Positions 1 to 64,000 of a DNA stretch of 64,000 nucleotides are shown here, piece by piece. Source of the stretch: Bacteroidales bacterium (GTDB lineage Bacteria > Bacteroidota > Bacteroidia > Bacteroidales > UBA3824); contig JAFPZK010000029.1 in assembly GCA_017417315.1 (NCBI GenBank), positions 1 to 64,000 of the forward strand, written 5' to 3'. The position numbers and the translations under genes were made by a program. Within the stretch, counting starts at the first letter, position 1, and each line of letters begins with the position of its first letter. The notes beneath the pieces are model-generated. The model had not been told where the DNA came from. It saw only the letters and a list, made by a program, of their open reading frames with translations, and searched no databases.

Positions 1-1986
1 ACCCGCAGGATATGAAGAAATTTCACCCATTTCAACGTGATACGTGGTGTATGCAGGATTGTTGAGAACCATTCCATGTTCTGAATCCAAATATTTCTTA
101 CATGAATCCAACGCCTTGTCAACCATGCCGTCTTCCAAACCGATACCCGCCATCGTACACCAGCCCTGACTTTCAATAAAGATTTTGCCTTCTTCGTTTT
201 CGTTAGAACCGATTTTGTTACCGTAAAAATCGTATGCACGCAAGTACCATTCGCCGTCCCAACCGTCTTTCTTAACGGCCTCAACCATCGAATCAACACA
301 TTTTTGAGCGCGGTTAGCCTCTTCCGTCTTGCCGATTTGTTTGCAAAGTTCTACGTAATCTTTTCCGCAGACAACAAACAAGCCCGCAATCATCAAAGAT
401 TCCGCCTTTGAACCTTCCGTCTTGTTTTCCGTCGTCTGGAAACTCTCGTTAGGATCCCATGAAAAACAGTTGAGGTTAAGACAGTCGTTCCAGTCAGCAC
501 GTCCGATTAACGGCAACAAATGAGGTCCGAGGTTTTCAACAACGTGGTTAAACGAAATTCTCAAATGCTCAAACAATGAAACTTCCGAACCTTCTTTGTT
601 GTCCCACGGCACTTGTTCGTCAAGGATTGAAAAATCTCCTGTCTCTTTAATATAAGCCACCGTTCCGAAAATCAACCACATCGGGTCATCGTTGAAACCG
701 CCTCCGATGTCATTGTTTCCGCGTTTTGTTAAAGGCTGATATTGATGATAACAACCTCCGTCAGGGAACTGTGTCGAAGCAATATCGATGATTCTTTGTC
801 TTGCTCTTGACGGTACTTGATGAACAAAGCCCACCAAATCCTGATTTGAATCCCTGAATCCCATTCCACGTCCGATACCGCTTTCAAAGAACGATGCCGA
901 ACGCGAGAAGTTAAAGGTTATCATACACTGATACTGATTCCAGATATTAACCATGCGGTCGAGTTTGTCGTTGCCCGACTTAACGGCGTATTTGTCCAAA
1001 AGCACGTCCCATGACTTTTTTAACTCATCAAAAGCAGCATCAACAGCCTCAACGGTTGAAAATCTTTCAATTACGGCTTTTGCTTTCGCCTTATTTAATA
1101 AGGTGCGGTCAGAAGCCTGAGAAGTGATTAACTCGCCTGATTTTTTGCGTGCGAGTTCCGCATCGTCGAATTTTTCGTTTTGGTCGTTTTCTACATAGCC
1201 CAAAAGGAAAACAAAATCTTTTGTCTCTCCTGCTTTTAACTCTATTTCGAGATAATGCGAAGCGATAGGCGACCAACCGTGAGCCAAAGAATTAGAAGGT
1301 TTGCCAGCCATAACGCATTGAGGAGCCTCAAAACCGTTATAAAGACCGATAAACGATTCTCTGTCAGTGTCATAACCCTGAACCGGAACATTTACGGAAT
1401 AATAAGCGTAATGATTTCTGCGCTCTTTGTATTCGGTTTTGTGATAAATTACCGAGCCGTCGATTTCAACTTCGCCGGTTGAGAAATTTCTCTGAAAATT
1501 CTCCATATCGGTTGCCGCGTTCCACAAACACCACTCTTCAAAAGAGAAAAGTTTTATTTTTTTGGTTTCGTTCGTGGTGTTTTTGATTGTCAGTTTCTGA
1601 ACCTCAGCCCAAGTTTTTAAAGGAACGAAAAACAAAACTTCGGCTTCGATACCGTTTTTAGCACCTTTTATTTTGGTGTAATTCATACCGTGACGGCACT
1701 CGTAGAAGTCGAGCGGAGTTTTGCAAGGTTTCCAACCCGGAGACCAAACCGTACCGTTATCGTTAATGTAGAAATAACGTCCGCCGTTGTCCATAGGCAC
1801 GCCGTTGTAACGGTAACGGGTTATGCGGCGGAATTTAGCGTCTTTATAAAAACTGTAACCGCCTGCGGTGTTAGAAATTAATGAAAAAAAGTCCTCATTG
1901 CCGAGATAATTAATCCAAGGCCAAGGAGTTGCGGGATTAGTGATGACATATTCCCTGTTTTGGTCGTCGAAATGTCCGAATTCCAT
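1..1986 (-). CDS. Cellobiose phosphorylase (GH94), 3' end cut off by window edge
   Basis: Phosphorolyses cellobiose to glucose 1-phosphate and glucose in the cytoplasm, saving one ATP per disaccharide. The 662 codons present start with MEFGHFDD and run collinearly with clostridial cellobiose phosphorylases as I remember them (about 810 residues). Matching blocks are [10 protein letters not shown] near the start, [32 protein letters not shown], and [12 protein letters not shown]. The last holds the DWND motif (D498, D501) that carries the catalytic acid. There is no signal peptide, consistent with a cytoplasmic enzyme acting on imported cellobiose. About 150 C-terminal residues lie outside the window. 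It has its own candidate promoter overlapping the serB terminator. The family also includes chitobiose and other phosphorylases, but the N-terminal signature favours cellobiose. Confidence 0.93.
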
Positions 1987-2025
1987 AAAAGTTTTTATTT
2001 AGTGTATTGAAAAAAATTAATTGCC

Positions 2026-2059
2026 CAAAGGTAAAAAGTTTTTTCGGAAAATATTCAAA
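2026..2059 (-). promoter_or_regulatory. Candidate promoter of the GH94 gene
   Basis: On the minus strand TACCTTTG (2026-2033) matches the Bacteroidota -7 box TAnnTTTG. A TTTG lies 22 bases upstream (2056-2059), slightly longer than the usual 19-20. It overlaps the serB terminator hairpin. Confidence 0.5.
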
Positions 2060-2076
2060 AAAATCCGAAAAAACTT
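2036..2076 (-). terminator. Terminator of serB
   Basis: Perfect 13-bp inverted repeat (arms 2036-2048 and 2064-2076, AAGTTTTTTCGGA and its complement) just downstream of the serB stop, followed on the minus strand by a short T run. Confidence 0.7.
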
Positions 2077-2084
2077 CTTAAAAA

Positions 2085-3314
2085 TTATTGAATATATGAA
2101 TCTTTGAAACCGAGCATATACAAAACGCCGTCAATTCCTATTGAAGAAAGTGATTGTTTTGCGTTTTCTTTTACTTTCGGTTTTGCGTGATAAGCAATAC
2201 CAAGACCTGCAAGATTCAACATCGGTAAATCGTTAGCACCGTCGCCGACTGCTATAACCTGCTGTAAATCAAGATTTTCGATTTGCGCTATAAGTCTCAA
2301 CAATTCTGCTTTACGTTTACCGTCAACGATGTCACCGACATAATTTCCGGTTAATTTGCCGTCTTTGATTTCCAGTTCGTTAGCGTAAACGAAATCTATT
2401 CCGAATTGTTGTTTGAGATAATTACCGAAATAAGTGAAACCTCCCGAAAGAATTGCGATTTTATAACCGTATTGTTTCAAGATTTTCAGCGTTCTTGCAA
2501 CGCCTTCCGTAATAGGCAGATTTTCAGCGATTTCTTTCATAACGCTTTCGTCCAAGCCTTTCAAAAGAGAAACTCTGCGTTTGAAACTTTCGCAAAAATC
2601 TATTTCGCCCCTCATCGCCGATTCGGTGATTGCTTTTACCTCATCGCCGACACCCGCACGCATTGCAAGTTCGTCAATAACCTCGGTCTGAATAAGAGTC
2701 GAGTCCATATCAAAACATATCAGACGGCGGTTTCTGCGGAAAAGATTGTCCTCTTGAAACGAAATGTCATAACCCATTTCCTGCGAAATCCGCATAAATT
2801 CGCTGTGAAGATAAGGACGGTCTTTCGGCGTACCGCGCACTGACATTTCTACGCAGGCACGGGTTTTGCCCTGTTCTTCGCTGTTTTTAAGCGGAACACG
2901 TCCCGTAAGACGGGTTATTGCATCAATATTAAGACCTTGCTCTGCCAAAACCTTTGACACTTCGGCAATTAAGCCCGCAGAAATATTTCTTCCAAGAAGT
3001 GTTACGATGTAACGGTTTTTGCCTTGAAGCGAAACCCAGCGGTTATATTCATCAAACGAAACAGGCGAAAAACGCACCTGAACACCAAGTTCACACGACT
3101 TGAAAAGCATTTCTTTCAAGATGTTACCGGAGTCTTTTTGCGAGGCAATAAACATTATGCCAAGCGACAAAGAATTATGTATATCCGCTTGACCGATGTC
3201 AAGAATAGTTGCGTTATATTTTGCGATAATCGCTGAAAGGCACGATGTTAAACCGGGTTTGTCTTCGCCGGTAATCGAAGCCATAATAATTTCTTGTCCT
3301 TCAAAAGTTTCCAT
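2085..3314 (-). CDS. serB: Phosphoserine phosphatase SerB with N-terminal ACT domains
   Basis: Last step of serine synthesis: hydrolyses phosphoserine to serine in the cytoplasm. The 409-residue protein is long for SerB. Residues about 8-180 form two ACT-like regulatory domains (ITGEDKPGLTSCLSAIIAKY, then VTLLGRNISAGLIAEVSKVL). The HAD domain follows, with the DxDST motif (D202 nucleophile, D204), motif II ILSGG and motif III GDGANDLPML. This two-ACT arrangement is usual in Bacteroidota SerB and suggests feedback by an amino acid. It is a single gene with a terminator behind it. The start at 3314 places few residues before the first ACT strand. Confidence 0.95.
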   Translation of the reverse strand: METFEGQEIIMASITGEDKPGLTSCLSAIIAKYNATILDIGQADIHNSLSLGIMFIASQKDSGNILKEMLFKSCELGVQVRFSPVSFDEYNRWVSLQGKNRYIVTLLGRNISAGLIAEVSKVLAEQGLNIDAITRLTGRVPLKNSEEQGKTRACVEMSVRGTPKDRPYLHSEFMRISQEMGYDISFQEDNLFRRNRRLICFDMDSTLIQTEVIDELAMRAGVGDEVKAITESAMRGEIDFCESFKRRVSLLKGLDESVMKEIAENLPITEGVARTLKILKQYGYKIAILSGGFTYFGNYLKQQFGIDFVYANELEIKDGKLTGNYVGDIVDGKRKAELLRLIAQIENLDLQQVIAVGDGANDLPMLNLAGLGIAYHAKPKVKENAKQSLSSIGIDGVLYMLGFKDSYIQ

Positions 3315-3343
3315 TAAATAGTGTGCTTATTAAAATTTGTTTG

Positions 3344-3351
3344 CAAAAATA
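3344..3351 (-). promoter_or_regulatory. Candidate -7 box of serB
   Basis: TATTTTTG on the minus strand, about 30 bases before the serB start; no convincing TTTG at the -33 position. Confidence 0.4.
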
Positions 3352-3361
3352 ACAAAAAAAA

Positions 3362-3393
3362 TTTGGAAAATTTGTTTATAATTGTTAAATTTG
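3362..3393 (+). promoter_or_regulatory. Promoter of the 3443 lipoprotein gene
   Basis: TTTG (3362-3365), 20 bases, then TAAATTTG (3386-3393), matching the Bacteroidota sigma factor pattern; lies about 50 bases before the start codon. Confidence 0.65.
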
Positions 3394-3442
3394 CCGTGGC
3401 TTTTCAAAGCAAATATTAATTAATTAAAAAAATTAAAACAAG

Positions 3443-3823
3443 ATGAAAAAAATTATTTCTTTATGCGCGATGTTAGTAATGGTATTGACCGTTACATTTT
3501 CGCTCAACAGTTGCAGCAGTATTACAGTTGGTTCAGCAATCGGAGAACTCAGTGCTCAGTGTCCTATGGATATGGGCGATGGAATGACAATGACAGCAGC
3601 CGAGATTGTTAACGGCGATGCCGTAATAAGTGTTAATGCACCCTCACTTAGTGCAGAGGCTTTGAATGCAAATATGAGTGCTGTAAAAGCAAACCTCATT
3701 AACATGTTTAAATCAGATGCAGAAGTTGCAAACGTTTTTAAAGATTCTGACACAAAAATTATTTACCGTTATAAATGCGGCGACGGTGATGTTGAAATCG
3801 TAATATCTCCGAGTGAACTCTAA
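3443..3823 (+). CDS. Small putative lipoprotein of unknown function
   Basis: A 126-residue protein I do not recognise. It opens with a typical export signal (MKKIISLCAMLVMVLTVTFS) and a possible lipobox ending in LNSC at about residues 21-24, so it is probably a lipidated periplasmic or outer-membrane protein. The mature part contains CPMDMGDGMTM and later CGDGDVEIVI, with two further cysteines that could pair. It has its own promoter and shares a bidirectional terminator with the convergent lipoprotein gene at 3880-5121. No function can be assigned from the sequence. Confidence 0.75.
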   Translation: MKKIISLCAMLVMVLTVTFSLNSCSSITVGSAIGELSAQCPMDMGDGMTMTAAEIVNGDAVISVNAPSLSAEALNANMSAVKANLINMFKSDAEVANVFKDSDTKIIYRYKCGDGDVEIVISPSEL

Positions 3824-3840
3824 TTCACACAAAAAGAAAT

Positions 3841-3876
3841 AAAAAAGTCCGTAAGAAAATTCTTGCGGACTTTTTT
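3841..3876. terminator. Bidirectional terminator between two lipoprotein genes
   Basis: A 17-bp arm hairpin with a GTCCG(T/C)AAGAA core, flanked by A6 on the left and T6 on the right, so it can stop transcription from either side of this convergent pair. Confidence 0.85.
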
Positions 3877-3879
3877 ATT

Positions 3880-5121
3880 CTATTTCACTTTTTTCAGCAT
3901 TTCGTCAACGGTTTTAAAAACCATTTCTTCTTCTTGTCCGTTAACAACAATGCCTTTGTCTGTCGTAACATTCTCCATTTTCAGTTTAGAAATATTTTCA
4001 GAACAGTCAAAATTGATTGCAGCATCGGCTTCTCCCTTGGTAACGGAAACGTTTTTCATCGTCAAAACGGCATCACAACCGATAAAAAGCGAATTTGCAC
4101 CCGATTTTCCGGCATTAACGATATTGAAGTTTTCAAAAACGTTGTCCTTTTCGTTAGCCTCGTAACGGACTCCTTCCCAATATCCGGCTTTATCTTCCAA
4201 ACCGTCAAAAACTACCGGCTCAGAGTCTGTACCTTGAATTTTTACGATAGCCTCACCGCTCATTGAGCAACCCGTATTGCGGTTAAACAGAAATTTCACA
4301 CCCGGCTCAATAGTTACGGTTACGCGGTTGTAAATTTCAAAACCGTCGTTGAAAAAATACGGAACGGCAGTTTTATGAACAGCATACTTAAAATTATCAT
4401 CACCGAAATAACGGTCTTCACAGAAGATGACGTTTTGGGCGTTGCTTTCAAAAACGTTGCCTGCACCTATGCCGTTAAGTTTACTATTATTGGCGATAAC
4501 AAGCGGATATTGTTTGCAGTTTTTCATAGTGTTGTTTTCAAAAGCAGTGAGTTTTCCGTCCGAGGCAACAGAAATTCCGTTTTCGTTTGCGCCGTCAATA
4601 GTGCAGTTTTTGACAGAAACTGTACCGGCAATATCAAGAACGTTAGAGCCTGCACCGCCGTTTTTAAACTCCACAAACTCTAAGGCATTGTCAGAACGGG
4701 TTGAGCGGATGCTGAGGTTTCCCCACGCTCCTACGTTTTGATTGTTTAACGGACAGGTTAAAACAATGGGTTTGTCTTTTGTTCCCTGCATTTTAATACC
4801 CGCATTTTCGCCGACATAAATATGACCGTCAACGCCTGAAAACATGATAGTTACTCCCGGTTCAACGGTTACGAGCGAATTGCCGTCAAGAAAAACCGCG
4901 CCTTCAACGATATAATCAACGGGAAGTCCGAGGTCTTTCCAAGTAACGTTTTCGTTGATAGCACCGCTGATAGTTACCTGATTACCGCCGCCCGAAATGG
5001 GTTTGTTTTCAGTTGTTTCTGACTGAGTTTCAGGCTTTTGAGGATTGTTTTGATTATTGTTTGAGCCGCCACATGAGGCTAAAACAATAGCGGAGACCGC
5101 AAAAAAGATTGTTTTTTTCAT
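3880..5121 (-). CDS. Putative beta-helix lipoprotein
   Basis: I place the start at 5121 (413 residues), where MKKTIFFAVSAIVLASCGG gives a clear lipoprotein signal with lipobox LASC; an upstream in-frame start would bury it behind 31 unrelated residues. After a low-complexity N/Q/T/E-rich spacer, the body has irregular repeats such as VTVEPGVTIMFSG, VTIEPGVKFLFNR, CTIDGANENGISVASDGKL and LEFVEFKNGGAGSN. These resemble right-handed parallel beta-helix surface proteins with paired 'GVTIxF' blocks. No catalytic motif of polysaccharide lyases was seen. It is probably an outer-membrane-anchored binding or structural protein; the ligand is unknown. Confidence 0.75.
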   Translation of the reverse strand: MKKTIFFAVSAIVLASCGGSNNNQNNPQKPETQSETTENKPISGGGNQVTISGAINENVTWKDLGLPVDYIVEGAVFLDGNSLVTVEPGVTIMFSGVDGHIYVGENAGIKMQGTKDKPIVLTCPLNNQNVGAWGNLSIRSTRSDNALEFVEFKNGGAGSNVLDIAGTVSVKNCTIDGANENGISVASDGKLTAFENNTMKNCKQYPLVIANNSKLNGIGAGNVFESNAQNVIFCEDRYFGDDNFKYAVHKTAVPYFFNDGFEIYNRVTVTIEPGVKFLFNRNTGCSMSGEAIVKIQGTDSEPVVFDGLEDKAGYWEGVRYEANEKDNVFENFNIVNAGKSGANSLFIGCDAVLTMKNVSVTKGEADAAINFDCSENISKLKMENVTTDKGIVVNGQEEEMVFKTVDEMLKKVK

Positions 5122-5277
5122 TATCAATGAGTTTTTAAAAAAAGTTAATAAATTTTCAGCGTAAAGATTATGAATATTTTTGATTACGGGGACAAAAAAT
5201 ACGATAATTAACAATTAATTAATATTAGAGAAAACAAATAGTTTTTTTGCATTAATCCGTTTACGGAAAAAGTTTTG

Positions 5278-5285
5278 TAATTTTG
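5278..5285 (+). promoter_or_regulatory. -7 box of the malic enzyme gene
   Basis: TAATTTTG followed by CAGCG, 33 bases before the start codon. The -33 box is weak, so this is a partial promoter match. Confidence 0.55.
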
Positions 5286-5317
5286 CAGCGGAAAAAAAAC
5301 TAATACGTTAAGAAAAA

Positions 5318-7597
5318 ATGGCAAAAATAACGAAAGAAGCGGCTTTGCGCTATCATAGCGAAGGCCGCCCGGGAAAAATCGAAGTCGTTCCTACCAAACC
5401 GTACAGAACGCAAACTGACCTTTCACTCGCTTACTCGCCCGGAGTTGCAGAGCCGTGTCTCGAAATTCAGAAAAACCCCGACGACGCGTACAAATATACC
5501 GATAAAGGTAACCTCGTCGCAGTAATTTCAAACGGTACTGCCGTACTCGGTCTCGGCGATATAGGCGCGGTCAGCGGTAAACCCGTTATGGAAGGTAAAG
5601 GCTTGCTTTTCAAAATTTATGGCGGTATTGACGTTTTCGACATCGAAGTAAACGAAAAAGACCCCGAAAAATTTATTCAGGCGGTAAAAGCCATCGCCCC
5701 GACTTTCGGCGGTATCAACCTCGAAGACATCAAAGCACCCGAATGTTTTGAAATCGAACGCCGCTTGAAAGAAGAACTCGACATTCCCGTTATGCACGAC
5801 GACCAGCACGGAACGGCGATTATCTCGTCAGCAGGTCTTATAAACGCTTTAGAAGTCGCCGGCAAAAAAATCGAAGACGTTAAAATCGTCGTTAACGGTG
5901 CAGGTGCTGCGGCAATTTCGTGTACGAAACTTTACGTTTCGCTCGGCGCAAAAGTCGAAAACATCGTAATGCTTGACTCAAAAGGCGTTATCACCGACGA
6001 CAGAGAAAATCTAACACCTGAGAAAAAATTCTTCGCAACCTCACGCCGCGATATTCACACCTTGGAAGAGGCAATCAAAGGTGCTGATGTTTTCTTGGGA
6101 TTGTCAAAAGGTAATATTTTAACTCAGGATATGGTTCGTTCGATGGCTAAAAACCCGATTGTTTTCGCCCTCGCTAACCCCGTTCCTGAAATCACTTACG
6201 AAGACGCAATGGCTTCACGTCCCGACGTGTTAATGTCCACAGGCAGAAGCGATTATCCTAACCAAATCAACAACGTTATCGGTTTCCCGTATATTTTCAG
6301 AGGTGCGTTGGACGTTGCAGCAACGGCTATCAACGAAGAGATGAAACTCGCAGCCGTTTACGCTATTGCAAACCTCGCAAAACAAAGAGTTCCCGATGTC
6401 GTTAACAAGGTTTATAACGTTAACAATTTGACTTTCGGTCCGTCATATTTCATTCCGAAACCCGTTGATCCGAGGCTTATTACGGAAGTTTCGTCTGCCG
6501 TTGCAAAAGCCGCAATCGAGTCCGGCGTAGCAAGAAAGAAAATCGAAGACTGGGACGCTTACCGTCAGCACTTAAAAGAGTTAATGGGTTATGAATCAAA
6601 ACTTTCGGCTCAACTTTTCAACATTGCAAAACAAAATCCGCAAAAAGTTGTTTTCGCCGAAGGTATTCACCCCTCAATGATGAAAGCCGCAGTTGAAGCC
6701 AAAAACGAAGGCATCTGCTATCCGATACTTCTTGGTAACACTGAGAAAATCAACAAGATAGCCGAAGAACTCGAACTCAACCTCGACGGTATCGAAATCA
6801 TCAACCTCCGTGCCGACCGTGAAGCCGACCGCCGCGAACGTTACGCAAAAATCCTTACGGAAAAACGTCAGCGTCAAGGTATGACTTTTCAGGAGGCTAA
6901 CGACAAGATGTTCGACCGTAACTATTTCGGTATGATGATGGTTGAAACCGGCGATGCAGACGCTTTTATAACAGGCGTTTACACCCGTTACCGCGACACG
7001 ATTCAGGTTGCAAAAGACGTTATCGGAATCCGTGAAGGTTTCAATCATTTCGGCACAATGCACATTTTGAACTCCGAAAAAGGTACATTCTTCTTGGCTG
7101 ACACATTGATTAACCGTCACCCGGACGTTGACACTTTGGTTGACACTGCAAAATTAGCGGTTCACACGGTTAAATTCTTCAACAATGAACCCGTTATCGC
7201 AATGCTTTCATACTCTAACTTCGGTGCTGACGAGGTCGGAACTCCGGCAACCGTTCATCAGGCTGTTGAAATTCTGCACAGAGAAATGCCCGAAATTGAC
7301 ATCGACGGCGAAATGCAGGTTAACTTTGCAATCGACGACGAACTCCGCGACAAAACGTTCCCGTTCAATAGGCTCAAAGGTAAAGTTGTTAACACTTTGA
7401 TTTTCCCGAACTTAGGAAGCGCAAACACAAGTTACAAGATGTTAGCGGCAATGAACAAAAACGTTGAACTTATCGGTCCTATTCAAATGGGCTTGAACAA
7501 ACCGATTCACTTTATTGATTTTGAAAGTTCGGTTAACGATATTGTCAACATTGTTGCCGTTGCGGTTATCGACGCAATCACTGAAAAACAGAAATAA
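5318..7597 (+). CDS. maeB: NADP-type malic enzyme with phosphotransacetylase-like domain
   Basis: Oxidatively decarboxylates malate to pyruvate with reduction of NAD(P). The 759 residues match the usual MaeB length. The malic N-terminal domain (about 15-155) contains [15 protein letters not shown]. The dinucleotide-binding domain (about 160-400) contains [15 protein letters not shown] near residue 190. The C-terminal third (about 425-755) is phosphate-acetyltransferase-like ([19 protein letters not shown], then [16 protein letters not shown]). In this family that domain is regulatory and usually lacks transacetylase activity. The gene is monocistronic, with its own -7 box and a strong terminator. 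Confidence 0.96.
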
Positions 7598-7604
7598 ATC
7601 ATAA

Positions 7605-7640
7605 TAAAAAAATTGCCGGATAAGTCCGGCAATTTTTTTT
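7605..7640 (+). terminator. Terminator of maeB
   Basis: Hairpin ATTGCCGGA-TAAG-TCCGGCAAT, preceded by an A run and followed by eight T, right after the maeB stop. Confidence 0.9.
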
Positions 7641-7661
7641 TGCACACTTTTTGATAAAAAA

Positions 7662-7693
7662 TTTGTAGGAATAAAAAAAAGTTTTTATCTTTC
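7662..7693 (+). promoter_or_regulatory. Promoter of the chemoreceptor gene
   Basis: TTTG (7662-7665), 20 bases, TATCTTTC (7686-7693); one mismatch to TAnnTTTG. Confidence 0.55.
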
Positions 7694-7725
7694 AACCGTA
7701 TTTTTAACCCTAAGATTAAAGTATT

Positions 7726-9561
7726 ATGAAATTATTCGACAGGAGTAAATTGACCGCGAGACAATATATGAACGGTTGGCTGATTTTTTTCGGCATTATG
7801 GCAATTATAGTTGTTGCTTTTCCCGTAAGATTGGCGATTAAGAAACAACTCGGCGACAGTATCGAACAAACGGCTATTTCAGACCTTAAAGCAGCAACGG
7901 AGAAGGTTGCTCTTTTGACTGATTGGTGCGATGAGCGTCATAAGCACATAATCGGTGCCGCTGAATCATATTTTAAATTGAAAGGCGGCATCACAGAGTC
8001 CGGCGGTCTCTGGCAAACCGGCGGTGAAGTCATCAACGATAACGCCGGAATGTTGAAAGGATGGGCTGATATTGTCCCCGGTAACGATTTTATCGTTTAT
8101 CAAAAAACTTCTAACGGATATTCTGCAATAGCCTCAACGAGAAATCTTAATAACAAACAACTCGCAGATAACCGCATTACGGAAACAATCAACGGAAACG
8201 GCATCTTTTATGACCACACAATGTTAGACGGAGTGCCTTTTATCGTAACCGTAAAACCATTGTATATCAACGGTGAACTAAAAGGTGCGCTTTTAACCGG
8301 TCGTGATGAAACAATGATTAAAGAAAACAACGAGGCGATGACCTCTTCTCAATTTCTCTCTAACGGTTTCGTTATTTGGACAAAAGACCCGAATTTTTGC
8401 TTAGTAGTGCCGGCAGGAATGGAAAAAAACTGGGCAAAAATGCCTGATGACGTTTATAAAGAAATGACCCGCCACAAAGACGGAAAAATTCACACTATGG
8501 ATTTTTCGTATTTGAACACGGATTATGAAATGGTATTTTTGTACAGCGAAAAAGTATTTTCATACATACAGTTTATTTATCCGCTTTCTGACAAATATGC
8601 GGCAGTTAGACCGATTTTGTTGCCGATGGTATTTTCGCTTTTGTTGCTTTTCGGTTTGATTATAATAATTACAAACCGTTTTATCAACCGTGTGCTTTGG
8701 CATGTCGGCGGCGAACCGAAATTTGTAAAAGTCTTAGTTGACAAAATAGCAACAGGCGATATGAGCGGAGTTTTGAGCCTGAGAGAGGATAAAACAAGCG
8801 GTATTTTAAGGTCAGTTTATCAAATGGCTGAAAGTTTAAAGAACGTTTTAACGGAAATTTATGACGGGGCAAACCGCTTGCAGACTTCAAGTTCGGAAAT
8901 AACGAGAACTACTCAAACGCTTTCTGAAAACGCAAATCAGCAAGCCTCTAACGCTGACAGTATCGTTCAGTCCGTTACGGAAATTACCGACGAGGTTGTA
9001 CGCAATGCCGAATTAGCGGTTCAAGCGGAAAAAATTACTCAAAAAGTTACTTCCGATGTTAACGAAATCAAACATGCTCAGGATTTGAGTTACAATGCCG
9101 TTAAAGATATTTCGGAAAAGATTAACATTATCAACGACATAGCGTTTCAGACTAACATTTTGGCACTTAACGCAGCAGTTGAAGCAGCCCGCGCCGGCGA
9201 ACACGGAAAAGGTTTCGCTGTTGTCGCCTCCGAAATCCGCAAACTCGCCGAAAAAAGTAAAAATTCCGCTAACGACATCATTGACGGCGCACAAAAAAGC
9301 GTTAACGCAACGGCAAAGTCTACTCAACTGATTAACAACATTTTACCCGACATTAACGAATGTGTTGCCTTGATTGAAAAGGTTGAAAACTCGGCTGACA
9401 ATCAGAAAACGACTGTCCAGATGATTGATATGTCGGTAAAACAACTTAACGAGGCTATTCAGGGCAATGCTTCGGCAAGCGAAGAACTCGCAGGCAGCGC
9501 ACAAGAGTTGAATTCCGAGGCTGAAAACTTCAAAAACAGCACAAGCGTGTTTAAATTTTAA
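7726..9561 (+). CDS. Methyl-accepting chemotaxis protein (Cache-type sensor)
   Basis: A 611-residue membrane chemoreceptor. TM1 is at about residues 15-38 ([18 protein letters not shown]). An extracytoplasmic region of about 250 residues with Cache-like features follows. TM2 is at about 295-318 (a run of [12 protein letters not shown]), then a linker and the long helical signalling domain. The hairpin tip near residues 470-495 contains [19 protein letters not shown], the most conserved MCP segment, which contacts CheA and CheW. No pentapeptide tether for CheR/CheB is visible at the C-terminus (NSTSVFKF). It has its own promoter. No cheA, cheW or flagellar gene is in the window. The ligand cannot be told from sequence. 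Confidence 0.93.
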
Positions 9562-9609
9562 GAAAAAAGCCGAAAAAAATGCTTTTTTATTAAAAAAAAT
9601 GCGATAAAT

Positions 9610-9640
9610 ATTGCATTGTAAAAATAAATGTGTATATTTG
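9610..9640 (+). promoter_or_regulatory. Promoter of the H1-like gene
   Basis: ATTG (9610-9613), 19 bases, TATATTTG (9633-9640). It shows that the ATG at 9630 lies inside the promoter and cannot be the start. Confidence 0.65.
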
Positions 9641-9686
9641 CAGCGCATATAAGCAAATTTTTAATTTTTTTAAAACATCAAAAAAA

Positions 9687-9869
9687 ATGGAAGAAGTAGC
9701 AAAATTAGTTGCAGACTTGAAAGCTCAATTTGAGGCTTTCGCAAAAGATGCAGATGCTTTGGTTAACGCTAACAACAAGACTGCCGGTGCAAGAGCACGT
9801 AAGGTATCTTTGGAAATGGATAAACTTACGAAAGAATTCCGTAAAAAATCTATCGAAGCGACAAAGTAA
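9687..9869 (+). CDS. Histone H1-like small DNA-binding protein
   Basis: A 60-residue protein starting MEEVAKLVADLKAQFEAFAK, with the block GARARKVSLEMDKLTKEFRKKS typical of the short 'histone H1' proteins of Bacteroidota. It is probably a nucleoid-associated protein. The start at 9687 is chosen because the -7 box ends at 9640 and an earlier in-frame ATG (9630) overlaps it. The protein is predicted to be two or three helices with lysine/arginine at the C-terminal end. It has its own promoter and a terminator shared with lrgB. The DNA-binding role comes from family naming, not from a recognisable DNA-binding fold. Confidence 0.88.
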   Translation: MEEVAKLVADLKAQFEAFAKDADALVNANNKTAGARARKVSLEMDKLTKEFRKKSIEATK

Positions 9870-9883
9870 TCATTCCTAAAATT

Positions 9884-9923
9884 AAAAATGCCGTCCGAAA
9901 AAAAGTTTTTAGACGGCATTTTT
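9884..9923. terminator. Bidirectional terminator between the H1-like gene and lrgB
   Basis: Arms AAAAATGCCGTC (9884-9895) and complement (9912-9923) around a 16-base loop, with A and T runs at both ends; serves the convergent pair. Confidence 0.85.
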
Positions 9924-9930
9924 TATTACA

Positions 9931-10626
9931 CTATACCATTCCTAACATCCGCAGTATTATTTGCGTACAAGCGGCTGTAAATATGCCGTTTAGAGTTAAA
10001 CCTAAACTTGAATACGCTCCGTAATGATAGCCGACTTCCAAGGCTTTTGACGTGCCTACCGCATGGGCTGCCATTCCGATTGCGAGACTTTGTGAAATAG
10101 GATTTGTTACCCCGCACCATTGCAAAATTTTGAAACCGAACATTCCGCCGAATATTCCCGTAAAAACAACGGCAACCGTAGTTAAAGATTCTATTCCGCC
10201 TAAAATTCGTGTAATTTCCATTGCTATCGGCGTAGTTACCGATTTGCTTGCAAGAGAAAGCGATACTTCCCTACTTGCTCCTAAAATGTTAGCAAATACA
10301 ACCACCGAAATAACCCCTAAAACACACCCCACGAATGACGATGCAATTAGCGGAAAAATCTGTTTCTTAATTGACGTAAGTTGTTTGTACAGAGGCACTC
10401 CCAAAGCGACAACCGCCGGTTTGAGCCAAAATTCTATCATTTGTCCCGATTCGTGATAAGTTTCGTAATCAATACCGAAAACTTCGAGATAAACGATTAT
10501 CAATGTGATACTTATCAGCAGAGGATTCAACAAAACGGAATTTGTTTTCTTTTGAAGCAGTTTTGCTAAATAGTAAAACGCAAATGTTATAAAAACCAAT
10601 ACAAAACTATTTTTCAGAAGTTCCAT
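9931..10626 (-). CDS. lrgB: LrgB/CidB family membrane protein
   Basis: A 231-residue hydrophobic inner-membrane protein with six or more predicted segments. The family signature SVTTPIAMEI is followed by GMFGFKILQWCGV and IGMAAHAVGTSKALE. LrgB/CidB proteins work with small holin-like LrgA/CidA partners; proposed roles are control of murein hydrolase activity, cell lysis and export of pyruvate or related metabolites. The start codon lies inside the lrgA gene (20-base overlap), indicating translational coupling. The physiological role in Bacteroidota is not settled. Confidence 0.92.
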   Translation of the reverse strand: MELLKNSFVLVFITFAFYYLAKLLQKKTNSVLLNPLLISITLIIVYLEVFGIDYETYHESGQMIEFWLKPAVVALGVPLYKQLTSIKKQIFPLIASSFVGCVLGVISVVVFANILGASREVSLSLASKSVTTPIAMEITRILGGIESLTTVAVVFTGIFGGMFGFKILQWCGVTNPISQSLAIGMAAHAVGTSKALEVGYHYGAYSSLGLTLNGIFTAACTQIILRMLGMV

Positions 10627-10984
10627 TTTTGTCCTCCTTTTTATTGAAAAAATGTTTTCTGAAAATTTGATGTGTCCAACCCGATGCTATCAGAACGACG
10701 ATTGTGCTGACCACAGTTGCTAAAATTATCGGAAGCCATTCGGCTTTTATAATGTCGAAATATTTCATAAGAGCCACGCTCGGCGGCACGAAAAAGAATG
10801 CGAGATTTTCTAATAAAAAATTACTGATTTTATTAACCCATTCGTATTTTATCAATTTGATTTTTAAGAAAACGGTGAGTAAAATCATTCCGATGATACA
10901 CGAGGGGAATTTTATGCCGGTAAGCCAAACAATCAGTTCGCCTAATGCAAGGCACCCGAAAATAATTATAAACTGAATTAACAT
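10607..10984 (-). CDS. lrgA: LrgA/CidA holin-like protein
   Basis: A 125-residue inner-membrane protein with about four hydrophobic segments: FIIIFGCLALGELIVWLTG, FPSCIIGMILLTVFL, FLLENLAFFFVPPSVALM and WLPIILATVVSTIVVLIAS. The block PSCIIGMILL and the FFVPPSVALM motif are typical of LrgA/CidA. It is the first gene of a two-gene unit with lrgB, which overlaps its 3' end by 20 bases. A -7 box sits shortly upstream. It probably oligomerises in the membrane like a holin; partnership with LrgB is inferred from family and overlap. Confidence 0.9.
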   Translation of the reverse strand: MLIQFIIIFGCLALGELIVWLTGIKFPSCIIGMILLTVFLKIKLIKYEWVNKISNFLLENLAFFFVPPSVALMKYFDIIKAEWLPIILATVVSTIVVLIASGWTHQIFRKHFFNKKEDKNGTSEK

Positions 10985-11007
10985 GACAACATTATTTTTT
11001 TTCGTTG

Positions 11008-11015
11008 CAAAAATA
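11008..11015 (-). promoter_or_regulatory. -7 box of lrgAB
   Basis: TATTTTTG followed by CAACG on the minus strand, 24 bases before the lrgA start; no clear -33 box. Confidence 0.5.
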
Positions 11016-11065
11016 GTGTTATCATGTTTAGTTGTGGTTAAGTTAATGCAATGTTAGTTTGATAA

Positions 11066-11096
11066 AAAAATCCCCGCTTGAAAAACGGGGATTTTT
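11066..11096 (-). terminator. Terminator of the GH43 gene
   Basis: AAAAATCCCCG and its complement around a 9-base loop, directly after the GH43 stop on the minus strand and ending in T5. Confidence 0.85.
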
Positions 11097-11102
11097 ATGT
11101 CA

Positions 11103-13142
11103 TTAATTTATCAAGAAAACTTTTTCTTTTCCGTTGTAAACGGCTTTTACGGTTGCCCTGCCTTCAACAATTTTGCTGACAGTGATTTTAACGTCTGGAT
11201 TGTCGCAGGTTGCTTTTAAATCCGATTTGTCAGTCATCGGGCCGTAAACTTGATAATGGTCGCACTCTGTATAACCGTTGAAATTCGTGAAATATACCGG
11301 TGTTGTGGGAATCGTTAAAACGTTGCCGTCAACAGTGATTTTCATCTGCGGTGTCTTCGGTACGTCAAAGTTTTGTCCTGCTTTGGTGAAACCGATGCCA
11401 TGAAGGTCAAACAAGCCGTAAGGTGTTGCCTGACGTTTTTCCCAAGGATTTTTAGGTTCGGGTTCGGTAACGTCCGGTCCTTCGCAAACCAAATAGATAG
11501 CGTGTTTGCCGGTTAAGCCTTCAACCTGAAGAACTTTTACTGAATAAACCGTCGGATATTTCGGCGCATTTTCAGGGACGTCAATAACGGCGATTTCTTT
11601 GCCGTTCCATGTTGAATTTGCATAAGGTCCGTCCATCATTACGTGAATTTTGAACGCACCGTGTCCCTGTGATGAGAGGTTGAGGTTTAGGGTTGCGCCG
11701 TCGCCTTGTTTGATACCGTTAAACGCTTTAACGCCTTTTGTATCAGCAGTTAAACCGCCAAAACCGAAATATTTGAAACCTACAATGCCTTTGTTTGTGA
11801 TTCCGGCAACGTCCATGCTGTTGTTCCAAACATCGTGATTGTCCTGCATCCAACGGTTGCCTGTCATAAAACAAGCGTAACCTGCTGAATAATACTGATA
11901 AGGCGGAAGTCCGAAAATCTGAAAACCTTCGCTCGTGATTTCTGCGCCGGTGTAATGATTGCCGTCTTTTGCTTTTGCTGACCACTCATTATCAGGAGCA
12001 TAGGGGTCGTATGCGGTGATTTTTACCGTGCCGCCGTCAGCAACCTTCTTTTTGTCCCAAGTAATTTTTATCGGTGCAACCATTGCCTGACGTGCATTTC
12101 CGAATCCGCGGGGCGGACGGTGATAGAAAACGTACCACTGACCGTTGATTTCCTGAATAGAGCCGTGAGTATTATGACTGCCGTTTGTGGTCATCAAATG
12201 AGAGCCGTCATTGTTGAGAACAACGCCGCGAGAGTCCACCAAAACGCCGCCGGCACGCCAAGGTCCGAGCGGAGAATCACCGTAAGCATATCTCAAAGCC
12301 GAATTTGTGTTGCCCACGCCGTATTCTTTTCCCGAATAGCCCGAAAATACCATTACGTATTTGTTTCCGACCTGACGGATTGAAGAGGCTTCAAAAAAGT
12401 TGAAATCCAAAGGATTTTGACCTTTGTAAAGTGCTTTATATTCAGAGCCTGCTTTGTCTAACAATTTTCCGTCCCAACTGCTTGCCGGAATAAACGGGTC
12501 GATAAGTTCTGTTCCCGGACGTTTTGAATACATCGTGTTTTGGTCTAACTCGCAAGCCGTAGAGTGCTGAAAACCGTAGAACACATAAGCGCGGAAACCT
12601 TTTTTGTAATCTTTGTCTTTTTTATCGTTGACGGGTTCGATGAAAACTGACGGGTCAAAATCGATTAAAGAGCCGTCAAGACAAGCCCTACCGTCTTCGG
12701 TGAGGTTAATCGGCGTGAAAGGTCCGTCTGGGCGGTCTGATTTACAAACCATCGGCACTCTTCTCCAACCTCTTGAATGGGGATAAAGATAATAAGTGCG
12801 TTTGCCGGTTTCACGGTCGTTAACTTCTACGAGGTCGGGCGCAAACATCGTGTCCCAATGTCCGTCAATAAAATACTTGAAAATCGGTCCTTCGTCTCTC
12901 CACTCAGAAAGGTTTTCAACGGGTGCTGACCACATACGAATATCGTTTCCGCAATATGCAGTATATTGCGTGTCGTGCGAACCGATAATGTAAGCACGGT
13001 ATTTGCCCGGGTGGTCGGGATCTTCAAAAACGCGGGGTTCACCGTCGGGAAGATGTTCCCAAAGCGGTAAATAGGGATTTTGTGCCGTGGCGGACATGAA
13101 AGCCGCCGCAACTCCGAATGTTAAAAGAAATTTCTTCATCAT
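11103..13142 (-). CDS. Secreted glycoside hydrolase family 43 protein
   Basis: A 679-residue exported enzyme with signal peptide MMKKFLLTFGVAAAFMSATAQ. The N-terminal half is a GH43 five-bladed propeller: PRVFEDPDHPGKYRAYIIG (region of the general-base Asp), MFAPDLVEV, FDPSVFIEP (third Asp), then NFFEASSIRQVGNKYVMVFSG (catalytic acid Glu) and GSHNTHGSIQEINGQWYVFYHRP. The C-terminal ~250 residues look like beta-sandwich modules, one resembling a CBM6-type domain (HGAFKIHVMMDGP). GH43 enzymes remove arabinose, xylose or galactose from hemicellulose or pectin; the substrate cannot be fixed here. There is no lipobox and no T9SS sorting domain, so it is probably periplasmic. It is a single gene. 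Confidence 0.9.
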   Translation of the reverse strand: MMKKFLLTFGVAAAFMSATAQNPYLPLWEHLPDGEPRVFEDPDHPGKYRAYIIGSHDTQYTAYCGNDIRMWSAPVENLSEWRDEGPIFKYFIDGHWDTMFAPDLVEVNDRETGKRTYYLYPHSRGWRRVPMVCKSDRPDGPFTPINLTEDGRACLDGSLIDFDPSVFIEPVNDKKDKDYKKGFRAYVFYGFQHSTACELDQNTMYSKRPGTELIDPFIPASSWDGKLLDKAGSEYKALYKGQNPLDFNFFEASSIRQVGNKYVMVFSGYSGKEYGVGNTNSALRYAYGDSPLGPWRAGGVLVDSRGVVLNNDGSHLMTTNGSHNTHGSIQEINGQWYVFYHRPPRGFGNARQAMVAPIKITWDKKKVADGGTVKITAYDPYAPDNEWSAKAKDGNHYTGAEITSEGFQIFGLPPYQYYSAGYACFMTGNRWMQDNHDVWNNSMDVAGITNKGIVGFKYFGFGGLTADTKGVKAFNGIKQGDGATLNLNLSSQGHGAFKIHVMMDGPYANSTWNGKEIAVIDVPENAPKYPTVYSVKVLQVEGLTGKHAIYLVCEGPDVTEPEPKNPWEKRQATPYGLFDLHGIGFTKAGQNFDVPKTPQMKITVDGNVLTIPTTPVYFTNFNGYTECDHYQVYGPMTDKSDLKATCDNPDVKITVSKIVEGRATVKAVYNGKEKVFLIN

Positions 13143-13232
13143 TGATTAATTTTACAAAATTTTTAGTGTCGTAAAATTAAACAACTCAAAGCAAAAAGAA
13201 TTATCCTTAGGTTACAAAAGTTTATTTGTTTG

Positions 13233-15134
13233 TTACATTTTCATCATTTCTTTGACCGCTTTTGCGATTGCCGTGCGGTCATAACCGCATAATTCGTACA
13301 AGTCCTGTTGCGAACCGTGTTCTATAAACTTGTCAGGAATGCCCAAACGTTTTATTTTTGCAGAATAAAAATTGTCAACGGCATATTCCGCTATCAGCGA
13401 ACCGAAGCCGCCTTGAAGTGCATTATCTTCAACCGTAATAATTTTTGAAAACTTTTTAAACACATTATCTAACAACTCTGTATCGAGCGGCTTGATAAAG
13501 CGCATATCATAATGCGCCGGAAAAATATTTTCTTCCCTCAAAGCCTCTAACGCGCAAAGCACTTCGTAACCTGCCGTCCCGATGGAAATTACCGCTACGT
13601 CTTCGCCTTCGGTCAAAAGCCGCCCTTTGCCGATTTCCAACTCCTGAAAAGCGTTTTGCCAATCAGGATTATGACCGTAACCTCTCGGATAACGAATCGA
13701 AAACGGACGTTTCGACAACATTGCCGTATACATCAAATTGCGTAACTCCGCCTCGTCAAAAGGCGCGGAAACCACCAAATTAGGAATATGTCTTAAATAA
13801 GAAATGTCAAACGCGCCCTGATGTGTCGCACCGTCAGCACCAACTAAGCCCGCACGATCAAGACAAAGAACCACAGGCAGTTTAGGCAGACAAACGTCGT
13901 GAATTATCTGGTCGTATGAACGCTGCATAAAAGTCGAGTAAATATTACAAAACGGTATCAAACCCTGAGCCGCCATTCCCGCAGAAAACGTTACGGCATG
14001 TTCTTCGGCAATGCCGACGTCAAAAACTCTGTCAGGAAATTTCTGAGCCATAATATTCATCGAGCAACCTGACGGCATAGCAGGCGTTACGCCGACGATA
14101 TGCGGATTTTGTTCTGCTAATTCGGTCAGCGTTTTACCGAAAACGATTTGAAACTTTTCGCCCGAAACTTTTTTATTTGTTTCGATGACTTCGCCGGTCT
14201 CGATGTTAAAAGCCGAACTCGTGGCATGCCATGCGGTCTGATTTTCTTCCGCAAATTTGTAACCTTTGCCTTTTTTGGTGATAACGTGCAGAAGTTTAGG
14301 ACCTTTGATGTTTTTCATTTCTTTCAAAAGTTCCGCCAAATGCACAACGTCATGACCGTCAACAGGCCCGAAATATCTGAAACCCAAACCCGAAAACAAG
14401 TTTGACCGTTTCATCACCACGTATTTAATGCCTTTCTCAACCTTTACCAAAAAGTCGCGGGTAGAAGGCACAAGTCTGTCGAATTTGCCGAGAATATTCC
14501 AAACGTCATTTCTTACGCGGTTGTAAGTTTTTGAAGTCGTAATGTCCAACAAATAATCGCTTAACGCGCCTTGATTCGGGTCAATAGCGATGTGATTGTC
14601 GTTAAGAACGACAAGAAGATTTGACTTTTGAATACCGGCATTGTTGAGCCCTTCAAAAGCCATTCCGCCGGTCATCGCGCCGTCGCCGATAACTGAAATT
14701 ACGTGCCTTTCTTCCTGCTTTAAGATTTCGGAGGCAACCGCCAAACCGAGTGCCGAACTTATTGAAGTAGAAGCATGTCCGACGGTAAAAGCATCGTAAG
14801 GACTTTCGTCGCGGTTAGGGAAAGGACTTAAACCGTGAAACGTTCTCAAAGTCTCGAACATCTGTTTCCGCCCCGTCAGAATCTTATGGATATACGCCTG
14901 ATGTCCTACGTCGAAAACAATTTCGTCGTAAGGCGTATTGTAGACATAATGCAACGCCACGGTAAGTTCCACAACGCCCAAAGCGGCTGCAAAATGTCCG
15001 GGGTGTCGGCTGATTACCTCAATCACAAACCTTCTCAACTCTGCACAAAGGTCAACTAACTGCTCTTTGGAGAGTTTTTTCAGGTCTGACGGATAATTGA
15101 TTTTGTCCAAAAGCGGATAACTGTTCTCTGCCAT
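13233..15134 (-). CDS. dxs: 1-deoxy-D-xylulose-5-phosphate synthase
   Basis: First enzyme of the MEP isoprenoid pathway: condenses pyruvate and glyceraldehyde 3-phosphate with thiamine diphosphate. Length of 633 residues is normal. Visible signatures are FDVGHQAYIHKILTGR, the TPP-binding GDGAMTGGMAFEGLNNAG, LNDNHIAIDPNQG, the second-domain DVGIAEEHAVTFSAGMA (catalytic Glu region), CLDRAGLVGADGATHQGAFD and IRYPRGYG. It is cytoplasmic. It is divergent from the radical SAM gene across a 94-base gap in which each strand has its own -7 box. Confidence 0.98.
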   Translation of the reverse strand: MAENSYPLLDKINYPSDLKKLSKEQLVDLCAELRRFVIEVISRHPGHFAAALGVVELTVALHYVYNTPYDEIVFDVGHQAYIHKILTGRKQMFETLRTFHGLSPFPNRDESPYDAFTVGHASTSISSALGLAVASEILKQEERHVISVIGDGAMTGGMAFEGLNNAGIQKSNLLVVLNDNHIAIDPNQGALSDYLLDITTSKTYNRVRNDVWNILGKFDRLVPSTRDFLVKVEKGIKYVVMKRSNLFSGLGFRYFGPVDGHDVVHLAELLKEMKNIKGPKLLHVITKKGKGYKFAEENQTAWHATSSAFNIETGEVIETNKKVSGEKFQIVFGKTLTELAEQNPHIVGVTPAMPSGCSMNIMAQKFPDRVFDVGIAEEHAVTFSAGMAAQGLIPFCNIYSTFMQRSYDQIIHDVCLPKLPVVLCLDRAGLVGADGATHQGAFDISYLRHIPNLVVSAPFDEAELRNLMYTAMLSKRPFSIRYPRGYGHNPDWQNAFQELEIGKGRLLTEGEDVAVISIGTAGYEVLCALEALREENIFPAHYDMRFIKPLDTELLDNVFKKFSKIITVEDNALQGGFGSLIAEYAVDNFYSAKIKRLGIPDKFIEHGSQQDLYELCGYDRTAIAKAVKEMMKM

Positions 15135-15159
15135 TTACACGGTTAACAAAAAAATCTTG

Positions 15160-15167
15160 CAAATATA
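15160..15167 (-). promoter_or_regulatory. -7 box of dxs
   Basis: TATATTTG followed by CAAG on the minus strand, 26 bases before the dxs start. Confidence 0.5.
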
Positions 15168-15192
15168 TAAAGTTAGTTTGAATAAAAAGAAC

Positions 15193-15200
15193 TAATTTTG
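15193..15200 (+). promoter_or_regulatory. -7 box of the radical SAM gene
   Basis: TAATTTTG followed by CAAAA, 29 bases before the start codon; -33 box not evident. It is divergent with the dxs -7 box 26 bases away. Confidence 0.5.
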
Positions 15201-15228
15201 CAAAATAAACAGAATTTTAATAATAATT

Positions 15229-16209
15229 ATGATTGAGTTTTGGCTTTTTGTTAAGAAATTGACTTTTAAGAAAACCGTGAACTTTTTTGTCCGCAGTTTT
15301 TATATATTGCTTTCGCGCTGCCTTAAAAAGGTGAAAATCAAGGCAATGCCGTGGTCATATTCCATAGAGCCGACTAATCTCTGCAACCTCAAATGTCGGG
15401 AATGTGCCTCAGGTTTAGGGCTTTTAATCCGCCGGAAAGGTAACATTTCGATAGAGAATTTCCGCATTGCTGCCGACAATATTGCGCCGTATGCGCTGAA
15501 TTGTTTTCTTTATTTTCAGGGCGAACCGTTTTTGAACAAAGATTTTTTTGAAATGGTAAAATACGCACATAAAAAGCGGATTTTTCTTGCGACCTCTACA
15601 AACGGACATTTCATCACGGAAGAAACGGCTGAAAAAACTTCGCTTTCGGGTCTTGACAAAATCATAGTTTCGCTTGACGGTTTTAATCAAGAGAGTTATT
15701 CAGCATACAGAAAAAACGGTGATTTTCAGACGGTTATCAATGCGATAAAGTTTTTGTCAAAGGCAAAAAAAAAGTTAGGCAGAAAGAATCCGATAATTGA
15801 AGTTCAGACTATTGTCAACAAAATTAACGAAAACAATTTGCAAGAAATAAAAGCCGCTGCTTTAAAAGCCGGTGCTGACAAGTTTTATCTGAAAACAATG
15901 CAAATAGAGAACGCGGAAGATTTTCCTGTTTTCAAGACTTCAATAGAAAAATATTCGCGATATGATAATAATAACAGGTTAAAACACCGTGTAGGTTTTT
16001 GTTTACGGATTTTAAATTCTGCGGTGATAACGATAGATTTAGATGTTGTGCCTTGTTGTTATGACAAAGATGCAGCTTTTAGCCTCGGCAAGATTTCTTC
16101 TAATAATTTAAAAGAAATTCTGCTCTCGCCAAAAGCCGTAACTTTTTATCAACAAATTGAATTTCAACGGGATAAACGACCGGAAATGTGTGAGAATTGC
16201 GGAGGATAA
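15229..16209 (+). CDS. Radical SAM/SPASM-type protein
   Basis: A 326-residue protein of the radical S-adenosylmethionine superfamily. The [4Fe-4S] cluster motif CNLKCREC gives C52, C56 and C59 (CxxxCxxC). Glycine- and strand-rich elements of the partial TIM barrel follow (YFQGEPFLNKDFF, IIVSLDGFNQESY). The C-terminal part has a SPASM-like set of cysteines (GFCLRIL, VVPCCYDKD, MCENCGG at the very end). SPASM proteins modify peptides or serve as maturases, and many stand-alone ones are unassigned. No precursor peptide gene is evident beside it. The downstream peptidase gene is convergent with only a 10-base gap. Function unknown beyond family. Confidence 0.88.
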   Translation: MIEFWLFVKKLTFKKTVNFFVRSFYILLSRCLKKVKIKAMPWSYSIEPTNLCNLKCRECASGLGLLIRRKGNISIENFRIAADNIAPYALNCFLYFQGEPFLNKDFFEMVKYAHKKRIFLATSTNGHFITEETAEKTSLSGLDKIIVSLDGFNQESYSAYRKNGDFQTVINAIKFLSKAKKKLGRKNPIIEVQTIVNKINENNLQEIKAAALKAGADKFYLKTMQIENAEDFPVFKTSIEKYSRYDNNNRLKHRVGFCLRILNSAVITIDLDVVPCCYDKDAAFSLGKISSNNLKEILLSPKAVTFYQQIEFQRDKRPEMCENCGG

Positions 16210-16219
16210 TTTTCTTTCA

Positions 16220-17167
16220 TTATCTCACCCTTACCCTTTGCCCTAACCTCAGAGTTGATGTTTGAGAAATATGATTCATTTGACAGAGTTTTTTTACCGT
16301 AGTGTGATATTTGCGTGCTAATGCGCCGAGAGTGTCGCCGCTTTTTATCACGTGAACAAGTGCCTCAGAAGCCGCTTGCGATTCCTTATCTGTCTGACCG
16401 AAATGCGAATTAATGTTGAAATAATGCTTTTTCAAAGTAAAAATAGTATCTCGGAGTTCGCCTTTTTCAAAGCAGAAAATTCGTTCCGCGTCAAAAGGTT
16501 TTCCCATATAACGGGTTTCAAAATGAAGATGAGGTCCGGTACTTCTGCCCGTTGAGCCGCCAAGACCAATGGTTTCTCCCGCTTTTACAAGGTCGTTTTC
16601 TTGAACTAAATGTTTTGAAAGGTGTGCGTAATAAGTTTCCAAACCGTTGGCATGACGCAAAACTATCAAATTGCCGTAACCGCCCGCTTTGCCGACTTCG
16701 CGAACTACTCTTACTTTACCGTCAAAAGCGGCATAAATAGGATCGCCGGTATTCAACTGAATGTCAGTACCTTTATGCTCTCGATAACGACGAAATTTAA
16801 AGCCTGAGTTTACTTGTCCGATTTTAGGACACGCCCAAGAATGAAGACTGTCGGTAAGACACAAATCCACTTCTTCGGGAATTTCAGAAAGCGGAACGTC
16901 TTTATAAGCATGAATAGACTCTGAATCCCAATCATCTTGAAAATCCTCGTCAGAAATATTCGGACGGTCAAGTTCCACATAACTCCATGTAAAATTTTTA
17001 TAGAGGACAATTTTTGTGTATTTGTCTCTTGTGTCAATCGTGTCGATTGCCTCAGCGTTAGCCTCTGTTTCTTGAATTTCTTGTTTTGTAAGTTTTTCGC
17101 CTTCTTGCGCAAATGCAGTGTTAAGGCTTAATGTCAATAATGCCGGTATAAAAAATATCTTTTTCAC
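16220..17167 (-). CDS. M23 family metallopeptidase with C-terminal LysM
   Basis: A 315-residue exported cell-wall peptidase. The signal peptide is MKKIFFIPALLTLSLNTAFAQ, read from a GTG start at 17167. The LytM/M23 domain (about 115-235) has the zinc motifs REHKGTDIQL (HxxxD) and PHLHFE (HxH), both complete, so it is likely an active endopeptidase that cuts peptidoglycan cross-links. The LysM domain at the C-terminus (HVIKSGDTLGALARKYHTTV to LGQRVRV) would anchor it to peptidoglycan. It has a full promoter whose -33 box is in the tail of the previous gene's terminator. Confidence 0.93.
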   Translation of the reverse strand: MKKIFFIPALLTLSLNTAFAQEGEKLTKQEIQETEANAEAIDTIDTRDKYTKIVLYKNFTWSYVELDRPNISDEDFQDDWDSESIHAYKDVPLSEIPEEVDLCLTDSLHSWACPKIGQVNSGFKFRRYREHKGTDIQLNTGDPIYAAFDGKVRVVREVGKAGGYGNLIVLRHANGLETYYAHLSKHLVQENDLVKAGETIGLGGSTGRSTGPHLHFETRYMGKPFDAERIFCFEKGELRDTIFTLKKHYFNINSHFGQTDKESQAASEALVHVIKSGDTLGALARKYHTTVKKLCQMNHISQTSTLRLGQRVRVR

Positions 17168-17195
17168 TGTATAGATTTTTTTTAAAATTTCGGCG

Positions 17196-17226
17196 CAAAA
17201 TTATAAAAAAAATCCTAATACACAAA
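17196..17226 (-). promoter_or_regulatory. Promoter of the M23 peptidase gene
   Basis: On the minus strand TTTG (17223-17226), 19 bases, TAATTTTG (17196-17203), a full match. The -33 box overlaps the U tract of the upstream terminator. Confidence 0.7.
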
Positions 17227-17261
17227 AAAAGACCGTCTGCAAATTACAGACGGTCTTTTTT
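17225..17261 (-). terminator. Terminator of the Ala-rich lipoprotein gene
   Basis: Arms of 15 bp (core GACCGTCTG/CAGACGGTC) around a 7-base loop, with A6 and T6 flanks. Confidence 0.9.
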
Positions 17262-17292
17262 ATAAAATCTAAATGCTTCTTAACATAAGTTC

Positions 17293-17769
17293 TTATTCAG
17301 CATCTTCTGCGCTTTCAGCACCTTCTGCGTTTTCAGCAGCCTCAGCAGCAGCGGCAGCGGCAGCAGCCTCAGCAGCAGCTTTCTGAGCAGCAACTACTTG
17401 CTCCAACATAGCAGCAACGTCTACCTTAGAATCAGCAGCGAATTTTTTAACGCCTTCTGCATCTTTTGCAACAACTGCACTTGCAACTTCAACAAATTTA
17501 GCAGAAAAAGCCTGAGCCTGAGCAAGGTCAGCAGCCTGTGTCAAGTTAGCCAAACCGTTGAAACCAAGAGCCAAAGCACAAGACTCATCAGTTGTAAGTT
17601 GATCTTTTACAGCATACAATTTGTCAGCCAATGTTGTTGCAGTTGCAACATCTTGCTTTGTGAGAGCTTCCATTAAAGATTTTGCATCCTGAGTATTCTG
17701 AGATGCGCAAGATACCATAACTACCATTGCCACAACCAAAGCGGCAACAAAAGAATAAATTTTTTTCAT
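17293..17769 (-). CDS. Alanine-rich putative lipoprotein
   Basis: A 158-residue protein with signal MKKIYSFVAALVVAMVVMVSC; the cysteine at about residue 21 fits a lipoprotein (MVSC is a relaxed lipobox). The middle is helical and Ala-rich. The last 40 residues are almost only Ala and Glu (a run of A with E, then NAEGAESAEDAE), a low-complexity acidic tail. I recognise no family. Similar short helical lipoproteins occur in Bacteroidota without known role. It has a -7 box upstream and a strong terminator and is divergent from the acetylesterase gene. Confidence 0.75.
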   Translation of the reverse strand: MKKIYSFVAALVVAMVVMVSCASQNTQDAKSLMEALTKQDVATATTLADKLYAVKDQLTTDESCALALGFNGLANLTQAADLAQAQAFSAKFVEVASAVVAKDAEGVKKFAADSKVDVAAMLEQVVAAQKAAAEAAAAAAAAEAAENAEGAESAEDAE

Positions 17770-17812
17770 TTTTTTAAATAAAATTTTGTGATTGATGAAT
17801 TAATTTCTGCGG

Positions 17813-17820
17813 CAAAAGTA
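17813..17820 (-). promoter_or_regulatory. -7 box of the Ala-rich lipoprotein gene
   Basis: TACTTTTG followed by CCGC on the minus strand, 44 bases before the start codon. Confidence 0.5.
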
Positions 17821-17905
17821 CTCTTAAAACTTGAAAATCCGTTAAAACTTATTAAAATTTATTATTAATTTTGTGTTACGTAGTTAATTAATAGTTAACC
17901 GTATA

Positions 17906-17934
17906 CTTGTTTTCAAAAAAAATCATTATCTTTG
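17906..17934 (+). promoter_or_regulatory. Promoter of the acetylesterase-mannanase unit
   Basis: CTTG (17906-17909), 17 bases, TATCTTTG (17927-17934); 33 bases before the start codon. The spacing is a little short. Confidence 0.5.
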
Positions 17935-17966
17935 AACGCTGAATATCAATTACACATTACACTAAA

Positions 17967-19973
17967 ATGAAAAAATTTTTTTTAACTGCTGCCACAGCCG
18001 CAATGTTTTTGTCGGCAGGCGCACAAATTCAAATGCCGAAACTGTTTTCTTCCGGCATGGTCTTACAACAAAAAACTTCCGTTCCCGTTTGGGGCAAAGC
18101 CTCTATAAACGAGGAAGTTATAGTTTCTAATACTTGGAACGACGAAGTAAAAACCGTCAAAGCCGATAACAACGGCAACTGGAAAGTCTCATTCAACACG
18201 CCTTGTTACGGAGGTCCTTATTCTTTGACAATCAAGGGCAAAAACACGGTTCATATCAACGACGTTTTTATCGGTGAAGTTTGGCTCGCCTCTGGTCAGA
18301 GCAATATGGAAATGCCTATGGAAGGTTGGCTGCCCGAATGTCCCGTAAAAAACGGACCTGAGGACATAGCAAATAGTTTCAACAACGAAATCCGCGTTTT
18401 TATGGTGGAAAGAGCCGTTAGTTTCAACGAAGAAAAAGATTTGAACGGTTCTTGGAAAACCGCTTCCCCTGAAAACACTCCTAAATTCGGCGCAACGTGT
18501 TATTATTTTGCCAAAAAACTCAACTCGGAACTCGGCGTGCCGGTCGGAATCATCAACACTTCATGGGGCGGAACTCCCGACGAAAGTTGGATTCCTCAGG
18601 AATTTGCCAAAACAATGCCCGAATATGCCGCAAAATGCACGTTAATAGACAATTCAAGAGGCAAAGCCGACGAGTCGAAAGCATGGGTTTTGAGCCACAA
18701 ATCAATAGAAAAGCCTTTGTCTTGGGACAAACTCGAACTCGGCGATACCGAATTGAAAGACAAAACGTTAGACGATTCTAAATGGCATACCACAACCGTC
18801 GGAAAACTTTGGGAAACGGACGATAAAATCCGCACTTTCGACGGCGTTATTTGGTTTAGAAAAACGATTGAAATCCCCGCTTCAATGCAGGACAAAGACC
18901 TTGTAATCTCGTTAGGTCCTATCGACGATATGGACATCACTTATTTTAACGGCGTAGAAATCGGACGTTATATGCAGGACGGTTTTTATCAGACGGAAAG
19001 AATTTACAACGTCCCGAAAAATCTCGTAAAAGCAGGGAAAGCCGTTATCGCCGTAAGAGTTCTTGACACTCAGGGCGGCGGCGGAATTTTCGGCAACCCG
19101 TCAAAAATAAAATTCTATGTCAAAGGCGACGAAAATTCAGCCGTAAAAATAGACACGCAATGGAAATATATGCCCGTGGCAGAATTTTTCAACGGCAAAT
19201 TTTATCTGTATGACACTCAAAAACAAGACTTTTTTCAAAAACCGCTTTTGCCGATAGACTTAGGCGAACAGACTCCGACTTGTCTTTACAACGCTATGGT
19301 CGCACCGATTGCCGGTTATAAAATTTCGGGCGCAATTTGGTATCAAGGCGAGGCTAACGTGGGCAGAGCCGAAGAGTATTCAAGGTCGTTTCCTCTTATG
19401 ATAAAGGCGTGGAGAGAAAAATGGTCGCAAGGTGATTTTCCGTTTTATTTCGTACAAATTGCACCTTGGGATTACGGAGAAGGGACTTCTCAGGACATTC
19501 GTGAGGCTCAACGTATTACCGCAGAAAGCGTAAAAAATACCGGCATGGCTGTTACGATGGACATCGGCGACAACGTAAACATTCACCCCGCTGACAAACA
19601 ATCTGTCGGCAACCGTTTGGCTTTCATCGCGTTAAATAACGTTTACGGCAAACAGAACGTGAAATTTTCAGGTCCGAAATTTAAATCTCAAAAAATAGAA
19701 GGCGACAAAATCATTTTGACTTTTGACTATTCAGAAGGCTTGAATTTCAAAGGCAGCGGCGATAACGGTTTTGAAATTTGCGGCAAAAACTTAAAATATT
19801 ATCCCGCAAAAGCCGAAATCAAAAACGGCACGGTTGAGGTTTCGTCACCGAATGTAAAAAAACCTGTCGCAGTACGTTATCTCTGGAAAAACTGTGTCAA
19901 CAATTCTCAACTTTTTAATAATGCGGACTTGCCGTCAAGTTCTTTTAAAACAGATAATTCTAAATTACAATAA
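17967..19973 (+). CDS. Secreted SGNH acetylesterase (sialate O-acetylesterase-like)
   Basis: A 668-residue exported protein with signal MKKFFLTAATAAMFLSAGAQ. An N-terminal beta-sandwich (MPKLFSSGMVLQQKTSVPVWG) leads to the SGNH block I GQSNM (nucleophile S112), then WGGTPDESW. About 150 residues resembling a GH2-type jelly roll (FDGVIWFRKTIEIPASM, MDITYFNGVEIG) are inserted, followed by the conserved WYQGEAN and the His block NIHPADKQ. This family, named after sialate O-acetylesterase, commonly removes acetyl groups from plant polysaccharides in Bacteroidota. Three bases separate it from the GH26 mannanase, which argues for deacetylation of mannan. The residue two before the active-site His is Asn here, where Asp is usual. 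Confidence 0.88.
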   Translation: MKKFFLTAATAAMFLSAGAQIQMPKLFSSGMVLQQKTSVPVWGKASINEEVIVSNTWNDEVKTVKADNNGNWKVSFNTPCYGGPYSLTIKGKNTVHINDVFIGEVWLASGQSNMEMPMEGWLPECPVKNGPEDIANSFNNEIRVFMVERAVSFNEEKDLNGSWKTASPENTPKFGATCYYFAKKLNSELGVPVGIINTSWGGTPDESWIPQEFAKTMPEYAAKCTLIDNSRGKADESKAWVLSHKSIEKPLSWDKLELGDTELKDKTLDDSKWHTTTVGKLWETDDKIRTFDGVIWFRKTIEIPASMQDKDLVISLGPIDDMDITYFNGVEIGRYMQDGFYQTERIYNVPKNLVKAGKAVIAVRVLDTQGGGGIFGNPSKIKFYVKGDENSAVKIDTQWKYMPVAEFFNGKFYLYDTQKQDFFQKPLLPIDLGEQTPTCLYNAMVAPIAGYKISGAIWYQGEANVGRAEEYSRSFPLMIKAWREKWSQGDFPFYFVQIAPWDYGEGTSQDIREAQRITAESVKNTGMAVTMDIGDNVNIHPADKQSVGNRLAFIALNNVYGKQNVKFSGPKFKSQKIEGDKIILTFDYSEGLNFKGSGDNGFEICGKNLKYYPAKAEIKNGTVEVSSPNVKKPVAVRYLWKNCVNNSQLFNNADLPSSSFKTDNSKLQ

Positions 19974-19976
19974 GCC

Positions 19977-21200
19977 ATGAAAAAACTAACACTTTTATCA
20001 ATTTTATTCGCCGCACTAACGCTTTCTTCATGCGGAAAAGACAGCGACAGCAATAAAGACAGCAAACAACCCATAGAACAGGACACCGCAAAAAATGTCG
20101 TTCAAGAAGAAGATACCGTTAAACGCAGTGAACCCGAAGTAAAGCCGGTTGAAATAAAAATTACTGACAAGGCAATTAATTCGTCAAATGAAAATGTGCA
20201 AAAGGTGTATCAGTTTTTGCTTGACAATTACGGCAAAAAAATAGTTTCGGGGTCAATGGCAAATGTTTCAGTAGAACAGTCGGAAGCCGCACTCGTTAAG
20301 GCTGCAACGGGAAAAACACCGGTGATGCAGACATTTGATTTTTGTTTCATAACGCTGACCTCAGAGCGTTCTACTTGGGAGCAAAATTCTGTTTATCAGG
20401 ATATTACTTATTACAAAAATCTTTGGGAAAAGGGCGGAATAGTTTCGGCTTGTTGGCATCTAAACGTTCCTTCAAAAGAGGAATACGCCGCTAAAAACCA
20501 AGTCAACGACGACAAAAAATCATGGAATGCTCAAATATATTTTTCTGCGAAAAATGCCGTCAAAGAAGGCACTTGGGAAAACAAATTTTTACTTTTTTGC
20601 TTTGACAAAGCCGCCGAAGTTTTGTTAAAATATAAAGAGGCAAATATTCCCGTTGTTTGGCGACCGTTTCATGAAGGCTCCGGCAATGCTGAAATTTCGG
20701 GCAAAAATTCCGACGCTTGGTTTTGGTGGGGCAAAGACGGTGCAGAGGCTTACAAAGCACTTTGGATTTATATGTTTGACTATTTCAAAGCCAAAGGTCT
20801 TGACAATTTGATTTGGGTTTGGACTACTCAGATAGGCGTAGGCAGCGATAACAGCGAAAACTGGTTTTGCAAAGACGATTCAAAATGGTATCCGGGAAAA
20901 GAATATGTTGACATCATAGCCCGTGATAATTACCAAAAAGCCCAAGCCTCAAAATCAGTTACCGAATTTAACACGATTCAGGGATTTTTCCCCGACAAAA
21001 TGATAACTCTCGGAGAAAACGGTTCGATTGCGAAAATTTCGGAAGTTTTTTCTGCGGGCGGAAAATTCTCGTATTTTATGCCTTGGTACACGTATAATTT
21101 AAGCAATCTCGACAAATCTGACCACGCAAACACTGCGTGGTGGAAAGATGCCGCAGAATGTGAAAACGTCATCTTTTTGGAAGATATGAAAGGTTGGTAA
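19977..21200 (+). CDS. GH26 beta-mannanase lipoprotein
   Basis: A 407-residue enzyme with signal and lipobox MKKLTLLSILFAALTLSSC, so lipid-anchored, probably at the outer membrane. A Ser/Asp/Lys-rich linker precedes the GH26 domain (about 60-405). The acid/base is in VVWRPFHEGSG (E233) and the nucleophile in ITLGENGS (E347), both present. AWFWWGKDGAEAYKALW and LIWVWTTQIG are typical of GH26. It hydrolyses beta-1,4-mannan or glucomannan internally. It starts three bases after the acetylesterase stop, so the two are co-transcribed; the pair suits acetylated galactoglucomannan. Confidence 0.92.
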   Translation: MKKLTLLSILFAALTLSSCGKDSDSNKDSKQPIEQDTAKNVVQEEDTVKRSEPEVKPVEIKITDKAINSSNENVQKVYQFLLDNYGKKIVSGSMANVSVEQSEAALVKAATGKTPVMQTFDFCFITLTSERSTWEQNSVYQDITYYKNLWEKGGIVSACWHLNVPSKEEYAAKNQVNDDKKSWNAQIYFSAKNAVKEGTWENKFLLFCFDKAAEVLLKYKEANIPVVWRPFHEGSGNAEISGKNSDAWFWWGKDGAEAYKALWIYMFDYFKAKGLDNLIWVWTTQIGVGSDNSENWFCKDDSKWYPGKEYVDIIARDNYQKAQASKSVTEFNTIQGFFPDKMITLGENGSIAKISEVFSAGGKFSYFMPWYTYNLSNLDKSDHANTAWWKDAAECENVIFLEDMKGW

Positions 21201-21232
21201 AAACGAAAAAAATAAAAAATCTGAAAAAAAAA

Positions 21233-21264
21233 TTTGGATTATTAAAAGAAAGTATGTAATTTTG
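21233..21264 (+). promoter_or_regulatory. Promoter of the rimP-nusA-infB operon
   Basis: TTTG (21233-21236), 20 bases, TAATTTTG (21257-21264). Transcription would begin near 21271, giving a leader of about 60 bases. Confidence 0.75.
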
Positions 21265-21276
21265 CAGCGCAACTAT

Positions 21277-21305
21277 AAAGAGGGGACTCGGGTAGTCCCC
21301 TCTTT
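21277..21305 (+). promoter_or_regulatory. Hairpin in the rimP-nusA-infB leader (candidate attenuator)
   Basis: Perfect 12-bp stem AAAGAGGGGACT / AGTCCCCTCTTT with the 5-base loop CGGGT, followed by a T-rich stretch. It begins within about 10 bases of the predicted transcript start and lies wholly between promoter and rimP, so it is not a terminator for an upstream gene. It could be an attenuator, a protein-binding site or a 5'-end stabiliser. Confidence 0.6.
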
Positions 21306-21331
21306 TATTCAAAAACTTTTTTTAACAATAT

Positions 21332-21793
21332 ATGATTTCAGCACAGAGAGTAAAAGATTTGTTCGAACAGACACCTGAATTAAGCCGTTATTTCATTGTT
21401 GAGGTAAAAGCCTCGGAAAACAATGAAATTTTTGTGTCCGTAGATACCGATTCGGGAATCACGATTGATGAGTGCGGGGAAATCAGCCGTATTATTGATG
21501 AAAAACTTAACCGCGACATCGAAGATTTTGACCTCGAAGTTTCGTCTCCGGGACTTTCAGAGCCGCTGAAAGTGTTAAGACAATATATAAAGTATACGGG
21601 TAAAAACGTTGAAATAGTTTTAACAAACGGTGAAAAACTCAACGGGAAACTCCTTTCTGTTACGGAAGAAGGTATCGTTGTGGAGACCGAAAGAAAAGAA
21701 AAACAAAACAAAAAAACCGTAAAAATTAAGGAAAACAAAAGCCTTAACTTTTGCGACATTAAAACTACAAAGTTAAAAATTACGTTTAAATAA
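21332..21793 (+). CDS. rimP: Ribosome maturation factor RimP
   Basis: A 153-residue cytoplasmic protein needed for 30S subunit assembly. The N-terminal domain has ITIDECGEISRIIDEKLN and the signature DFDLEVSSPGLSEPLK; the C-terminal part is an SH3-like barrel (GKNVEIVLTNGEKLNGKLL). It is the first gene of the classic rimP-nusA-infB operon, with its own promoter and a hairpin in the leader. nusA follows after 18 bases. Length and order agree with the family. Confidence 0.96.
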   Translation: MISAQRVKDLFEQTPELSRYFIVEVKASENNEIFVSVDTDSGITIDECGEISRIIDEKLNRDIEDFDLEVSSPGLSEPLKVLRQYIKYTGKNVEIVLTNGEKLNGKLLSVTEEGIVVETERKEKQNKKTVKIKENKSLNFCDIKTTKLKITFK

Positions 21794-21811
21794 TTTTAGG
21801 CGGAAAGAAAT

Positions 21812-23050
21812 ATGGAAATTAATAATCTGATAGATTCCTTTGCCGAGTTCAAGGAACAAAAAAATATTGACCGCGCCACAATGATGCGCGTGATAGAAGA
21901 AGTTTTCAGGAATATACTTGCCAAAAGATTTGGTACGGACGAGAATTTCGATATTATCATCAATATCGATAAGGGCGACCTCGAAATCTGGCGCAACAGG
22001 GTTGTTGTTGAAGACGGCGACGTTCAGGATACGAATCTTGAAATTTCTATCTCGGATGCCAAAGCCATCGACAAGGACTACGAAATCGACGAAGAGGTTA
22101 CCGACGAGGTAAAATTCAAAGATTTCGGACGCCGCGCTATTTTGACTTTGAGACAAAACCTTACTTCAAAAATTCTCGAACTCGAAAAAGAAAAACTTTA
22201 CGAAAAATACAAAAACCGTATCGGCGAGATTGTTACGGGCGAGGTTTATCAGGTTTGGAAAAAGGAAATACTCATTCTTGACGACGAAGGCAACGAACTT
22301 GCGCTGCCTAAACAAGAACAGATACCTAACGATTTCTTCCACAAAGGCGACAACCTAAGGGCTGTCATCAACACCGTTGAAATGAAAAACGGTTCACCAT
22401 CAATCACGCTTTCAAGAACCGCTCCGGCATTCTTGGAAAGATTGTTTGAATTGGAAGTTCCCGAAATTTATGACGGTTTGATAACAATCAAGAAAATTGT
22501 CCGCATACCGGGAGAAAGAGCAAAGGTCGCTGTTGAAAGTTACGACGAAAGAATAGATCCTGTAGGAGCATGCGTAGGAATGAAAGGCTCGCGTATTCAC
22601 GGTATTGTCCGCGAATTAAGAAACGAAAACATTGACGTTATCAATTACAGCAACAACAGCCAACTTTTCATACAACGCACTCTTAGTCCGGCGGTTATAA
22701 ATGATATTAAAGTCAATGAAGCCGAAAAGAAGGCGGAAGTTTATTTGGCACCTGAGGAAGTGTCGAAGGCCATCGGCAGAAACGGCGCAAATATCAAACT
22801 CGCAGGACAATTAACCGGTTATGACATTGAAGTGTTCAGGGATATTCAAGAGGGTGAAGAAGAAGACGTTGACCTCATGGAGTTCTCTGACGAAATTGAA
22901 GGTTGGATCATCGATGCTTTGAAAGGTATCGGTTGTGATACGGCCAAAGACGTTCTCAACATTCCGAAAGACGAACTCGTAAGACGTACCGATTTGGAAG
23001 AAGAGACGATTGACGATGTAGTCAATATACTGAAAGCCGAATTTGAATAG
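21812..23050 (+). CDS. nusA: Transcription termination/antitermination protein NusA
   Basis: A 412-residue RNA-polymerase-binding factor. Residues about 1-130 are the polymerase-binding N domain (MRVIEEVFRNILAKRF). An S1 domain follows (GEIVTGEVYQVWKKEILI), then two KH domains (VGACVGMKGSRIHGIVREL with a GMKGSR loop; EEVSKAIGRNGANIKLAGQL with a GRNG loop). The C-terminus is short, ending in one helix-rich acidic repeat (IGCDTAKDVLNIPKDEL), as in other Bacteroidota. It sits between rimP and infB in the usual order and modulates pausing and termination. Confidence 0.97.
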   Translation: MEINNLIDSFAEFKEQKNIDRATMMRVIEEVFRNILAKRFGTDENFDIIINIDKGDLEIWRNRVVVEDGDVQDTNLEISISDAKAIDKDYEIDEEVTDEVKFKDFGRRAILTLRQNLTSKILELEKEKLYEKYKNRIGEIVTGEVYQVWKKEILILDDEGNELALPKQEQIPNDFFHKGDNLRAVINTVEMKNGSPSITLSRTAPAFLERLFELEVPEIYDGLITIKKIVRIPGERAKVAVESYDERIDPVGACVGMKGSRIHGIVRELRNENIDVINYSNNSQLFIQRTLSPAVINDIKVNEAEKKAEVYLAPEEVSKAIGRNGANIKLAGQLTGYDIEVFRDIQEGEEEDVDLMEFSDEIEGWIIDALKGIGCDTAKDVLNIPKDELVRRTDLEEETIDDVVNILKAEFE

Positions 23051-23090
23051 AGAGATTATTTAACGCCGAAAAAACTTTAATTTTCCATAA

Positions 23091-26000
23091 ATGGGACAAG
23101 AGACAAAAGAAACACGATTACATAAAGTAGCAAAAGAACTGAACGTGGGCGTAAGCACCATAGTTGACTTTCTTAACAAAAAAGGGTTTCAGGTTGACAG
23201 CAACCCGAACCAACGTATTAACTCTAAACAATACGACATACTTGTTAAGGAGTTCAGTTCTGATATTACAATAAAAAAACAGATGGAAAAATTGGCTGAA
23301 ATTGAAAAGGAAAAGAAAAAAGCAATTTCAGCAGAAAACAAAGCAAAAAGACAGGCTGAGAAGCAGAACAACGGAAAAAACAACGACAACTCTAACCAAG
23401 TTACTAAGGAAAACGGAGTTAAGGTGTTAGGTAAAATAGATTTGGATCAGAATAAAAACAAAAACGACAAATCCGGCAATAGTTCCGAGGCTCAGAACAA
23501 CAAAAATAATAATAACGATAATCAAAAACAAAACAAACAAAACGGCTCTCAACCGAAAGAGCAAAACAGCGAACAGAGTTTCAAGGTTTTGGGCAAAATA
23601 GACCTCGACAGCATTAATACAAAAATGCGTCCCGACAAAAAGTCCAAACAAGAAAAACGTCAGGAAAGAGAACAACGTCAAAGAGAACAACAGAGACAAA
23701 ATCAGCAGAATCAGCAAAAACGTAACGATGCTGCTAACCGACAACAACAGCCGCAACCTCAACCCAAAAAGGTTGAAACAAACAGCGTTGTTGATTCCGT
23801 TAAAAAACAAGAGACGGAAAACAAAGAAGTCTCTGAGGAAATTTTCCGTCCTAACAGTACAGTATTGTCAGGACCGAAAATTCTTGGAAAAATTGATATT
23901 GATAAACTCATTGACAATGATTCCAACAATGCACAGCAAGATAACAAACACGGCAGAAGACGTGCAAGACGCAGAGGCAATAAGGTGGACATCAACGGTG
24001 AGGTTTCTCAAAACCGCAACGACAAATCCAACAACAAAAAGCAACCGAAAAAGGAGAATAACAATAACGAAAACAACTCCAACGAGAATAAAAAAGGCGG
24101 CAAAAATAATGACCGTCAAGAGAAAAATATAAAATCCGACCGCGATAAAAAAGACGGAGGCAAAGGCGGAAAACGTCAGAAAGACAAAGACCGCTGGAAA
24201 GCACCCGAAATCACGGAAGACGACATCAAGAAACAGATTAAGGAAGTCAACGCCACAATGCAAAGCAGCAAAGGCAAGACTTTCTCATCAAAACGTGCGC
24301 GTGAAAAACGTGAAGACGCACGCCACAAAGAAGAAATCCGTCAGCAGGAGGTTGAAAAAGAAAACAAAATCCTCAAAGTTACTCAGTTTATAACCGCTGA
24401 CGAACTTGCCACGATGATGAACGTACCCGTTACGCAAATCATCGCAACGTGTTTTGACCTCGGAACGATTATTTCAATCAACCAAAGACTTGATGCTGAA
24501 ATAATTCAAATCGTTGCTTCGGAATTCGGCTTTGAAGTAAAATTCATCGGCGCAGAAGAGGAGGAAGAGGAAGAACTCCAAAACGAGGACAATCCTGAGG
24601 ATATGCAACCAAGACCGCCGATTGTTACTATTATGGGACACGTTGACCACGGTAAAACTTCGCTTCTTGACTATATCAGAAATACTAACGTCATCGCTGG
24701 CGAGGCAGGCGGTATAACGCAGCACATCGGTGCGTACAACGTTAAACTTGCGGACGGAAAACACATCACGTTCCTTGATACTCCGGGACACGCAGCGTTT
24801 ACGGCAATGAGAGCAAGAGGTGCTAAAATCACCGACATTGTTGTCATCGTAATTGCCGCTGACGACAGCATAATGCCGCAGACGGAAGAGGCAATTTCGC
24901 ACGCATTAGCGGCTGAGGTTCCGATTATTTTTGCAATCAACAAAATAGACAAACCGGCGGCAAACCCGCAGAAAATAAAAGAAGAACTTGCCAACAAAAA
25001 CCTTTTGGTTGAAGAATGGGGCGGTAAATACGGCTCTGTTGAAATTTCGGCGAAAAAAGGTCTTAACGTTGACAAACTTCTTGAAAGAATACTTCTCGAG
25101 GCAGAAATGCTTGAACTAAAAGCAAATTATAAACGTCCGGCATTCGGCACGGTTATTGAAGCCTCTTTGGACAAAGGTCGCGGTTACACTTCAAACATCA
25201 TAGTTGAAGGCGGTATCTTGAAAATCGGTGATGCAGTTTGCGCAGGAAGATGTTCCGGCAAAATCAGAGCAATGTTCAACGAGAGAGGTAAAAAAATCAC
25301 GGAAGCAAAACCCTCAGAGCCGGCAGTTATTCTCGGTCTTGACGGCGCACCAGTAGCAGGCGACAAGTTTAAGGTAATGCCTGACGAAAGAACTGCACGC
25401 GAAAAAGCAACAAGAAGAGAACTTCTCGACAGAGAAATGGCTCAAAGGACTCAGCGACACATGACTCTCGACCTTATCAGCAAACGTATTGCACTCGGAA
25501 TCGACAACTTCAAAGAACTCAAACTTATTATCAAGGGCGATGTTCAAGGTTCTATCGAGGCGTTAGCAGATTCTTTGGAAAAACTTTCTACCGAAGAAAT
25601 CGAAGTCAAGGTTATTCAAAAGGCTGTCGGTCAGATTTCGGAAAACGATGTCATGTTGGCAAGTGCTTCGGACGCAATTATTATCGGTTTCCAAGTACGT
25701 CCGTCCTCTGGCGCAAAACGTTTGGCTGAAAAAGAACAGATTAGTATCGAACTTTACTCCGTCATCTACGATGCTATTGAAGACGTCAAGAACGCAATGG
25801 AAAAAATGCTTTCACCCGAAATCAAAGAAGAAATTACGGGTACGGCAGAAGTTCAACAGACTTTCAAAATCTCGAAAGTCGGAACTATTGCGGGCTGCGT
25901 AGTCAAAGAAGGAAAAATCCTCAAAAGCAACAAATGCAGGGTTATCCGCGACGGTATCGTTATTCATGATGGCACACTTGAATCTCTCAAACACTTCAAA

Positions 26001-26126
26001 GACGATGTTAAGGAAGTCGGTCCGGGTATGGAATGTGGCTTGAACGTTGCTAAATTCAACGACATTCAAGAAGGCGATATAATTGAGTCTTACGAAGAAA
26101 AGAAAGTTTCAAGAAAACTTGATTAA
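23091..26126 (+). CDS. infB: Translation initiation factor IF-2
   Basis: A GTPase that brings initiator tRNA to the 30S subunit. The 1011 residues include an N-terminal IF2_N domain ([20 protein letters not shown]). A highly charged, Asn/Gln/Lys-rich disordered linker (about 75-430) contains three copies of an LGKID(L/I)D motif. A second IF2_N-like segment follows ([21 protein letters not shown]), then the G domain with G1 [11 protein letters not shown]3 DTPGHAAF and G4 NKID, and domains II-IV to the end. Last gene of rimP-nusA-infB, followed by a terminator. Confidence 0.98.
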
Positions 26127-26155
26127 GGATTTATTTTGTTCATGGTGATAATTGA

Positions 26156-26196
26156 CAAGATCGTAGGAAAATTTTTCTGCGGTCTTGTTTTTTTTT
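26156..26196 (+). terminator. Terminator of rimP-nusA-infB
   Basis: Long hairpin of 16-base arms (CAAGATCGTAGGAAAA against TTTTTCTGCGGTCTTG, with G-U pairs) followed by nine T. Confidence 0.85.
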
Positions 26197-26250
26197 GCAT
26201 TTGTCAATTTTTTTTATCACTTTTGCGGTTAATAAAATTTTATCAGGAAA

Positions 26251-27447
26251 ATGAATATAATACTTTCAGACAATCTTGAAACCCGCTTTGAACTTTTACC
26301 GCTGACATTTACTAGACCTTGCGGCGATTTAAGATGCGGCATTCTTACAATACAAGAAAAATGGCAAAAACTCACCGGCGAAGAAGTTACGCTTTTAGGC
26401 GACGATTATTTACGCAAAAAATATTCTCCCGTCTTTTCAGGCGATAATTTTGTCGTAGAATCCACGATTCTGCCCGATGAAGATTTGTTGAATGAAGTAA
26501 AAAAACTTCAAAAAGGCGAAGGCTTAACCTTTAACGGCTTACTCATCGCCGCACGCCTTAATGACGAAGATTCAGAAAAGTTTTATGCAGACAGAAAATC
26601 CCTTTCCGTTAACGCAAAAGAATGTAAAAACGTTTCAAAAATCAATTTCACTTGGGATATTTTTACCCTTAACGAACAGGAAATCGAAAAAGACTTTTTT
26701 ATACTGACCAAGGGCAGAAAATCTCAGGAACTTTCGCCGACTAACAGATTCTTACAAAAAGAAAGAATTTTTGTTGAAGAAGGCGTAAATGCCGAATTTT
26801 CAATCATCAATCCTGCGGGAGGTTACGTGTACTTAGGCAAAAATTCCGAAGTTATGGAAAACGCCGTAATTCACGGCTCACTTGCACTTTGCGAACATTC
26901 GGTAGTGAAAATTTCAGCAAAAATCTACGGCGCAACCACAATGGGACCTTATACAAAATGCGGCGGTGAAGTCAACAACGCCGTTATTTGGGGATACTCA
27001 AACAAAGGACACGACGGATTTTTGGGAAATTCTGTTCTCGGACAATGGTGCAATCTCGGCGCAGACACCAACAATTCCAACCTCAAAAACAATTATGCCG
27101 AAGTTAAAGTTTGGAACTACGCCAAACACAGATTCGTTAAAACAGGCTTACAGTTTTGCGGTTTGATTATGGGCGACCATTCAAAAAGCAGCATCAACAC
27201 GATGTTCAATACGGGAACAGTTGTCGGTGTAAGTTCTAACGTTTTCGGTTCGGGTTTTCCGAGAAATTTCGTGCCGTCGTTTGCTTGGGGCGGTGCAGAC
27301 TCGTCATACGAGACTTATCCGCTGAAAAAAGCCCTCGAAACGGCTCAAATTATGATGGCTCGCCGTCATATAGAATTAGACGAGGTGGAAACCGAAATCT
27401 TAACGCACGTTTTTGAAGAAACCCAAAATTTAAGGAAAAATTTTTAA
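26251..27447 (+). CDS. GlmU-like putative sugar nucleotidyltransferase
   Basis: A 398-residue protein of the Bacteroidota GlmU-like family. The N-terminal half resembles a degenerate nucleotidyltransferase (FELLPLTFTRPCGDLRCGILTIQEKW). The C-terminal half carries hexapeptide-like left-handed beta-helix repeats (VYLGKNSEVMENAVIHGS, VKISAKIYGATTMGPYTKCGGEVNNAVIWG) and ends near FAWGGADSSYETYPLKKALET. The classical GxGTRM pyrophosphorylase motif is absent, so the exact reaction is uncertain. It may transfer nucleotidyl or acyl groups to sugar phosphates for the cell envelope. It is first in a unit with lon (16-base gap). An imperfect -7 box (CACTTTTG) lies upstream. Confidence 0.85.
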   Translation: MNIILSDNLETRFELLPLTFTRPCGDLRCGILTIQEKWQKLTGEEVTLLGDDYLRKKYSPVFSGDNFVVESTILPDEDLLNEVKKLQKGEGLTFNGLLIAARLNDEDSEKFYADRKSLSVNAKECKNVSKINFTWDIFTLNEQEIEKDFFILTKGRKSQELSPTNRFLQKERIFVEEGVNAEFSIINPAGGYVYLGKNSEVMENAVIHGSLALCEHSVVKISAKIYGATTMGPYTKCGGEVNNAVIWGYSNKGHDGFLGNSVLGQWCNLGADTNNSNLKNNYAEVKVWNYAKHRFVKTGLQFCGLIMGDHSKSSINTMFNTGTVVGVSSNVFGSGFPRNFVPSFAWGGADSSYETYPLKKALETAQIMMARRHIELDEVETEILTHVFEETQNLRKNF

Positions 27448-27463
27448 CCGTTAGAAAAAGCAA

Positions 27464-29908
27464 ATGCCCGACACAAAAGAGCAGTTTATTCATATCCCCG
27501 AAAGCGACGAACTCGAAAAACCTGATTGGCAACAAGTCGGTCAGGAAGTTCTCGTTTTGCCGCTGAGGAACAACGTTTTGTTTCCGCTCGTGATTATGCC
27601 AGTAACCTCAGGCAGAGCCGCTACTGCGGAAATCATCAAAAGAACATACCTAAACGCCGGTTACTTAATTTGCGTTACTCAAAAAGACCCCTCAAATGCA
27701 ACGCCCGGAATTTCTGACGTTTACCAAACGGGAACTCTCGCCAGAATTTTGAGCGTTTCACAGTCGGAAAACGGAACTGTTTCAGCCGCCGTTCAGGGCA
27801 TTATGCGCGTCAAAATCACCGGCGAAGGCTCTCACAGCAATGCTCAAAACGGCTTTTTGACAGTCAATTACAAGCCTCAACGGGACTATTATCCCCCCGA
27901 AGGCGACAGCGATTTTTTTTCACTGATTACTTCCATAAAAGAGGCTTCTCTGTCAATCGCCGATATGAACGGAAACTACAATCCGAATGCCGTTCTCGCT
28001 ATCAGAAACATGAGAACGCCCGGATTTTTAATCAGTTTTATCGTTACGAATTTTGACATCAGCACCGAAGATAAAAACAAAATCTTAGCAATCAATTCAG
28101 TAAAAAAACGCGCGAGTGAACTTATCGGAGTGTTAACTTCCGAACAGGCAAAAGTTAGAATAAAAGATGACATTCAGGACAAAGTAAAGCGCGTTATCGA
28201 CAAAGAACAACGCGATTATTTTCTGAATCAACAAATAAAAACGCTTCAAAAAGAACTCGGCGGAGACCCGGCAGCCAATCAACTCGACGAACTTGAAAAA
28301 CTCGCCGAAACCAAAAACTGGCCAGAATACGCCAAAAAAGCATTTGAAAAACAGTTTTCACGGCTTAGAACCATTCACCCGCAATCGCCGGATTTTGCGA
28401 TAGAACTCTCTTATTGTCAGACACTTTTGGAACTTCCGTGGCACGACTGCACTCAGGACGATTTCACGATTAAAAGCGCAGAAGCCGTCTTAAACGATGA
28501 CCATTACGGCTTGGAAAAAGTAAAAGAGAGAATTTTGGAATATTTAGCGGTTTTGAAACTGAAAAAAAATCTCAAATCCCCGATTCTCTGTCTTTACGGT
28601 CCACCGGGTGTCGGCAAAACATCTCTCGGGAAAAGTATCGCAAAAGCCCTAAACAGAAAATACGTAAGAATTTCGTTAGGAGGACTTTACGACGAGGCTG
28701 AAATTCGGGGACACCGCCGCACGTATATTGGCGCAATGCCCGGCAGAATCATCAAAAGTATAAAAAAAGCAGGCGCGTCAAACCCCGTTTTTGTGCTTGA
28801 CGAAATCGACAAAATAGACTCCAACTTTCACGGCGACCCAGCCTCGGCATTGTTGGAAGTACTTGACCCAGAACAAAATACGGAGTTTCATGACAATTAT
28901 TTGGACTTAGATTATGATTTGTCGAACGTACTTTTTGTCGCAACGGCAAACAATATAAACAAGATTTCGAGCGCATTGTTGGACAGAATGGAAATGATTG
29001 AGGTTTCGGGTTACGTTACGGAAGAAAAACTCGAAATCCTAAAACGTCATCTCTTACCGAAAACACTTGAAAATCACGGTCTTAAACCCGAACATTTTTC
29101 CATTTCGGACTCTGTTGCCAAGTTTCTGATTGACAATTACACCCGCGAATCAGGCGTTAGAGAACTCTCAACGGTTTTGGCATCTTTGGTCAGAAAAACG
29201 GCTGTAAAAGTAGCCTCGGATTTAAATTTTTGCGACATCATAACCGAAAACGACATCATACAAAAACTCGGCAAACCGAAATATCTTCACGACGAATATT
29301 TCGCAACACGTCAGCCGGGCGTTATCCCCGGACTTGCATGGACGTCAGCAGGCGGCGAACTTTTATACATAGAGGCACTTCTTTCTAACGGAAACGGAAC
29401 TCTCAACATCACAGGCAATGTCGGCAAAGTGATGAAAGAGTCAGCCGAAATCGCAATCAACTATCTCTGTGCTAACGAAGACCGTTTAGGAATCGACCAC
29501 AGAATGTTCAAGGAGTTTGACCTGAGTCTGCATTTTCCCGAAGGCGCAGTCCCGAAAGACGGACCTTCGGCGGGCATAACGATTTTCACCTCGCTTGCCT
29601 CAGTTTACACGCAGAGACCCGTTAAACCGAAAATCGCAATGACCGGAGAATTGACGCTCTCAGGACGGGTTTTGCCCGTCGGCGGCATCAAGGAGAAAAT
29701 TCTCGGTGCAAAACGCGCCGGAATAAAGAAGATTTTTATGTCAAGAGAAAATCAACGCGATATAGAAGAAATAAATCCTCTTTATATTGACGGCTTAGAA
29801 TTTGTATACGTAAAAACGGCAATGGAATTAATTCCGATGGTTTTGGAGCCAGATAAGGCTGAAAACCACATTAAACTAAAAGAAAAAACTAAAAAACAAC
29901 AATTATAA
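27464..29908 (+). CDS. lon: ATP-dependent protease Lon
   Basis: An 814-residue cytoplasmic AAA+ protease that degrades misfolded and regulatory proteins. The LON N-domain (about 25-225, [17 protein letters not shown]) is followed by coiled coil ([17 protein letters not shown]), the AAA+ module with Walker [10 protein letters not shown] near residue 380 and Walker [12 protein letters not shown], and the protease domain. Catalytic dyad: S702 in KDGPSAGIT and the Lys in GGIKEK (K745). Length and motifs are complete. The UpxY-like gene starts three bases after its stop, so the two share an mRNA. Confidence 0.98.
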
Positions 29909-29911
29909 GAA

Positions 29912-30436
29912 ATGTGGATACCGATTAAAACATTGTATCTCAGTGAGTTAAAAATTCAAAACGAACTCAATCAAATGGGCGAGGAAACTTTTGTGCCTAT
30001 GCGTTACGAAGCCCCCGATATGACACCGAGAGAAGAATTGGTCAATTATCCCCTCGTTCCGGCTGTTCACAACCTGCTTTTTGTCCGTAAGGAATACAAT
30101 AAAAAATGGTGCGACGGTCTAAGAGACAAAATAGATTATCCGCTTAGTTTTATTAAAAAGGCTTCCGAAGACAAGGACTATGCAACGATTAACGACTCCG
30201 AAATGGATATTTTTATGCGCGTTTGCAGTCCTGAGCATTTCGGAACTCAATACAAAACGATGGACGAACTAAAAGCAAAAGCCGGTATGATGGTCAGGGT
30301 AAAACGCGGCGAATTTGAAGGCATTGTAGGGAAATTTGTCCGTTATCAAAAACGACATTACATCGCAATAGAAACCGCCGGAATTTGCGCCCTTATGACC
30401 ATAAAATACAGCGACGTAGAAGTTTTAAAAGATTAA
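29912..30436 (+). CDS. NusG/UpxY-like transcription antitermination factor
   Basis: A 174-residue NusG-family paralogue. The N-terminal part (IPIKTLYLSELKIQNELNQM, then PLVPAVHNLLFVRKEYNKK) corresponds to the NusG polymerase-binding domain. The C-terminal part (AGMMVRVKRGEFEGIVGKFV) is a KOW domain with the usual VKxGxFxGxxG pattern. It is clearly distinct from the true nusG at 42388-42963. Specialised NusG paralogues (UpxY) in Bacteroides are usually the first gene of a capsule locus. Here the gene is three bases behind lon and six before a hydrolase gene, with no capsule genes next to it. The target operon is unknown. Confidence 0.82.
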   Translation: MWIPIKTLYLSELKIQNELNQMGEETFVPMRYEAPDMTPREELVNYPLVPAVHNLLFVRKEYNKKWCDGLRDKIDYPLSFIKKASEDKDYATINDSEMDIFMRVCSPEHFGTQYKTMDELKAKAGMMVRVKRGEFEGIVGKFVRYQKRHYIAIETAGICALMTIKYSDVEVLKD

Positions 30437-30441
30437 AGAAG

Positions 30442-31200
30442 ATGGAAAATTCAGTTTTAATAAACGAGATAAAAGTTAATTACAAAACCACGGGCGAGGG
30501 TCAGGACGTGCTTTTGCTTCACGGCTGGGGCTGCTCGTTGGAGATTTGGAAAACGCTCCAAAGTCAATTAGAAAAAAAATTCAGAGTTACCTCCATAGAT
30601 TTTCCGGGCTTCGGCAAAAGCGACGAGCCAAAAGAAGTTTGGGGCGTAGAAGAATACACCCGTTGCACGGAAAACCTCATTAAAACATTAGATTTAAAAA
30701 ATCCCGTTTTAATAGGACACTCATTCGGCGGCAGAGTTTCGATTTTGCTGTCTTCCCGTCAAGACTATATTAAAAAGGTGATTCTGACCGATTCGGCAGG
30801 CGTAAAACCGCAAAATACTAAGATTTCCGTCAGCAGAGTTTTTTCTAAGATGAAGAAACTATCAACAAAAATTATAGGAGAAAAAATGACGGAAAAACTC
30901 GTTAAACCGTTTGCAAATTCCATAGCCTCAGAAGATTACAAAAACGCAAGCGGTATGATGAAAGAAATCTTGAAAAAAGTAGTTGACGAGGATTTACAAT
31001 CAGAAATGCCGAAAATCAAGGCTTCAACACTTTTGATTTGGGGCGAAAAAGACACGGCAACACCCGTCAGCGATGCAAAAATTATGGAAAAACTTATTCC
31101 CGATTCAGGACTTGTGGTTTTTCCGGGCTGTACGCATTATAGTTTTCTCGAAAATCCTAATTACTATTACACTATCGTAGAAAACTTTTTAAACGCATAA
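30442..31200 (+). CDS. Alpha/beta hydrolase
   Basis: A 252-residue alpha/beta-hydrolase-fold enzyme, start set at 30442 (MENSVLINEIKVNYK) because an earlier in-frame ATG lies within the preceding gene. LLLHGWGCSLEIW is the oxyanion-hole HGxG region. GHSFGG holds the nucleophile Ser, WGEKDTATP the catalytic Asp and CTHYSFLENP the His, so the triad is complete. There is no signal peptide. The substrate is unknown; candidates are esters or lactones. It is last in the GlmU-like-lon-UpxY-like unit, six bases after the previous stop and followed by a terminator. Confidence 0.88.
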   Translation: MENSVLINEIKVNYKTTGEGQDVLLLHGWGCSLEIWKTLQSQLEKKFRVTSIDFPGFGKSDEPKEVWGVEEYTRCTENLIKTLDLKNPVLIGHSFGGRVSILLSSRQDYIKKVILTDSAGVKPQNTKISVSRVFSKMKKLSTKIIGEKMTEKLVKPFANSIASEDYKNASGMMKEILKKVVDEDLQSEMPKIKASTLLIWGEKDTATPVSDAKIMEKLIPDSGLVVFPGCTHYSFLENPNYYYTIVENFLNA

Positions 31201-31207
31201 AAGCAAT

Positions 31208-31239
31208 AAAAAAAGCGGTTTTTTTGAACCGCTTTTTTT
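31208..31239. terminator. Bidirectional terminator between the hydrolase gene and rpmE
   Basis: AAAAAAAGCGGTT and its complement around a 6-base loop; A and T runs on both sides serve the convergent genes. Confidence 0.9.
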
Positions 31240-31246
31240 ATTAGTT

Positions 31247-31507
31247 TTAGTTTTTCTGAGCATATTTGTCGCCGTATCTCTTTTTGAATTTGTCTACGCG
31301 ACCTGCTGTGTCCACGAGTTTCATCTTGCCGGTGAAAAACGGGTGAGATGAGTTGGAGATTTCAAGTTTTACGAGCGGATACGTTACGCCGTCCAACTCG
31401 ATTGTGTCTTTCGTGTTAACAGTACTCTTTGTAATAAAAGTCTGCTCGTTGCTCATATCTTTGAATACTACAAGGCGATATGATTCAGGATGTATGTCTT
31501 TTTTCAT
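31247..31507 (-). CDS. rpmE2: 50S ribosomal protein L31 type B
   Basis: An 86-residue large-subunit protein. [20 protein letters not shown] at the start, [22 protein letters not shown] and FKKRYG near the end are typical of L31. It lacks the CxxC zinc motif, so it belongs to the zinc-independent type B group, the usual form in Bacteroidota. The start is at 31507 because the longer in-frame start at 31546 overlaps the -7 box (31544-31551). It is transcribed alone, just behind the rpoBC operon. Confidence 0.96.
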
Positions 31508-31543
31508 TTTTGTATAACTTATTTTCTTAATTTTTTCAGTCCG

Positions 31544-31574
31544 CAAATTTACGAACTTTTTTTAAAAACTCAAA
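31544..31574 (-). promoter_or_regulatory. Promoter of rpmE2
   Basis: On the minus strand TTTG (31571-31574), 19 bases, TAAATTTG (31544-31551), a full consensus match; it fixes the rpmE2 start. Confidence 0.75.
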
Positions 31575-31591
31575 CTTTTTTTTTATTTTTT

Positions 31592-31906
31592 TTATGCCTC
31601 CGTCGGAGCCGCACCGAAGAGCGGCAGGGTGTTTGACCCCGCGCCGTCAGTGTTTTTAATCTTTCCGAACTGCGATTCGTAGCGCAAAACGTTGTCTTGA
31701 AGTGCCATCATTAAGCGTTTTGCGTGTTCGGGAGTCATAATGATTCTGCTTTTAACCTGCGCTTTGGGCAAGCCCGGCAAAACTCTTATGAAATCCATTA
31801 CGAACTCAGCACTCGAATGAGAGATGATTGCAAGGTTTGCATACGTGCCTTGCGCTATCTCGTTAGTCAACTCTATGTTAATCTGTCCTTTGTTTTCTTC
31901 TGCCAT
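31592..31906 (-). CDS. DUF3467 family protein at the end of the rpoBC operon
   Basis: A 104-residue protein beginning MAEENKGQINIELTNEIAQG, with FVMDFIRVLPGLPKAQVKSR and MTPEHAKRLMMALQDNVLRY, typical of the DUF3467 family. In Bacteroidota this family is often found directly behind rpoC, as here: only three bases separate it from the rpoC stop. A role linked to RNA polymerase is suggested by this position, but no biochemical function is known to me. It is small, acidic to neutral and cytoplasmic. No clear terminator hairpin follows it before the rpmE2 promoter. Confidence 0.88.
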   Translation of the reverse strand: MAEENKGQINIELTNEIAQGTYANLAIISHSSAEFVMDFIRVLPGLPKAQVKSRIIMTPEHAKRLMMALQDNVLRYESQFGKIKNTDGAGSNTLPLFGAAPTEA

Positions 31907-31909
31907 TTT

Positions 31910-34900
31910 TTAGTCCTCCATTCTGTAAGATTCTTTCGGTTGAACGTTGATATGGTCGTAACGGCGCATACCCGTACCGGCGGGAATCAAGTGTCCTACA
32001 ATAACGTTTTCCTTCAAGCCTTCGAGGAAGTCCATTTTGCCGGCGATAGCCGCCTCGTTCAAAACTCTTGTGGTCTCTTGGAACGATGCCGCCGACATGA
32101 AACTCGTAGTCTGCAACGAAGCCCTCGTAATACCTTGAAGAATTTGCGAAGATGTAGCAGGAACTGCATCACGTGCTTCTACAAGTTTCAAGTCCTTACG
32201 TTTCAAAATAGAGTTTTCGTCTCTTAACTTTCTGAGTGTTACAATCTGACCGTTTCTGAGGTTTTGCGAATCGCCGGCATCAAGAATAACTTTCTTGCCG
32301 AACATTCTGTCGTTCTCCTCCATAAACTGCCACTTGTCAACAACCTCTGATTCAAGGAAGTTGGTGTCGCCCGGATCTTCGATTTTAACCTTTCTCATCA
32401 TCTGACGGACGATAACCTCAAAGTGCTTGTCGTTGATTTTAACGCCCTGCAAACGGTAAACCTCCTGAACCTCGTTAACGATATATTCCTGAACCTCCGT
32501 AGGACCTTTGATAGCCAAAATGTCAGCCGGAGTAACAGCACCGTCAGAAAGCGGAGTACCAGCCTTAACGTAATCTTGGTCTTGAACAAGAATCTGTTTT
32601 GTCAAAGATACGAGATATTTCTTTTCTTCGCCAAGACGTGAAGTAATCGTGATTTCACGGTTACCACGTTTGATTTTGCCCATCGTAACGATACCGTCGA
32701 TTTCTGAAACGACTGCGGGGTTAGAGGGGTTACGAGCCTCAAACAATTCCGTAACACGGGGCAAACCACCGGTGATGTCGCCCAAAGAGCCGACCTTACG
32801 CGGGATTTTAACCAAGATGTCGCCCGGTTTTGCGGTGTCGCCTTCATTTTTAATAATGTGTGCTGACACAGGGATATTGTAAGTTGCAAGCGTGTTGCCG
32901 TCTTCGTCGAAAATTCTGATAGCCGGAGACTTGGTTTTGTCTTTTGCCTCGATGATGACTTTCTCAGCGAAACCTGTCTGGTCGTCAGACTCTTCGTGAT
33001 AAGTAACACCTTCAATCATATCCTCGAATCCTACACGTCCGCCGAACTCTGAAATAATCGCCGTGTTGAACGGGTCCCATTCAGAAATTACATCGCCTTT
33101 CTTAACCGTGTCGCCGTCTTTGAAGTAAAGACGTGAACCGTACTGAATCGGCGTTGTCGTCAACGTGATGTTGGTGTTAGAGTCGATAATCTTAGCCTCA
33201 GCCAAACGGGAGATTACAATCATAACCTCTTTACCGAGTTCGTCGGTGAAAGGAACGACTTTGAGGTCGTCGATTTTGATGTAACCGTCATATTTTGAGG
33301 TGAAAGAAGAATCAGCCGCAATACCGCCGGCAACACCGCCGACGTGGAATGTACGAAGTGTCAACTGCGTACCCGGCTCACCGATTGACTGTGCCGCAAT
33401 CGTACCTACCGCCTCTCCTACCTGAACTTTTCTATGAGTTGCAAGGTTCATTCCGTAACATTTTGCGCAAACGCCTTTACGCGATTCGCACGTCAAAACT
33501 GAACGGACTTCAACCTGCTCAATCGGCGAATTGTCGATTTCGTTAGCGATTTTTTCGGTGATTTCTTCGCCCGAACGAACGATAACCATACCCGTCTGCG
33601 GGTGGATAACATCGTGAACGGAAGTACGACCGAGAATCCTACTGCCGAGACTTTCAACGATTTCGTCTTTCTTTCTGAGTGGTGTCGCAATCAAACCGCG
33701 CAACGTACCGCAGTCTTCCTGCGTAATGATAACGTCCTGAGCAACGTCAACCAAACGTCTTGTCAAATAACCTGCATCGGCTGTCTTCAAAGCGGTATCG
33801 GCAAGACCCTTACGAGCACCGTGCGTAGAGATAAAGTACTCTAACACCGAAAGACCTTCCTTGAAGTTAGCAAGAATCGGGTTTTCAATAATTTCCGAAC
33901 CTGACGAAGCACCTGACTTTTGCGGTTTTGCCATAAGACCACGCATACCCGACAACTGACGAATCTGCTCTTTTGAACCGCGGGCTCCTGAATCCAACAT
34001 CATGTAAACTGAGTTGAAACCGTCGTTGTTCGCGCTCAAAGTCTTCATCACGGACTCGGTTAAACGGTGGTTGATTTGTGTCCATGTGTCGATGATTTGG
34101 TTGTAACGCTCGTTGAAAGTGATGAAACCCATACCGTAGTTGTTAAGGATTTCGTCAACTTGGTCATAACCTTCCTGAATCATCGCAGCCTTTTCATCAG
34201 GAACGACAACGTCTTCAAGGTTGAACGACAGACCGCCTTTGAACGCTCTGTAATAACCCATTGCCTTGATGTCGTCCAAGAACTGAACCGCTCTTGCCAT
34301 ACCGCAACGTTTGATTACGGTAGAGATGATGGACTTTAAGTTTTTCTTTTTGATGACCTCGTTGATAAAGCCGACCTCGTCAGGCACAACCTGATTGAAA
34401 AGGATTCTGCCGACAGTAGTGTCAATCATTTTCTTAACGAGAACATCGCCTTCGAGAACATTTGCTTTGATTTTGCAAGACGACTGCAAAGCCGCTTTGC
34501 CTTCGTTGTAAGCAATAATCGTCTCTTCAGGACTGTAATATATCTGACCCGCACCTTTGACGGGTTTTCCGTTTTCAAGTTTTCTTTCCTTGGTCATATA
34601 ATAAAGACCAAGAACCATATCCTGAGAAGGAACTGCAATCGGCTCACCGTTAGCAGGATTCAAGATGTTGTGCGAAGCAAGCATCAAAATCTGAGCCTCC
34701 AAAACGGCAGCATTACCGAGCGGCAAGTGAACAGCCATCTGGTCGCCGTCGAAGTCCGCGTTGAACGCCGTACAAACGAGCGGGTGCAACTGAATAGCCT
34801 TTCCTTCGATTAATCTCGGTTGGAACGCCTGAATACCAAGTCTGTGAAGCGTAGGAGCACGGTTCAACAAAACGGGGTGTCCTTTCAAAACGTTTTCCAA

Positions 34901-36172
34901 AATATCGTAAACAACGGGGTCTTTTCTGTCAACGATTTTCTTTGCTGACTTCACCGTCTTAACGATACCTCTTTCAATCAACTTTCTGATAACGAAAGGT
35001 TTATAAAGTTCTGATGCCATTTGTTTCGGAAGACCGCACTCGTGCATGTGGAGTTCCGGTCCTACGATAATAACCGAACGCGCCGAATAGTCAACACGTT
35101 TACCAAGAAGGTTCTGACGGAAACGACCGGCTTTACCTTTCAAGGAGTCTGACAATGATTTCAACGGGCGGTTAGCCTCTGATTTTACTGCATTAGATTT
35201 TCTTGAATTGTCAAGCAACGAATCGACTGCCTCTTGAAGCATACGCTTTTCGTTACGAAGGATTACCTCCGGGGCTTTGATTTCGATAAGACGTTTCAAG
35301 CGGTTGTTACGGATAATAACCCTGCGGTAAAGGTCATTCAAGTCGGAAGTTGCAAAACGTCCTCCGTCAAGCGGAACAAGCGGACGCAACTCCGGCGGAA
35401 TTACCGGCACAACCTTCAAAATCATATATTCAGGCTTGTTGGTCTCAGGAGCAGAACGGAACATCTGAACGACTTGAAGACGTTTCAATGCCTCTTGTTT
35501 TCTCTGCTGAGAAGTTTCTTTGTTAGCCTGATCGCGGAGTGAATATGCTAATTCATCAAGGTTGATGTCTTTCAAGAGGTCGTAAATAGCCTCAGCACCC
35601 ATCTTCGCGATAAATTTATTCGGGTCGGTGTCTTCCAAAAGTTGATTGTCTTTGGGAAGAGAATCAATGATGTCAAGATATTCTTCCTCAGCCAACAAAT
35701 CCAACTTCTGAACGCCGTCCTCAGCCTTAACACCGGGCTGAATTACCACGTATTTTTCGTAATAAATAATTGAGTCGAGTTTTTTGGTCTGCATTCCCAA
35801 AAGGTATCCTATTTTGTTAGGAAGGCTTCTGAAATACCAAATGTGCGCAACGGGAACAACGAGTTGAATGTGTCCCATACGCTCGCGCCTTACTTTTTTC
35901 TCGGTAACTTCAACGCCGCAACGGTCGCAGACAATGCCTTTATAACGGATACGTTTGTATTTTCCGCAATGACATTCGTAATCTTTTACGGGTCCGAAAA
36001 TTCTTTCGCAGAACAGACCGTCCCTTTCGGGTTTGTAAGTACGGTAGTTAATTGTTTCGGGTTTTAGAACCTCACCCGAAGATCTTTCCAAAATTTCTTC
36101 GGGCGAAGCAAGCCCGATAGAAATCTTGGTAAAATTGTTTTTAATTTTGTTATCTTTACGAAATGCTACCAT
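31910..36172 (-). CDS. rpoC: RNA polymerase beta' subunit
   Basis: The 1420-residue largest catalytic subunit of RNA polymerase. The N-terminal zinc site is [20 protein letters not shown], the active-site motif is [15 protein letters not shown] (three Asp holding Mg2+), and a second cysteine set (CGTLRG...[13 protein letters not shown]) follows. [19 protein letters not shown]-type bridge/trigger region and the C-terminal HLIPAGTGM are present. It starts 15 bases after rpoB and is co-transcribed with it. Nothing is missing. Confidence 0.98.
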
Positions 36173-36187
36173 TTTCTTTAACTTTTT

Positions 36188-39100
36188 CTAATTAAGTGTT
36201 ACGCTCAGACCTAAACCTCTAAGTTCGTGCAAAAGCACGTTAAACGATTCGGGAATACCCGGAGTCGGCATCGGGTCGCCTTTAACGATTGCCTCGTAAG
36301 CCTTAGCCCTTCCGACAACGTCGTCAGATTTAACAGTCAAAATCTCTTGAAGAATGTTTGCCGCACCGAATGCCTCGATAGCCCAAACCTCCATCTCTCC
36401 GAACCTCTGACCACCGAACTGCGCTTTACCGCCCAACGGCTGCTGAGTAATAAGAGAGTAAGGTCCGATTGAACGGGCGTGCATTTTGTCGTCAACCATG
36501 TGTCCGAGTTTCAACATGTAGATAACGCCGACTGTTGCGGGTTGGTCGAATCTTTCGCCCGTACCTCCGTCATAAAGGTAAGATTTACCGAATCTCGGCA
36601 AACCGTTTTTCTCCATCAAGTCGCCGATTTGGTCAACGGTTGCACCGTCGAAAATCGGGGTTGCGAATGTAACGCCCATCGTTTTTCCCGCCCAGCCGAG
36701 GACGGTTTCGTAAATCTGTCCGAGGTTCATACGCGAAGGCACGCCCAACGGGTTCAATACGATGTCAACGGGTGTTCCGTCTGCCAAGAACGGCATATCC
36801 TCTGCGCGGACAATTCTTGATACGATACCTTTGTTACCGTGTCTACCTGCCATTTTGTCGCCTACGCGGAGTTTTCTCTTCATCGCCACGTAAACTTTTG
36901 CGAGTTGGATAATACCAATCGGAAGTTCGTCACCAATCATAAAGTTGTATTTCTGACGGCGGTAAACGCTTTCTTCCTCTTTATATTTTACGACATAATT
37001 GTGAAGCAATGCTTTGATTGTGTCGTTTTTCTTCTTGTCTGTCGTCCACTTATTGGGGTTGATGTCGATGTAATTTTCGATTTCCTGAAAATTCTTCAAC
37101 GTAAACTTAACGCCCTTGGGGATAACGTCCTTGTTAAAATAATCCTTAACGCCCTGCGATGTTTTGCCGTTAGTTAAGATAAAGAGTTTTTCGATGAGTT
37201 TGTCTCTCAAATCGGCAGCCACTTTCTCGAAATCCTTGTCGATTTTCTGAATTTGCGGTTTGTCTGCCGCTTTACCTTTGCGGTCTTTCATCTGACGTGA
37301 GAAAAGACGTTTTTCGATAACAACACCTTTTATAGAAGGCGGTGTTTTAAGTGAAGCGTCTTTTACGTCGCCGGCTTTTTCACCGAAAATTGCGCGTAAA
37401 AGTTTCTCCTCAGGAGACGGGTCAGACTCTCCTTTCGGCGTGATTTTACCGATAAGAATATCACCCGGAACAACCTCCGCACCAACACGGATAAGACCGT
37501 TTTCGTCCAAGTTTCTCGTAGCATCTTCGCTGACGTTAGGAATGTCGGCAGTGAGTTCCTCCATACCGCGTTTTGTGTCGCGGACTTCCAACTGATACTC
37601 ATCAATATGGATTGAAGTAAAAAGGTCTTCACGGACAACTTTTTCCGAGATAACGATAGCGTCCTCGTAGTTGTAACCTTTCCAAGGCATGAACGCCACT
37701 TTCATATTTCTACCCAAAGCAAGTTCGCCGCCTTTTGTAGCGTAACCTTCGGTCATTATCTCGCCCTTTTTAACCTGTTGACCTTTACGGACAATCGGGC
37801 GGATATTGATACACATACTTTGGTTAGTCTTCTTAAACTTCGTCAAATAATACGTTACGTCTTCGGGGTTAAATTCAACGAATCTTTCTTCCTCGGTTTT
37901 GTTGTAACGTACTACTATTTTGTCGCCGTCAACGTACTGAATAACACCATCGTCTTCGGCAATAATCTGCGTACGCGAGTCTTTTGCGCAACGTGCCTCG
38001 ATACCTGTTCCGACAATCGGGGCCTCAGGCTCAATAATAGGAACTGCCTGACGCATCATGTTAGAACCCATCAACGCACGGTTAGCATCGTCGTGCTCCA
38101 AGAACGGAATAAGAGAAGCCGCAAGCGACGAAATCTGGTTCGGCGCAACGTCCATCAATTCTACCTCCTCCGGCGGAATAACCGGGAAGTCGGCATTTTG
38201 ACGCGCTTTAACCCTCTTTTCCAAAAGTTTGCCGTTTTCGTCAACAAGAGCGGTAGCCTGAGCAACTTTCTTGTTGTCTTCGTCTTCGGCAGTCATATAT
38301 TGCATACCTTCGGGTGAGAAATCTACCACACCGTCGGTTACTTTTCTATAAGGTGTTTCGATAAAGCCTAAATCGTCGATTTTAGCGAAAACGCAAAGCG
38401 ACGAAATAAGACCGATGTTAGGACCTTCCGGGGTTTCAATCGGGCAAAGACGACCATAGTGAGTATAGTGAACGTCTCGCACCTCAAAACCTGCACGGTC
38501 TCTTGACAAACCGCCGGGACCCAAAGCCGACAAACGTCTCTTGTGAGTGATTTCGGCAAGCGGGTTGGTCTGGTCCATAAACTGCGACAACTGGTTTGTT
38601 CCGAAGAACGAATTAATAACAGATGCCAAAGTTTTTGAGTTTATCAAGTCCGTCGGGGTGAAAACTTCGTTGTCCCTGACGTTCATTCTTTCGCGGATTG
38701 TTCTTGCCATACGAGCCAAACCTACTCCGAACTGATCGTAAAGTTGTTCGCCTACGGTTCTTACTCTACGGTTAGACAAGTGGTCTATATCGTCAACGTC
38801 CGCTTTTGAATTGATAAGCTCAATCAAATATTTTATAATTTCGATAATATCCTCTTTTGTCAAGACCTTAATATCGGGGTCGATTGTAAGAGCCAACTTT
38901 TTGTTGATTCTGTAACGTCCCACATCGCCGAGGTCGTAACGGCGGTCTGAGAAAAAGAGTTTGTCAATCATATCCCTTGCGGTAGCCTCGTCTGGCGGTT
39001 CAGCATTTCTTAACTGACGGTAGATATGATAAACGGCTTCTTTTTCCGAGTTGCAGGGGTCTTTTTGCAACGTGTTGGTTATGATAGAATAATCAACATG

Positions 39101-39997
39101 GTCTTCTGTGTCTTTGTGAACGAGAATCGTCTGTGCGCCTGAATCCACGATTAAATCAACGTGTTCGGGCAGGATTTCAACTTCACGTTCCAAAACTACT
39201 TCGTTTCTTTCGATAGAAACCACCTCACCGGTGTCCTCGTCAACGAAGTCCTCAGTCCAAGTTCTTAAAACCCTTGCAGCGAGTTTTCTGCCGACAACTT
39301 TTTTGAGTGCAGTTTTGTTAACTTTTACTTCGTCCGCCAAGTTAAAAATTTGGAGAATATCCTTGTCGGCTTCAAAACCGATAGCACGCAAAAGTGTCGT
39401 AACGGGTAATTTTTTCTTTCTGTCGATGTAAGCGTACATGACATTCGAGATGTCAGTCGCAAACTCAATCCAAGAACCTTTGAAAGGAATGATTCTTGCC
39501 GAATAAAGTTTTGTACCGTTAGCATGGATTGACGAACCGAAGAACACGCCCGGTGAACGGTGAAGTTGTGATACTACAACACGCTCCGCGCCGTTGATAA
39601 CGAACGTTCCGGCGGGTGTCATATAAGGAACGGTACCCAGATAGACATCTTGAATAACCGTGTCGAAATCCTCATGTTCGGGGTCGGTACAATAAAGTTT
39701 GAGTTTGGCTTTCAACGGAACGCTGTATGTCAAACCCCTGTCCAAACATTCCGGAATCGAATATCTTGAAGGGTCGATATAATAATCGATAAATTCAAGA
39801 ACAAAATTATTGCGGGTATCGGTTATAGGGAAGTTTTCATTGAAAACCTTAAACAACCCCTCTTGTTTCCTCTTTTCAGGAGTAGTCTCCAATTGGAAAA
39901 AGTCATGGAAACTTTTCAATTGGATTTCCAGAAAATCAGGATACTCCAACTGATTTTTTGTTGAAGCGAAACTTATTCTTGTGTTATTCAGAGCCAT
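36188..39997 (-). CDS. rpoB: RNA polymerase beta subunit
   Basis: The 1269-residue second-largest polymerase subunit. I place the start at 39997 ([16 protein letters not shown]) because the preceding in-frame residues come from a T-rich leader next to the attenuator hairpin. Visible blocks include [17 protein letters not shown] and the following [20 protein letters not shown] (rifampicin-binding cluster), [13 protein letters not shown], and the C-terminal [20 protein letters not shown]. In the rifampicin region the sensitive-type residues ([18 protein letters not shown]) are seen. It lies between rplL and rpoC. Confidence 0.98.
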
Positions 39998-40052
39998 CTG
40001 ACTTTTTGAAAAAAAATTTAATAAAAAAATAATAAGGTGTATTGAATACAAC

Positions 40053-40091
40053 AAAAAGGTCTGGCGTTTTTGTTCTAAAAACACCAAACCT
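40053..40091 (-). terminator. Attenuator-like hairpin between rplL and rpoB
   Basis: On the minus strand a 15-bp stem (AGGTTTGGTGTTTTT with two G-U pairs to AAAAACGCCAGACCT; arms 40057-40071 and 40077-40091), a 5-base loop and a T4 tail, starting 26 bases after the rplL stop. Position and shape fit a partial terminator that lowers rpoBC expression relative to the ribosomal protein genes. Confidence 0.7.
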
Positions 40092-40116
40092 AAAACTCTT
40101 TAACAGAGCAACTATT

Positions 40117-40494
40117 TTACTTTACTTCAACTTCAGCACCTGCTTCGGTCAATTTAGCCTTCAAAGCCTCAGCATCTTCTTTTGATACTTTCTCTTTGAT
40201 GGTCTTAGGAGCACCGTCAACGAGGTCTTTTGCCTCTTTAAGTCCCAAACCGGTCAACTCTTTAACGAGTTTTACGATCTGTAATTTCTGAGCACCTGCT
40301 GATTTGAGGATTACGTCAAATTCGGTTTTTTCCTCAGCGGCTGCTGCTGCACCGCCTGCTGCGGGAGCGGCTACTGCTACTGCTGCTGCAGCGGGTTCAA
40401 TACCGTATTCGTCTTTGAATATCTGTGCTAATTCGTTAACTTCTTTAACAGTCAAATTAACTAATTGTTCTGCTAATGCTTTCAAATCTGCCAT
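40117..40494 (-). CDS. rplL: 50S ribosomal protein L7/L12
   Basis: A 125-residue stalk protein. The N-terminal dimerisation helix ([20 protein letters not shown]) is followed by an Ala/Gly-rich hinge, then the globular C-terminal domain ([39 protein letters not shown]) that recruits translational GTPases. It lies 44 bases after rplJ. A strong terminator-like hairpin downstream separates it from rpoB. Confidence 0.98.
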
Positions 40495-40538
40495 TTTATT
40501 TTTTCTTTTAGAATTGTTTAACTTTAAAAAATTTTGTT

Positions 40539-41060
40539 TTAATTTGCTCTTTCTTCAAGAGCCTTAACCAAACCGGAAAGTTTGTCTTGTCCTGATTTCA
40601 AGCAAGAAATAACATTCTTGATAGGACTTTGCAACAGACCGATAATATCTCCGAGAAGTTCTTCTTTTGACTTGATAGCCGAAAGGAAGTCCAACTGGTC
40701 GTCGCCTACATAAACGCTCTCCTGAACGTATGCGCCTTTCAATACGGGCTTGTCGGAGGTTTTTCTGAACTCTTTGATAAGTTGAGCGGGAGCGTTAGCC
40801 GTTTCAGAGAACATAACAGAAGTGTTATGATTCAACAATGGCAACAATTCGTCCACGTTTTTACCAGACTTTTCAAAAGCCTTTCTCAAAAGTGAGTTCT
40901 TAACAACCTGAAGCGTAACTTTTTTCTCGAAACAAGCCTTACGCAACTTGTAGGTTGCCTCGGCGTTGAGGTCGGAAATATCGGCCAAATAGAAATTCTG
41001 CGAATTTGCTATTTTTTCTGACAATAAGTCAATTATAGAACCTTTTTCTATACGTTTCAT
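40539..41060 (-). CDS. rplJ: 50S ribosomal protein L10
   Basis: A 173-residue base of the L7/L12 stalk. The N-terminal rRNA-binding part has [20 protein letters not shown] and [13 protein letters not shown]; the C-terminal helix binds L7/L12 dimers ([20 protein letters not shown]). In many bacteria L10 autoregulates through a leader upstream of rplJ, but here the gap to rplA is only 26 bases, too short for such a leader. Confidence 0.97.
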
Positions 41061-41086
41061 TTCGTTTTATAATTTTTTATTCGGCC

Positions 41087-41779
41087 TTAATCAATAGTTT
41101 TAACATCGACTTCAACACCCGGGGTCATAGTACCGCTTACGAAAACGCTCTTAATATAAGTGCCTTTTGCAGCAGCGGGTTTGAGTTTTACGACAGTACG
41201 CAAAAATTCGCGTGCGTTTTCGTATAACTTCTGAGCCTCAAACGAAGCCTTACCTACCGGCGAATGGATAATACCGTATTTGTCGACTTTAAAGTCTATT
41301 TTTCCGAGTTTTACATCTTTTACTGCTTGCGCTACTTCCATAGTAACGGTTCCAGTTTTTGGGTTCGGCATCAAACCTCTTGGTCCTAAAATACGACCGA
41401 GTTTTCCGACTTTACCCATACAAGCGGGCGTTGTGATGATAACATCAACGTCAGTCCAGCCGCCTTGAATTTTGGTTACGTATTCATCTAATCCTACGTA
41501 ATCTGCTCCGGCAGCCTTAGCCTCTTCTTCCTTGTCAGGAGTACAGAGAACCAACACCTTCTTGTCTTTACCGGTTCCGTTGGGGAGAGTAACAACGCCT
41601 CTGACCATTTGATTGGCCTTTTTGGGGTCAACACCGAGACGGACATCAACGTCTACCGAAGAGTCAAATTTGGTAGAAACCATTTGTTTTACCAAACCGC
41701 ACGCTTCTAAAAGACTGTATTGTTTGCCTTCTTCGATTTTAGTCAGCGCAGTTTTATAATTCTTACTTACTTTTCCCAT
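41087..41779 (-). CDS. rplA: 50S ribosomal protein L1
   Basis: A 230-residue protein of the L1 stalk that helps release deacylated tRNA. The signature [18 protein letters not shown] is preceded by [14 protein letters not shown], and [20 protein letters not shown] is near the start. It follows rplK by 17 bases. In other bacteria L1 represses the rplKA mRNA by binding an rRNA-like site; whether the 147-base leader before rplK holds one here is not clear. Confidence 0.98.
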
Positions 41780-41796
41780 TTCGATTTTGTTATTAT

Positions 41797-42240
41797 TTAG
41801 TTATCAAAAGGCGAAGGACCGCTTACTACGATACCCATGCTCTTAGCCGTTCCTGCAACCATCTTCATAGCCGATTCTACTGAAAAACAGTTCAAATCGG
41901 GAAGTTTGTCCTCAGCGATTGCCTTAACCTGATCCCAAGTAACAGTTCCGACTTTTTTTCTGTTCGGTTCTGCCGAACCGGATTTAAGTTTAAGAACTTC
42001 TTTGAGTTGGGCTCCGGCGGGAGAGGTCTTCAAAACGAAATCAAACGATTTGTCGCTGTAAACCGTGATGACAACGGGGACAACTTTGCCCGCTTTGTCT
42101 TTGGTTTTGGCGTTAAATTGTTTGCAGAATTCCATAATGTTGACACCCTTAGAACCGAGTGCAGGACCAATCGGAGGTGCGGGATTTGCAGCACCGCCTT
42201 TGATTTCCAATTTAACAAATCCTGTAACTTCTTTAGCCAT
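41797..42240 (-). CDS. rplK: 50S ribosomal protein L11
   Basis: A 147-residue protein at the GTPase-associated centre. [40 protein letters not shown] and the C-terminal signature [16 protein letters not shown] are all present. It begins 147 bases after nusG, leaving room for an untranslated leader, and starts the rplK-rplA-rplJ-rplL block. Confidence 0.98.
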
Positions 42241-42387
42241 TTTTTTAACTTAAAAAATTGATTTGTTGTATAATAATTGACTTTTAAATTTTCCCAAAGT
42301 TTCACACTGCGGAAGCATTATGTTTTAGAGAGGTAAAACCAGCGCGAAATTTTCAGTACTTTTTTTAAGTCAGATTATTCTAAAAAA
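42241..42387 (-). promoter_or_regulatory. Untranslated leader before rplK
   Basis: A 147-base gap between nusG and rplK, the longest within this operon. On the minus strand it holds TTCGCGCTGGTTTTACC, then CTTCCGCAGTGTG, then GGGAAAATT. No Rho-independent hairpin and no clear promoter were seen. By analogy with other bacteria it may carry the binding site for L1 autoregulation; this is a guess from position. Confidence 0.3.
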
Positions 42388-42963
42388 TTATTCTTTTACT
42401 TTTTCTACTTGAATATAACCGAGTTCGAGCGGTGTTTTTCTTCCGAAAATTTTAACCATAACTTGAAGTTTTTTCTTCTCGTCATTAATATCTTCGATGA
42501 TTCCGATAAAGCCCTTGAAAGGACCATCCACCACTTTCACATTTTCGCCTAAGGTGTAGGGAGATTCAATAACCTCTTCTTCCTGCGTTACCTCGTCTAC
42601 TTTGCCGAGTATCCTATTTACCTCTGATTCTCTCATCGGGAGAGGTTCACCGCTACCGTTACGGTTTTCGCTCAAAAAGCCGAGACCGCCCGGAACGTTT
42701 CTCAAAATACCGGTGATTTGTTGTGTTAAAAGACATTCAACTAAGACATATCCCGGAAAGAAATTTCTTTCAGTGGAATATTTTTTACCGTTTCTTACTT
42801 GATATACTTTTTCAGAGGGGACTAAAACCTGAGTAACATAGTCCTCTAATTTATAATTGGCGATTTGTGTTTCGATATATTCTTTAACTTTCTTTTCCTG
42901 ACCGCCGATAGCGCGGAGAACATACCATCTTTTCGATTTCGGTTTCTTAACATTATCTTCCAT
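42388..42963 (-). CDS. nusG: Transcription termination/antitermination protein NusG
   Basis: A 191-residue general elongation factor. The N-terminal domain has WYVLRAIGGQEKKVKEYIET and FFPGYVLVECLL. The KOW domain is at the C-terminus (GENVKVVDGPFKGFIGIIE). It links RNA polymerase to ribosomal protein S10 and to Rho. It follows secE by 27 bases, the standard order. The paralogue at 29912 is more diverged and not interchangeable by sequence. Confidence 0.97.
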   Translation of the reverse strand: MEDNVKKPKSKRWYVLRAIGGQEKKVKEYIETQIANYKLEDYVTQVLVPSEKVYQVRNGKKYSTERNFFPGYVLVECLLTQQITGILRNVPGGLGFLSENRNGSGEPLPMRESEVNRILGKVDEVTQEEEVIESPYTLGENVKVVDGPFKGFIGIIEDINDEKKKLQVMVKIFGRKTPLELGYIQVEKVKE

Positions 42964-42990
42964 TTCAAAAAGCCTCTCTTAAAAATCGGT

Positions 42991-43182
42991 TTAAAAAAGC
43001 GAATAAATAAATTCCATAACTCCTTTCAATGAAATATCCATCACGAATACCACAAAAGCAATTATGAAAGTAGCCACCATAACAATTACTGCGCTGTTCA
43101 TAAGTTCTTGACCAGAGGGCCAAGAAACTTTATTAACAAGTTCGTCGTATGTTTCTTGCAGGTATGTTTTTAACTTTGCCAT
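42991..43182 (-). CDS. secE: Preprotein translocase subunit SecE
   Basis: A 63-residue inner-membrane protein of the SecYEG channel. An amphipathic helix (YLQETYDELVNKVSWPSGQE, with the conserved VSWPS) precedes one transmembrane segment (SAVIVMVATFIIAFVVFVMD). This is the short single-span form normal outside gamma-proteobacteria. It lies between tRNA-Trp (19-base gap) and nusG. Confidence 0.97.
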   Translation of the reverse strand: MAKLKTYLQETYDELVNKVSWPSGQELMNSAVIVMVATFIIAFVVFVMDISLKGVMEFIYSLF

Positions 43183-43201
43183 TTCTTATTTTGGAATTTA
43201 G

Positions 43202-43274
43202 CACGGGTGGAGAGACTCGAACTCCCGACACCTGGTTTTGGAGACCAGTGCTCTACCAACTGAGCTACACCCGT
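43202..43274 (-). tRNA. trnW: tRNA-Trp (CCA)
   Basis: 73 nt on the minus strand; acceptor ACGGGTG/CACCCGT, D arm GCTC-AGTTGGTA-GAGC, anticodon loop CTCCAAA (anticodon CCA), T arm with TTCGAGT. No encoded CCA end. It lies between tuf and secE, the classic position. Confidence 0.97.
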
Positions 43275-43279
43275 AATTT

Positions 43280-43359
43280 CGTAGGGGCGAAAGATTTTTC
43301 GCATTGTACGGGCGAAAGATTTTTCGCATTGTACGGGCGAAAGATTTTTCGCCCCTACG
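43280..43359. repeat. Triple 25-bp tandem repeat inside a 13-bp inverted repeat
   Basis: Three head-to-tail units of 25 bp (43281-43305, 43306-43330, 43331-43355), each containing GCGAAAGATTTTTCGC, itself nearly self-complementary. The first and third units differ at their outer ends so that CGTAGGGGCGAAA (43280-43292) is exactly complementary to 43347-43359. It lies 20 bases after the tuf stop and 5 bases before tRNA-Trp. It may be a small mobile repeat that expanded, and its folded RNA could end or process the tuf mRNA. Confidence 0.9.
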
Positions 43360-43379
43360 ATGATATTGTGAATTAAATA

Positions 43380-44570
43380 TTATTCAACGATTTTACCAAC
43401 CTGACCAGAACCTACTGTTCTACCGCCTTCACGAATTGCAAAACGCAAACCTTCGTTCAAAGCAACCGGGTAGATAAGTTCTACGGTGATATTTACGTGG
43501 TCGCCCGGCATTACCATTTCAACGCCTTCCGGAAGAGTGATTTCACCGGTAACGTCCAAGGTACGCAAGTAGAACTGCGGACGATATTTGTTGTGGAACG
43601 GTGTGTGACGACCGCCTTCTTCTTTTTTCAATACGTAGATTTCAGCCGTAAATTTGGTGTGAGGAGTGATTGAACCGGGTTTAGCGATAACCATACCTCT
43701 CTTAATTTGGTCTTTATCAATACCTCTTAACAACAAACCTGCGTTGTCGCCTGCTTCACCTTTGTCAAGAAGTTTACGGAACATTTCGATACCGGTAACA
43801 GTTGATTTCAATGCGCCTTCTTTTGAAAGACCTACGATTTCAACCGGGTCGTTGAGGTTAACGATACCAGTTTCAATTCTACCGGTAGCAACAGTACCAC
43901 GACCGGTGATTGAGAAGATGTCCTCGATAGGCATCAAGAAAGGTTTATCAACGTCACGGGTCGGCTGCGGAATGTATTCGTCAACAGCAGCCATAAGTTC
44001 CATAACTTTCTCTTCCCATTTTGCTTCGCCGTTCAATGCGCCGAGTGCAGAACCTCTGATAATCGGAGTATTGTCGCCGTCATAATCGTAAGAAGAAAGT
44101 AATTCACGAACTTCCATTTCAACGAGGTCTAACAACTCAGGGTCGTCAACCATATCGCATTTGTTCATGAAAACAACAATCCTCGGAACGTTTACCTGAC
44201 GAGCCAAAAGGATGTGCTCGCGAGTCTGAGGCATAGGACCGTCAGTTGCAGCAACTACGAGGATTGCACCGTCCATCTGAGCAGCACCAGTTACCATGTT
44301 CTTTACATAGTCGGCGTGACCAGGGCAGTCAACGTGTGCATAGTGACGATTTGCAGTCTGATATTCTACGTGAGCGGTATTAATGGTTATACCTCTTTCC
44401 TTCTCTTCGGGAGCGTTATCGATTGAATCGAAACTTCTAACTTCTGAAAGACCTTTCTTTGCCAAAACTGTTGTGATAGCAGCGGTCAAAGTAGTCTTAC
44501 CGTGGTCAACGTGACCAATCGTACCGATGTTTACGTGCGGTTTGGATCTGTCGAATGCTTCTTTAGCCAT
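43380..44570 (-). CDS. tuf: Elongation factor Tu
   Basis: A 396-residue GTPase that delivers aminoacyl-tRNA. G1 GHVDHGKT, the switch I block [15 protein letters not shown]3 [13 protein letters not shown]4 NKCD and G5 GSALGAL are all present; the C-terminal domains end in [15 protein letters not shown]. It sits behind four tRNA genes, with tRNA-Trp and secE downstream, the arrangement found in many bacteria. Only this tuf copy is in the window. Confidence 0.99.
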
Positions 44571-44634
44571 GTTCTAAAAGTATTTAGATAAATTAATAAA
44601 TTATTGTTCTCTTTTTTGTTTTTTTCAAACAATT

Positions 44635-44670
44635 ATGTACGCGAACATAACTTTCATTACGCGCATACAT
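44635..44670 (-). other. Hairpin between tRNA-Thr(GGU) and tuf
   Basis: Nine-base arms (44635-44643 and 44662-44670, ATGTACGCG against CGCATACAT with one G-U type pair) in the AT-rich gap upstream of tuf. It could separate or process the tRNA and tuf parts of the transcript. No T run follows, so it is not a standard terminator. Confidence 0.35.
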
Positions 44671-44680
44671 AAAAAAATAG

Positions 44681-44752
<72 letters not shown>

Positions 44753-44768
44753 ATTAAATCTTTTTTAG

Positions 44769-44841
44769 AGCGGGAGACGAGTCTCGAACCCGCGACCTTC
44801 AGCTTGGAAGGCTGACGCTCTACCAATTGAGCTACTCCCGC
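44769..44841 (-). tRNA. trnG: tRNA-Gly (UCC)
   Basis: 73 nt on the minus strand; acceptor GCGGGAG/CTCCCGC, anticodon loop CTTCCAA (anticodon TCC), T loop TTCGAGA. Confidence 0.96.
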
Positions 44842-44875
44842 AATAATAATTGTTTAACTTTTAAAAATCTATTTG

Positions 44876-44957
44876 TGGGAAGTAATGGATTCGAACCACT
44901 GAAGGCAAAGCCAGCTGATTTACAGTCAGCCCTCGTTGACCGCTGGAGCAACTTCCC
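44876..44957 (-). tRNA. trnY: tRNA-Tyr (GUA)
   Basis: 82 nt on the minus strand with a long variable arm, as expected for tyrosine; acceptor GGGAAGT/ACTTCCC, anticodon loop CTGTAAA (anticodon GTA), T loop TTCGAAT. Confidence 0.97.
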
Positions 44958-45005
44958 ATCTTCAATATCATTATTTCAAACTAACGTGCCTTTCTTTTAT
45001 ATCAG

Positions 45006-45079
45006 AGCCGGCGGAGGGATTCGAACCCCCGACCCGCTGATTACAAATCAGCTGCTCTGGCCAACTGAGCTACGCCGGC
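45006..45079 (-). tRNA. trnT: tRNA-Thr (UGU)
   Basis: 74 nt on the minus strand; acceptor GCCGGCG/CGCCGGC, anticodon loop TTTGTAA (anticodon TGT), T loop TTCGAAT. First gene of the tRNA-tuf-secE-nusG-rpl-rpoBC transcription unit. Confidence 0.97.
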
Positions 45080-45130
45080 AAAAATATATGTTAGTTTTAA
45101 TAGAAGAACCTCGTTTGTTTTTCAACGGTG

Positions 45131-45162
45131 CAAAATTAGATACTATTTTTCAATCTGCCAAA
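45131..45162 (-). promoter_or_regulatory. Promoter of the tRNA-tuf-rpl-rpoBC superoperon
   Basis: On the minus strand TTTG (45159-45162), 20 bases, TAATTTTG (45131-45138), about 50 bases before the first tRNA; full match to the Bacteroidota consensus. Confidence 0.75.
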
Positions 45163-45245
45163 TTTTTTAGGAGTTTTTTTTGTGTTTTTTTTTATTTTTT
45201 CTTCATAGGGAAATAAACTATTTGAAAAACAGTATGTTATAAAGC

Positions 45246-45279
45246 AAAAAAAACGTCCGCACTATAACAATGCGGACGT
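45246..45279 (-). terminator. Terminator of xylBA
   Basis: ACGTCCGCA and its complement (45253-45261 and 45271-45279) around a 9-base loop with a T8 tail on the minus strand, 37 bases after the xylA stop. Confidence 0.88.
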
Positions 45280-45316
45280 AATCCTTATAATAAATCAATT
45301 CAAAACAAACGAAAAA

Positions 45317-46630
45317 CTATGCGTACATAGCAACGATTGCCTCATAAAGTTCTTGTTTACCCGAAGTTTGTTTGGGTTCGCCTACTTTCTTGCCGTATTC
45401 GTAAACGTCTTCGAGAGTAAGTTTGCCTTCCTCAAACTCTTTACCTTTGCCAGAATCAAACGAAGCATAACGCTCTGCTTTCATCTTCTTGTAAGGAGAT
45501 TCTTCCAACAATTTAGCTGCAGATTCCAATGCACGAGCCATAGCGTCCATACCTGCAATGTGAGCGATGAAAATATCGTCTAAATCGGTAGAATTTCTAC
45601 GTGTTTTAGCATCGAAGTTTGTACCGCCGTTGCCAAGACCGCCGCCACGGATAATTTCCATCCAAGCCTGAACTAATTCGTATTGGTCAATCGGGAATTG
45701 GTCGGTATCCCAACCGTTCTGATAGTCGCCTCTGTTAGCGTCGATAGAACCTAACATTCCGTTGTCAACTGCAACAGCCAATTCGTGTTCAAAAGTATGA
45801 CCTGCCAAAGTAGCGTGGTTAACCTCGATGTTTACTTTGAAGTCTTTCTCCAAGCCGTGTGCTTTCAAGAAACCGATAACAGTCTCGGTGTCAACATCGT
45901 ATTGATGTTTTGAAGGCTCCATCGGTTTGGGTTCGATAAGGAATGTACCTTTGAAACCTTTTTTACGAGCATAATCACGAGCCATAGTAAGCATTGTAGC
46001 CATGTGTTCTTTTTCACGTTTTTGGTCAGTGTTAAGAAGGCTCATATAACCTTCACGACCGCCCCAGAATACATAGTTAGAAGCACCAAGTCTGATACCT
46101 GCATCAATAGCGTTTTTAATCTGAACGATAGCACGTGCTACAACGTCGAAATCAGGGTTTGTAGAAGCACCGTTCATATAACGACCGTTGCCGAATACGT
46201 TAGCGGTAGACCACAACAATTTAATGCCGGTTTCTTTTTGTTTCTGCTCCAAGTAATCAACGATTGCTTTGAGGTTAGACTCGTATTCTTCAACTGAATT
46301 GCCTTCTGAAACGAGGTCAACGTCATGGAAACAATAGTATTCAATACCAAGTTTCTGCATGATTTCAAAACCTGCGTCTGCTTTTTGTTTAGCGATTTCT
46401 ACTGCGTTAGCACCGTTGTTCCAAGGGAATTTTTTTGTGCCGCCGCCAAACTGATCGCCGCCTTCTGCGCAGAGGGTATGCCACCATGCCATTGCAAAAC
46501 GCAACCAATCTTTCATTTTTTTGCCCATTACGACTTTTTCTGCATCATAATAGTGAAAAGCCATAGGATTCTTTGAATCTTTACCTTCAAACTTAATCTT
46601 TGAAATACCTGCGAAATATTCTTTTGCCAT
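45317..46630 (-). CDS. xylA: Xylose isomerase
   Basis: Converts D-xylose to D-xylulose in the cytoplasm. The 437 residues fit the class II enzymes. [14 protein letters not shown], the metal-ligand strand [37 protein letters not shown] and [19 protein letters not shown] are all present, as is the [10 protein letters not shown] block with the catalytic His. It lies 49 bases behind xylB in the same direction, so the two form an operon with kinase first. A terminator follows. Confidence 0.98.
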
Positions 46631-46679
46631 TTTTTTATTAAAATTATTTGGTTATATGTTAATAATACGTGTTAATAAA

Positions 46680-48167
46680 CTATTTTGTTATTTTAGAAAG
46701 ATCTTCTTTCCAACGAGCATAAGCCTCCATGTACTGCTGTTCATTCTTTGTATCAGGCTCGGTAACCTCCACTACTTTGAGGTTAGCAAAAGCCTCTTGC
46801 AAAGACGAATAAACACCTGCACCGAAACCAGCACCTCTTGCAGCACCGATAGAACCGTCAGTGTTGTAAAGTTCGATTTTTGCACCGGTAGTCGTAGCCA
46901 AAGTGTTACGGAAAACAGGAGAGAAAAACATATTAGCCTTACCAGCACGGATAACCCTTGATTCAATACCGATACCTTTCATAATGTCCATACCGTATTT
47001 AAAAGAGAATGCAATACCCTCTTGTCCGGCACGATAAAGATGTTCTGATTTGTGAATATTGAAATTAAGGTTCATAACTGCCGCACCCGGATTTTGATTT
47101 TCCAAAACTCTTTCAGCACCGTTACCGAAAGGCATTATCGACAAACCTTCCGAACCGATAGCAATGTTAGCAGCAGCCCTGTCCATTTCGGGATAACTGA
47201 GCGTTCCGCCGCCTACGTGCTTGTTGAGCCAAGAATTAAGAATACCCGTACCGTTGATACAAAGTAATATACCCAAGCGGTTCAAGTCTTTTGAATGATT
47301 GACGTGCGCAAAAGTGTTAACCCTTGAAAGCGGGTCGTATTTAACTTCTTCCGATACGCCGTAAACAACGCCCGAAGTACCGCCGGTAGCCGCAATTTCA
47401 CCCGGATTCAAGACGTTGAGCGAAAGTGCGTTGTTAGGCTGGTCGCCGCCCCTATAACTTACTTTTATGCCTTTTACCAAGCCGAGTTCCTTAGCAGCCT
47501 CTTCGGTTAATTCACCCTGAACAGAGAATGTATCAACCGTATCAGGAATAAGAGACGGTTCAAAACCGTAATAATCAAGAAGGAATTTTGCCAAAGATTT
47601 GTCTTGAAAATCCCAAAACATACCTTCTGAAAGACCGCTTACGGTTGTCTTTATTTCACCCGTGAGTTTCATGGCGATATAGTCGCCCGGAAGCATAATC
47701 TTGTATATTTTAGAATAAACGTCCGGCTCGTTGTCTTTTACCCATTTGAGTTTTGAAGCGGTAAAATTGCCCGGAGAGTTCAACAAACGGCTCAAACATT
47801 TTTCCTTGCCGATTTCTTGAAGGGCTTTTGCTCCGATTTCTGCGGCACGGCTGTCGCACCATATAATTGAAGGACGCAACACGTTTTGATTTTTGTCTAC
47901 TGCAACCAAACCGTGCATCTGATAAGAAATACCGATTGCTTTAATGTCAGAAACACTCACGCATGAAGTTCTTAAAACCTCTGCCAAAGCCATTTTGGTG
48001 TTTTCCCACCAAAGTTTCGGGTCTTGTTCAGCCCAGCCCGCTTTTGCAGCGGTTATTTTCATTTCCTGTTTCGGATAATAAGCCGAAGCCTCACATCTTC
48101 CCGACTCGGACTCCACCAAAGAGACCTTTACCGATGAACTTCCGATGTCAAAACCTAATAAATACAT
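46680..48167 (-). CDS. xylB: Xylulokinase
   Basis: Phosphorylates D-xylulose to xylulose 5-phosphate, feeding the pentose phosphate pathway. The 495-residue FGGY-family kinase starts with LLGFDIGSSSVKVSLVE (ATP phosphate-binding loop), then SYQMHGLVAVDKNQNVLRPS and IIWCDSRAA. The second domain has EIAATGGTSGVVYGVSEEV and GIESRVIRAGKANMFFSPVF. It precedes xylA and has a full promoter. No regulator gene is next to it. Confidence 0.95.
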   Translation of the reverse strand: MYLLGFDIGSSSVKVSLVESESGRCEASAYYPKQEMKITAAKAGWAEQDPKLWWENTKMALAEVLRTSCVSVSDIKAIGISYQMHGLVAVDKNQNVLRPSIIWCDSRAAEIGAKALQEIGKEKCLSRLLNSPGNFTASKLKWVKDNEPDVYSKIYKIMLPGDYIAMKLTGEIKTTVSGLSEGMFWDFQDKSLAKFLLDYYGFEPSLIPDTVDTFSVQGELTEEAAKELGLVKGIKVSYRGGDQPNNALSLNVLNPGEIAATGGTSGVVYGVSEEVKYDPLSRVNTFAHVNHSKDLNRLGILLCINGTGILNSWLNKHVGGGTLSYPEMDRAAANIAIGSEGLSIMPFGNGAERVLENQNPGAAVMNLNFNIHKSEHLYRAGQEGIAFSFKYGMDIMKGIGIESRVIRAGKANMFFSPVFRNTLATTTGAKIELYNTDGSIGAARGAGFGAGVYSSLQEAFANLKVVEVTEPDTKNEQQYMEAYARWKEDLSKITK

Positions 48168-48214
48168 TGATTATTAATATTTTAAAGTTAATTGTTCTGT
48201 GCTGTTGTGTGCTG

Positions 48215-48246
48215 CAAATTTATAACGTTGTTTTCTAATAAACAAA
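48215..48246 (-). promoter_or_regulatory. Promoter of xylBA
   Basis: On the minus strand TTTG (48243-48246), 20 bases, TAAATTTG (48215-48222); about 50 bases before the xylB start. Confidence 0.7.
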
Positions 48247-48346
48247 AGTTTTTTGATTTTTTTTTTATATTTTTTTTTAATGAGCTAATAATCAAAGAGT
48301 TTTAATAATTCACAAAGTCTTAATATTAACGAACTTGATTTTTTGC

Positions 48347-48354
48347 TAATTTTG
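48347..48354 (+). promoter_or_regulatory. -7 box of the MATE exporter gene
   Basis: TAATTTTG followed by CACC, 29 bases before the start codon; -33 box not evident. Confidence 0.5.
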
Positions 48355-48382
48355 CACCCTGAAAAATATAAACAAAAAAGAT

Positions 48383-49735
48383 ATGTCATCACAAAACAAC
48401 GCCCCTAACGAAATGGGGACTGCCGATATAGGCAAACTGCTTATCAGTTACGCACTTCCGTCAATAGCGGCTCAAATGGTGTCAAGCATTTACAACGTCG
48501 TAGACAGTATTTTCATAGGGCGCGGCGTTGAACCGCTTGCAATCGCAGGCTTCGGCATAACACTCCCGCTGATGAATTTAGCGGCGGCTTTCGGCGCACT
48601 TGTCGGCGCGGGCGGAGGAACGTTAATCTCCATAAAACTCGGACAAAAAGACAAGGACGGCGCAAACAACGTACTCGGTAACGTTGTAGTTTTGAACATC
48701 ATAATCGGAATTTCCGTTATGCTTTTCGGACTTTTGTTTATGGACAAAATCCTCGTACTTTTCGGAGCAAGCAACGAGACAATCTCTTTCGCAAGAGATT
48801 TTATGGAAGTCATACTCTACGGCAACGTAATCACTCACCTCTATTTCGGACTATTGTGCGCCGTCAGGAGTTGCGGCTTCCCGAAAAAAGCAATGACGAT
48901 AACAATGGTTTCTGTTGTCGTTAATATTATATTGTGTCCTATTTTTATTTTTTGGCTCAACCTCGGAATACGCGGCGCGGCTCTTGCAACCGTAATCGCA
49001 CAAACTTGCGGTCTTACAATTCTGCTCGCTCATTTCATGGACAAACAAAAATACATAAGACTTTATTCAAAGTTTTTAAGGCTGAAATCAGACATCGTAA
49101 AAGGCATAATATCAGTAGGTTTAAGCCCGTTTATGCTGAACATTTGCGCATGTTTGGTGGTAATAATCATCAACAACCAACTAAAAAATTACGGCAGCGA
49201 CTACGCTATCGGCGCATACGGTATAGTCAACAAAATGTTAATGTTATTTGCAATGCTCGTTCTCGGTCTCAACCAAGGAATGCAGCCGATTGCAGGCTAT
49301 AATTACGGTGCGAAACAATACGGCAGAGTAACGGAAGTTTTCAAAAAGACAGTCCTTTACGCTACCGCAGTAATGATTGTTGCATTTATCGTGTGTGAAT
49401 GTTTTCCGCACGCAATTTGTTCGATTTTCACCGATGACGAACAGATGACGGATATTTCGGCTAATGCAATGAGAATTATGATTTTAGCATTTCCGATTGT
49501 AGGGTTTCAGATGGTAACTTCCAACTTTTTTCAAAGTATAGGAAAAGCGGTAACGGCGGCAATACTTTCAACGACACGGCAGTTGTTGTTTTTAATTCCC
49601 TCGCTTTTGATTCTGCCGAAAGTTTTCGGTCTCAACGGCGTTTGGTATTCAATGCCGGTATCTGATGTTATCAGCACCGTAGTCGCAGTATTTCTATTGA
49701 CAAAAGAATACAGAAAATTGAAGGCGGTAAACTAA
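48383..49735 (+). CDS. MATE family efflux transporter
   Basis: A 450-residue inner-membrane exporter with about 12 hydrophobic segments. MGTADIGKLLISYALPSIAAQMVSS-type N-terminus, FIGRGVEPLAIAGFGITLPL and the second-half counterpart LGLNQGMQPIAGYNYGAKQY are typical of the MATE (MepA/DinF-like) family, which expels cationic drugs or metabolites using Na+ or H+ gradients. It has its own -7 box. The substrate cannot be told from sequence. The cytidylate kinase-like gene follows with its own -7 box. Confidence 0.93.
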   Translation: MSSQNNAPNEMGTADIGKLLISYALPSIAAQMVSSIYNVVDSIFIGRGVEPLAIAGFGITLPLMNLAAAFGALVGAGGGTLISIKLGQKDKDGANNVLGNVVVLNIIIGISVMLFGLLFMDKILVLFGASNETISFARDFMEVILYGNVITHLYFGLLCAVRSCGFPKKAMTITMVSVVVNIILCPIFIFWLNLGIRGAALATVIAQTCGLTILLAHFMDKQKYIRLYSKFLRLKSDIVKGIISVGLSPFMLNICACLVVIIINNQLKNYGSDYAIGAYGIVNKMLMLFAMLVLGLNQGMQPIAGYNYGAKQYGRVTEVFKKTVLYATAVMIVAFIVCECFPHAICSIFTDDEQMTDISANAMRIMILAFPIVGFQMVTSNFFQSIGKAVTAAILSTTRQLLFLIPSLLILPKVFGLNGVWYSMPVSDVISTVVAVFLLTKEYRKLKAVN

Positions 49736-49766
49736 AATTTTTCCTATGATTACAATTTTTTTTATT

Positions 49767-49774
49767 TAAATTTG
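49767..49774 (+). promoter_or_regulatory. -7 box of the cytidylate kinase-like gene
   Basis: TAAATTTG followed by CAAC, 26 bases before the start codon. Confidence 0.5.
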
Positions 49775-49800
49775 CAACAGTTTTTTTTACATAACAATCA

Positions 49801-50442
49801 ATGACACCAAAAGTAGTTATCAGCATAGGCAGACAGTTTGGCAGCGGCGGACGTATTCTCGGAAGCACTCTCGCCAAACGCTTTGACATAAAATTTTACG
49901 ACAACGAAATAATAACCGAAGCCGCAAAAAACAGCGGCTTCGACGAAAAAATAATTTCAGAAAAAGACGAAAAACCGGTTCAAAGCACGTTTTTCTCAAA
50001 TATCCAACACGTTATCAGCGGTAACGATTCGGCAGTCAGCGACGAAAATATTTTCAAAATTCAATCACAAGCAATCCGCAAAGTAGCCGCTGAAAATGAT
50101 TGCGTTATTATGGGACGTTGTTCGGATTACGTTTTGAGAGATTATCCGTATTGTTTAAGCGTGTTTTTTTGGTCGCCGTTAGAGGACAGAATCCAAAGAG
50201 TCTGCGAACGCTGCAATATTTCTGACCGCGAAAAAGCACGTCAACTCATTGAAAAAGAAGACAGTATGCGGGCAAAATATTACAACTATTTCACCGGCAA
50301 AATTTGGGGCGATGCCAAAAGTTATAACCTTTGCGTTGACGTTTCAATGCTCGGACTTGAACGCACGGCAGATTTCGTCTGCAAATTTTTAAAAACTAAA
50401 TTCGGCGATTTATTAACGGACAAATACTCTGTTTACGAATAA
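49801..50442 (+). CDS. Cytidylate kinase-like protein
   Basis: A 213-residue P-loop protein of the cytidylate-kinase-like family. The nucleotide-binding segment VISIGRQFGSGGRILGSTLA opens the protein, followed by FYDNEIITEAAKNSG, VIMGRCSDYVLRDYP and a lid-like Arg-rich region (RIQRVCERCNISDREKARQL). Proteins of this group are common in gut Bacteroidota and Firmicutes and are often separate from the essential Cmk; their substrate is not established. Cytoplasmic. A long hairpin follows the stop codon. Confidence 0.88.
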   Translation: MTPKVVISIGRQFGSGGRILGSTLAKRFDIKFYDNEIITEAAKNSGFDEKIISEKDEKPVQSTFFSNIQHVISGNDSAVSDENIFKIQSQAIRKVAAENDCVIMGRCSDYVLRDYPYCLSVFFWSPLEDRIQRVCERCNISDREKARQLIEKEDSMRAKYYNYFTGKIWGDAKSYNLCVDVSMLGLERTADFVCKFLKTKFGDLLTDKYSVYE

Positions 50443-50444
50443 AA

Positions 50445-50509
50445 TTTTCCGTTTATAGCCAGCCAAAATTTGATTTTTTTTGAAGTTTTGGCGGGCTATG
50501 AACGGAAAA
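50445..50509 (+). terminator. Long hairpin after the cytidylate kinase-like gene
   Basis: Arms of 24 bases (50445-50468 and 50486-50509, two mismatches) around a 17-base AT-rich loop, beginning three bases after the stop codon and followed by a T-rich stretch. It is longer than the other terminators here. Confidence 0.7.
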
Positions 50510-50576
50510 ATATTTTTTTACATCTTGTAAGTTGAATCTGCGCAGTTCAAAAAAAACAGTTAAAACCAAAAAAAGA

Positions 50577-50608
50577 TTTGCGGCATAAATAAAATGTCAT
50601 TAATTTTG
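50577..50608 (+). promoter_or_regulatory. Promoter of the ABC exporter gene
   Basis: TTTG (50577-50580), 20 bases, TAATTTTG (50601-50608), a full consensus match 38 bases before the start codon. Confidence 0.75.
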
Positions 50609-50646
50609 TAGTCGCTCAGAACATTACATTTTAGTACAAAGCAATA

Positions 50647-52470
50647 ATGAATAGTTTTAAAACCATAGTCAAATATCTTGCGCCTTTCAAAAAGTACGCA
50701 TTTTTCAACATTCTGCTGAACGCGCTCGGAACATTGTTTTCGCTGTTCAGTTTCACGATGTTTATTCCGTTTTTGGATACGTTGTTTAACACAAATAACG
50801 GCGTTGTCAGCGACCCGGGGGCTTTTGAATGGAGTTACAAAAGTTTTATGGCTCACTTCAATTATTTAGTGTACCAAATCGGTCAAGACCACGGAAAATT
50901 TCACGCTCTCTTGTTTTTAGGCGGTGCGGTGCTTTTCGGTGCGTTTTTCAGAAATTTTTTCCTTTACATGGGAAGTTTCTTTATGGCTCCTATCAGCAAC
51001 GGAACGGTTATGCAGTTTCAAAGGAGAATTTATAACAAAATTCTTGATCTACCGTTAAGATATTTTTCAGAATCGAAAAAAGGCGATATTCTCAGCCGTT
51101 TTACCTCTGACGTTCAGGAAATTAGGGCAAGTATTTCGGGCAGTCTCGATATGCTTTTCAAAGACCCGATTCAGATTGTCGTGTTTTTGAGTTATATGAT
51201 TTATACGAGTTGGGAACTGACCTGCGTTTCGTTTCTTGTTTTGCCGCTGATTGCTATTGTTATCGGAAAAATCGGAAAAAGCCTTAAAGACACCTCCGGC
51301 AAAGGTCAGGCGGCGGCAGGCGAAATGCTGACGATTATGGAAGAAACTCTCGGCGGTCTGCGCATTATCAAGGCTTTTGTCGCTGAGGGAAAAATGAAAG
51401 AACGTTTCAAAAAAATCAACGACAAAGTTTACAGACTTCAAAACAAAATCATGCGCAAACATTCTTTGTCGTCGCCGCTGAGCGAATTTTTAGGAATTTT
51501 GGCATTCACGTTTATTTTGGTAGTCGGCGGATATTTGATTCTCGTTAAAGGCGACAATACGTTTACCTCGTCAGAATTTATCGCTTATTTGGTGGTTTTC
51601 ACGCAGATTCTTAACCCCGCAAAAGATTTAGCGAGGACGTATAATACGATTCAGAAAGGTATGGCTTCGCTTGACCGCGTAAATGCTATTTTGGAAGAGA
51701 CAATGAACGTTCCCGAAATAGAAAACCCGGTCAGAATCAGCGATTTCAAGTCTTCAATCGAGTTCAAAAACGTTTCGTTTAAATACGCTGAAAAATACGT
51801 GTTGAGGAATATCAACTTAAAAATCGAAAAAGGTAAAACCGTTGCTTTGGTCGGACAGTCGGGTTCGGGAAAATCGACGTTAGTGGATCTTTTGCCGAGA
51901 TTTTGGGATCCTCAAGAAGGCGAAATTTTGATTGACGGTGTTAACATAAAAGATTATAAATTAACGGATTTGCGTTCTTTGATGGGAAATGTTAATCAGG
52001 AATCAATTTTGTTTAACGATACAATCCGCAACAATATTTCGTTCGGTGTTGATACGGCAACAGATTCTCAGGTTGAAGAAGCGGCAAAAGTTGCTAATGC
52101 GTCAGACTTTATAAAAGAAAAAGACGGCGGTTATGATTATACAGTCGGCGACCGTGGTGGAAAATTGTCAGGCGGTCAGCGTCAAAGGCTTTCGATTGCC
52201 CGCGCCGTTTTGAAAAATCCTCCGATTATGATTCTTGACGAGGCAACCTCCGCTCTTGACACCGAAAGCGAAAAACTCGTTCAGGAAGCGTTAACAAACT
52301 TGATGAAAAACCGCACGTCAATCGTCATAGCACACCGGCTGTCAACGATTAAAAATGCAGATATGATTTGCGTTATGAACGAAGGCGAAATCGTAGAAAG
52401 CGGGAAACATGAAGAACTTTTAGCCAAAAACGGAACTTACAAAAAACTTTGTGATTTACAGACGTTTTAA
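50647..52470 (+). CDS. MsbA-like ABC exporter (fused membrane and ATPase domains)
   Basis: A 607-residue half-transporter that works as a dimer. About 330 residues of membrane domain with six predicted helices precede the ATPase domain: Walker A VGQSGSGKSTL, Q-loop NVNQE, signature LSGGQRQRLS, Walker B IMILDEATSALD, H-loop IAHRLST. The overall form is that of MsbA and related lipid A or lipid-linked exporters. The next gene, a membrane glycosyltransferase, overlaps its stop by one base (TAATG), which supports a role in envelope lipid or glycan transport. The actual cargo is unknown. Confidence 0.93.
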   Translation: MNSFKTIVKYLAPFKKYAFFNILLNALGTLFSLFSFTMFIPFLDTLFNTNNGVVSDPGAFEWSYKSFMAHFNYLVYQIGQDHGKFHALLFLGGAVLFGAFFRNFFLYMGSFFMAPISNGTVMQFQRRIYNKILDLPLRYFSESKKGDILSRFTSDVQEIRASISGSLDMLFKDPIQIVVFLSYMIYTSWELTCVSFLVLPLIAIVIGKIGKSLKDTSGKGQAAAGEMLTIMEETLGGLRIIKAFVAEGKMKERFKKINDKVYRLQNKIMRKHSLSSPLSEFLGILAFTFILVVGGYLILVKGDNTFTSSEFIAYLVVFTQILNPAKDLARTYNTIQKGMASLDRVNAILEETMNVPEIENPVRISDFKSSIEFKNVSFKYAEKYVLRNINLKIEKGKTVALVGQSGSGKSTLVDLLPRFWDPQEGEILIDGVNIKDYKLTDLRSLMGNVNQESILFNDTIRNNISFGVDTATDSQVEEAAKVANASDFIKEKDGGYDYTVGDRGGKLSGGQRQRLSIARAVLKNPPIMILDEATSALDTESEKLVQEALTNLMKNRTSIVIAHRLSTIKNADMICVMNEGEIVESGKHEELLAKNGTYKKLCDLQTF

Positions 52471-54065
52471 TGAAAATCGGGCAATTCATACGGTATTGTT
52501 TTGAAGAAAAACCGCTGCTTTTCTGTATGTGGTTAGCCTTTGTTCTGCGTATGCTTGCCGTAGTTTTTTCGCAGGGAATTGCCTTCGGTTTTGACCATTA
52601 TGTCTACATAGAAAACGCGCAAAACATTGTTTCGGGAAGGTTAGATTTTACGGCTTTGTCAGAAGACATGGAATACGAAAGTTTTTCTAAACACGGATAC
52701 AGCCTTATATACCTCATCGTAAATACGGGAATTTTTTATGTACTTGAATTTTTCAACATTTTTGACCCAAGAGGCAAAATGTTCATTTTAAGGCTTTTCC
52801 ATGCGCTGATTTCAATGTACGTAATTTATTACAGTTACCGTTTGGCGTATAGACTCGCTAACAGAAAGGCGGCTTTGGCAGTAGGACTTGTGGCTGCTTC
52901 GCTGTGGTTTATGCCGTTTTTAAGCGTTAAATCCCTGCCAGAAAACATTTCGGCAATTTTTCTTTTGGCTGCAATTTATAGGTTTGCTAAAACCAACAAA
53001 CGAAACTATAAATACGGCGATGATTTATTCGTCGGATTGCTTTTGGGCTGTTCGTCAGCATTTTGTATAAACTCGCTTTTCTTTGTTGCAGGTTTTGCCG
53101 TCGTTGTCGGACTGCTCACCGGAAAACGCAGGTCGCTACTATTAATATTAGGCTCGGCAATTTCGGTTTTCGTGTCGGAAGGCATAATCAATACTATCTT
53201 TTTAGGAACACCTTTTTATATCATAAGGGAATATTTTTCAGCAGTTTTCGAAGGCAGCCTTACAACTCACGGTGCAAAAACGGTTTATATGTACATCTCG
53301 CTTTTGGTGCTGATGATTCCGTTTCCGTGGGGCATTTTGGCAATGGTAGGTTACATAAAATCTTGGAAAAGAACTTTTCTTCTTTTTTTCCCCGTAACGT
53401 TCTATATAGTAATGTGTTATCTTTTACCTTACAAAGGCGAACAATTTATTTTGCCGATTATGCCGTTGTTTTTTATAATCTGTTTGGCGGGCTGGTACAG
53501 ATATTGGGGAAATTCAAGATTTTGGGTGTCAAAACCAAGGCTAAGATATTGGATTACAACGGCTTTCTTTATCGTCAACACTCCGGTATTATTGCTGACA
53601 TGTTTTGCTTTTGTCAGAAGACCGCAAGTAGAAACAATGGTTTATTTGTCTCACTTCAAAAACGATATTTCGGCAATTATGGTTGAAAACTCGCTTCTGA
53701 CAAACTGCAAATCATTTCCGGTGTTTTACTTAGGCAAAGACGTTCCTGTCTTTATACTTGATTATCAAAAAGAAACGCCCGATGCGTCAATTTATTACTG
53801 CACTCAAAAAATTTCCCGATACGAAAGAGAATTATATACTGAAAAATATTTTTTGCATTGTAAAAAAGAAGATTTGCCTGAATTTGTAATTTTTTACGGC
53901 TCAGAAAACATTCCCGAAAGGCTTGCCAAAATGCGGAGAATTTTTCCGATGATAGTTCACGAAAAAACCATAAAACCGTCATACGCGGACAAAATAATCT
54001 CGATAGTAAATCCGGGAAACGAAAACGATGAAATTCAAATTTATAGAACGGACATTCAGGAATAA
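52470..54065 (+). CDS. GT-C-type membrane glycosyltransferase (ArnT/GT39-like)
   Basis: A 531-residue integral membrane protein with about 10-12 hydrophobic segments. The first extracytoplasmic loop has FDHYVYIENAQNIVSGRLDF, with the acidic residue after TM1 typical of lipid-phosphate-sugar glycosyltransferases. LPYKGEQFILPIMPLFFIIC is a later membrane hairpin resembling the 'KHExFLLPxxP' block of that group. The last ~130 residues form a soluble domain. It starts inside the stop codon of the ABC exporter gene, so translation is coupled. It probably adds a sugar from a polyprenyl phosphate donor to an envelope lipid or protein; donor and acceptor are unknown. Confidence 0.8.
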   Translation: MKIGQFIRYCFEEKPLLFCMWLAFVLRMLAVVFSQGIAFGFDHYVYIENAQNIVSGRLDFTALSEDMEYESFSKHGYSLIYLIVNTGIFYVLEFFNIFDPRGKMFILRLFHALISMYVIYYSYRLAYRLANRKAALAVGLVAASLWFMPFLSVKSLPENISAIFLLAAIYRFAKTNKRNYKYGDDLFVGLLLGCSSAFCINSLFFVAGFAVVVGLLTGKRRSLLLILGSAISVFVSEGIINTIFLGTPFYIIREYFSAVFEGSLTTHGAKTVYMYISLLVLMIPFPWGILAMVGYIKSWKRTFLLFFPVTFYIVMCYLLPYKGEQFILPIMPLFFIICLAGWYRYWGNSRFWVSKPRLRYWITTAFFIVNTPVLLLTCFAFVRRPQVETMVYLSHFKNDISAIMVENSLLTNCKSFPVFYLGKDVPVFILDYQKETPDASIYYCTQKISRYERELYTEKYFLHCKKEDLPEFVIFYGSENIPERLAKMRRIFPMIVHEKTIKPSYADKIISIVNPGNENDEIQIYRTDIQE

Positions 54066-54086
54066 AAAAGTAAACGGGATTAATAG

Positions 54087-54106
54087 CCGTGGGTGTGAAC
54101 CCACGG
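54087..54106. repeat. REP-like short palindrome
   Basis: CCGTGGGT-GTGA-ACCCACGG, a perfect 8-bp stem with a GTGA loop, embedded in AT-rich sequence 21 bases after the glycosyltransferase stop. No T run follows, so it is not a standard terminator. Palindromes with a CCGTGGGT core are reminiscent of dispersed intergenic repeats; only one copy is seen in this window. Confidence 0.6.
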
Positions 54107-54198
54107 TAATAATATCGCAATCGAATATAACCAACACTCAACCCCTGCTTACCCTAAAAAACGACAAAACAAAAATTTTCAAAAAAAATTAATCCTTT

Positions 54199-54232
54199 TT
54201 TGCTTTAATGTTAAAAATTCTTTGTAACTTTC
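54199..54232 (+). promoter_or_regulatory. Candidate promoter of the giant surface protein gene
   Basis: TTTG (54199-54202), 22 bases, TAACTTTC (54225-54232); one mismatch in the -7 box and long spacing. It lies 40 bases before the ATG at 54272, supporting that ATG as the true start. Confidence 0.45.
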
Positions 54233-54271
54233 GCCCGACATTAATTATTGTTAAACATAAAAAATTCAATT

Positions 54272-57200
54272 ATGAAAAACACTCCAACCAAACTTTACAA
54301 ATTTCTAAGGGGGGGGGGATTTATGTTTGCTATTATTTACAATAGCAACATTTCTGACTTTCACCTCAGAAATTAACCCTCCGTATTTGTGGCACAAACC
54401 GCAAAAAAGTGCTGAAACTCAATCGTTCAGCCCGTTATTATCCAACATCAATCAAGGGAACAACGATTTTCAATATGTTCCGATATTAAACACAATTCTC
54501 AATTCGCCATTAGAAGTTGAGCCCGAGGCATACGCCGTATTCTCCGACGGCACTCTCACATTCTACTACGACAAAAACAAGCCCGCAGGTGCGTATGGAA
54601 TGAGGACGACATGGGACGACCAATGGTATGATGTCGCGGACAAAATCACCAAAGTCGTCTTCGACAAATCGTTTGACAATTACCGTCCGACAAGTTGCGC
54701 GGATTGGTTCTATAATTGTAAAAACTTAACTGTCATTGAGGGCATGAAGGAGTACCTCAACACAGACAATGTTACGAACATGAGTTTTATGTTCTACGGT
54801 TGCAGCAGCCTTACCACCCTTGACCTTTCCAATTTCAAAACTGAAAATGTTACGGAGATGGGCTATATGTTCTGCCTCTGCAGTAGTCTTACCACCCTCG
54901 ATGTTTCCAATTTCAAAACAGACAATGTTACGAGCATGGTCGGTATGTTCTACAATTGCAGCAGTCTTACCACCCTCGACGTTTCCAATTTCAAAACTGA
55001 AAATGTTACGGATATGGGCTATATGTTCAGCGGTTGCAGCAGTCTCAAAACTATCTATGTCGGCGACAATTGGACAATAAATAATGTGATTACATCTGAT
55101 GAAGGAATGTTTGAAGGCTGCACCGCTCTCATCGGTGGCAAAGGCACAACCTACGACGAAAACTTCATCAATGCCACCTACGCCCGCATTGACGGCGGCG
55201 CGGATGCTCCGGGATATTTTACGAAGAAAGGTGAGCAGCCCGTTCCTGCCCTCGTCGAAGGCTTCTACGAAATCACCACCGCCCAAGAACTTCTTTGGTT
55301 TGCTAACTACGTCAACAGCGGCAACCCCGGAGCCAGCGCACGCCTTATGAACGACATTGTCCTCAACGAAAAACTCCTGGACAAAATCGCTAAAGGCGAA
55401 ACCCAAGACCTCGTTACTTGGATTCCGATTGGCACGCCCGAACATCCGTATGGTATAGACAACTCTTCCGAAGCCCAATTCTTTGCCGACAAGCATACTA
55501 TCAGCGGGCTTTACGTCAACAACCCCGAACAGGATTATGTGGGTCTTTTCGGATACGCTACTGGACTGGGTCTTTTAGGTAACTTTGCTGTTAAAGATTC
55601 GTACTTTGCGGGACACAATTATGTGGGCGGTATTGCGGGGTATAGCAATGAAAGCATACATAGTTCCTATTTTCGTGGCACCATTTCTGGCAATGATTAC
55701 ATAGGCGGCATCGTAGGTTATTATGGTGCAAGTATGTACGATTGTTATGTTGCCGCCAATATCTCCGGCAAAAGCGTTGCTGGTGCAATCATTGGTGGCA
55801 GGGGGAAAGAAGATATTGGTGTTTCCAACTGCTATTACAACAATACTCTCACCTCCCTCAAAGCTCTTGGCTATACCGGCGCAGACGACGAGGCAGCCAA
55901 CGTCGTAGGCAAAGCCCCTGCTTCGTTCCACAATGGCGAAATCGCATTCCTTGTAGGTGTTTTCCCCTGTCAAGACCTATCCGAACCGAACTCTTATCCT
56001 GAGTTTTCAGGCAAGTACGTCCACCAAAACCTTGACGGCAGCGGCTACCACAATCCCGAATACGAGGACAATCATTGCAAGCACTGTATCCACTACACCT
56101 ACACATTGCCGCAAAAGGTTGGTGACGTTTACCAAATATCCACTGCCGACGAACTTTACGGCTTCATGCACTTGGTAAATTCAGGCAACACTTACATCAA
56201 CGCTGTACTTACTGCCGACATCGTTGTCAACGAGAACGTACTCGAAAAAGTTCACAGCGGCAACACCGCTGGTCTCAGGGAGTGGTATTCGATAGGCAAC
56301 AATGGCTATATGGGCTACCTCGAAAACAATTGTGAATACGGCGGCGTGTTCGACGGACAGTTACACACCATCAGCGGTCTGTATTTCGACAGCGAAAAGA
56401 AAGGTCTTATTCAATTAGGATTGTTCGAATCAATAAAAAATACAGTAAGGAATGTGATAATCAAGGATACATATTTCAAAGGCAACAATGTATGTGGCAT
56501 AGGTTATGGTGGAAATTATAGTATTGTTGAAAACTGTATATTTGACGGAGAATTATTTGGACAAGAACAGGCTGCCGGAATATGCTATTATAACAATGGT
56601 ACAACCAAAAATTGCATCAACTATGGCAAAATTAGTGGTAGTTGGGCAGCTGGTATAGTAATTGGTGGTAATACCGTAACCAATTGCTATAATGCAGGTG
56701 AAATTGTTTCCTTATTTGATAACGGTGTTTTCATCGGTGGTATTGGTAGTGGAACTACGCTTGGCAATATAACTAATTGCTACAACACAGGAGTTATTTC
56801 TTACGGATATAGCATTTGTGGTGCTCATTTTCTTGGTATCAATATTTCAAATACTTATAACAATCAGGATATATGCGATTTGCCGTTTGTATTCGATGAT
56901 TGGTACCCTTCTACCATCACCGGCGGCGGCAACACCACCACGGCTGAACTCTGCAACGGAAAACTTCCCGAAGGCTATTCTGAGGAAGACTGGATTGCAG
57001 GAAAAACCGAAATAAAAGACGGCAAAGCCATCTACACTTTCCCTCATTTGAAAGTGTTTGACGGCATATATCCGGCATATACTATGGTTGTAGAAGAACC
57101 TATTTCCATAAAGGTCAAGGAAATACCTCAGACAGAATTTGCATTGGGCGAAGACTTGTACACTGATGGCTTGATTGTTACTTTTGAATTCCCCGACGGT

Positions 57201-60077
57201 TCTTCCAAGAACATCAATCCGTATGTTTTCTATGAAAATTCTATTGACCAAAATCTCAGAAATAACATCAAAATCTCCCGTATCAACACCACTACCGTTG
57301 GCAAACAATCCGTCATTGTATCATACAATGACTTGACCGACAATTATGAAGTTACTGTGTCAGATTTGGGCAAATGCGCCTACCGGCATCTCGAAGACGA
57401 CGGCACGCTTAGATTTTACTATGGCAACTATAAACAAGGCGCAGGATACATCGGCTCTCACGGTGCAAGTTGGGGTGGCATAGACGATCAACGTGTTACA
57501 AAAGCCGTTTTTGACGAATCGTTCAAAGACTTCAAACCTACCAACTGTCAAAAGTTTTTGGGCTATCTGCCTCACTTGTCAGAAATTGTGGATATGGACA
57601 AGTACCTAAATACCGAAGACGTAGTCAATATGAATTATATGTTCAATTCACCCTCTCTCACAACTTTGGATTTAAGTGCTTTCGATACAAGGAAGGTCAA
57701 GGAAATGCAGTGTATGTTCAATTGTTGGGGGTCATCTAATCTGACTACTATTTATGTAGGCGACAAGTGGAGTACCGAAAATGTTACCAACGATTTCTTT
57801 ATGTTCGGCTACACCCCCAACCTTGTAGGAGAAAAAGGTTCTAAATGTGATGGCTTATACGGAAAATCTTACGCCCATGTGGACGGCGGTGCAGATAATC
57901 CCGGATTTTTCACAACGATTGCTCCCGTATCAATCGAAATCACCGACACTCCAAAGAGAGAATATTTGGAAGGCGAAGACTTTTCTACTGTCGGCGGTAC
58001 ATTTACCGTTACATACAACAGTGGTCGCAAACAAAACATGGAACTTGCAAAAGCCACTATCTCCGGCTACGACCCAGCAAAACTCGGCGAGCAGACCATC
58101 ACGGTAACTTACGGCGATTTTTCGGCAACATTTACCGTTACCGTAATCGAAAAATCAATCACTTCAATCAAAGTTACCGCTCCGAAAAATCTTGAAGTTA
58201 TTGAAGGCACTGACCTTAATTTGACCGGCGGAAAAATCACAATCACTTACAACAACCAAACAACCGAAGAGGTTGCTTTGACGGATAAAGATGTTAAACT
58301 TTCTGAGTTCGACAATACGAAGTTGGAAGAACAAACCATCACCGTAACTTATAAAGAAGAGTTTACGGACGAGTTTAAAGTTACCGTTGTTGCAAAATCA
58401 GTTGCTTCAATCCGCGTAACTAAACAGCCCGAAAAACTCACTTACAAAAAAGGTGAAAACCTCAGCGTTGACGACGGCGAAATCACCGTTACTTACAACA
58501 ATAACACAACCGAAGTACTCTCTTTCAAAGCCGAAGGCGTAACAATCGCCGAACTTGACAACACAAAACTCGGCGACCAAAGCATAAAAGTTACGTATTC
58601 TGAAAAGTCAACGTACTTTACCGTTAATGTTGTTCCCGACAAGGAAATTTCAAAAATCGAAGTTTCAAAACTTCCGAAAACAGAATATTTTGTCGGCGAT
58701 GATTTTGATATTTCAGACGGAGAGTTAACAATCACTTACGATGATGATTCAAAAGAAACAGTAAAACTTTCACTTGCAAAAGTTTCGGGTTTTGATTCTG
58801 AAACATCAAGCACTCAGACAATAAAAGTTGCTTATCTTGAAAAAGAAACTTCGTTTGAGGTTGAAGTAAAAGCAATAGTACTTGAAAAAATTGCGGTTTA
58901 CGCTATGCCGACCAAAGTTGAATATCTTGAAGGCGAAGAATTTTCAGCAGAGGGCGGCGAATTTGTGGCGTATTACAACAACAATTCAACCGACACTTTG
59001 TCGCTTGACAAAGCAACCGTTACGGGTTTTGATAATACAAAAATCGGTGAACAAACTTTAAAAATTTCTTTCAACGAAAAAACGGCAGAAATAACAGTTA
59101 CCGTCAGCGCAAAACCAGAACCCGAACCTGAGCCGGAACCCGAACCTGAACCAGAACCAGAACCAGAACCCGTTGTTGAAAATCCGTATACAAAACCCGA
59201 ACTCAAAGACGGTTTCTATCAGATTTCCTCTGCGGAAGAACTTCTTTGGTTTGTATTTGACGTTAACAGCGGCGATACAAAAGCAAATGCGGCTTTGACT
59301 GAGGACATTGTTATAAACCAAGATTGTTTGGAGCGTGTAATTAAACTTTTGGGCATTTCAAAAGCGGACGGCGATTTAACCGTTTGGGAACCTATCGGAA
59401 CAAAAGACAATGCTTTCAGCGGTATTTTTGACGGCAAAGGACACACTATCAGCGGACTTTTCATCAACGATAATCAGAAAAATAACGTCGGCATGTTCGG
59501 TGCAACGACTTCCGAAGCCGTTATAAAAAATCTCGGCATTGTTGACTCTTACATTTCGGGCGGTGAAAACGTCGGCGCAATTTGCGGAAAATCAGAAGGT
59601 AAAATCGAAAACTGCTATTCTTTGTCAGAGGTTAAAGGTACTGAAAACGTCAGCGGCATAGCAGGAAAAGTTGAAACGGGTTCAACGGTTGAAAACTGCT
59701 ATTATTTAGCCGAGACCCCAAAAGCAGACGACCCGTGCGCAAAAACAGCTGCCGAGTTCAAATCAGGAGCAGTTGCAGAACTTCTTGCAAAAGGCGGTGG
59801 GGCTTGGAAAGACGTTAAAGAACTTCCGGGCGTAGAATCAGTTGTTGACCCCGAAACGGCAACGGAAAACATCACGTTTTCAAGCGTAAAAATCTGGTCT
59901 TTTGAAAAGACAATTTTCGTTGAAAACGCAGCACAAGAAATCGTTATCGTTGACATAACGGGAAAAGTTATAAAGAGAATTGCTCCCGATACGGACAGAA
60001 TGGAAATTCAACTTCATAAAGGCGGAATTTACATCGTCAAAACAGGCGTTAAAACAAAGAAAGTTGTAATCAGATAA
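54272..60077 (+). CDS. Giant modular T9SS surface protein, frame broken by a G10 run (phase OFF)
   Basis: The body (54327-60077) reads open for about 1,915 codons, but the only good ATG (54272) is out of frame because of ten G at 54309-54318. In the ATG frame translation ends after 34 codons (TAA 54374-54376). With nine or twelve G the product starts MKNTPTKLYKFLRGGDLCLL and continues as a proper signal peptide into FTIATFLTFTS. Body modules: BspA/DUF285-type repeats (nt 54720-55090 and 57400-57910), three 'ELLWF..VNSG' plus GLUG-like beta-helix modules (55255-55900, 56125-56940, 59205-59800), Ig-like Big_3-type repeats (57090-57360 and about five at 57930-59120), a Pro-Glu repeat linker (59118-59172), and a C-terminal T9SS type A sorting domain (59875-60077, ending KTKKVVIR). 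It is probably an adhesin displayed on the cell surface. Confidence 0.88.
54309..54318 (+). repeat. Homopolymer (G)10 in signal-peptide codons
   Basis: Ten consecutive G directly after CTAA, between the ATG at 54272 and the long open frame. It is the only homopolymer G or C run of this length I found in an otherwise AT-rich window. Run lengths of 9 or 12 join the frames; 10 gives a 34-codon product, and 11 also meets an early stop. Confidence 0.95.
54790..55065 (+). repeat. Tandem 69-bp coding repeats in the surface protein
   Basis: Four consecutive 69-bp units coding for 23-residue repeats of the form MFxxCSSLTTLD(L/V)SNFKTxNVTxM. DNA identity between units is high, including AATTTCAAAAC and GAAAATGTTACG blocks, so copy number could change by recombination without shifting the frame. 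Confidence 0.85.
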
Positions 60078-60085
60078 ATTCAAAG

Positions 60086-60119
60086 AGGTTGCCGCAAAAA
60101 AATGCGGCAACCTTTTTTT
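60086..60119 (+). terminator. Terminator of the giant surface protein gene
   Basis: AGGTTGCCGCA and its complement (60086-60096, 60103-60113) around a 6-base loop, followed by seven T. Confidence 0.9.
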
Positions 60120-60163
60120 ATAAACTTAATATAAAATACAAAAACAACCTATACTTTTTTTAT

Positions 60164-60171
60164 TATCTTTG
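60164..60171 (+). promoter_or_regulatory. -7 box of the susC/susD pair
   Basis: TATCTTTG followed by CGCC; transcription would begin near 60178, so the start codon is the ATG at 60193 and not an upstream TTG inside the box. Confidence 0.55.
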
Positions 60172-60192
60172 CGCCATCAAATACAACGCAAT

Positions 60193-63100
60193 ATGAATTG
60201 TTTAAAAGTTTTGTCATTATGCTTTGCGACCGGTCTTTTTTTTACAACCGAAAAAACCGTTGCCGCACCACTTATCGAAGATATTCGTCAAACAACACCC
60301 GTCAGAGGCCATATAACCGACCTAAAAGGTGAACCTATCATCGGCGCAACTGTTTACATCAAAGGTACTACCATCGGAACAATTTCTGATTTTGAAGGCA
60401 ACTACGTCATCAATGCTCATGAATCGGGTACGCTCGTAATCTCTTGTGTCGGCTACATTACGCAAGAAATTTATTTTTCTCCGGGTCAGATAATTAACAT
60501 TTCCTTAAAGGAAACCGAAGTTGACTTGGAAGAAGTCGTAGTCGTAGGCTACGGAGTTCAGAAAAAATCAGACGTTACGGGTTCGGTAACCTCCGTCAAA
60601 AACGAACGCCTTTCTAAACTGCCTGTTCAAAACGTCATGCAAGCGGTTCAGGGGTCTGCGGCAGGAATCACCGTTACGCAATCGTCCTCTATTCCGGGCG
60701 AAGAGCCTATAACGTTAATCCGAGGCCGAAACTCAATCAATGCCGGCACAAGTCCTTATATCGTCGTTGACGGTATTCCAATCAGCAAAAGCGGCGGTTC
60801 GCTAAACGACATCAATCCGGGCGATATAGAGTCTGTCGAAATATTAAAAGACGCTTCCGCAACCGCTATTTACGGTACTAACGGTGCTAACGGCGTTATC
60901 CTCGTTACCACAAAACAAGGCGTTTTGGGCAAACCGAAAGTTACTTACAACGGATATTTCGGCGTGGAAACTTTTGCTCACAAATTGGAGTTCTGCGACG
61001 GAGAACAAATGACACAACGTTACAGGGATTATGTCGCACGAAATCCGGAAGAAACTATGTTCAACGATTTTGTCAAAAACGAAGCAGAAGCCGCAAATCA
61101 AGCCGCCGGCATAGAAACCGACTGGCTTTATGATATGGTCTCTCAAACGGGTATCATTCAAGACCATAACGTTACCCTCAGCGGCGGTTTCGACAATATA
61201 CATTATTATATTTCAGGTGATTATATGAAACAAAGAGGTATTCTTAAAGGTTATAATTACCAAAGAGTTTCACTTAGGACTAACATCGATGCCGAGGTTA
61301 CTAATTACTTGAAAATCGGAACTAATTCGTATGTGGTATCTCACAACAAGGACGGCGGAAGGGTTAATCTGATGATGGCAGAGGCGATGAGCCCTTACGG
61401 ACAAGTTTACGAAGAGGACGGCTCTTACTGCATTTATCCTATGGCGAGCGAAAAATTATTTTGGAATCCGATGAAAGACATCAACGAAGACCATGAACGC
61501 CGCTCTTGGAATATCAATCTCAACGGCTTTGCGGAAATTGATTTCGGAAAAATGACGGACTTTTTAAGCGGTCTTACATATAAGTTAAATCTCGGATATT
61601 CGTATCTTCCGGAACGTAGTGCGTATTTTGCCGGCAAAGAACAAAATAATCTCAACGGCGGTTACGGTTATATTTTCAACGCCGAAACGCAGAGTTTCAC
61701 CGCTGAAAATATCGTCAGTTACAATAAGGACATTGAAAAACACCATTTTGACCTGACGCTTCTTTACGCCTCAGGCGGCAGAAAATATCTCAGCAACGAG
61801 GCAGCCGGCGAAAAATTCATCAACGAAGACCTTCTTTGGCACAATCTCGGAAGTGCTGAAACTCAAACCTCATCTTCGTATTCCGACAAATACAACACCG
61901 TGTCTCAAATGGGCAGGCTGAATTATTCGTTTGCAAGCCGTTACTTGTTTACTTTTACGGTAAGAAGAGACGGTTCGTCGGTTTTCGGCTCTGACAATAA
62001 ATTCGGCGTTTTCCCCTCTGTTGCAGTAGGTTGGAATATCGCTGACGAAAGTTTTATGGATAATTATTCCGACATTATCAACGCTTTGAAATTAAGACTT
62101 TCTTACGGAAAAGCGGGCAACGAGGCAATTTCGGTTTACAGAACAATCGGCAAAATGGATAACGGACTTCTCACAATGGACGGAAAACCGACTGCCGCAA
62201 TTTGGGCTAAAAACGAAATGGGAAACTCAGGACTTTCTTGGTAAACAACACGTACTTTTAACGTCGGCATTGACTTCGGTCTTTATCAAAATAAATTTAC
62301 GGGAACAATCGACGTTTACAAATCCAACACGACGGATTTGCTTTTGAACAGAAACCTTCCGAAAGTTTCGGGTTATAACAACGTTATGTCGAACATCGGC
62401 GAGACGGAAAACTTCGGTGTAGAATTTACACTCAACACTCATAATATTGACAAAACCAATTTTAAGTGGGCATCATCTTTTGTAATTTCAACAAACAAAA
62501 ACAAAATTGTTGACCTCTACGGCGACGGTATGGACGATATAGGCAACCGTTGGTTTATCGGCGAGCCGGTAGGTGTTGTTTACGATTACGAAATGGTCGG
62601 CATTTGGCAGGAAGACGAAATCGAAAGAGGCGAACATTTGAATTGGGATCCTGAGGCTAAGGCAGGCGACGTAAAACTCCGCGACGTAAACGGCGACGGC
62701 AAAATCACTCCCGAAAATGACAAAACAATTCAAGGACAGACAACGCCGAAATTTACTGCCGGCTTAACAAACACTTTCACGTATAAAGGCTTTACGTTAT
62801 CGGTTTTCATAACGACGGTTCAGGGGCTTAAACGCAACAATTCTCTTTTGGCGGCACGTTCCGATGAAATGGGGCGCAGAAACTTCACGACGGAAGTTGG
62901 TTATTGGACACCTGAAAACCGCAGTAACGAATATAGTTCTTTGTCGAAATCTGCAAACCGTAACGAATATAAATATCCCTCTGACGCAAGTTTTACCAGA
63001 ATCAAGGACGTAACATTCAGTTATACGTTTCCGCAAAGACTTTCTGACGCAATGCACTTGGGCGCGGTAACGCTTTACGCTACGGGCAGAAACATTTTGA

Positions 63101-63222
63101 CCTTTACGAAATGGAAAGGTTGGGACCCGGAGGCTGACATGGCTCAGCGCGGTTTCAGCAATTATGAAAAAAATTATCCTATGACTAAAAGCGTAGTTTT
63201 CGGAATGAACATAACTTTTTAA
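60193..63222 (+). pseudogene. SusC/RagA-family TonB-dependent transporter, interrupted by an in-frame TAA
   Basis: An outer-membrane TonB-dependent porin for oligosaccharide import, full length about 1,009 residues. Signal peptide MNCLKVLSLCFATGLFF, a carboxypeptidase-regulatory-like beta domain (VRGHITDLKGEPIIGATVYI), a TonB-box region (EEVVVVGYGVQKKSDVTGSV), the plug (SINAGTSPYIVVDGIP, IESVEILKDASATAIYGTNG) and the beta barrel. Codon 684 (62242-62244) is TAA, directly after LSW, where relatives have an LxWE-type block, consistent with one GAA-to-TAA change. The same frame continues intact for 325 codons to a normal barrel end (SVVFGMNITF). Without readthrough the product lacks about a third of the barrel. 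A partner susD follows after 11 bases. Confidence 0.9.
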
Positions 63223-63233
63223 TCAAGACTATT

Positions 63234-64000
63234 ATGAAAATACAAAAACTTATATATACCGCTGCCGCAGCCGCTTTGACGGTAAGTTCTTGCAGCAAAG
63301 ATTTTTTGGAAGAAAAAATGTATTCGTCGTATTCGGTTGACGTTAACGACGTTCCGGCAAAAATAATCGGACTTCACAGGCAGTTTGCCGCCCTTTGGGG
63401 TTGGTCAGACAGTCAGGGCTTTGTGGGCTGTTTTCAGGACGGAACGGACGTCGGCGCACCGGGTGATGTTCAGGGCGTTGAAATTCCGTTTTATCAATAC
63501 GCAACGTTAACTTCTGAAAATCCCGGCATAAATCATTTATGGAGTTCGCTTTATTCCATAATCAACAATGCCAACATCATAATTTCTACCGAAGGCGTTT
63601 TGCCGGCAGACAAAGCCGAAGCAGAATTTTTCAGAGCGTATTCTTATAATTTGTTGGTAACGTTATGGGGCAAAGTGCCGCTTGTTGTAGAAAACACGTC
63701 AACACCGAGAACCGATTACGTCAGAGAAGATATTGCAAAAATTGATGAATTGATAACCTCAGATTTGACAGATGCCGTCGCAAACCTCCCTGAGGTTGAC
63801 AAAACGGCAACTCAAAACCGTATCAATAAGGATTGCGCCCGCATACTTGCGGCTGAGGCATTTCTCAGAATGGGTAAAAACAAAGAAGCGGAAGATATTG
63901 TCTCGCCCGTAATTGACGAGGGACATTATAGTTTGATTCAGGAGCGTTACGGAAAATTTCTTTCGGATAACGGCGATTATTACAGCGATATGTTCCGTTG
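63234..64000 (+). CDS. SusD-family glycan-binding lipoprotein, 3' end cut by window edge
   Basis: The N-terminal 255 codons of a SusD/RagB-like outer-membrane lipoprotein that captures glycans and caps the SusC barrel. Signal and lipobox are MKIQKLIYTAAAAALTVSSC, then KDFLEEK, typical of the family start. LWSSLYSIINNANIII and AEFFRAYSYNLLVTLWGKVPLV are the TPR-like helices conserved in SusD proteins. It starts 11 bases after susC, so the two are co-transcribed. The target glycan is unknown; the accessory enzymes would lie beyond the right edge. Confidence 0.95.
   Translation, partial: MKIQKLIYTAAAAALTVSSCSKDFLEEKMYSSYSVDVNDVPAKIIGLHRQFAALWGWSDSQGFVGCFQDGTDVGAPGDVQGVEIPFYQYATLTSENPGINHLWSSLYSIINNANIIISTEGVLPADKAEAEFFRAYSYNLLVTLWGKVPLVVENTSTPRTDYVREDIAKIDELITSDLTDAVANLPEVDKTATQNRINKDCARILAAEAFLRMGKNKEAEDIVSPVIDEGHYSLIQERYGKFLSDNGDYYSDMFR

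Follow-up and report, generated by a model that had tools for sequence, protein, structure and literature searches.

A putative leaky terminator in the rimP-nusA-infB leader of Bacteroidota, with probable NusA feedback

Introduction

The general rimP-leader has been described as a GGGc(...)gCCC terminator before rimP-nusA-infB, with no antiterminator and with NusA as the best candidate regulator; the legend of that work names Firmicutes and Gammaproteobacteria, and the word 'Bacteroid' occurs 0 times in its main text, supplements aside (Naville and Gautheret 2010, PMC2965389). In S. agalactiae, transcription of gbs0413-gbs0418 stops 31 nt downstream of its start, at an intrinsic terminator ahead of rimP-nusA, and NusA feedback has been proposed (PMC4448216). 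NusA autoregulation has been reported for E. coli and B. subtilis (PMC2965389, PMC12288461), in the latter by termination in the leader of its own gene (2025 review, PMC12288461). A structured element 5' of rimP in F. psychrophilum, conserved in Flavobacteriaceae and without an Rfam hit, was called original (PMC9723704), and the main text of a B. thetaiotaomicron transcriptome paper contains neither 'nusA' nor 'rimP' (PMC7366714). No Bacteroidota account linking the rimP element, the rimP-leader and NusA was found in the open-access literature. Interrupted U-tracts reportedly mark NusA-dependent terminators in B. subtilis (Mondal 2016), and the nusA leader of that species is not known to have an antiterminator.

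Here we analyse the rimP-nusA-infB leader in a Bacteroidales window, that is, the whole stretch of 64,000 nucleotides under study, which comes from a genome of 3.94 Mb in 85 contigs. To judge from its sequence, the Bacteroidota element is a member, widespread in the phylum, of the known rimP-leader kind.

Results

Hairpin and promoter of the rimP leader

The leader and the operon comprise the following features:

21233-21236, plus strand: -33 promoter element TTTG (sequence read; relatives share the spacing)
21257-21264, plus strand: -7 promoter element TAnnTTTG, here TAATTTTG (sequence read; relatives share the motif)
21277-21288, plus strand: 5' arm of the hairpin, AAAGAGGGGACT
21289-21293, plus strand: loop, CGGGT
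21294-21305, plus strand: 3' arm of the hairpin, AGTCCCCTCTTT
21303-21310, plus strand: interrupted U-tract TTTTATTC, starting directly after the last G-C pair (21302)
21332-21793, plus strand: rimP (Pfam RimP_N and RimP C-terminal domain)
21812-23050, plus strand: nusA, proposed regulator and target (Pfam NusA_N and KH_5)
23091-26126, plus strand: infB (Pfam IF-2 and GTP_EFTU)

Direct reading of 21277-21305 on the plus strand bore out exactly the perfect 12-bp stem, 5-base loop and T-rich stretch reported by the first-pass annotation, and placed GGGGAC/GTCCCC at the centre of this terminator-like hairpin. The 3' arm is followed by TATTCAAAAAC, with the T-rich TTTTATT adjoining the stem, and a second T-run, T7, lies downstream at 21317-21323. 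The leader thus carries the sequence features of an intrinsic terminator, a GC-rich hairpin and then a U-tract, from which transcript release is predicted. The isolated stem folds at -18.8 kcal/mol, a value equalled by 0 of 200 shuffles, and the fold of the 91-nt context has a z of -2.55, with 4 of 200 shuffles as good. The hairpin ends 26 nt before the rimP start codon, or 29 nt when counted from the last G-C pair.

The -33 and -7 elements are 20 nt apart, and the hairpin begins 12 nt past the latter. We take this TTTG and TAnnTTTG pair to be a promoter of the Bacteroidota type. From the position of the promoter and the layout of this type, transcription is expected to start at about 21268-21272, about 6 nt 5' of the stem, and the earlier claim of a hairpin about six bases from the start with the promoter upstream agrees with the motif at 21233-21264 at the level of prediction. 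A scan with the sigma-70 consensus, and with a denser T-run required, reported neither the rimP promoter nor the hairpin. When promoter-like sites were defined as TTG 18-21 nt before TAnnTTTG, one of the seven plus-strand sites in the window, that of the rimP leader, had such a hairpin after it, as did one of the ten minus-strand sites, which lies inside the plus-strand GH26 gene.

The gene 5' of the leader encodes a family 26 glycosyl hydrolase (GH26, Pfam) and ends at 21200. The view that the hairpin is the terminator of GH26 only draws on its being the first plus-strand terminator-like hairpin after that gene, and it may also stop GH26 read-through. The hairpin lies past the rimP promoter motif, and rough gene calling showed a divergent upstream gene in 43 of 96 relatives (96 of the 123 loci described below, 25 being too short and two having no long frame), so its role goes beyond terminating the upstream gene; we regard the GH26-only view as highly improbable.

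Comparison with described leaders

The Bacteroidota element shares with the general rimP-leader the operon, the GGG(...)CCC hairpin centre, the T-stretch, the lack of a visible antiterminator and the proposed involvement of NusA, and differs from it, as published, in its GGGGAC/GTCCCC centre and broken tail. Measured against that description, the window's element lies in the 5' UTR of rimP-nusA-infB as set by the predicted promoter, has the GGG(...)CCC stem with an interrupted T-stretch and no evident antiterminator, and stands 26 nt from the gene start, within the described 4-130 nt. The earlier idea of attenuation at this leader is supported but not new, a general rimP-leader having been published in 2010. 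The E. coli metY-rimP leader carries a GGGC...GCCC hairpin and T7 directly before rimP, with a tRNA upstream as in some relatives; its second hairpin reads GGGCTTTAGGCCC-T7, which is the general form (sequence read), and its two hairpins stand in tandem, whereas the window has one. The S. agalactiae leader is that of a Firmicute and its RNA ends have been mapped, whereas at the window's element the RNA ends are predicted. Likewise, NusA-stimulated intrinsic termination in the B. subtilis nusA 5' leader comes from experiment, whereas for Bacteroidota we infer it. The F. psychrophilum element belongs to the same phylum, but the accessible text on it makes no link to the rimP-leader and contains 'nusA' 0 times (PMC9723704).

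The Rfam rimP leader, RF01770, has the same gene context but is a model of 102 positions. Its cut-off (47 bits) was not reached in the window or in any of 20 relatives, and among the matches listed for these relatives none was at the leader hairpin site. The Rfam scan of the window gave no gathering match except five tRNAs, every match from a loose Rfam search of the leader fell well short of its cut-off, and the regions of the 20 relatives gave two weak matches, both below cut-off. A cluster of five tRNA genes occupies 43202-45079 of the window on the minus strand.

Conservation upstream of rimP

The upstream sample consisted of the rimP genomes among 59 genomes and of 80 named loci found with NusA. 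In the former, rimP was present in 56 of 59, with three contigs ending too early; G029, G050 and G051 (L135) were left out since the contig stops before the leader. A strict terminator-like hairpin was found in 103 of 114 distinct rimP upstreams of at least 110 nt, compared with 14 of 2280 dinucleotide shuffles. After 13 more upstreams had been added by coordinates, a looser rule recovered a comparable element in 123 of 126 distinct upstreams, a count that includes three elements set by hand (L023, L044 and L095) and at least four doubtful picks that were kept (L024, L030, L096 and L107). The three upstreams of the 126 with no such hairpin, L079, L085 and L086, all lie behind a tRNA-Gln.

Analysis of the 123 elements revealed TAnnTTTG in the 70 nt upstream of the stem in 114, compared with 5.5% (339/6150) of mononucleotide shuffles, at a median distance of 22 nt. 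In 86 of these 114 promoters, TTG ends 19, 20 or 21 nt before TAnnTTTG (32, 46 and 8 cases), a spacing that the promoter in the window shares. The last G-C pair precedes the start codon by a median of 22 nt (range in relatives, 9-109 nt).

A tRNA-Gln (TTG) lies directly 5' of rimP at L048:1899-1970, L051:1898-1971, L063:1896-1967 and L131:230-302, and also, with the hairpin absent, at L079:1806-1877, L085:1825-1896 and L086:1796-1867; the arrangement in these seven relatives resembles that of the tRNA-Met gene metY before rimP in E. coli. Two records titled Williamsia and Verrucomicrobia (L067 and L068) carry a Bacteroidota-type NusA and leader and are probably mislabelled assemblies.

Covariation and fixed parts of the element

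A GGG in the 5' arm that is paired with the 3' arm was present in 120 of the 123 elements, the window's included. Among these 120, the pair two places outside the GGG is G-C in 48, U-A in 25, A-U in 21 and C-G in 5; both partners also vary in the loop-side pairs, whereas the three central pairs are nearly invariant. Alignment A1 took 73 of 103 non-redundant elements, and the seed of the covariance model comprised 24 of the 27 non-redundant elements with a 16-nt centre, L052, L132 and L134 being dropped. In the gap-free alignment of 24 sequences, four of eight pairs change on both sides and 99.0% of the cells are paired, compared with 34-64% in controls with slid partners. Covariation in relatives, which had been set beforehand as the check on this hairpin, was thus found. 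In the tail, with positions counted from the C opposite the first G of GGG (21300 in the window), T is kept at positions 4, 5, 6 and 9 in 113, 117, 105 and 110 of the 120 elements, and position 7 is often broken, with T in just 51. Because of the covarying pairs, the fixed GGG:CCC centre and the kept T's of the tail, both the structure and the sequence of the element appear to be under selection.

These constraints bear on two other roles for the hairpin. As it starts a few nucleotides from the predicted 5' end, it could shield the mRNA from decay; yet the T-rich tract is kept beside the stem (105-117 of 120 elements have T at tail positions 4, 5 and 6), GGG:CCC is fixed in sequence, and at L048, L051, L063 and L131 the hairpin persists behind tRNA-Gln with no TAnnTTTG in the 70 nt before it. 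The last of these argues against a hairpin that does no more than stabilise the 5' end, and we consider this role very improbable. Control of translation by hiding the start codon would suit a hairpin within the predicted 5' UTR, but the distance from the last G-C pair to the start codon (the median above, and 29 nt in the window) and the conserved U-rich tract stand against it, making it extremely improbable.

Distribution in the class and specificity of the sequence

For a class-level sample, 99 genomes were drawn evenly, 90 of which had a RimP_N match; 89 upstreams were used, the window's genome being excluded. Promoter, GGG-stem and U-tail occurred in this order in 78 of 89, and in 77 within 200 nt of the RimP match, the pick of L195, 266 nt away, being excluded from the 77. 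Without the promoter requirement, stem and tail were found in 79 of 89, compared with 32 of 890 mononucleotide shuffles. Of the 11 upstreams missed by the full-order rule, L175, L190, L200, L210, L233, L234 and L246 carry a related hairpin by rule or by eye. By eye, no hairpin was seen in the other four of the 11 (L208, L212, L220 and L236), and none near rimP in L195.

The pattern GGGGACN{2,7}GTCCCC matched 49 sites in 38 of 58 genomes, of which 36 are rimP leaders and 13 are not, as judged by comparison with rimP coordinates; the same pattern read backwards gave 33 sites. None of the 13 non-rimP sites was seen before nusA, and five are in or before similar genes (L149-L152 and L154). At L150:500, L152:500 and L154:500, in three genomes of the same genus, a hairpin of the GGGGGACAA/TTTGTCCCCC type, unrelated to rimP, stands directly before a similar gene, whose protein begins MDNNFAIQLFEGKKVR or alike. 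The window's genome contains the pattern once only, at the rimP leader, and a genomic repeat was rejected on this single match.

In a search of both strands of the 64-kb window with covariance model R1, the rimP leader hairpin was the only match. The model's best genome-wide match was the rimP leader in seven of eight Flavobacteriales-type genomes, the eighth having no match at E up to 0.001. Among 19 further matches inspected in these eight genomes, eight are hairpins 24-30 nt past a gene end, three are hairpins elsewhere, and a script found no clear hairpin in the other eight. In the class sample, 83 of 99 genomes had a model match at E up to 0.01; of the 67 with a best match listed, 32 have it at rimP and 35 at another site, and two of the 35 genomes (G073 and G103) lack a RimP_N match. 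By their position after gene ends, similar hairpins act as gene-end terminators in Flavobacteriales, which shows that the phylum uses hairpins of this type in terminator positions. In some genomes, the sequence of the element also occurs outside nusA operons.

Association of the element with nusA

Ten genomes without rimP beside nusA, some of them perhaps incomplete, were checked with RimP_N, and one, that of L097, had a match over the cut-off. There, rimP (Pfam) has moved to a different contig, where 2 nt separate it from its upstream gene and neither a promoter motif nor a hairpin intervenes; nusA retains TAnnTTTG and the hairpin. L058, L253, L254, L255 and L257 carry the hairpin ahead of nusA without an intervening rimP, and the covariance model confirmed the hairpins of L058, L097, L253, L254 and L257. 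Two further loci without rimP beside nusA (L256 and L258, in G103 and G142) have degenerate hairpins only. L259 (G018) has a tRNA-Gln (1324-1395) before nusA and then another kind of hairpin, and L260, in the 0.5-Mb genome G083, has no hairpin before nusA. In L055, nusA is followed by an ordinary terminator, after which infB (Pfam IF2_N) comes with a separate TAATTTTG and another copy of the element. This copy scores 28.9 bits at 3709-3739, promoter motif and hairpin together spanning 3670-3740, and was the only second copy seen among the loci searched with the model. Across these loci, the hairpin mostly stays at nusA when rimP is gone or moved, so the element accompanies nusA, and in one case infB, more than it does rimP. 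Such absences and moves of rimP are natural experiments pointing to NusA over RimP.

Terminator quality and search for an antiterminator

Comparison of the leaders with gene-end terminators indicated that the leader U-tract is shorter and more broken: the longest T-run in the first 10 nt averages 4.36 in 119 leaders versus 5.77 in 30 gene-end terminators (P 1.5e-5). The median stem energy is -13.3 versus -11.3 kcal/mol, a difference that is not significant (P 0.13). Six of 36 gene-end terminators had been removed as leader copies, and at least two antisense leader hairpins (L059 and L066) stayed among the 30; GGG occurs in the 5' arm of four of the 30, and in 120 of 120 leaders by construction. 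A good stem with a broken U-tract is as expected of a leaky terminator, and the Bacteroidota leaders show the weak or interrupted U-tract that reportedly characterises NusA-autoregulated leader terminators (Mondal 2016).

The approximate start site lies a median of 19 nt before the stem (111 leaders), and CCC occurs in this stretch in 1 of 114. The complement to the 5' arm there measures 3.19 nt versus 3.30 nt in shuffles, which is no excess, and 12 of 111 leaders have a stretch of at least 6 nt able to pair with the 5' arm when G-U is allowed. The stretch before the stem is short, rarely contains CCC and pairs no better than shuffles do, which makes a conserved antiterminator unlikely. An antiterminator or riboswitch was weighed as a candidate and ranked lower.

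All of the terminator sequence evidence would fit equally well with a leaky terminator that has a fixed read-through or responds to another factor (NusG, RimP or growth rate), without NusA feedback, and it names no factor. That the element mostly stays with nusA and not with rimP, and that NusA feedback is among the published findings for E. coli and B. subtilis, speak against this alternative, which we consider rather unlikely.

Discussion

Taken from sequence comparison, attenuation by the leader hairpin is strongly supported, and NusA is the likely effector, since the element stays with nusA, no antiterminator is evident, and E. coli, B. subtilis and S. agalactiae offer analogies. We consider it probable that the hairpin is a leaky intrinsic terminator in the rimP-nusA-infB 5' leader through which NusA would exert negative feedback. 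Of the first-pass proposal that NusA controls its own operon by attenuation, the attenuation part gained support from the covarying stem, the adjacent U-rich tract, the fixed place between promoter and start codon and the divergent upstream genes, and the NusA part stays conditional.

The model builds on the structure, conservation, placement and weaker tail read from the sequence, and we infer in it the start site, the partial termination and the effector role of NusA. RNA polymerase would start about 6 nt 5' of the stem; some of it would stop near 21309-21312 and release an RNA of about 40 nt, and the remainder would read through into rimP-nusA-infB. NusA would promote hairpin folding and pausing at the weak U-tract, so that more NusA would give more stopping and less operon mRNA. 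Tentatively, the fixed GGG:CCC and the broken U-tract might form a dedicated NusA sensor that acts in trans, belongs to nusA and can be copied to other units, such as infB in L055; we find this possible but doubtful. If such a sensor exists, the phylum would gauge NusA through transcription that ends early, no more than about 40-60 nt from the promoter.

With the element described here, the range of a widely predicted attenuator grows to include most of the sampled Bacteroidota genomes, where the Rfam model misses it. If the probable link to NusA holds, very distant phyla would share a feedback in which NusA acts through early termination.
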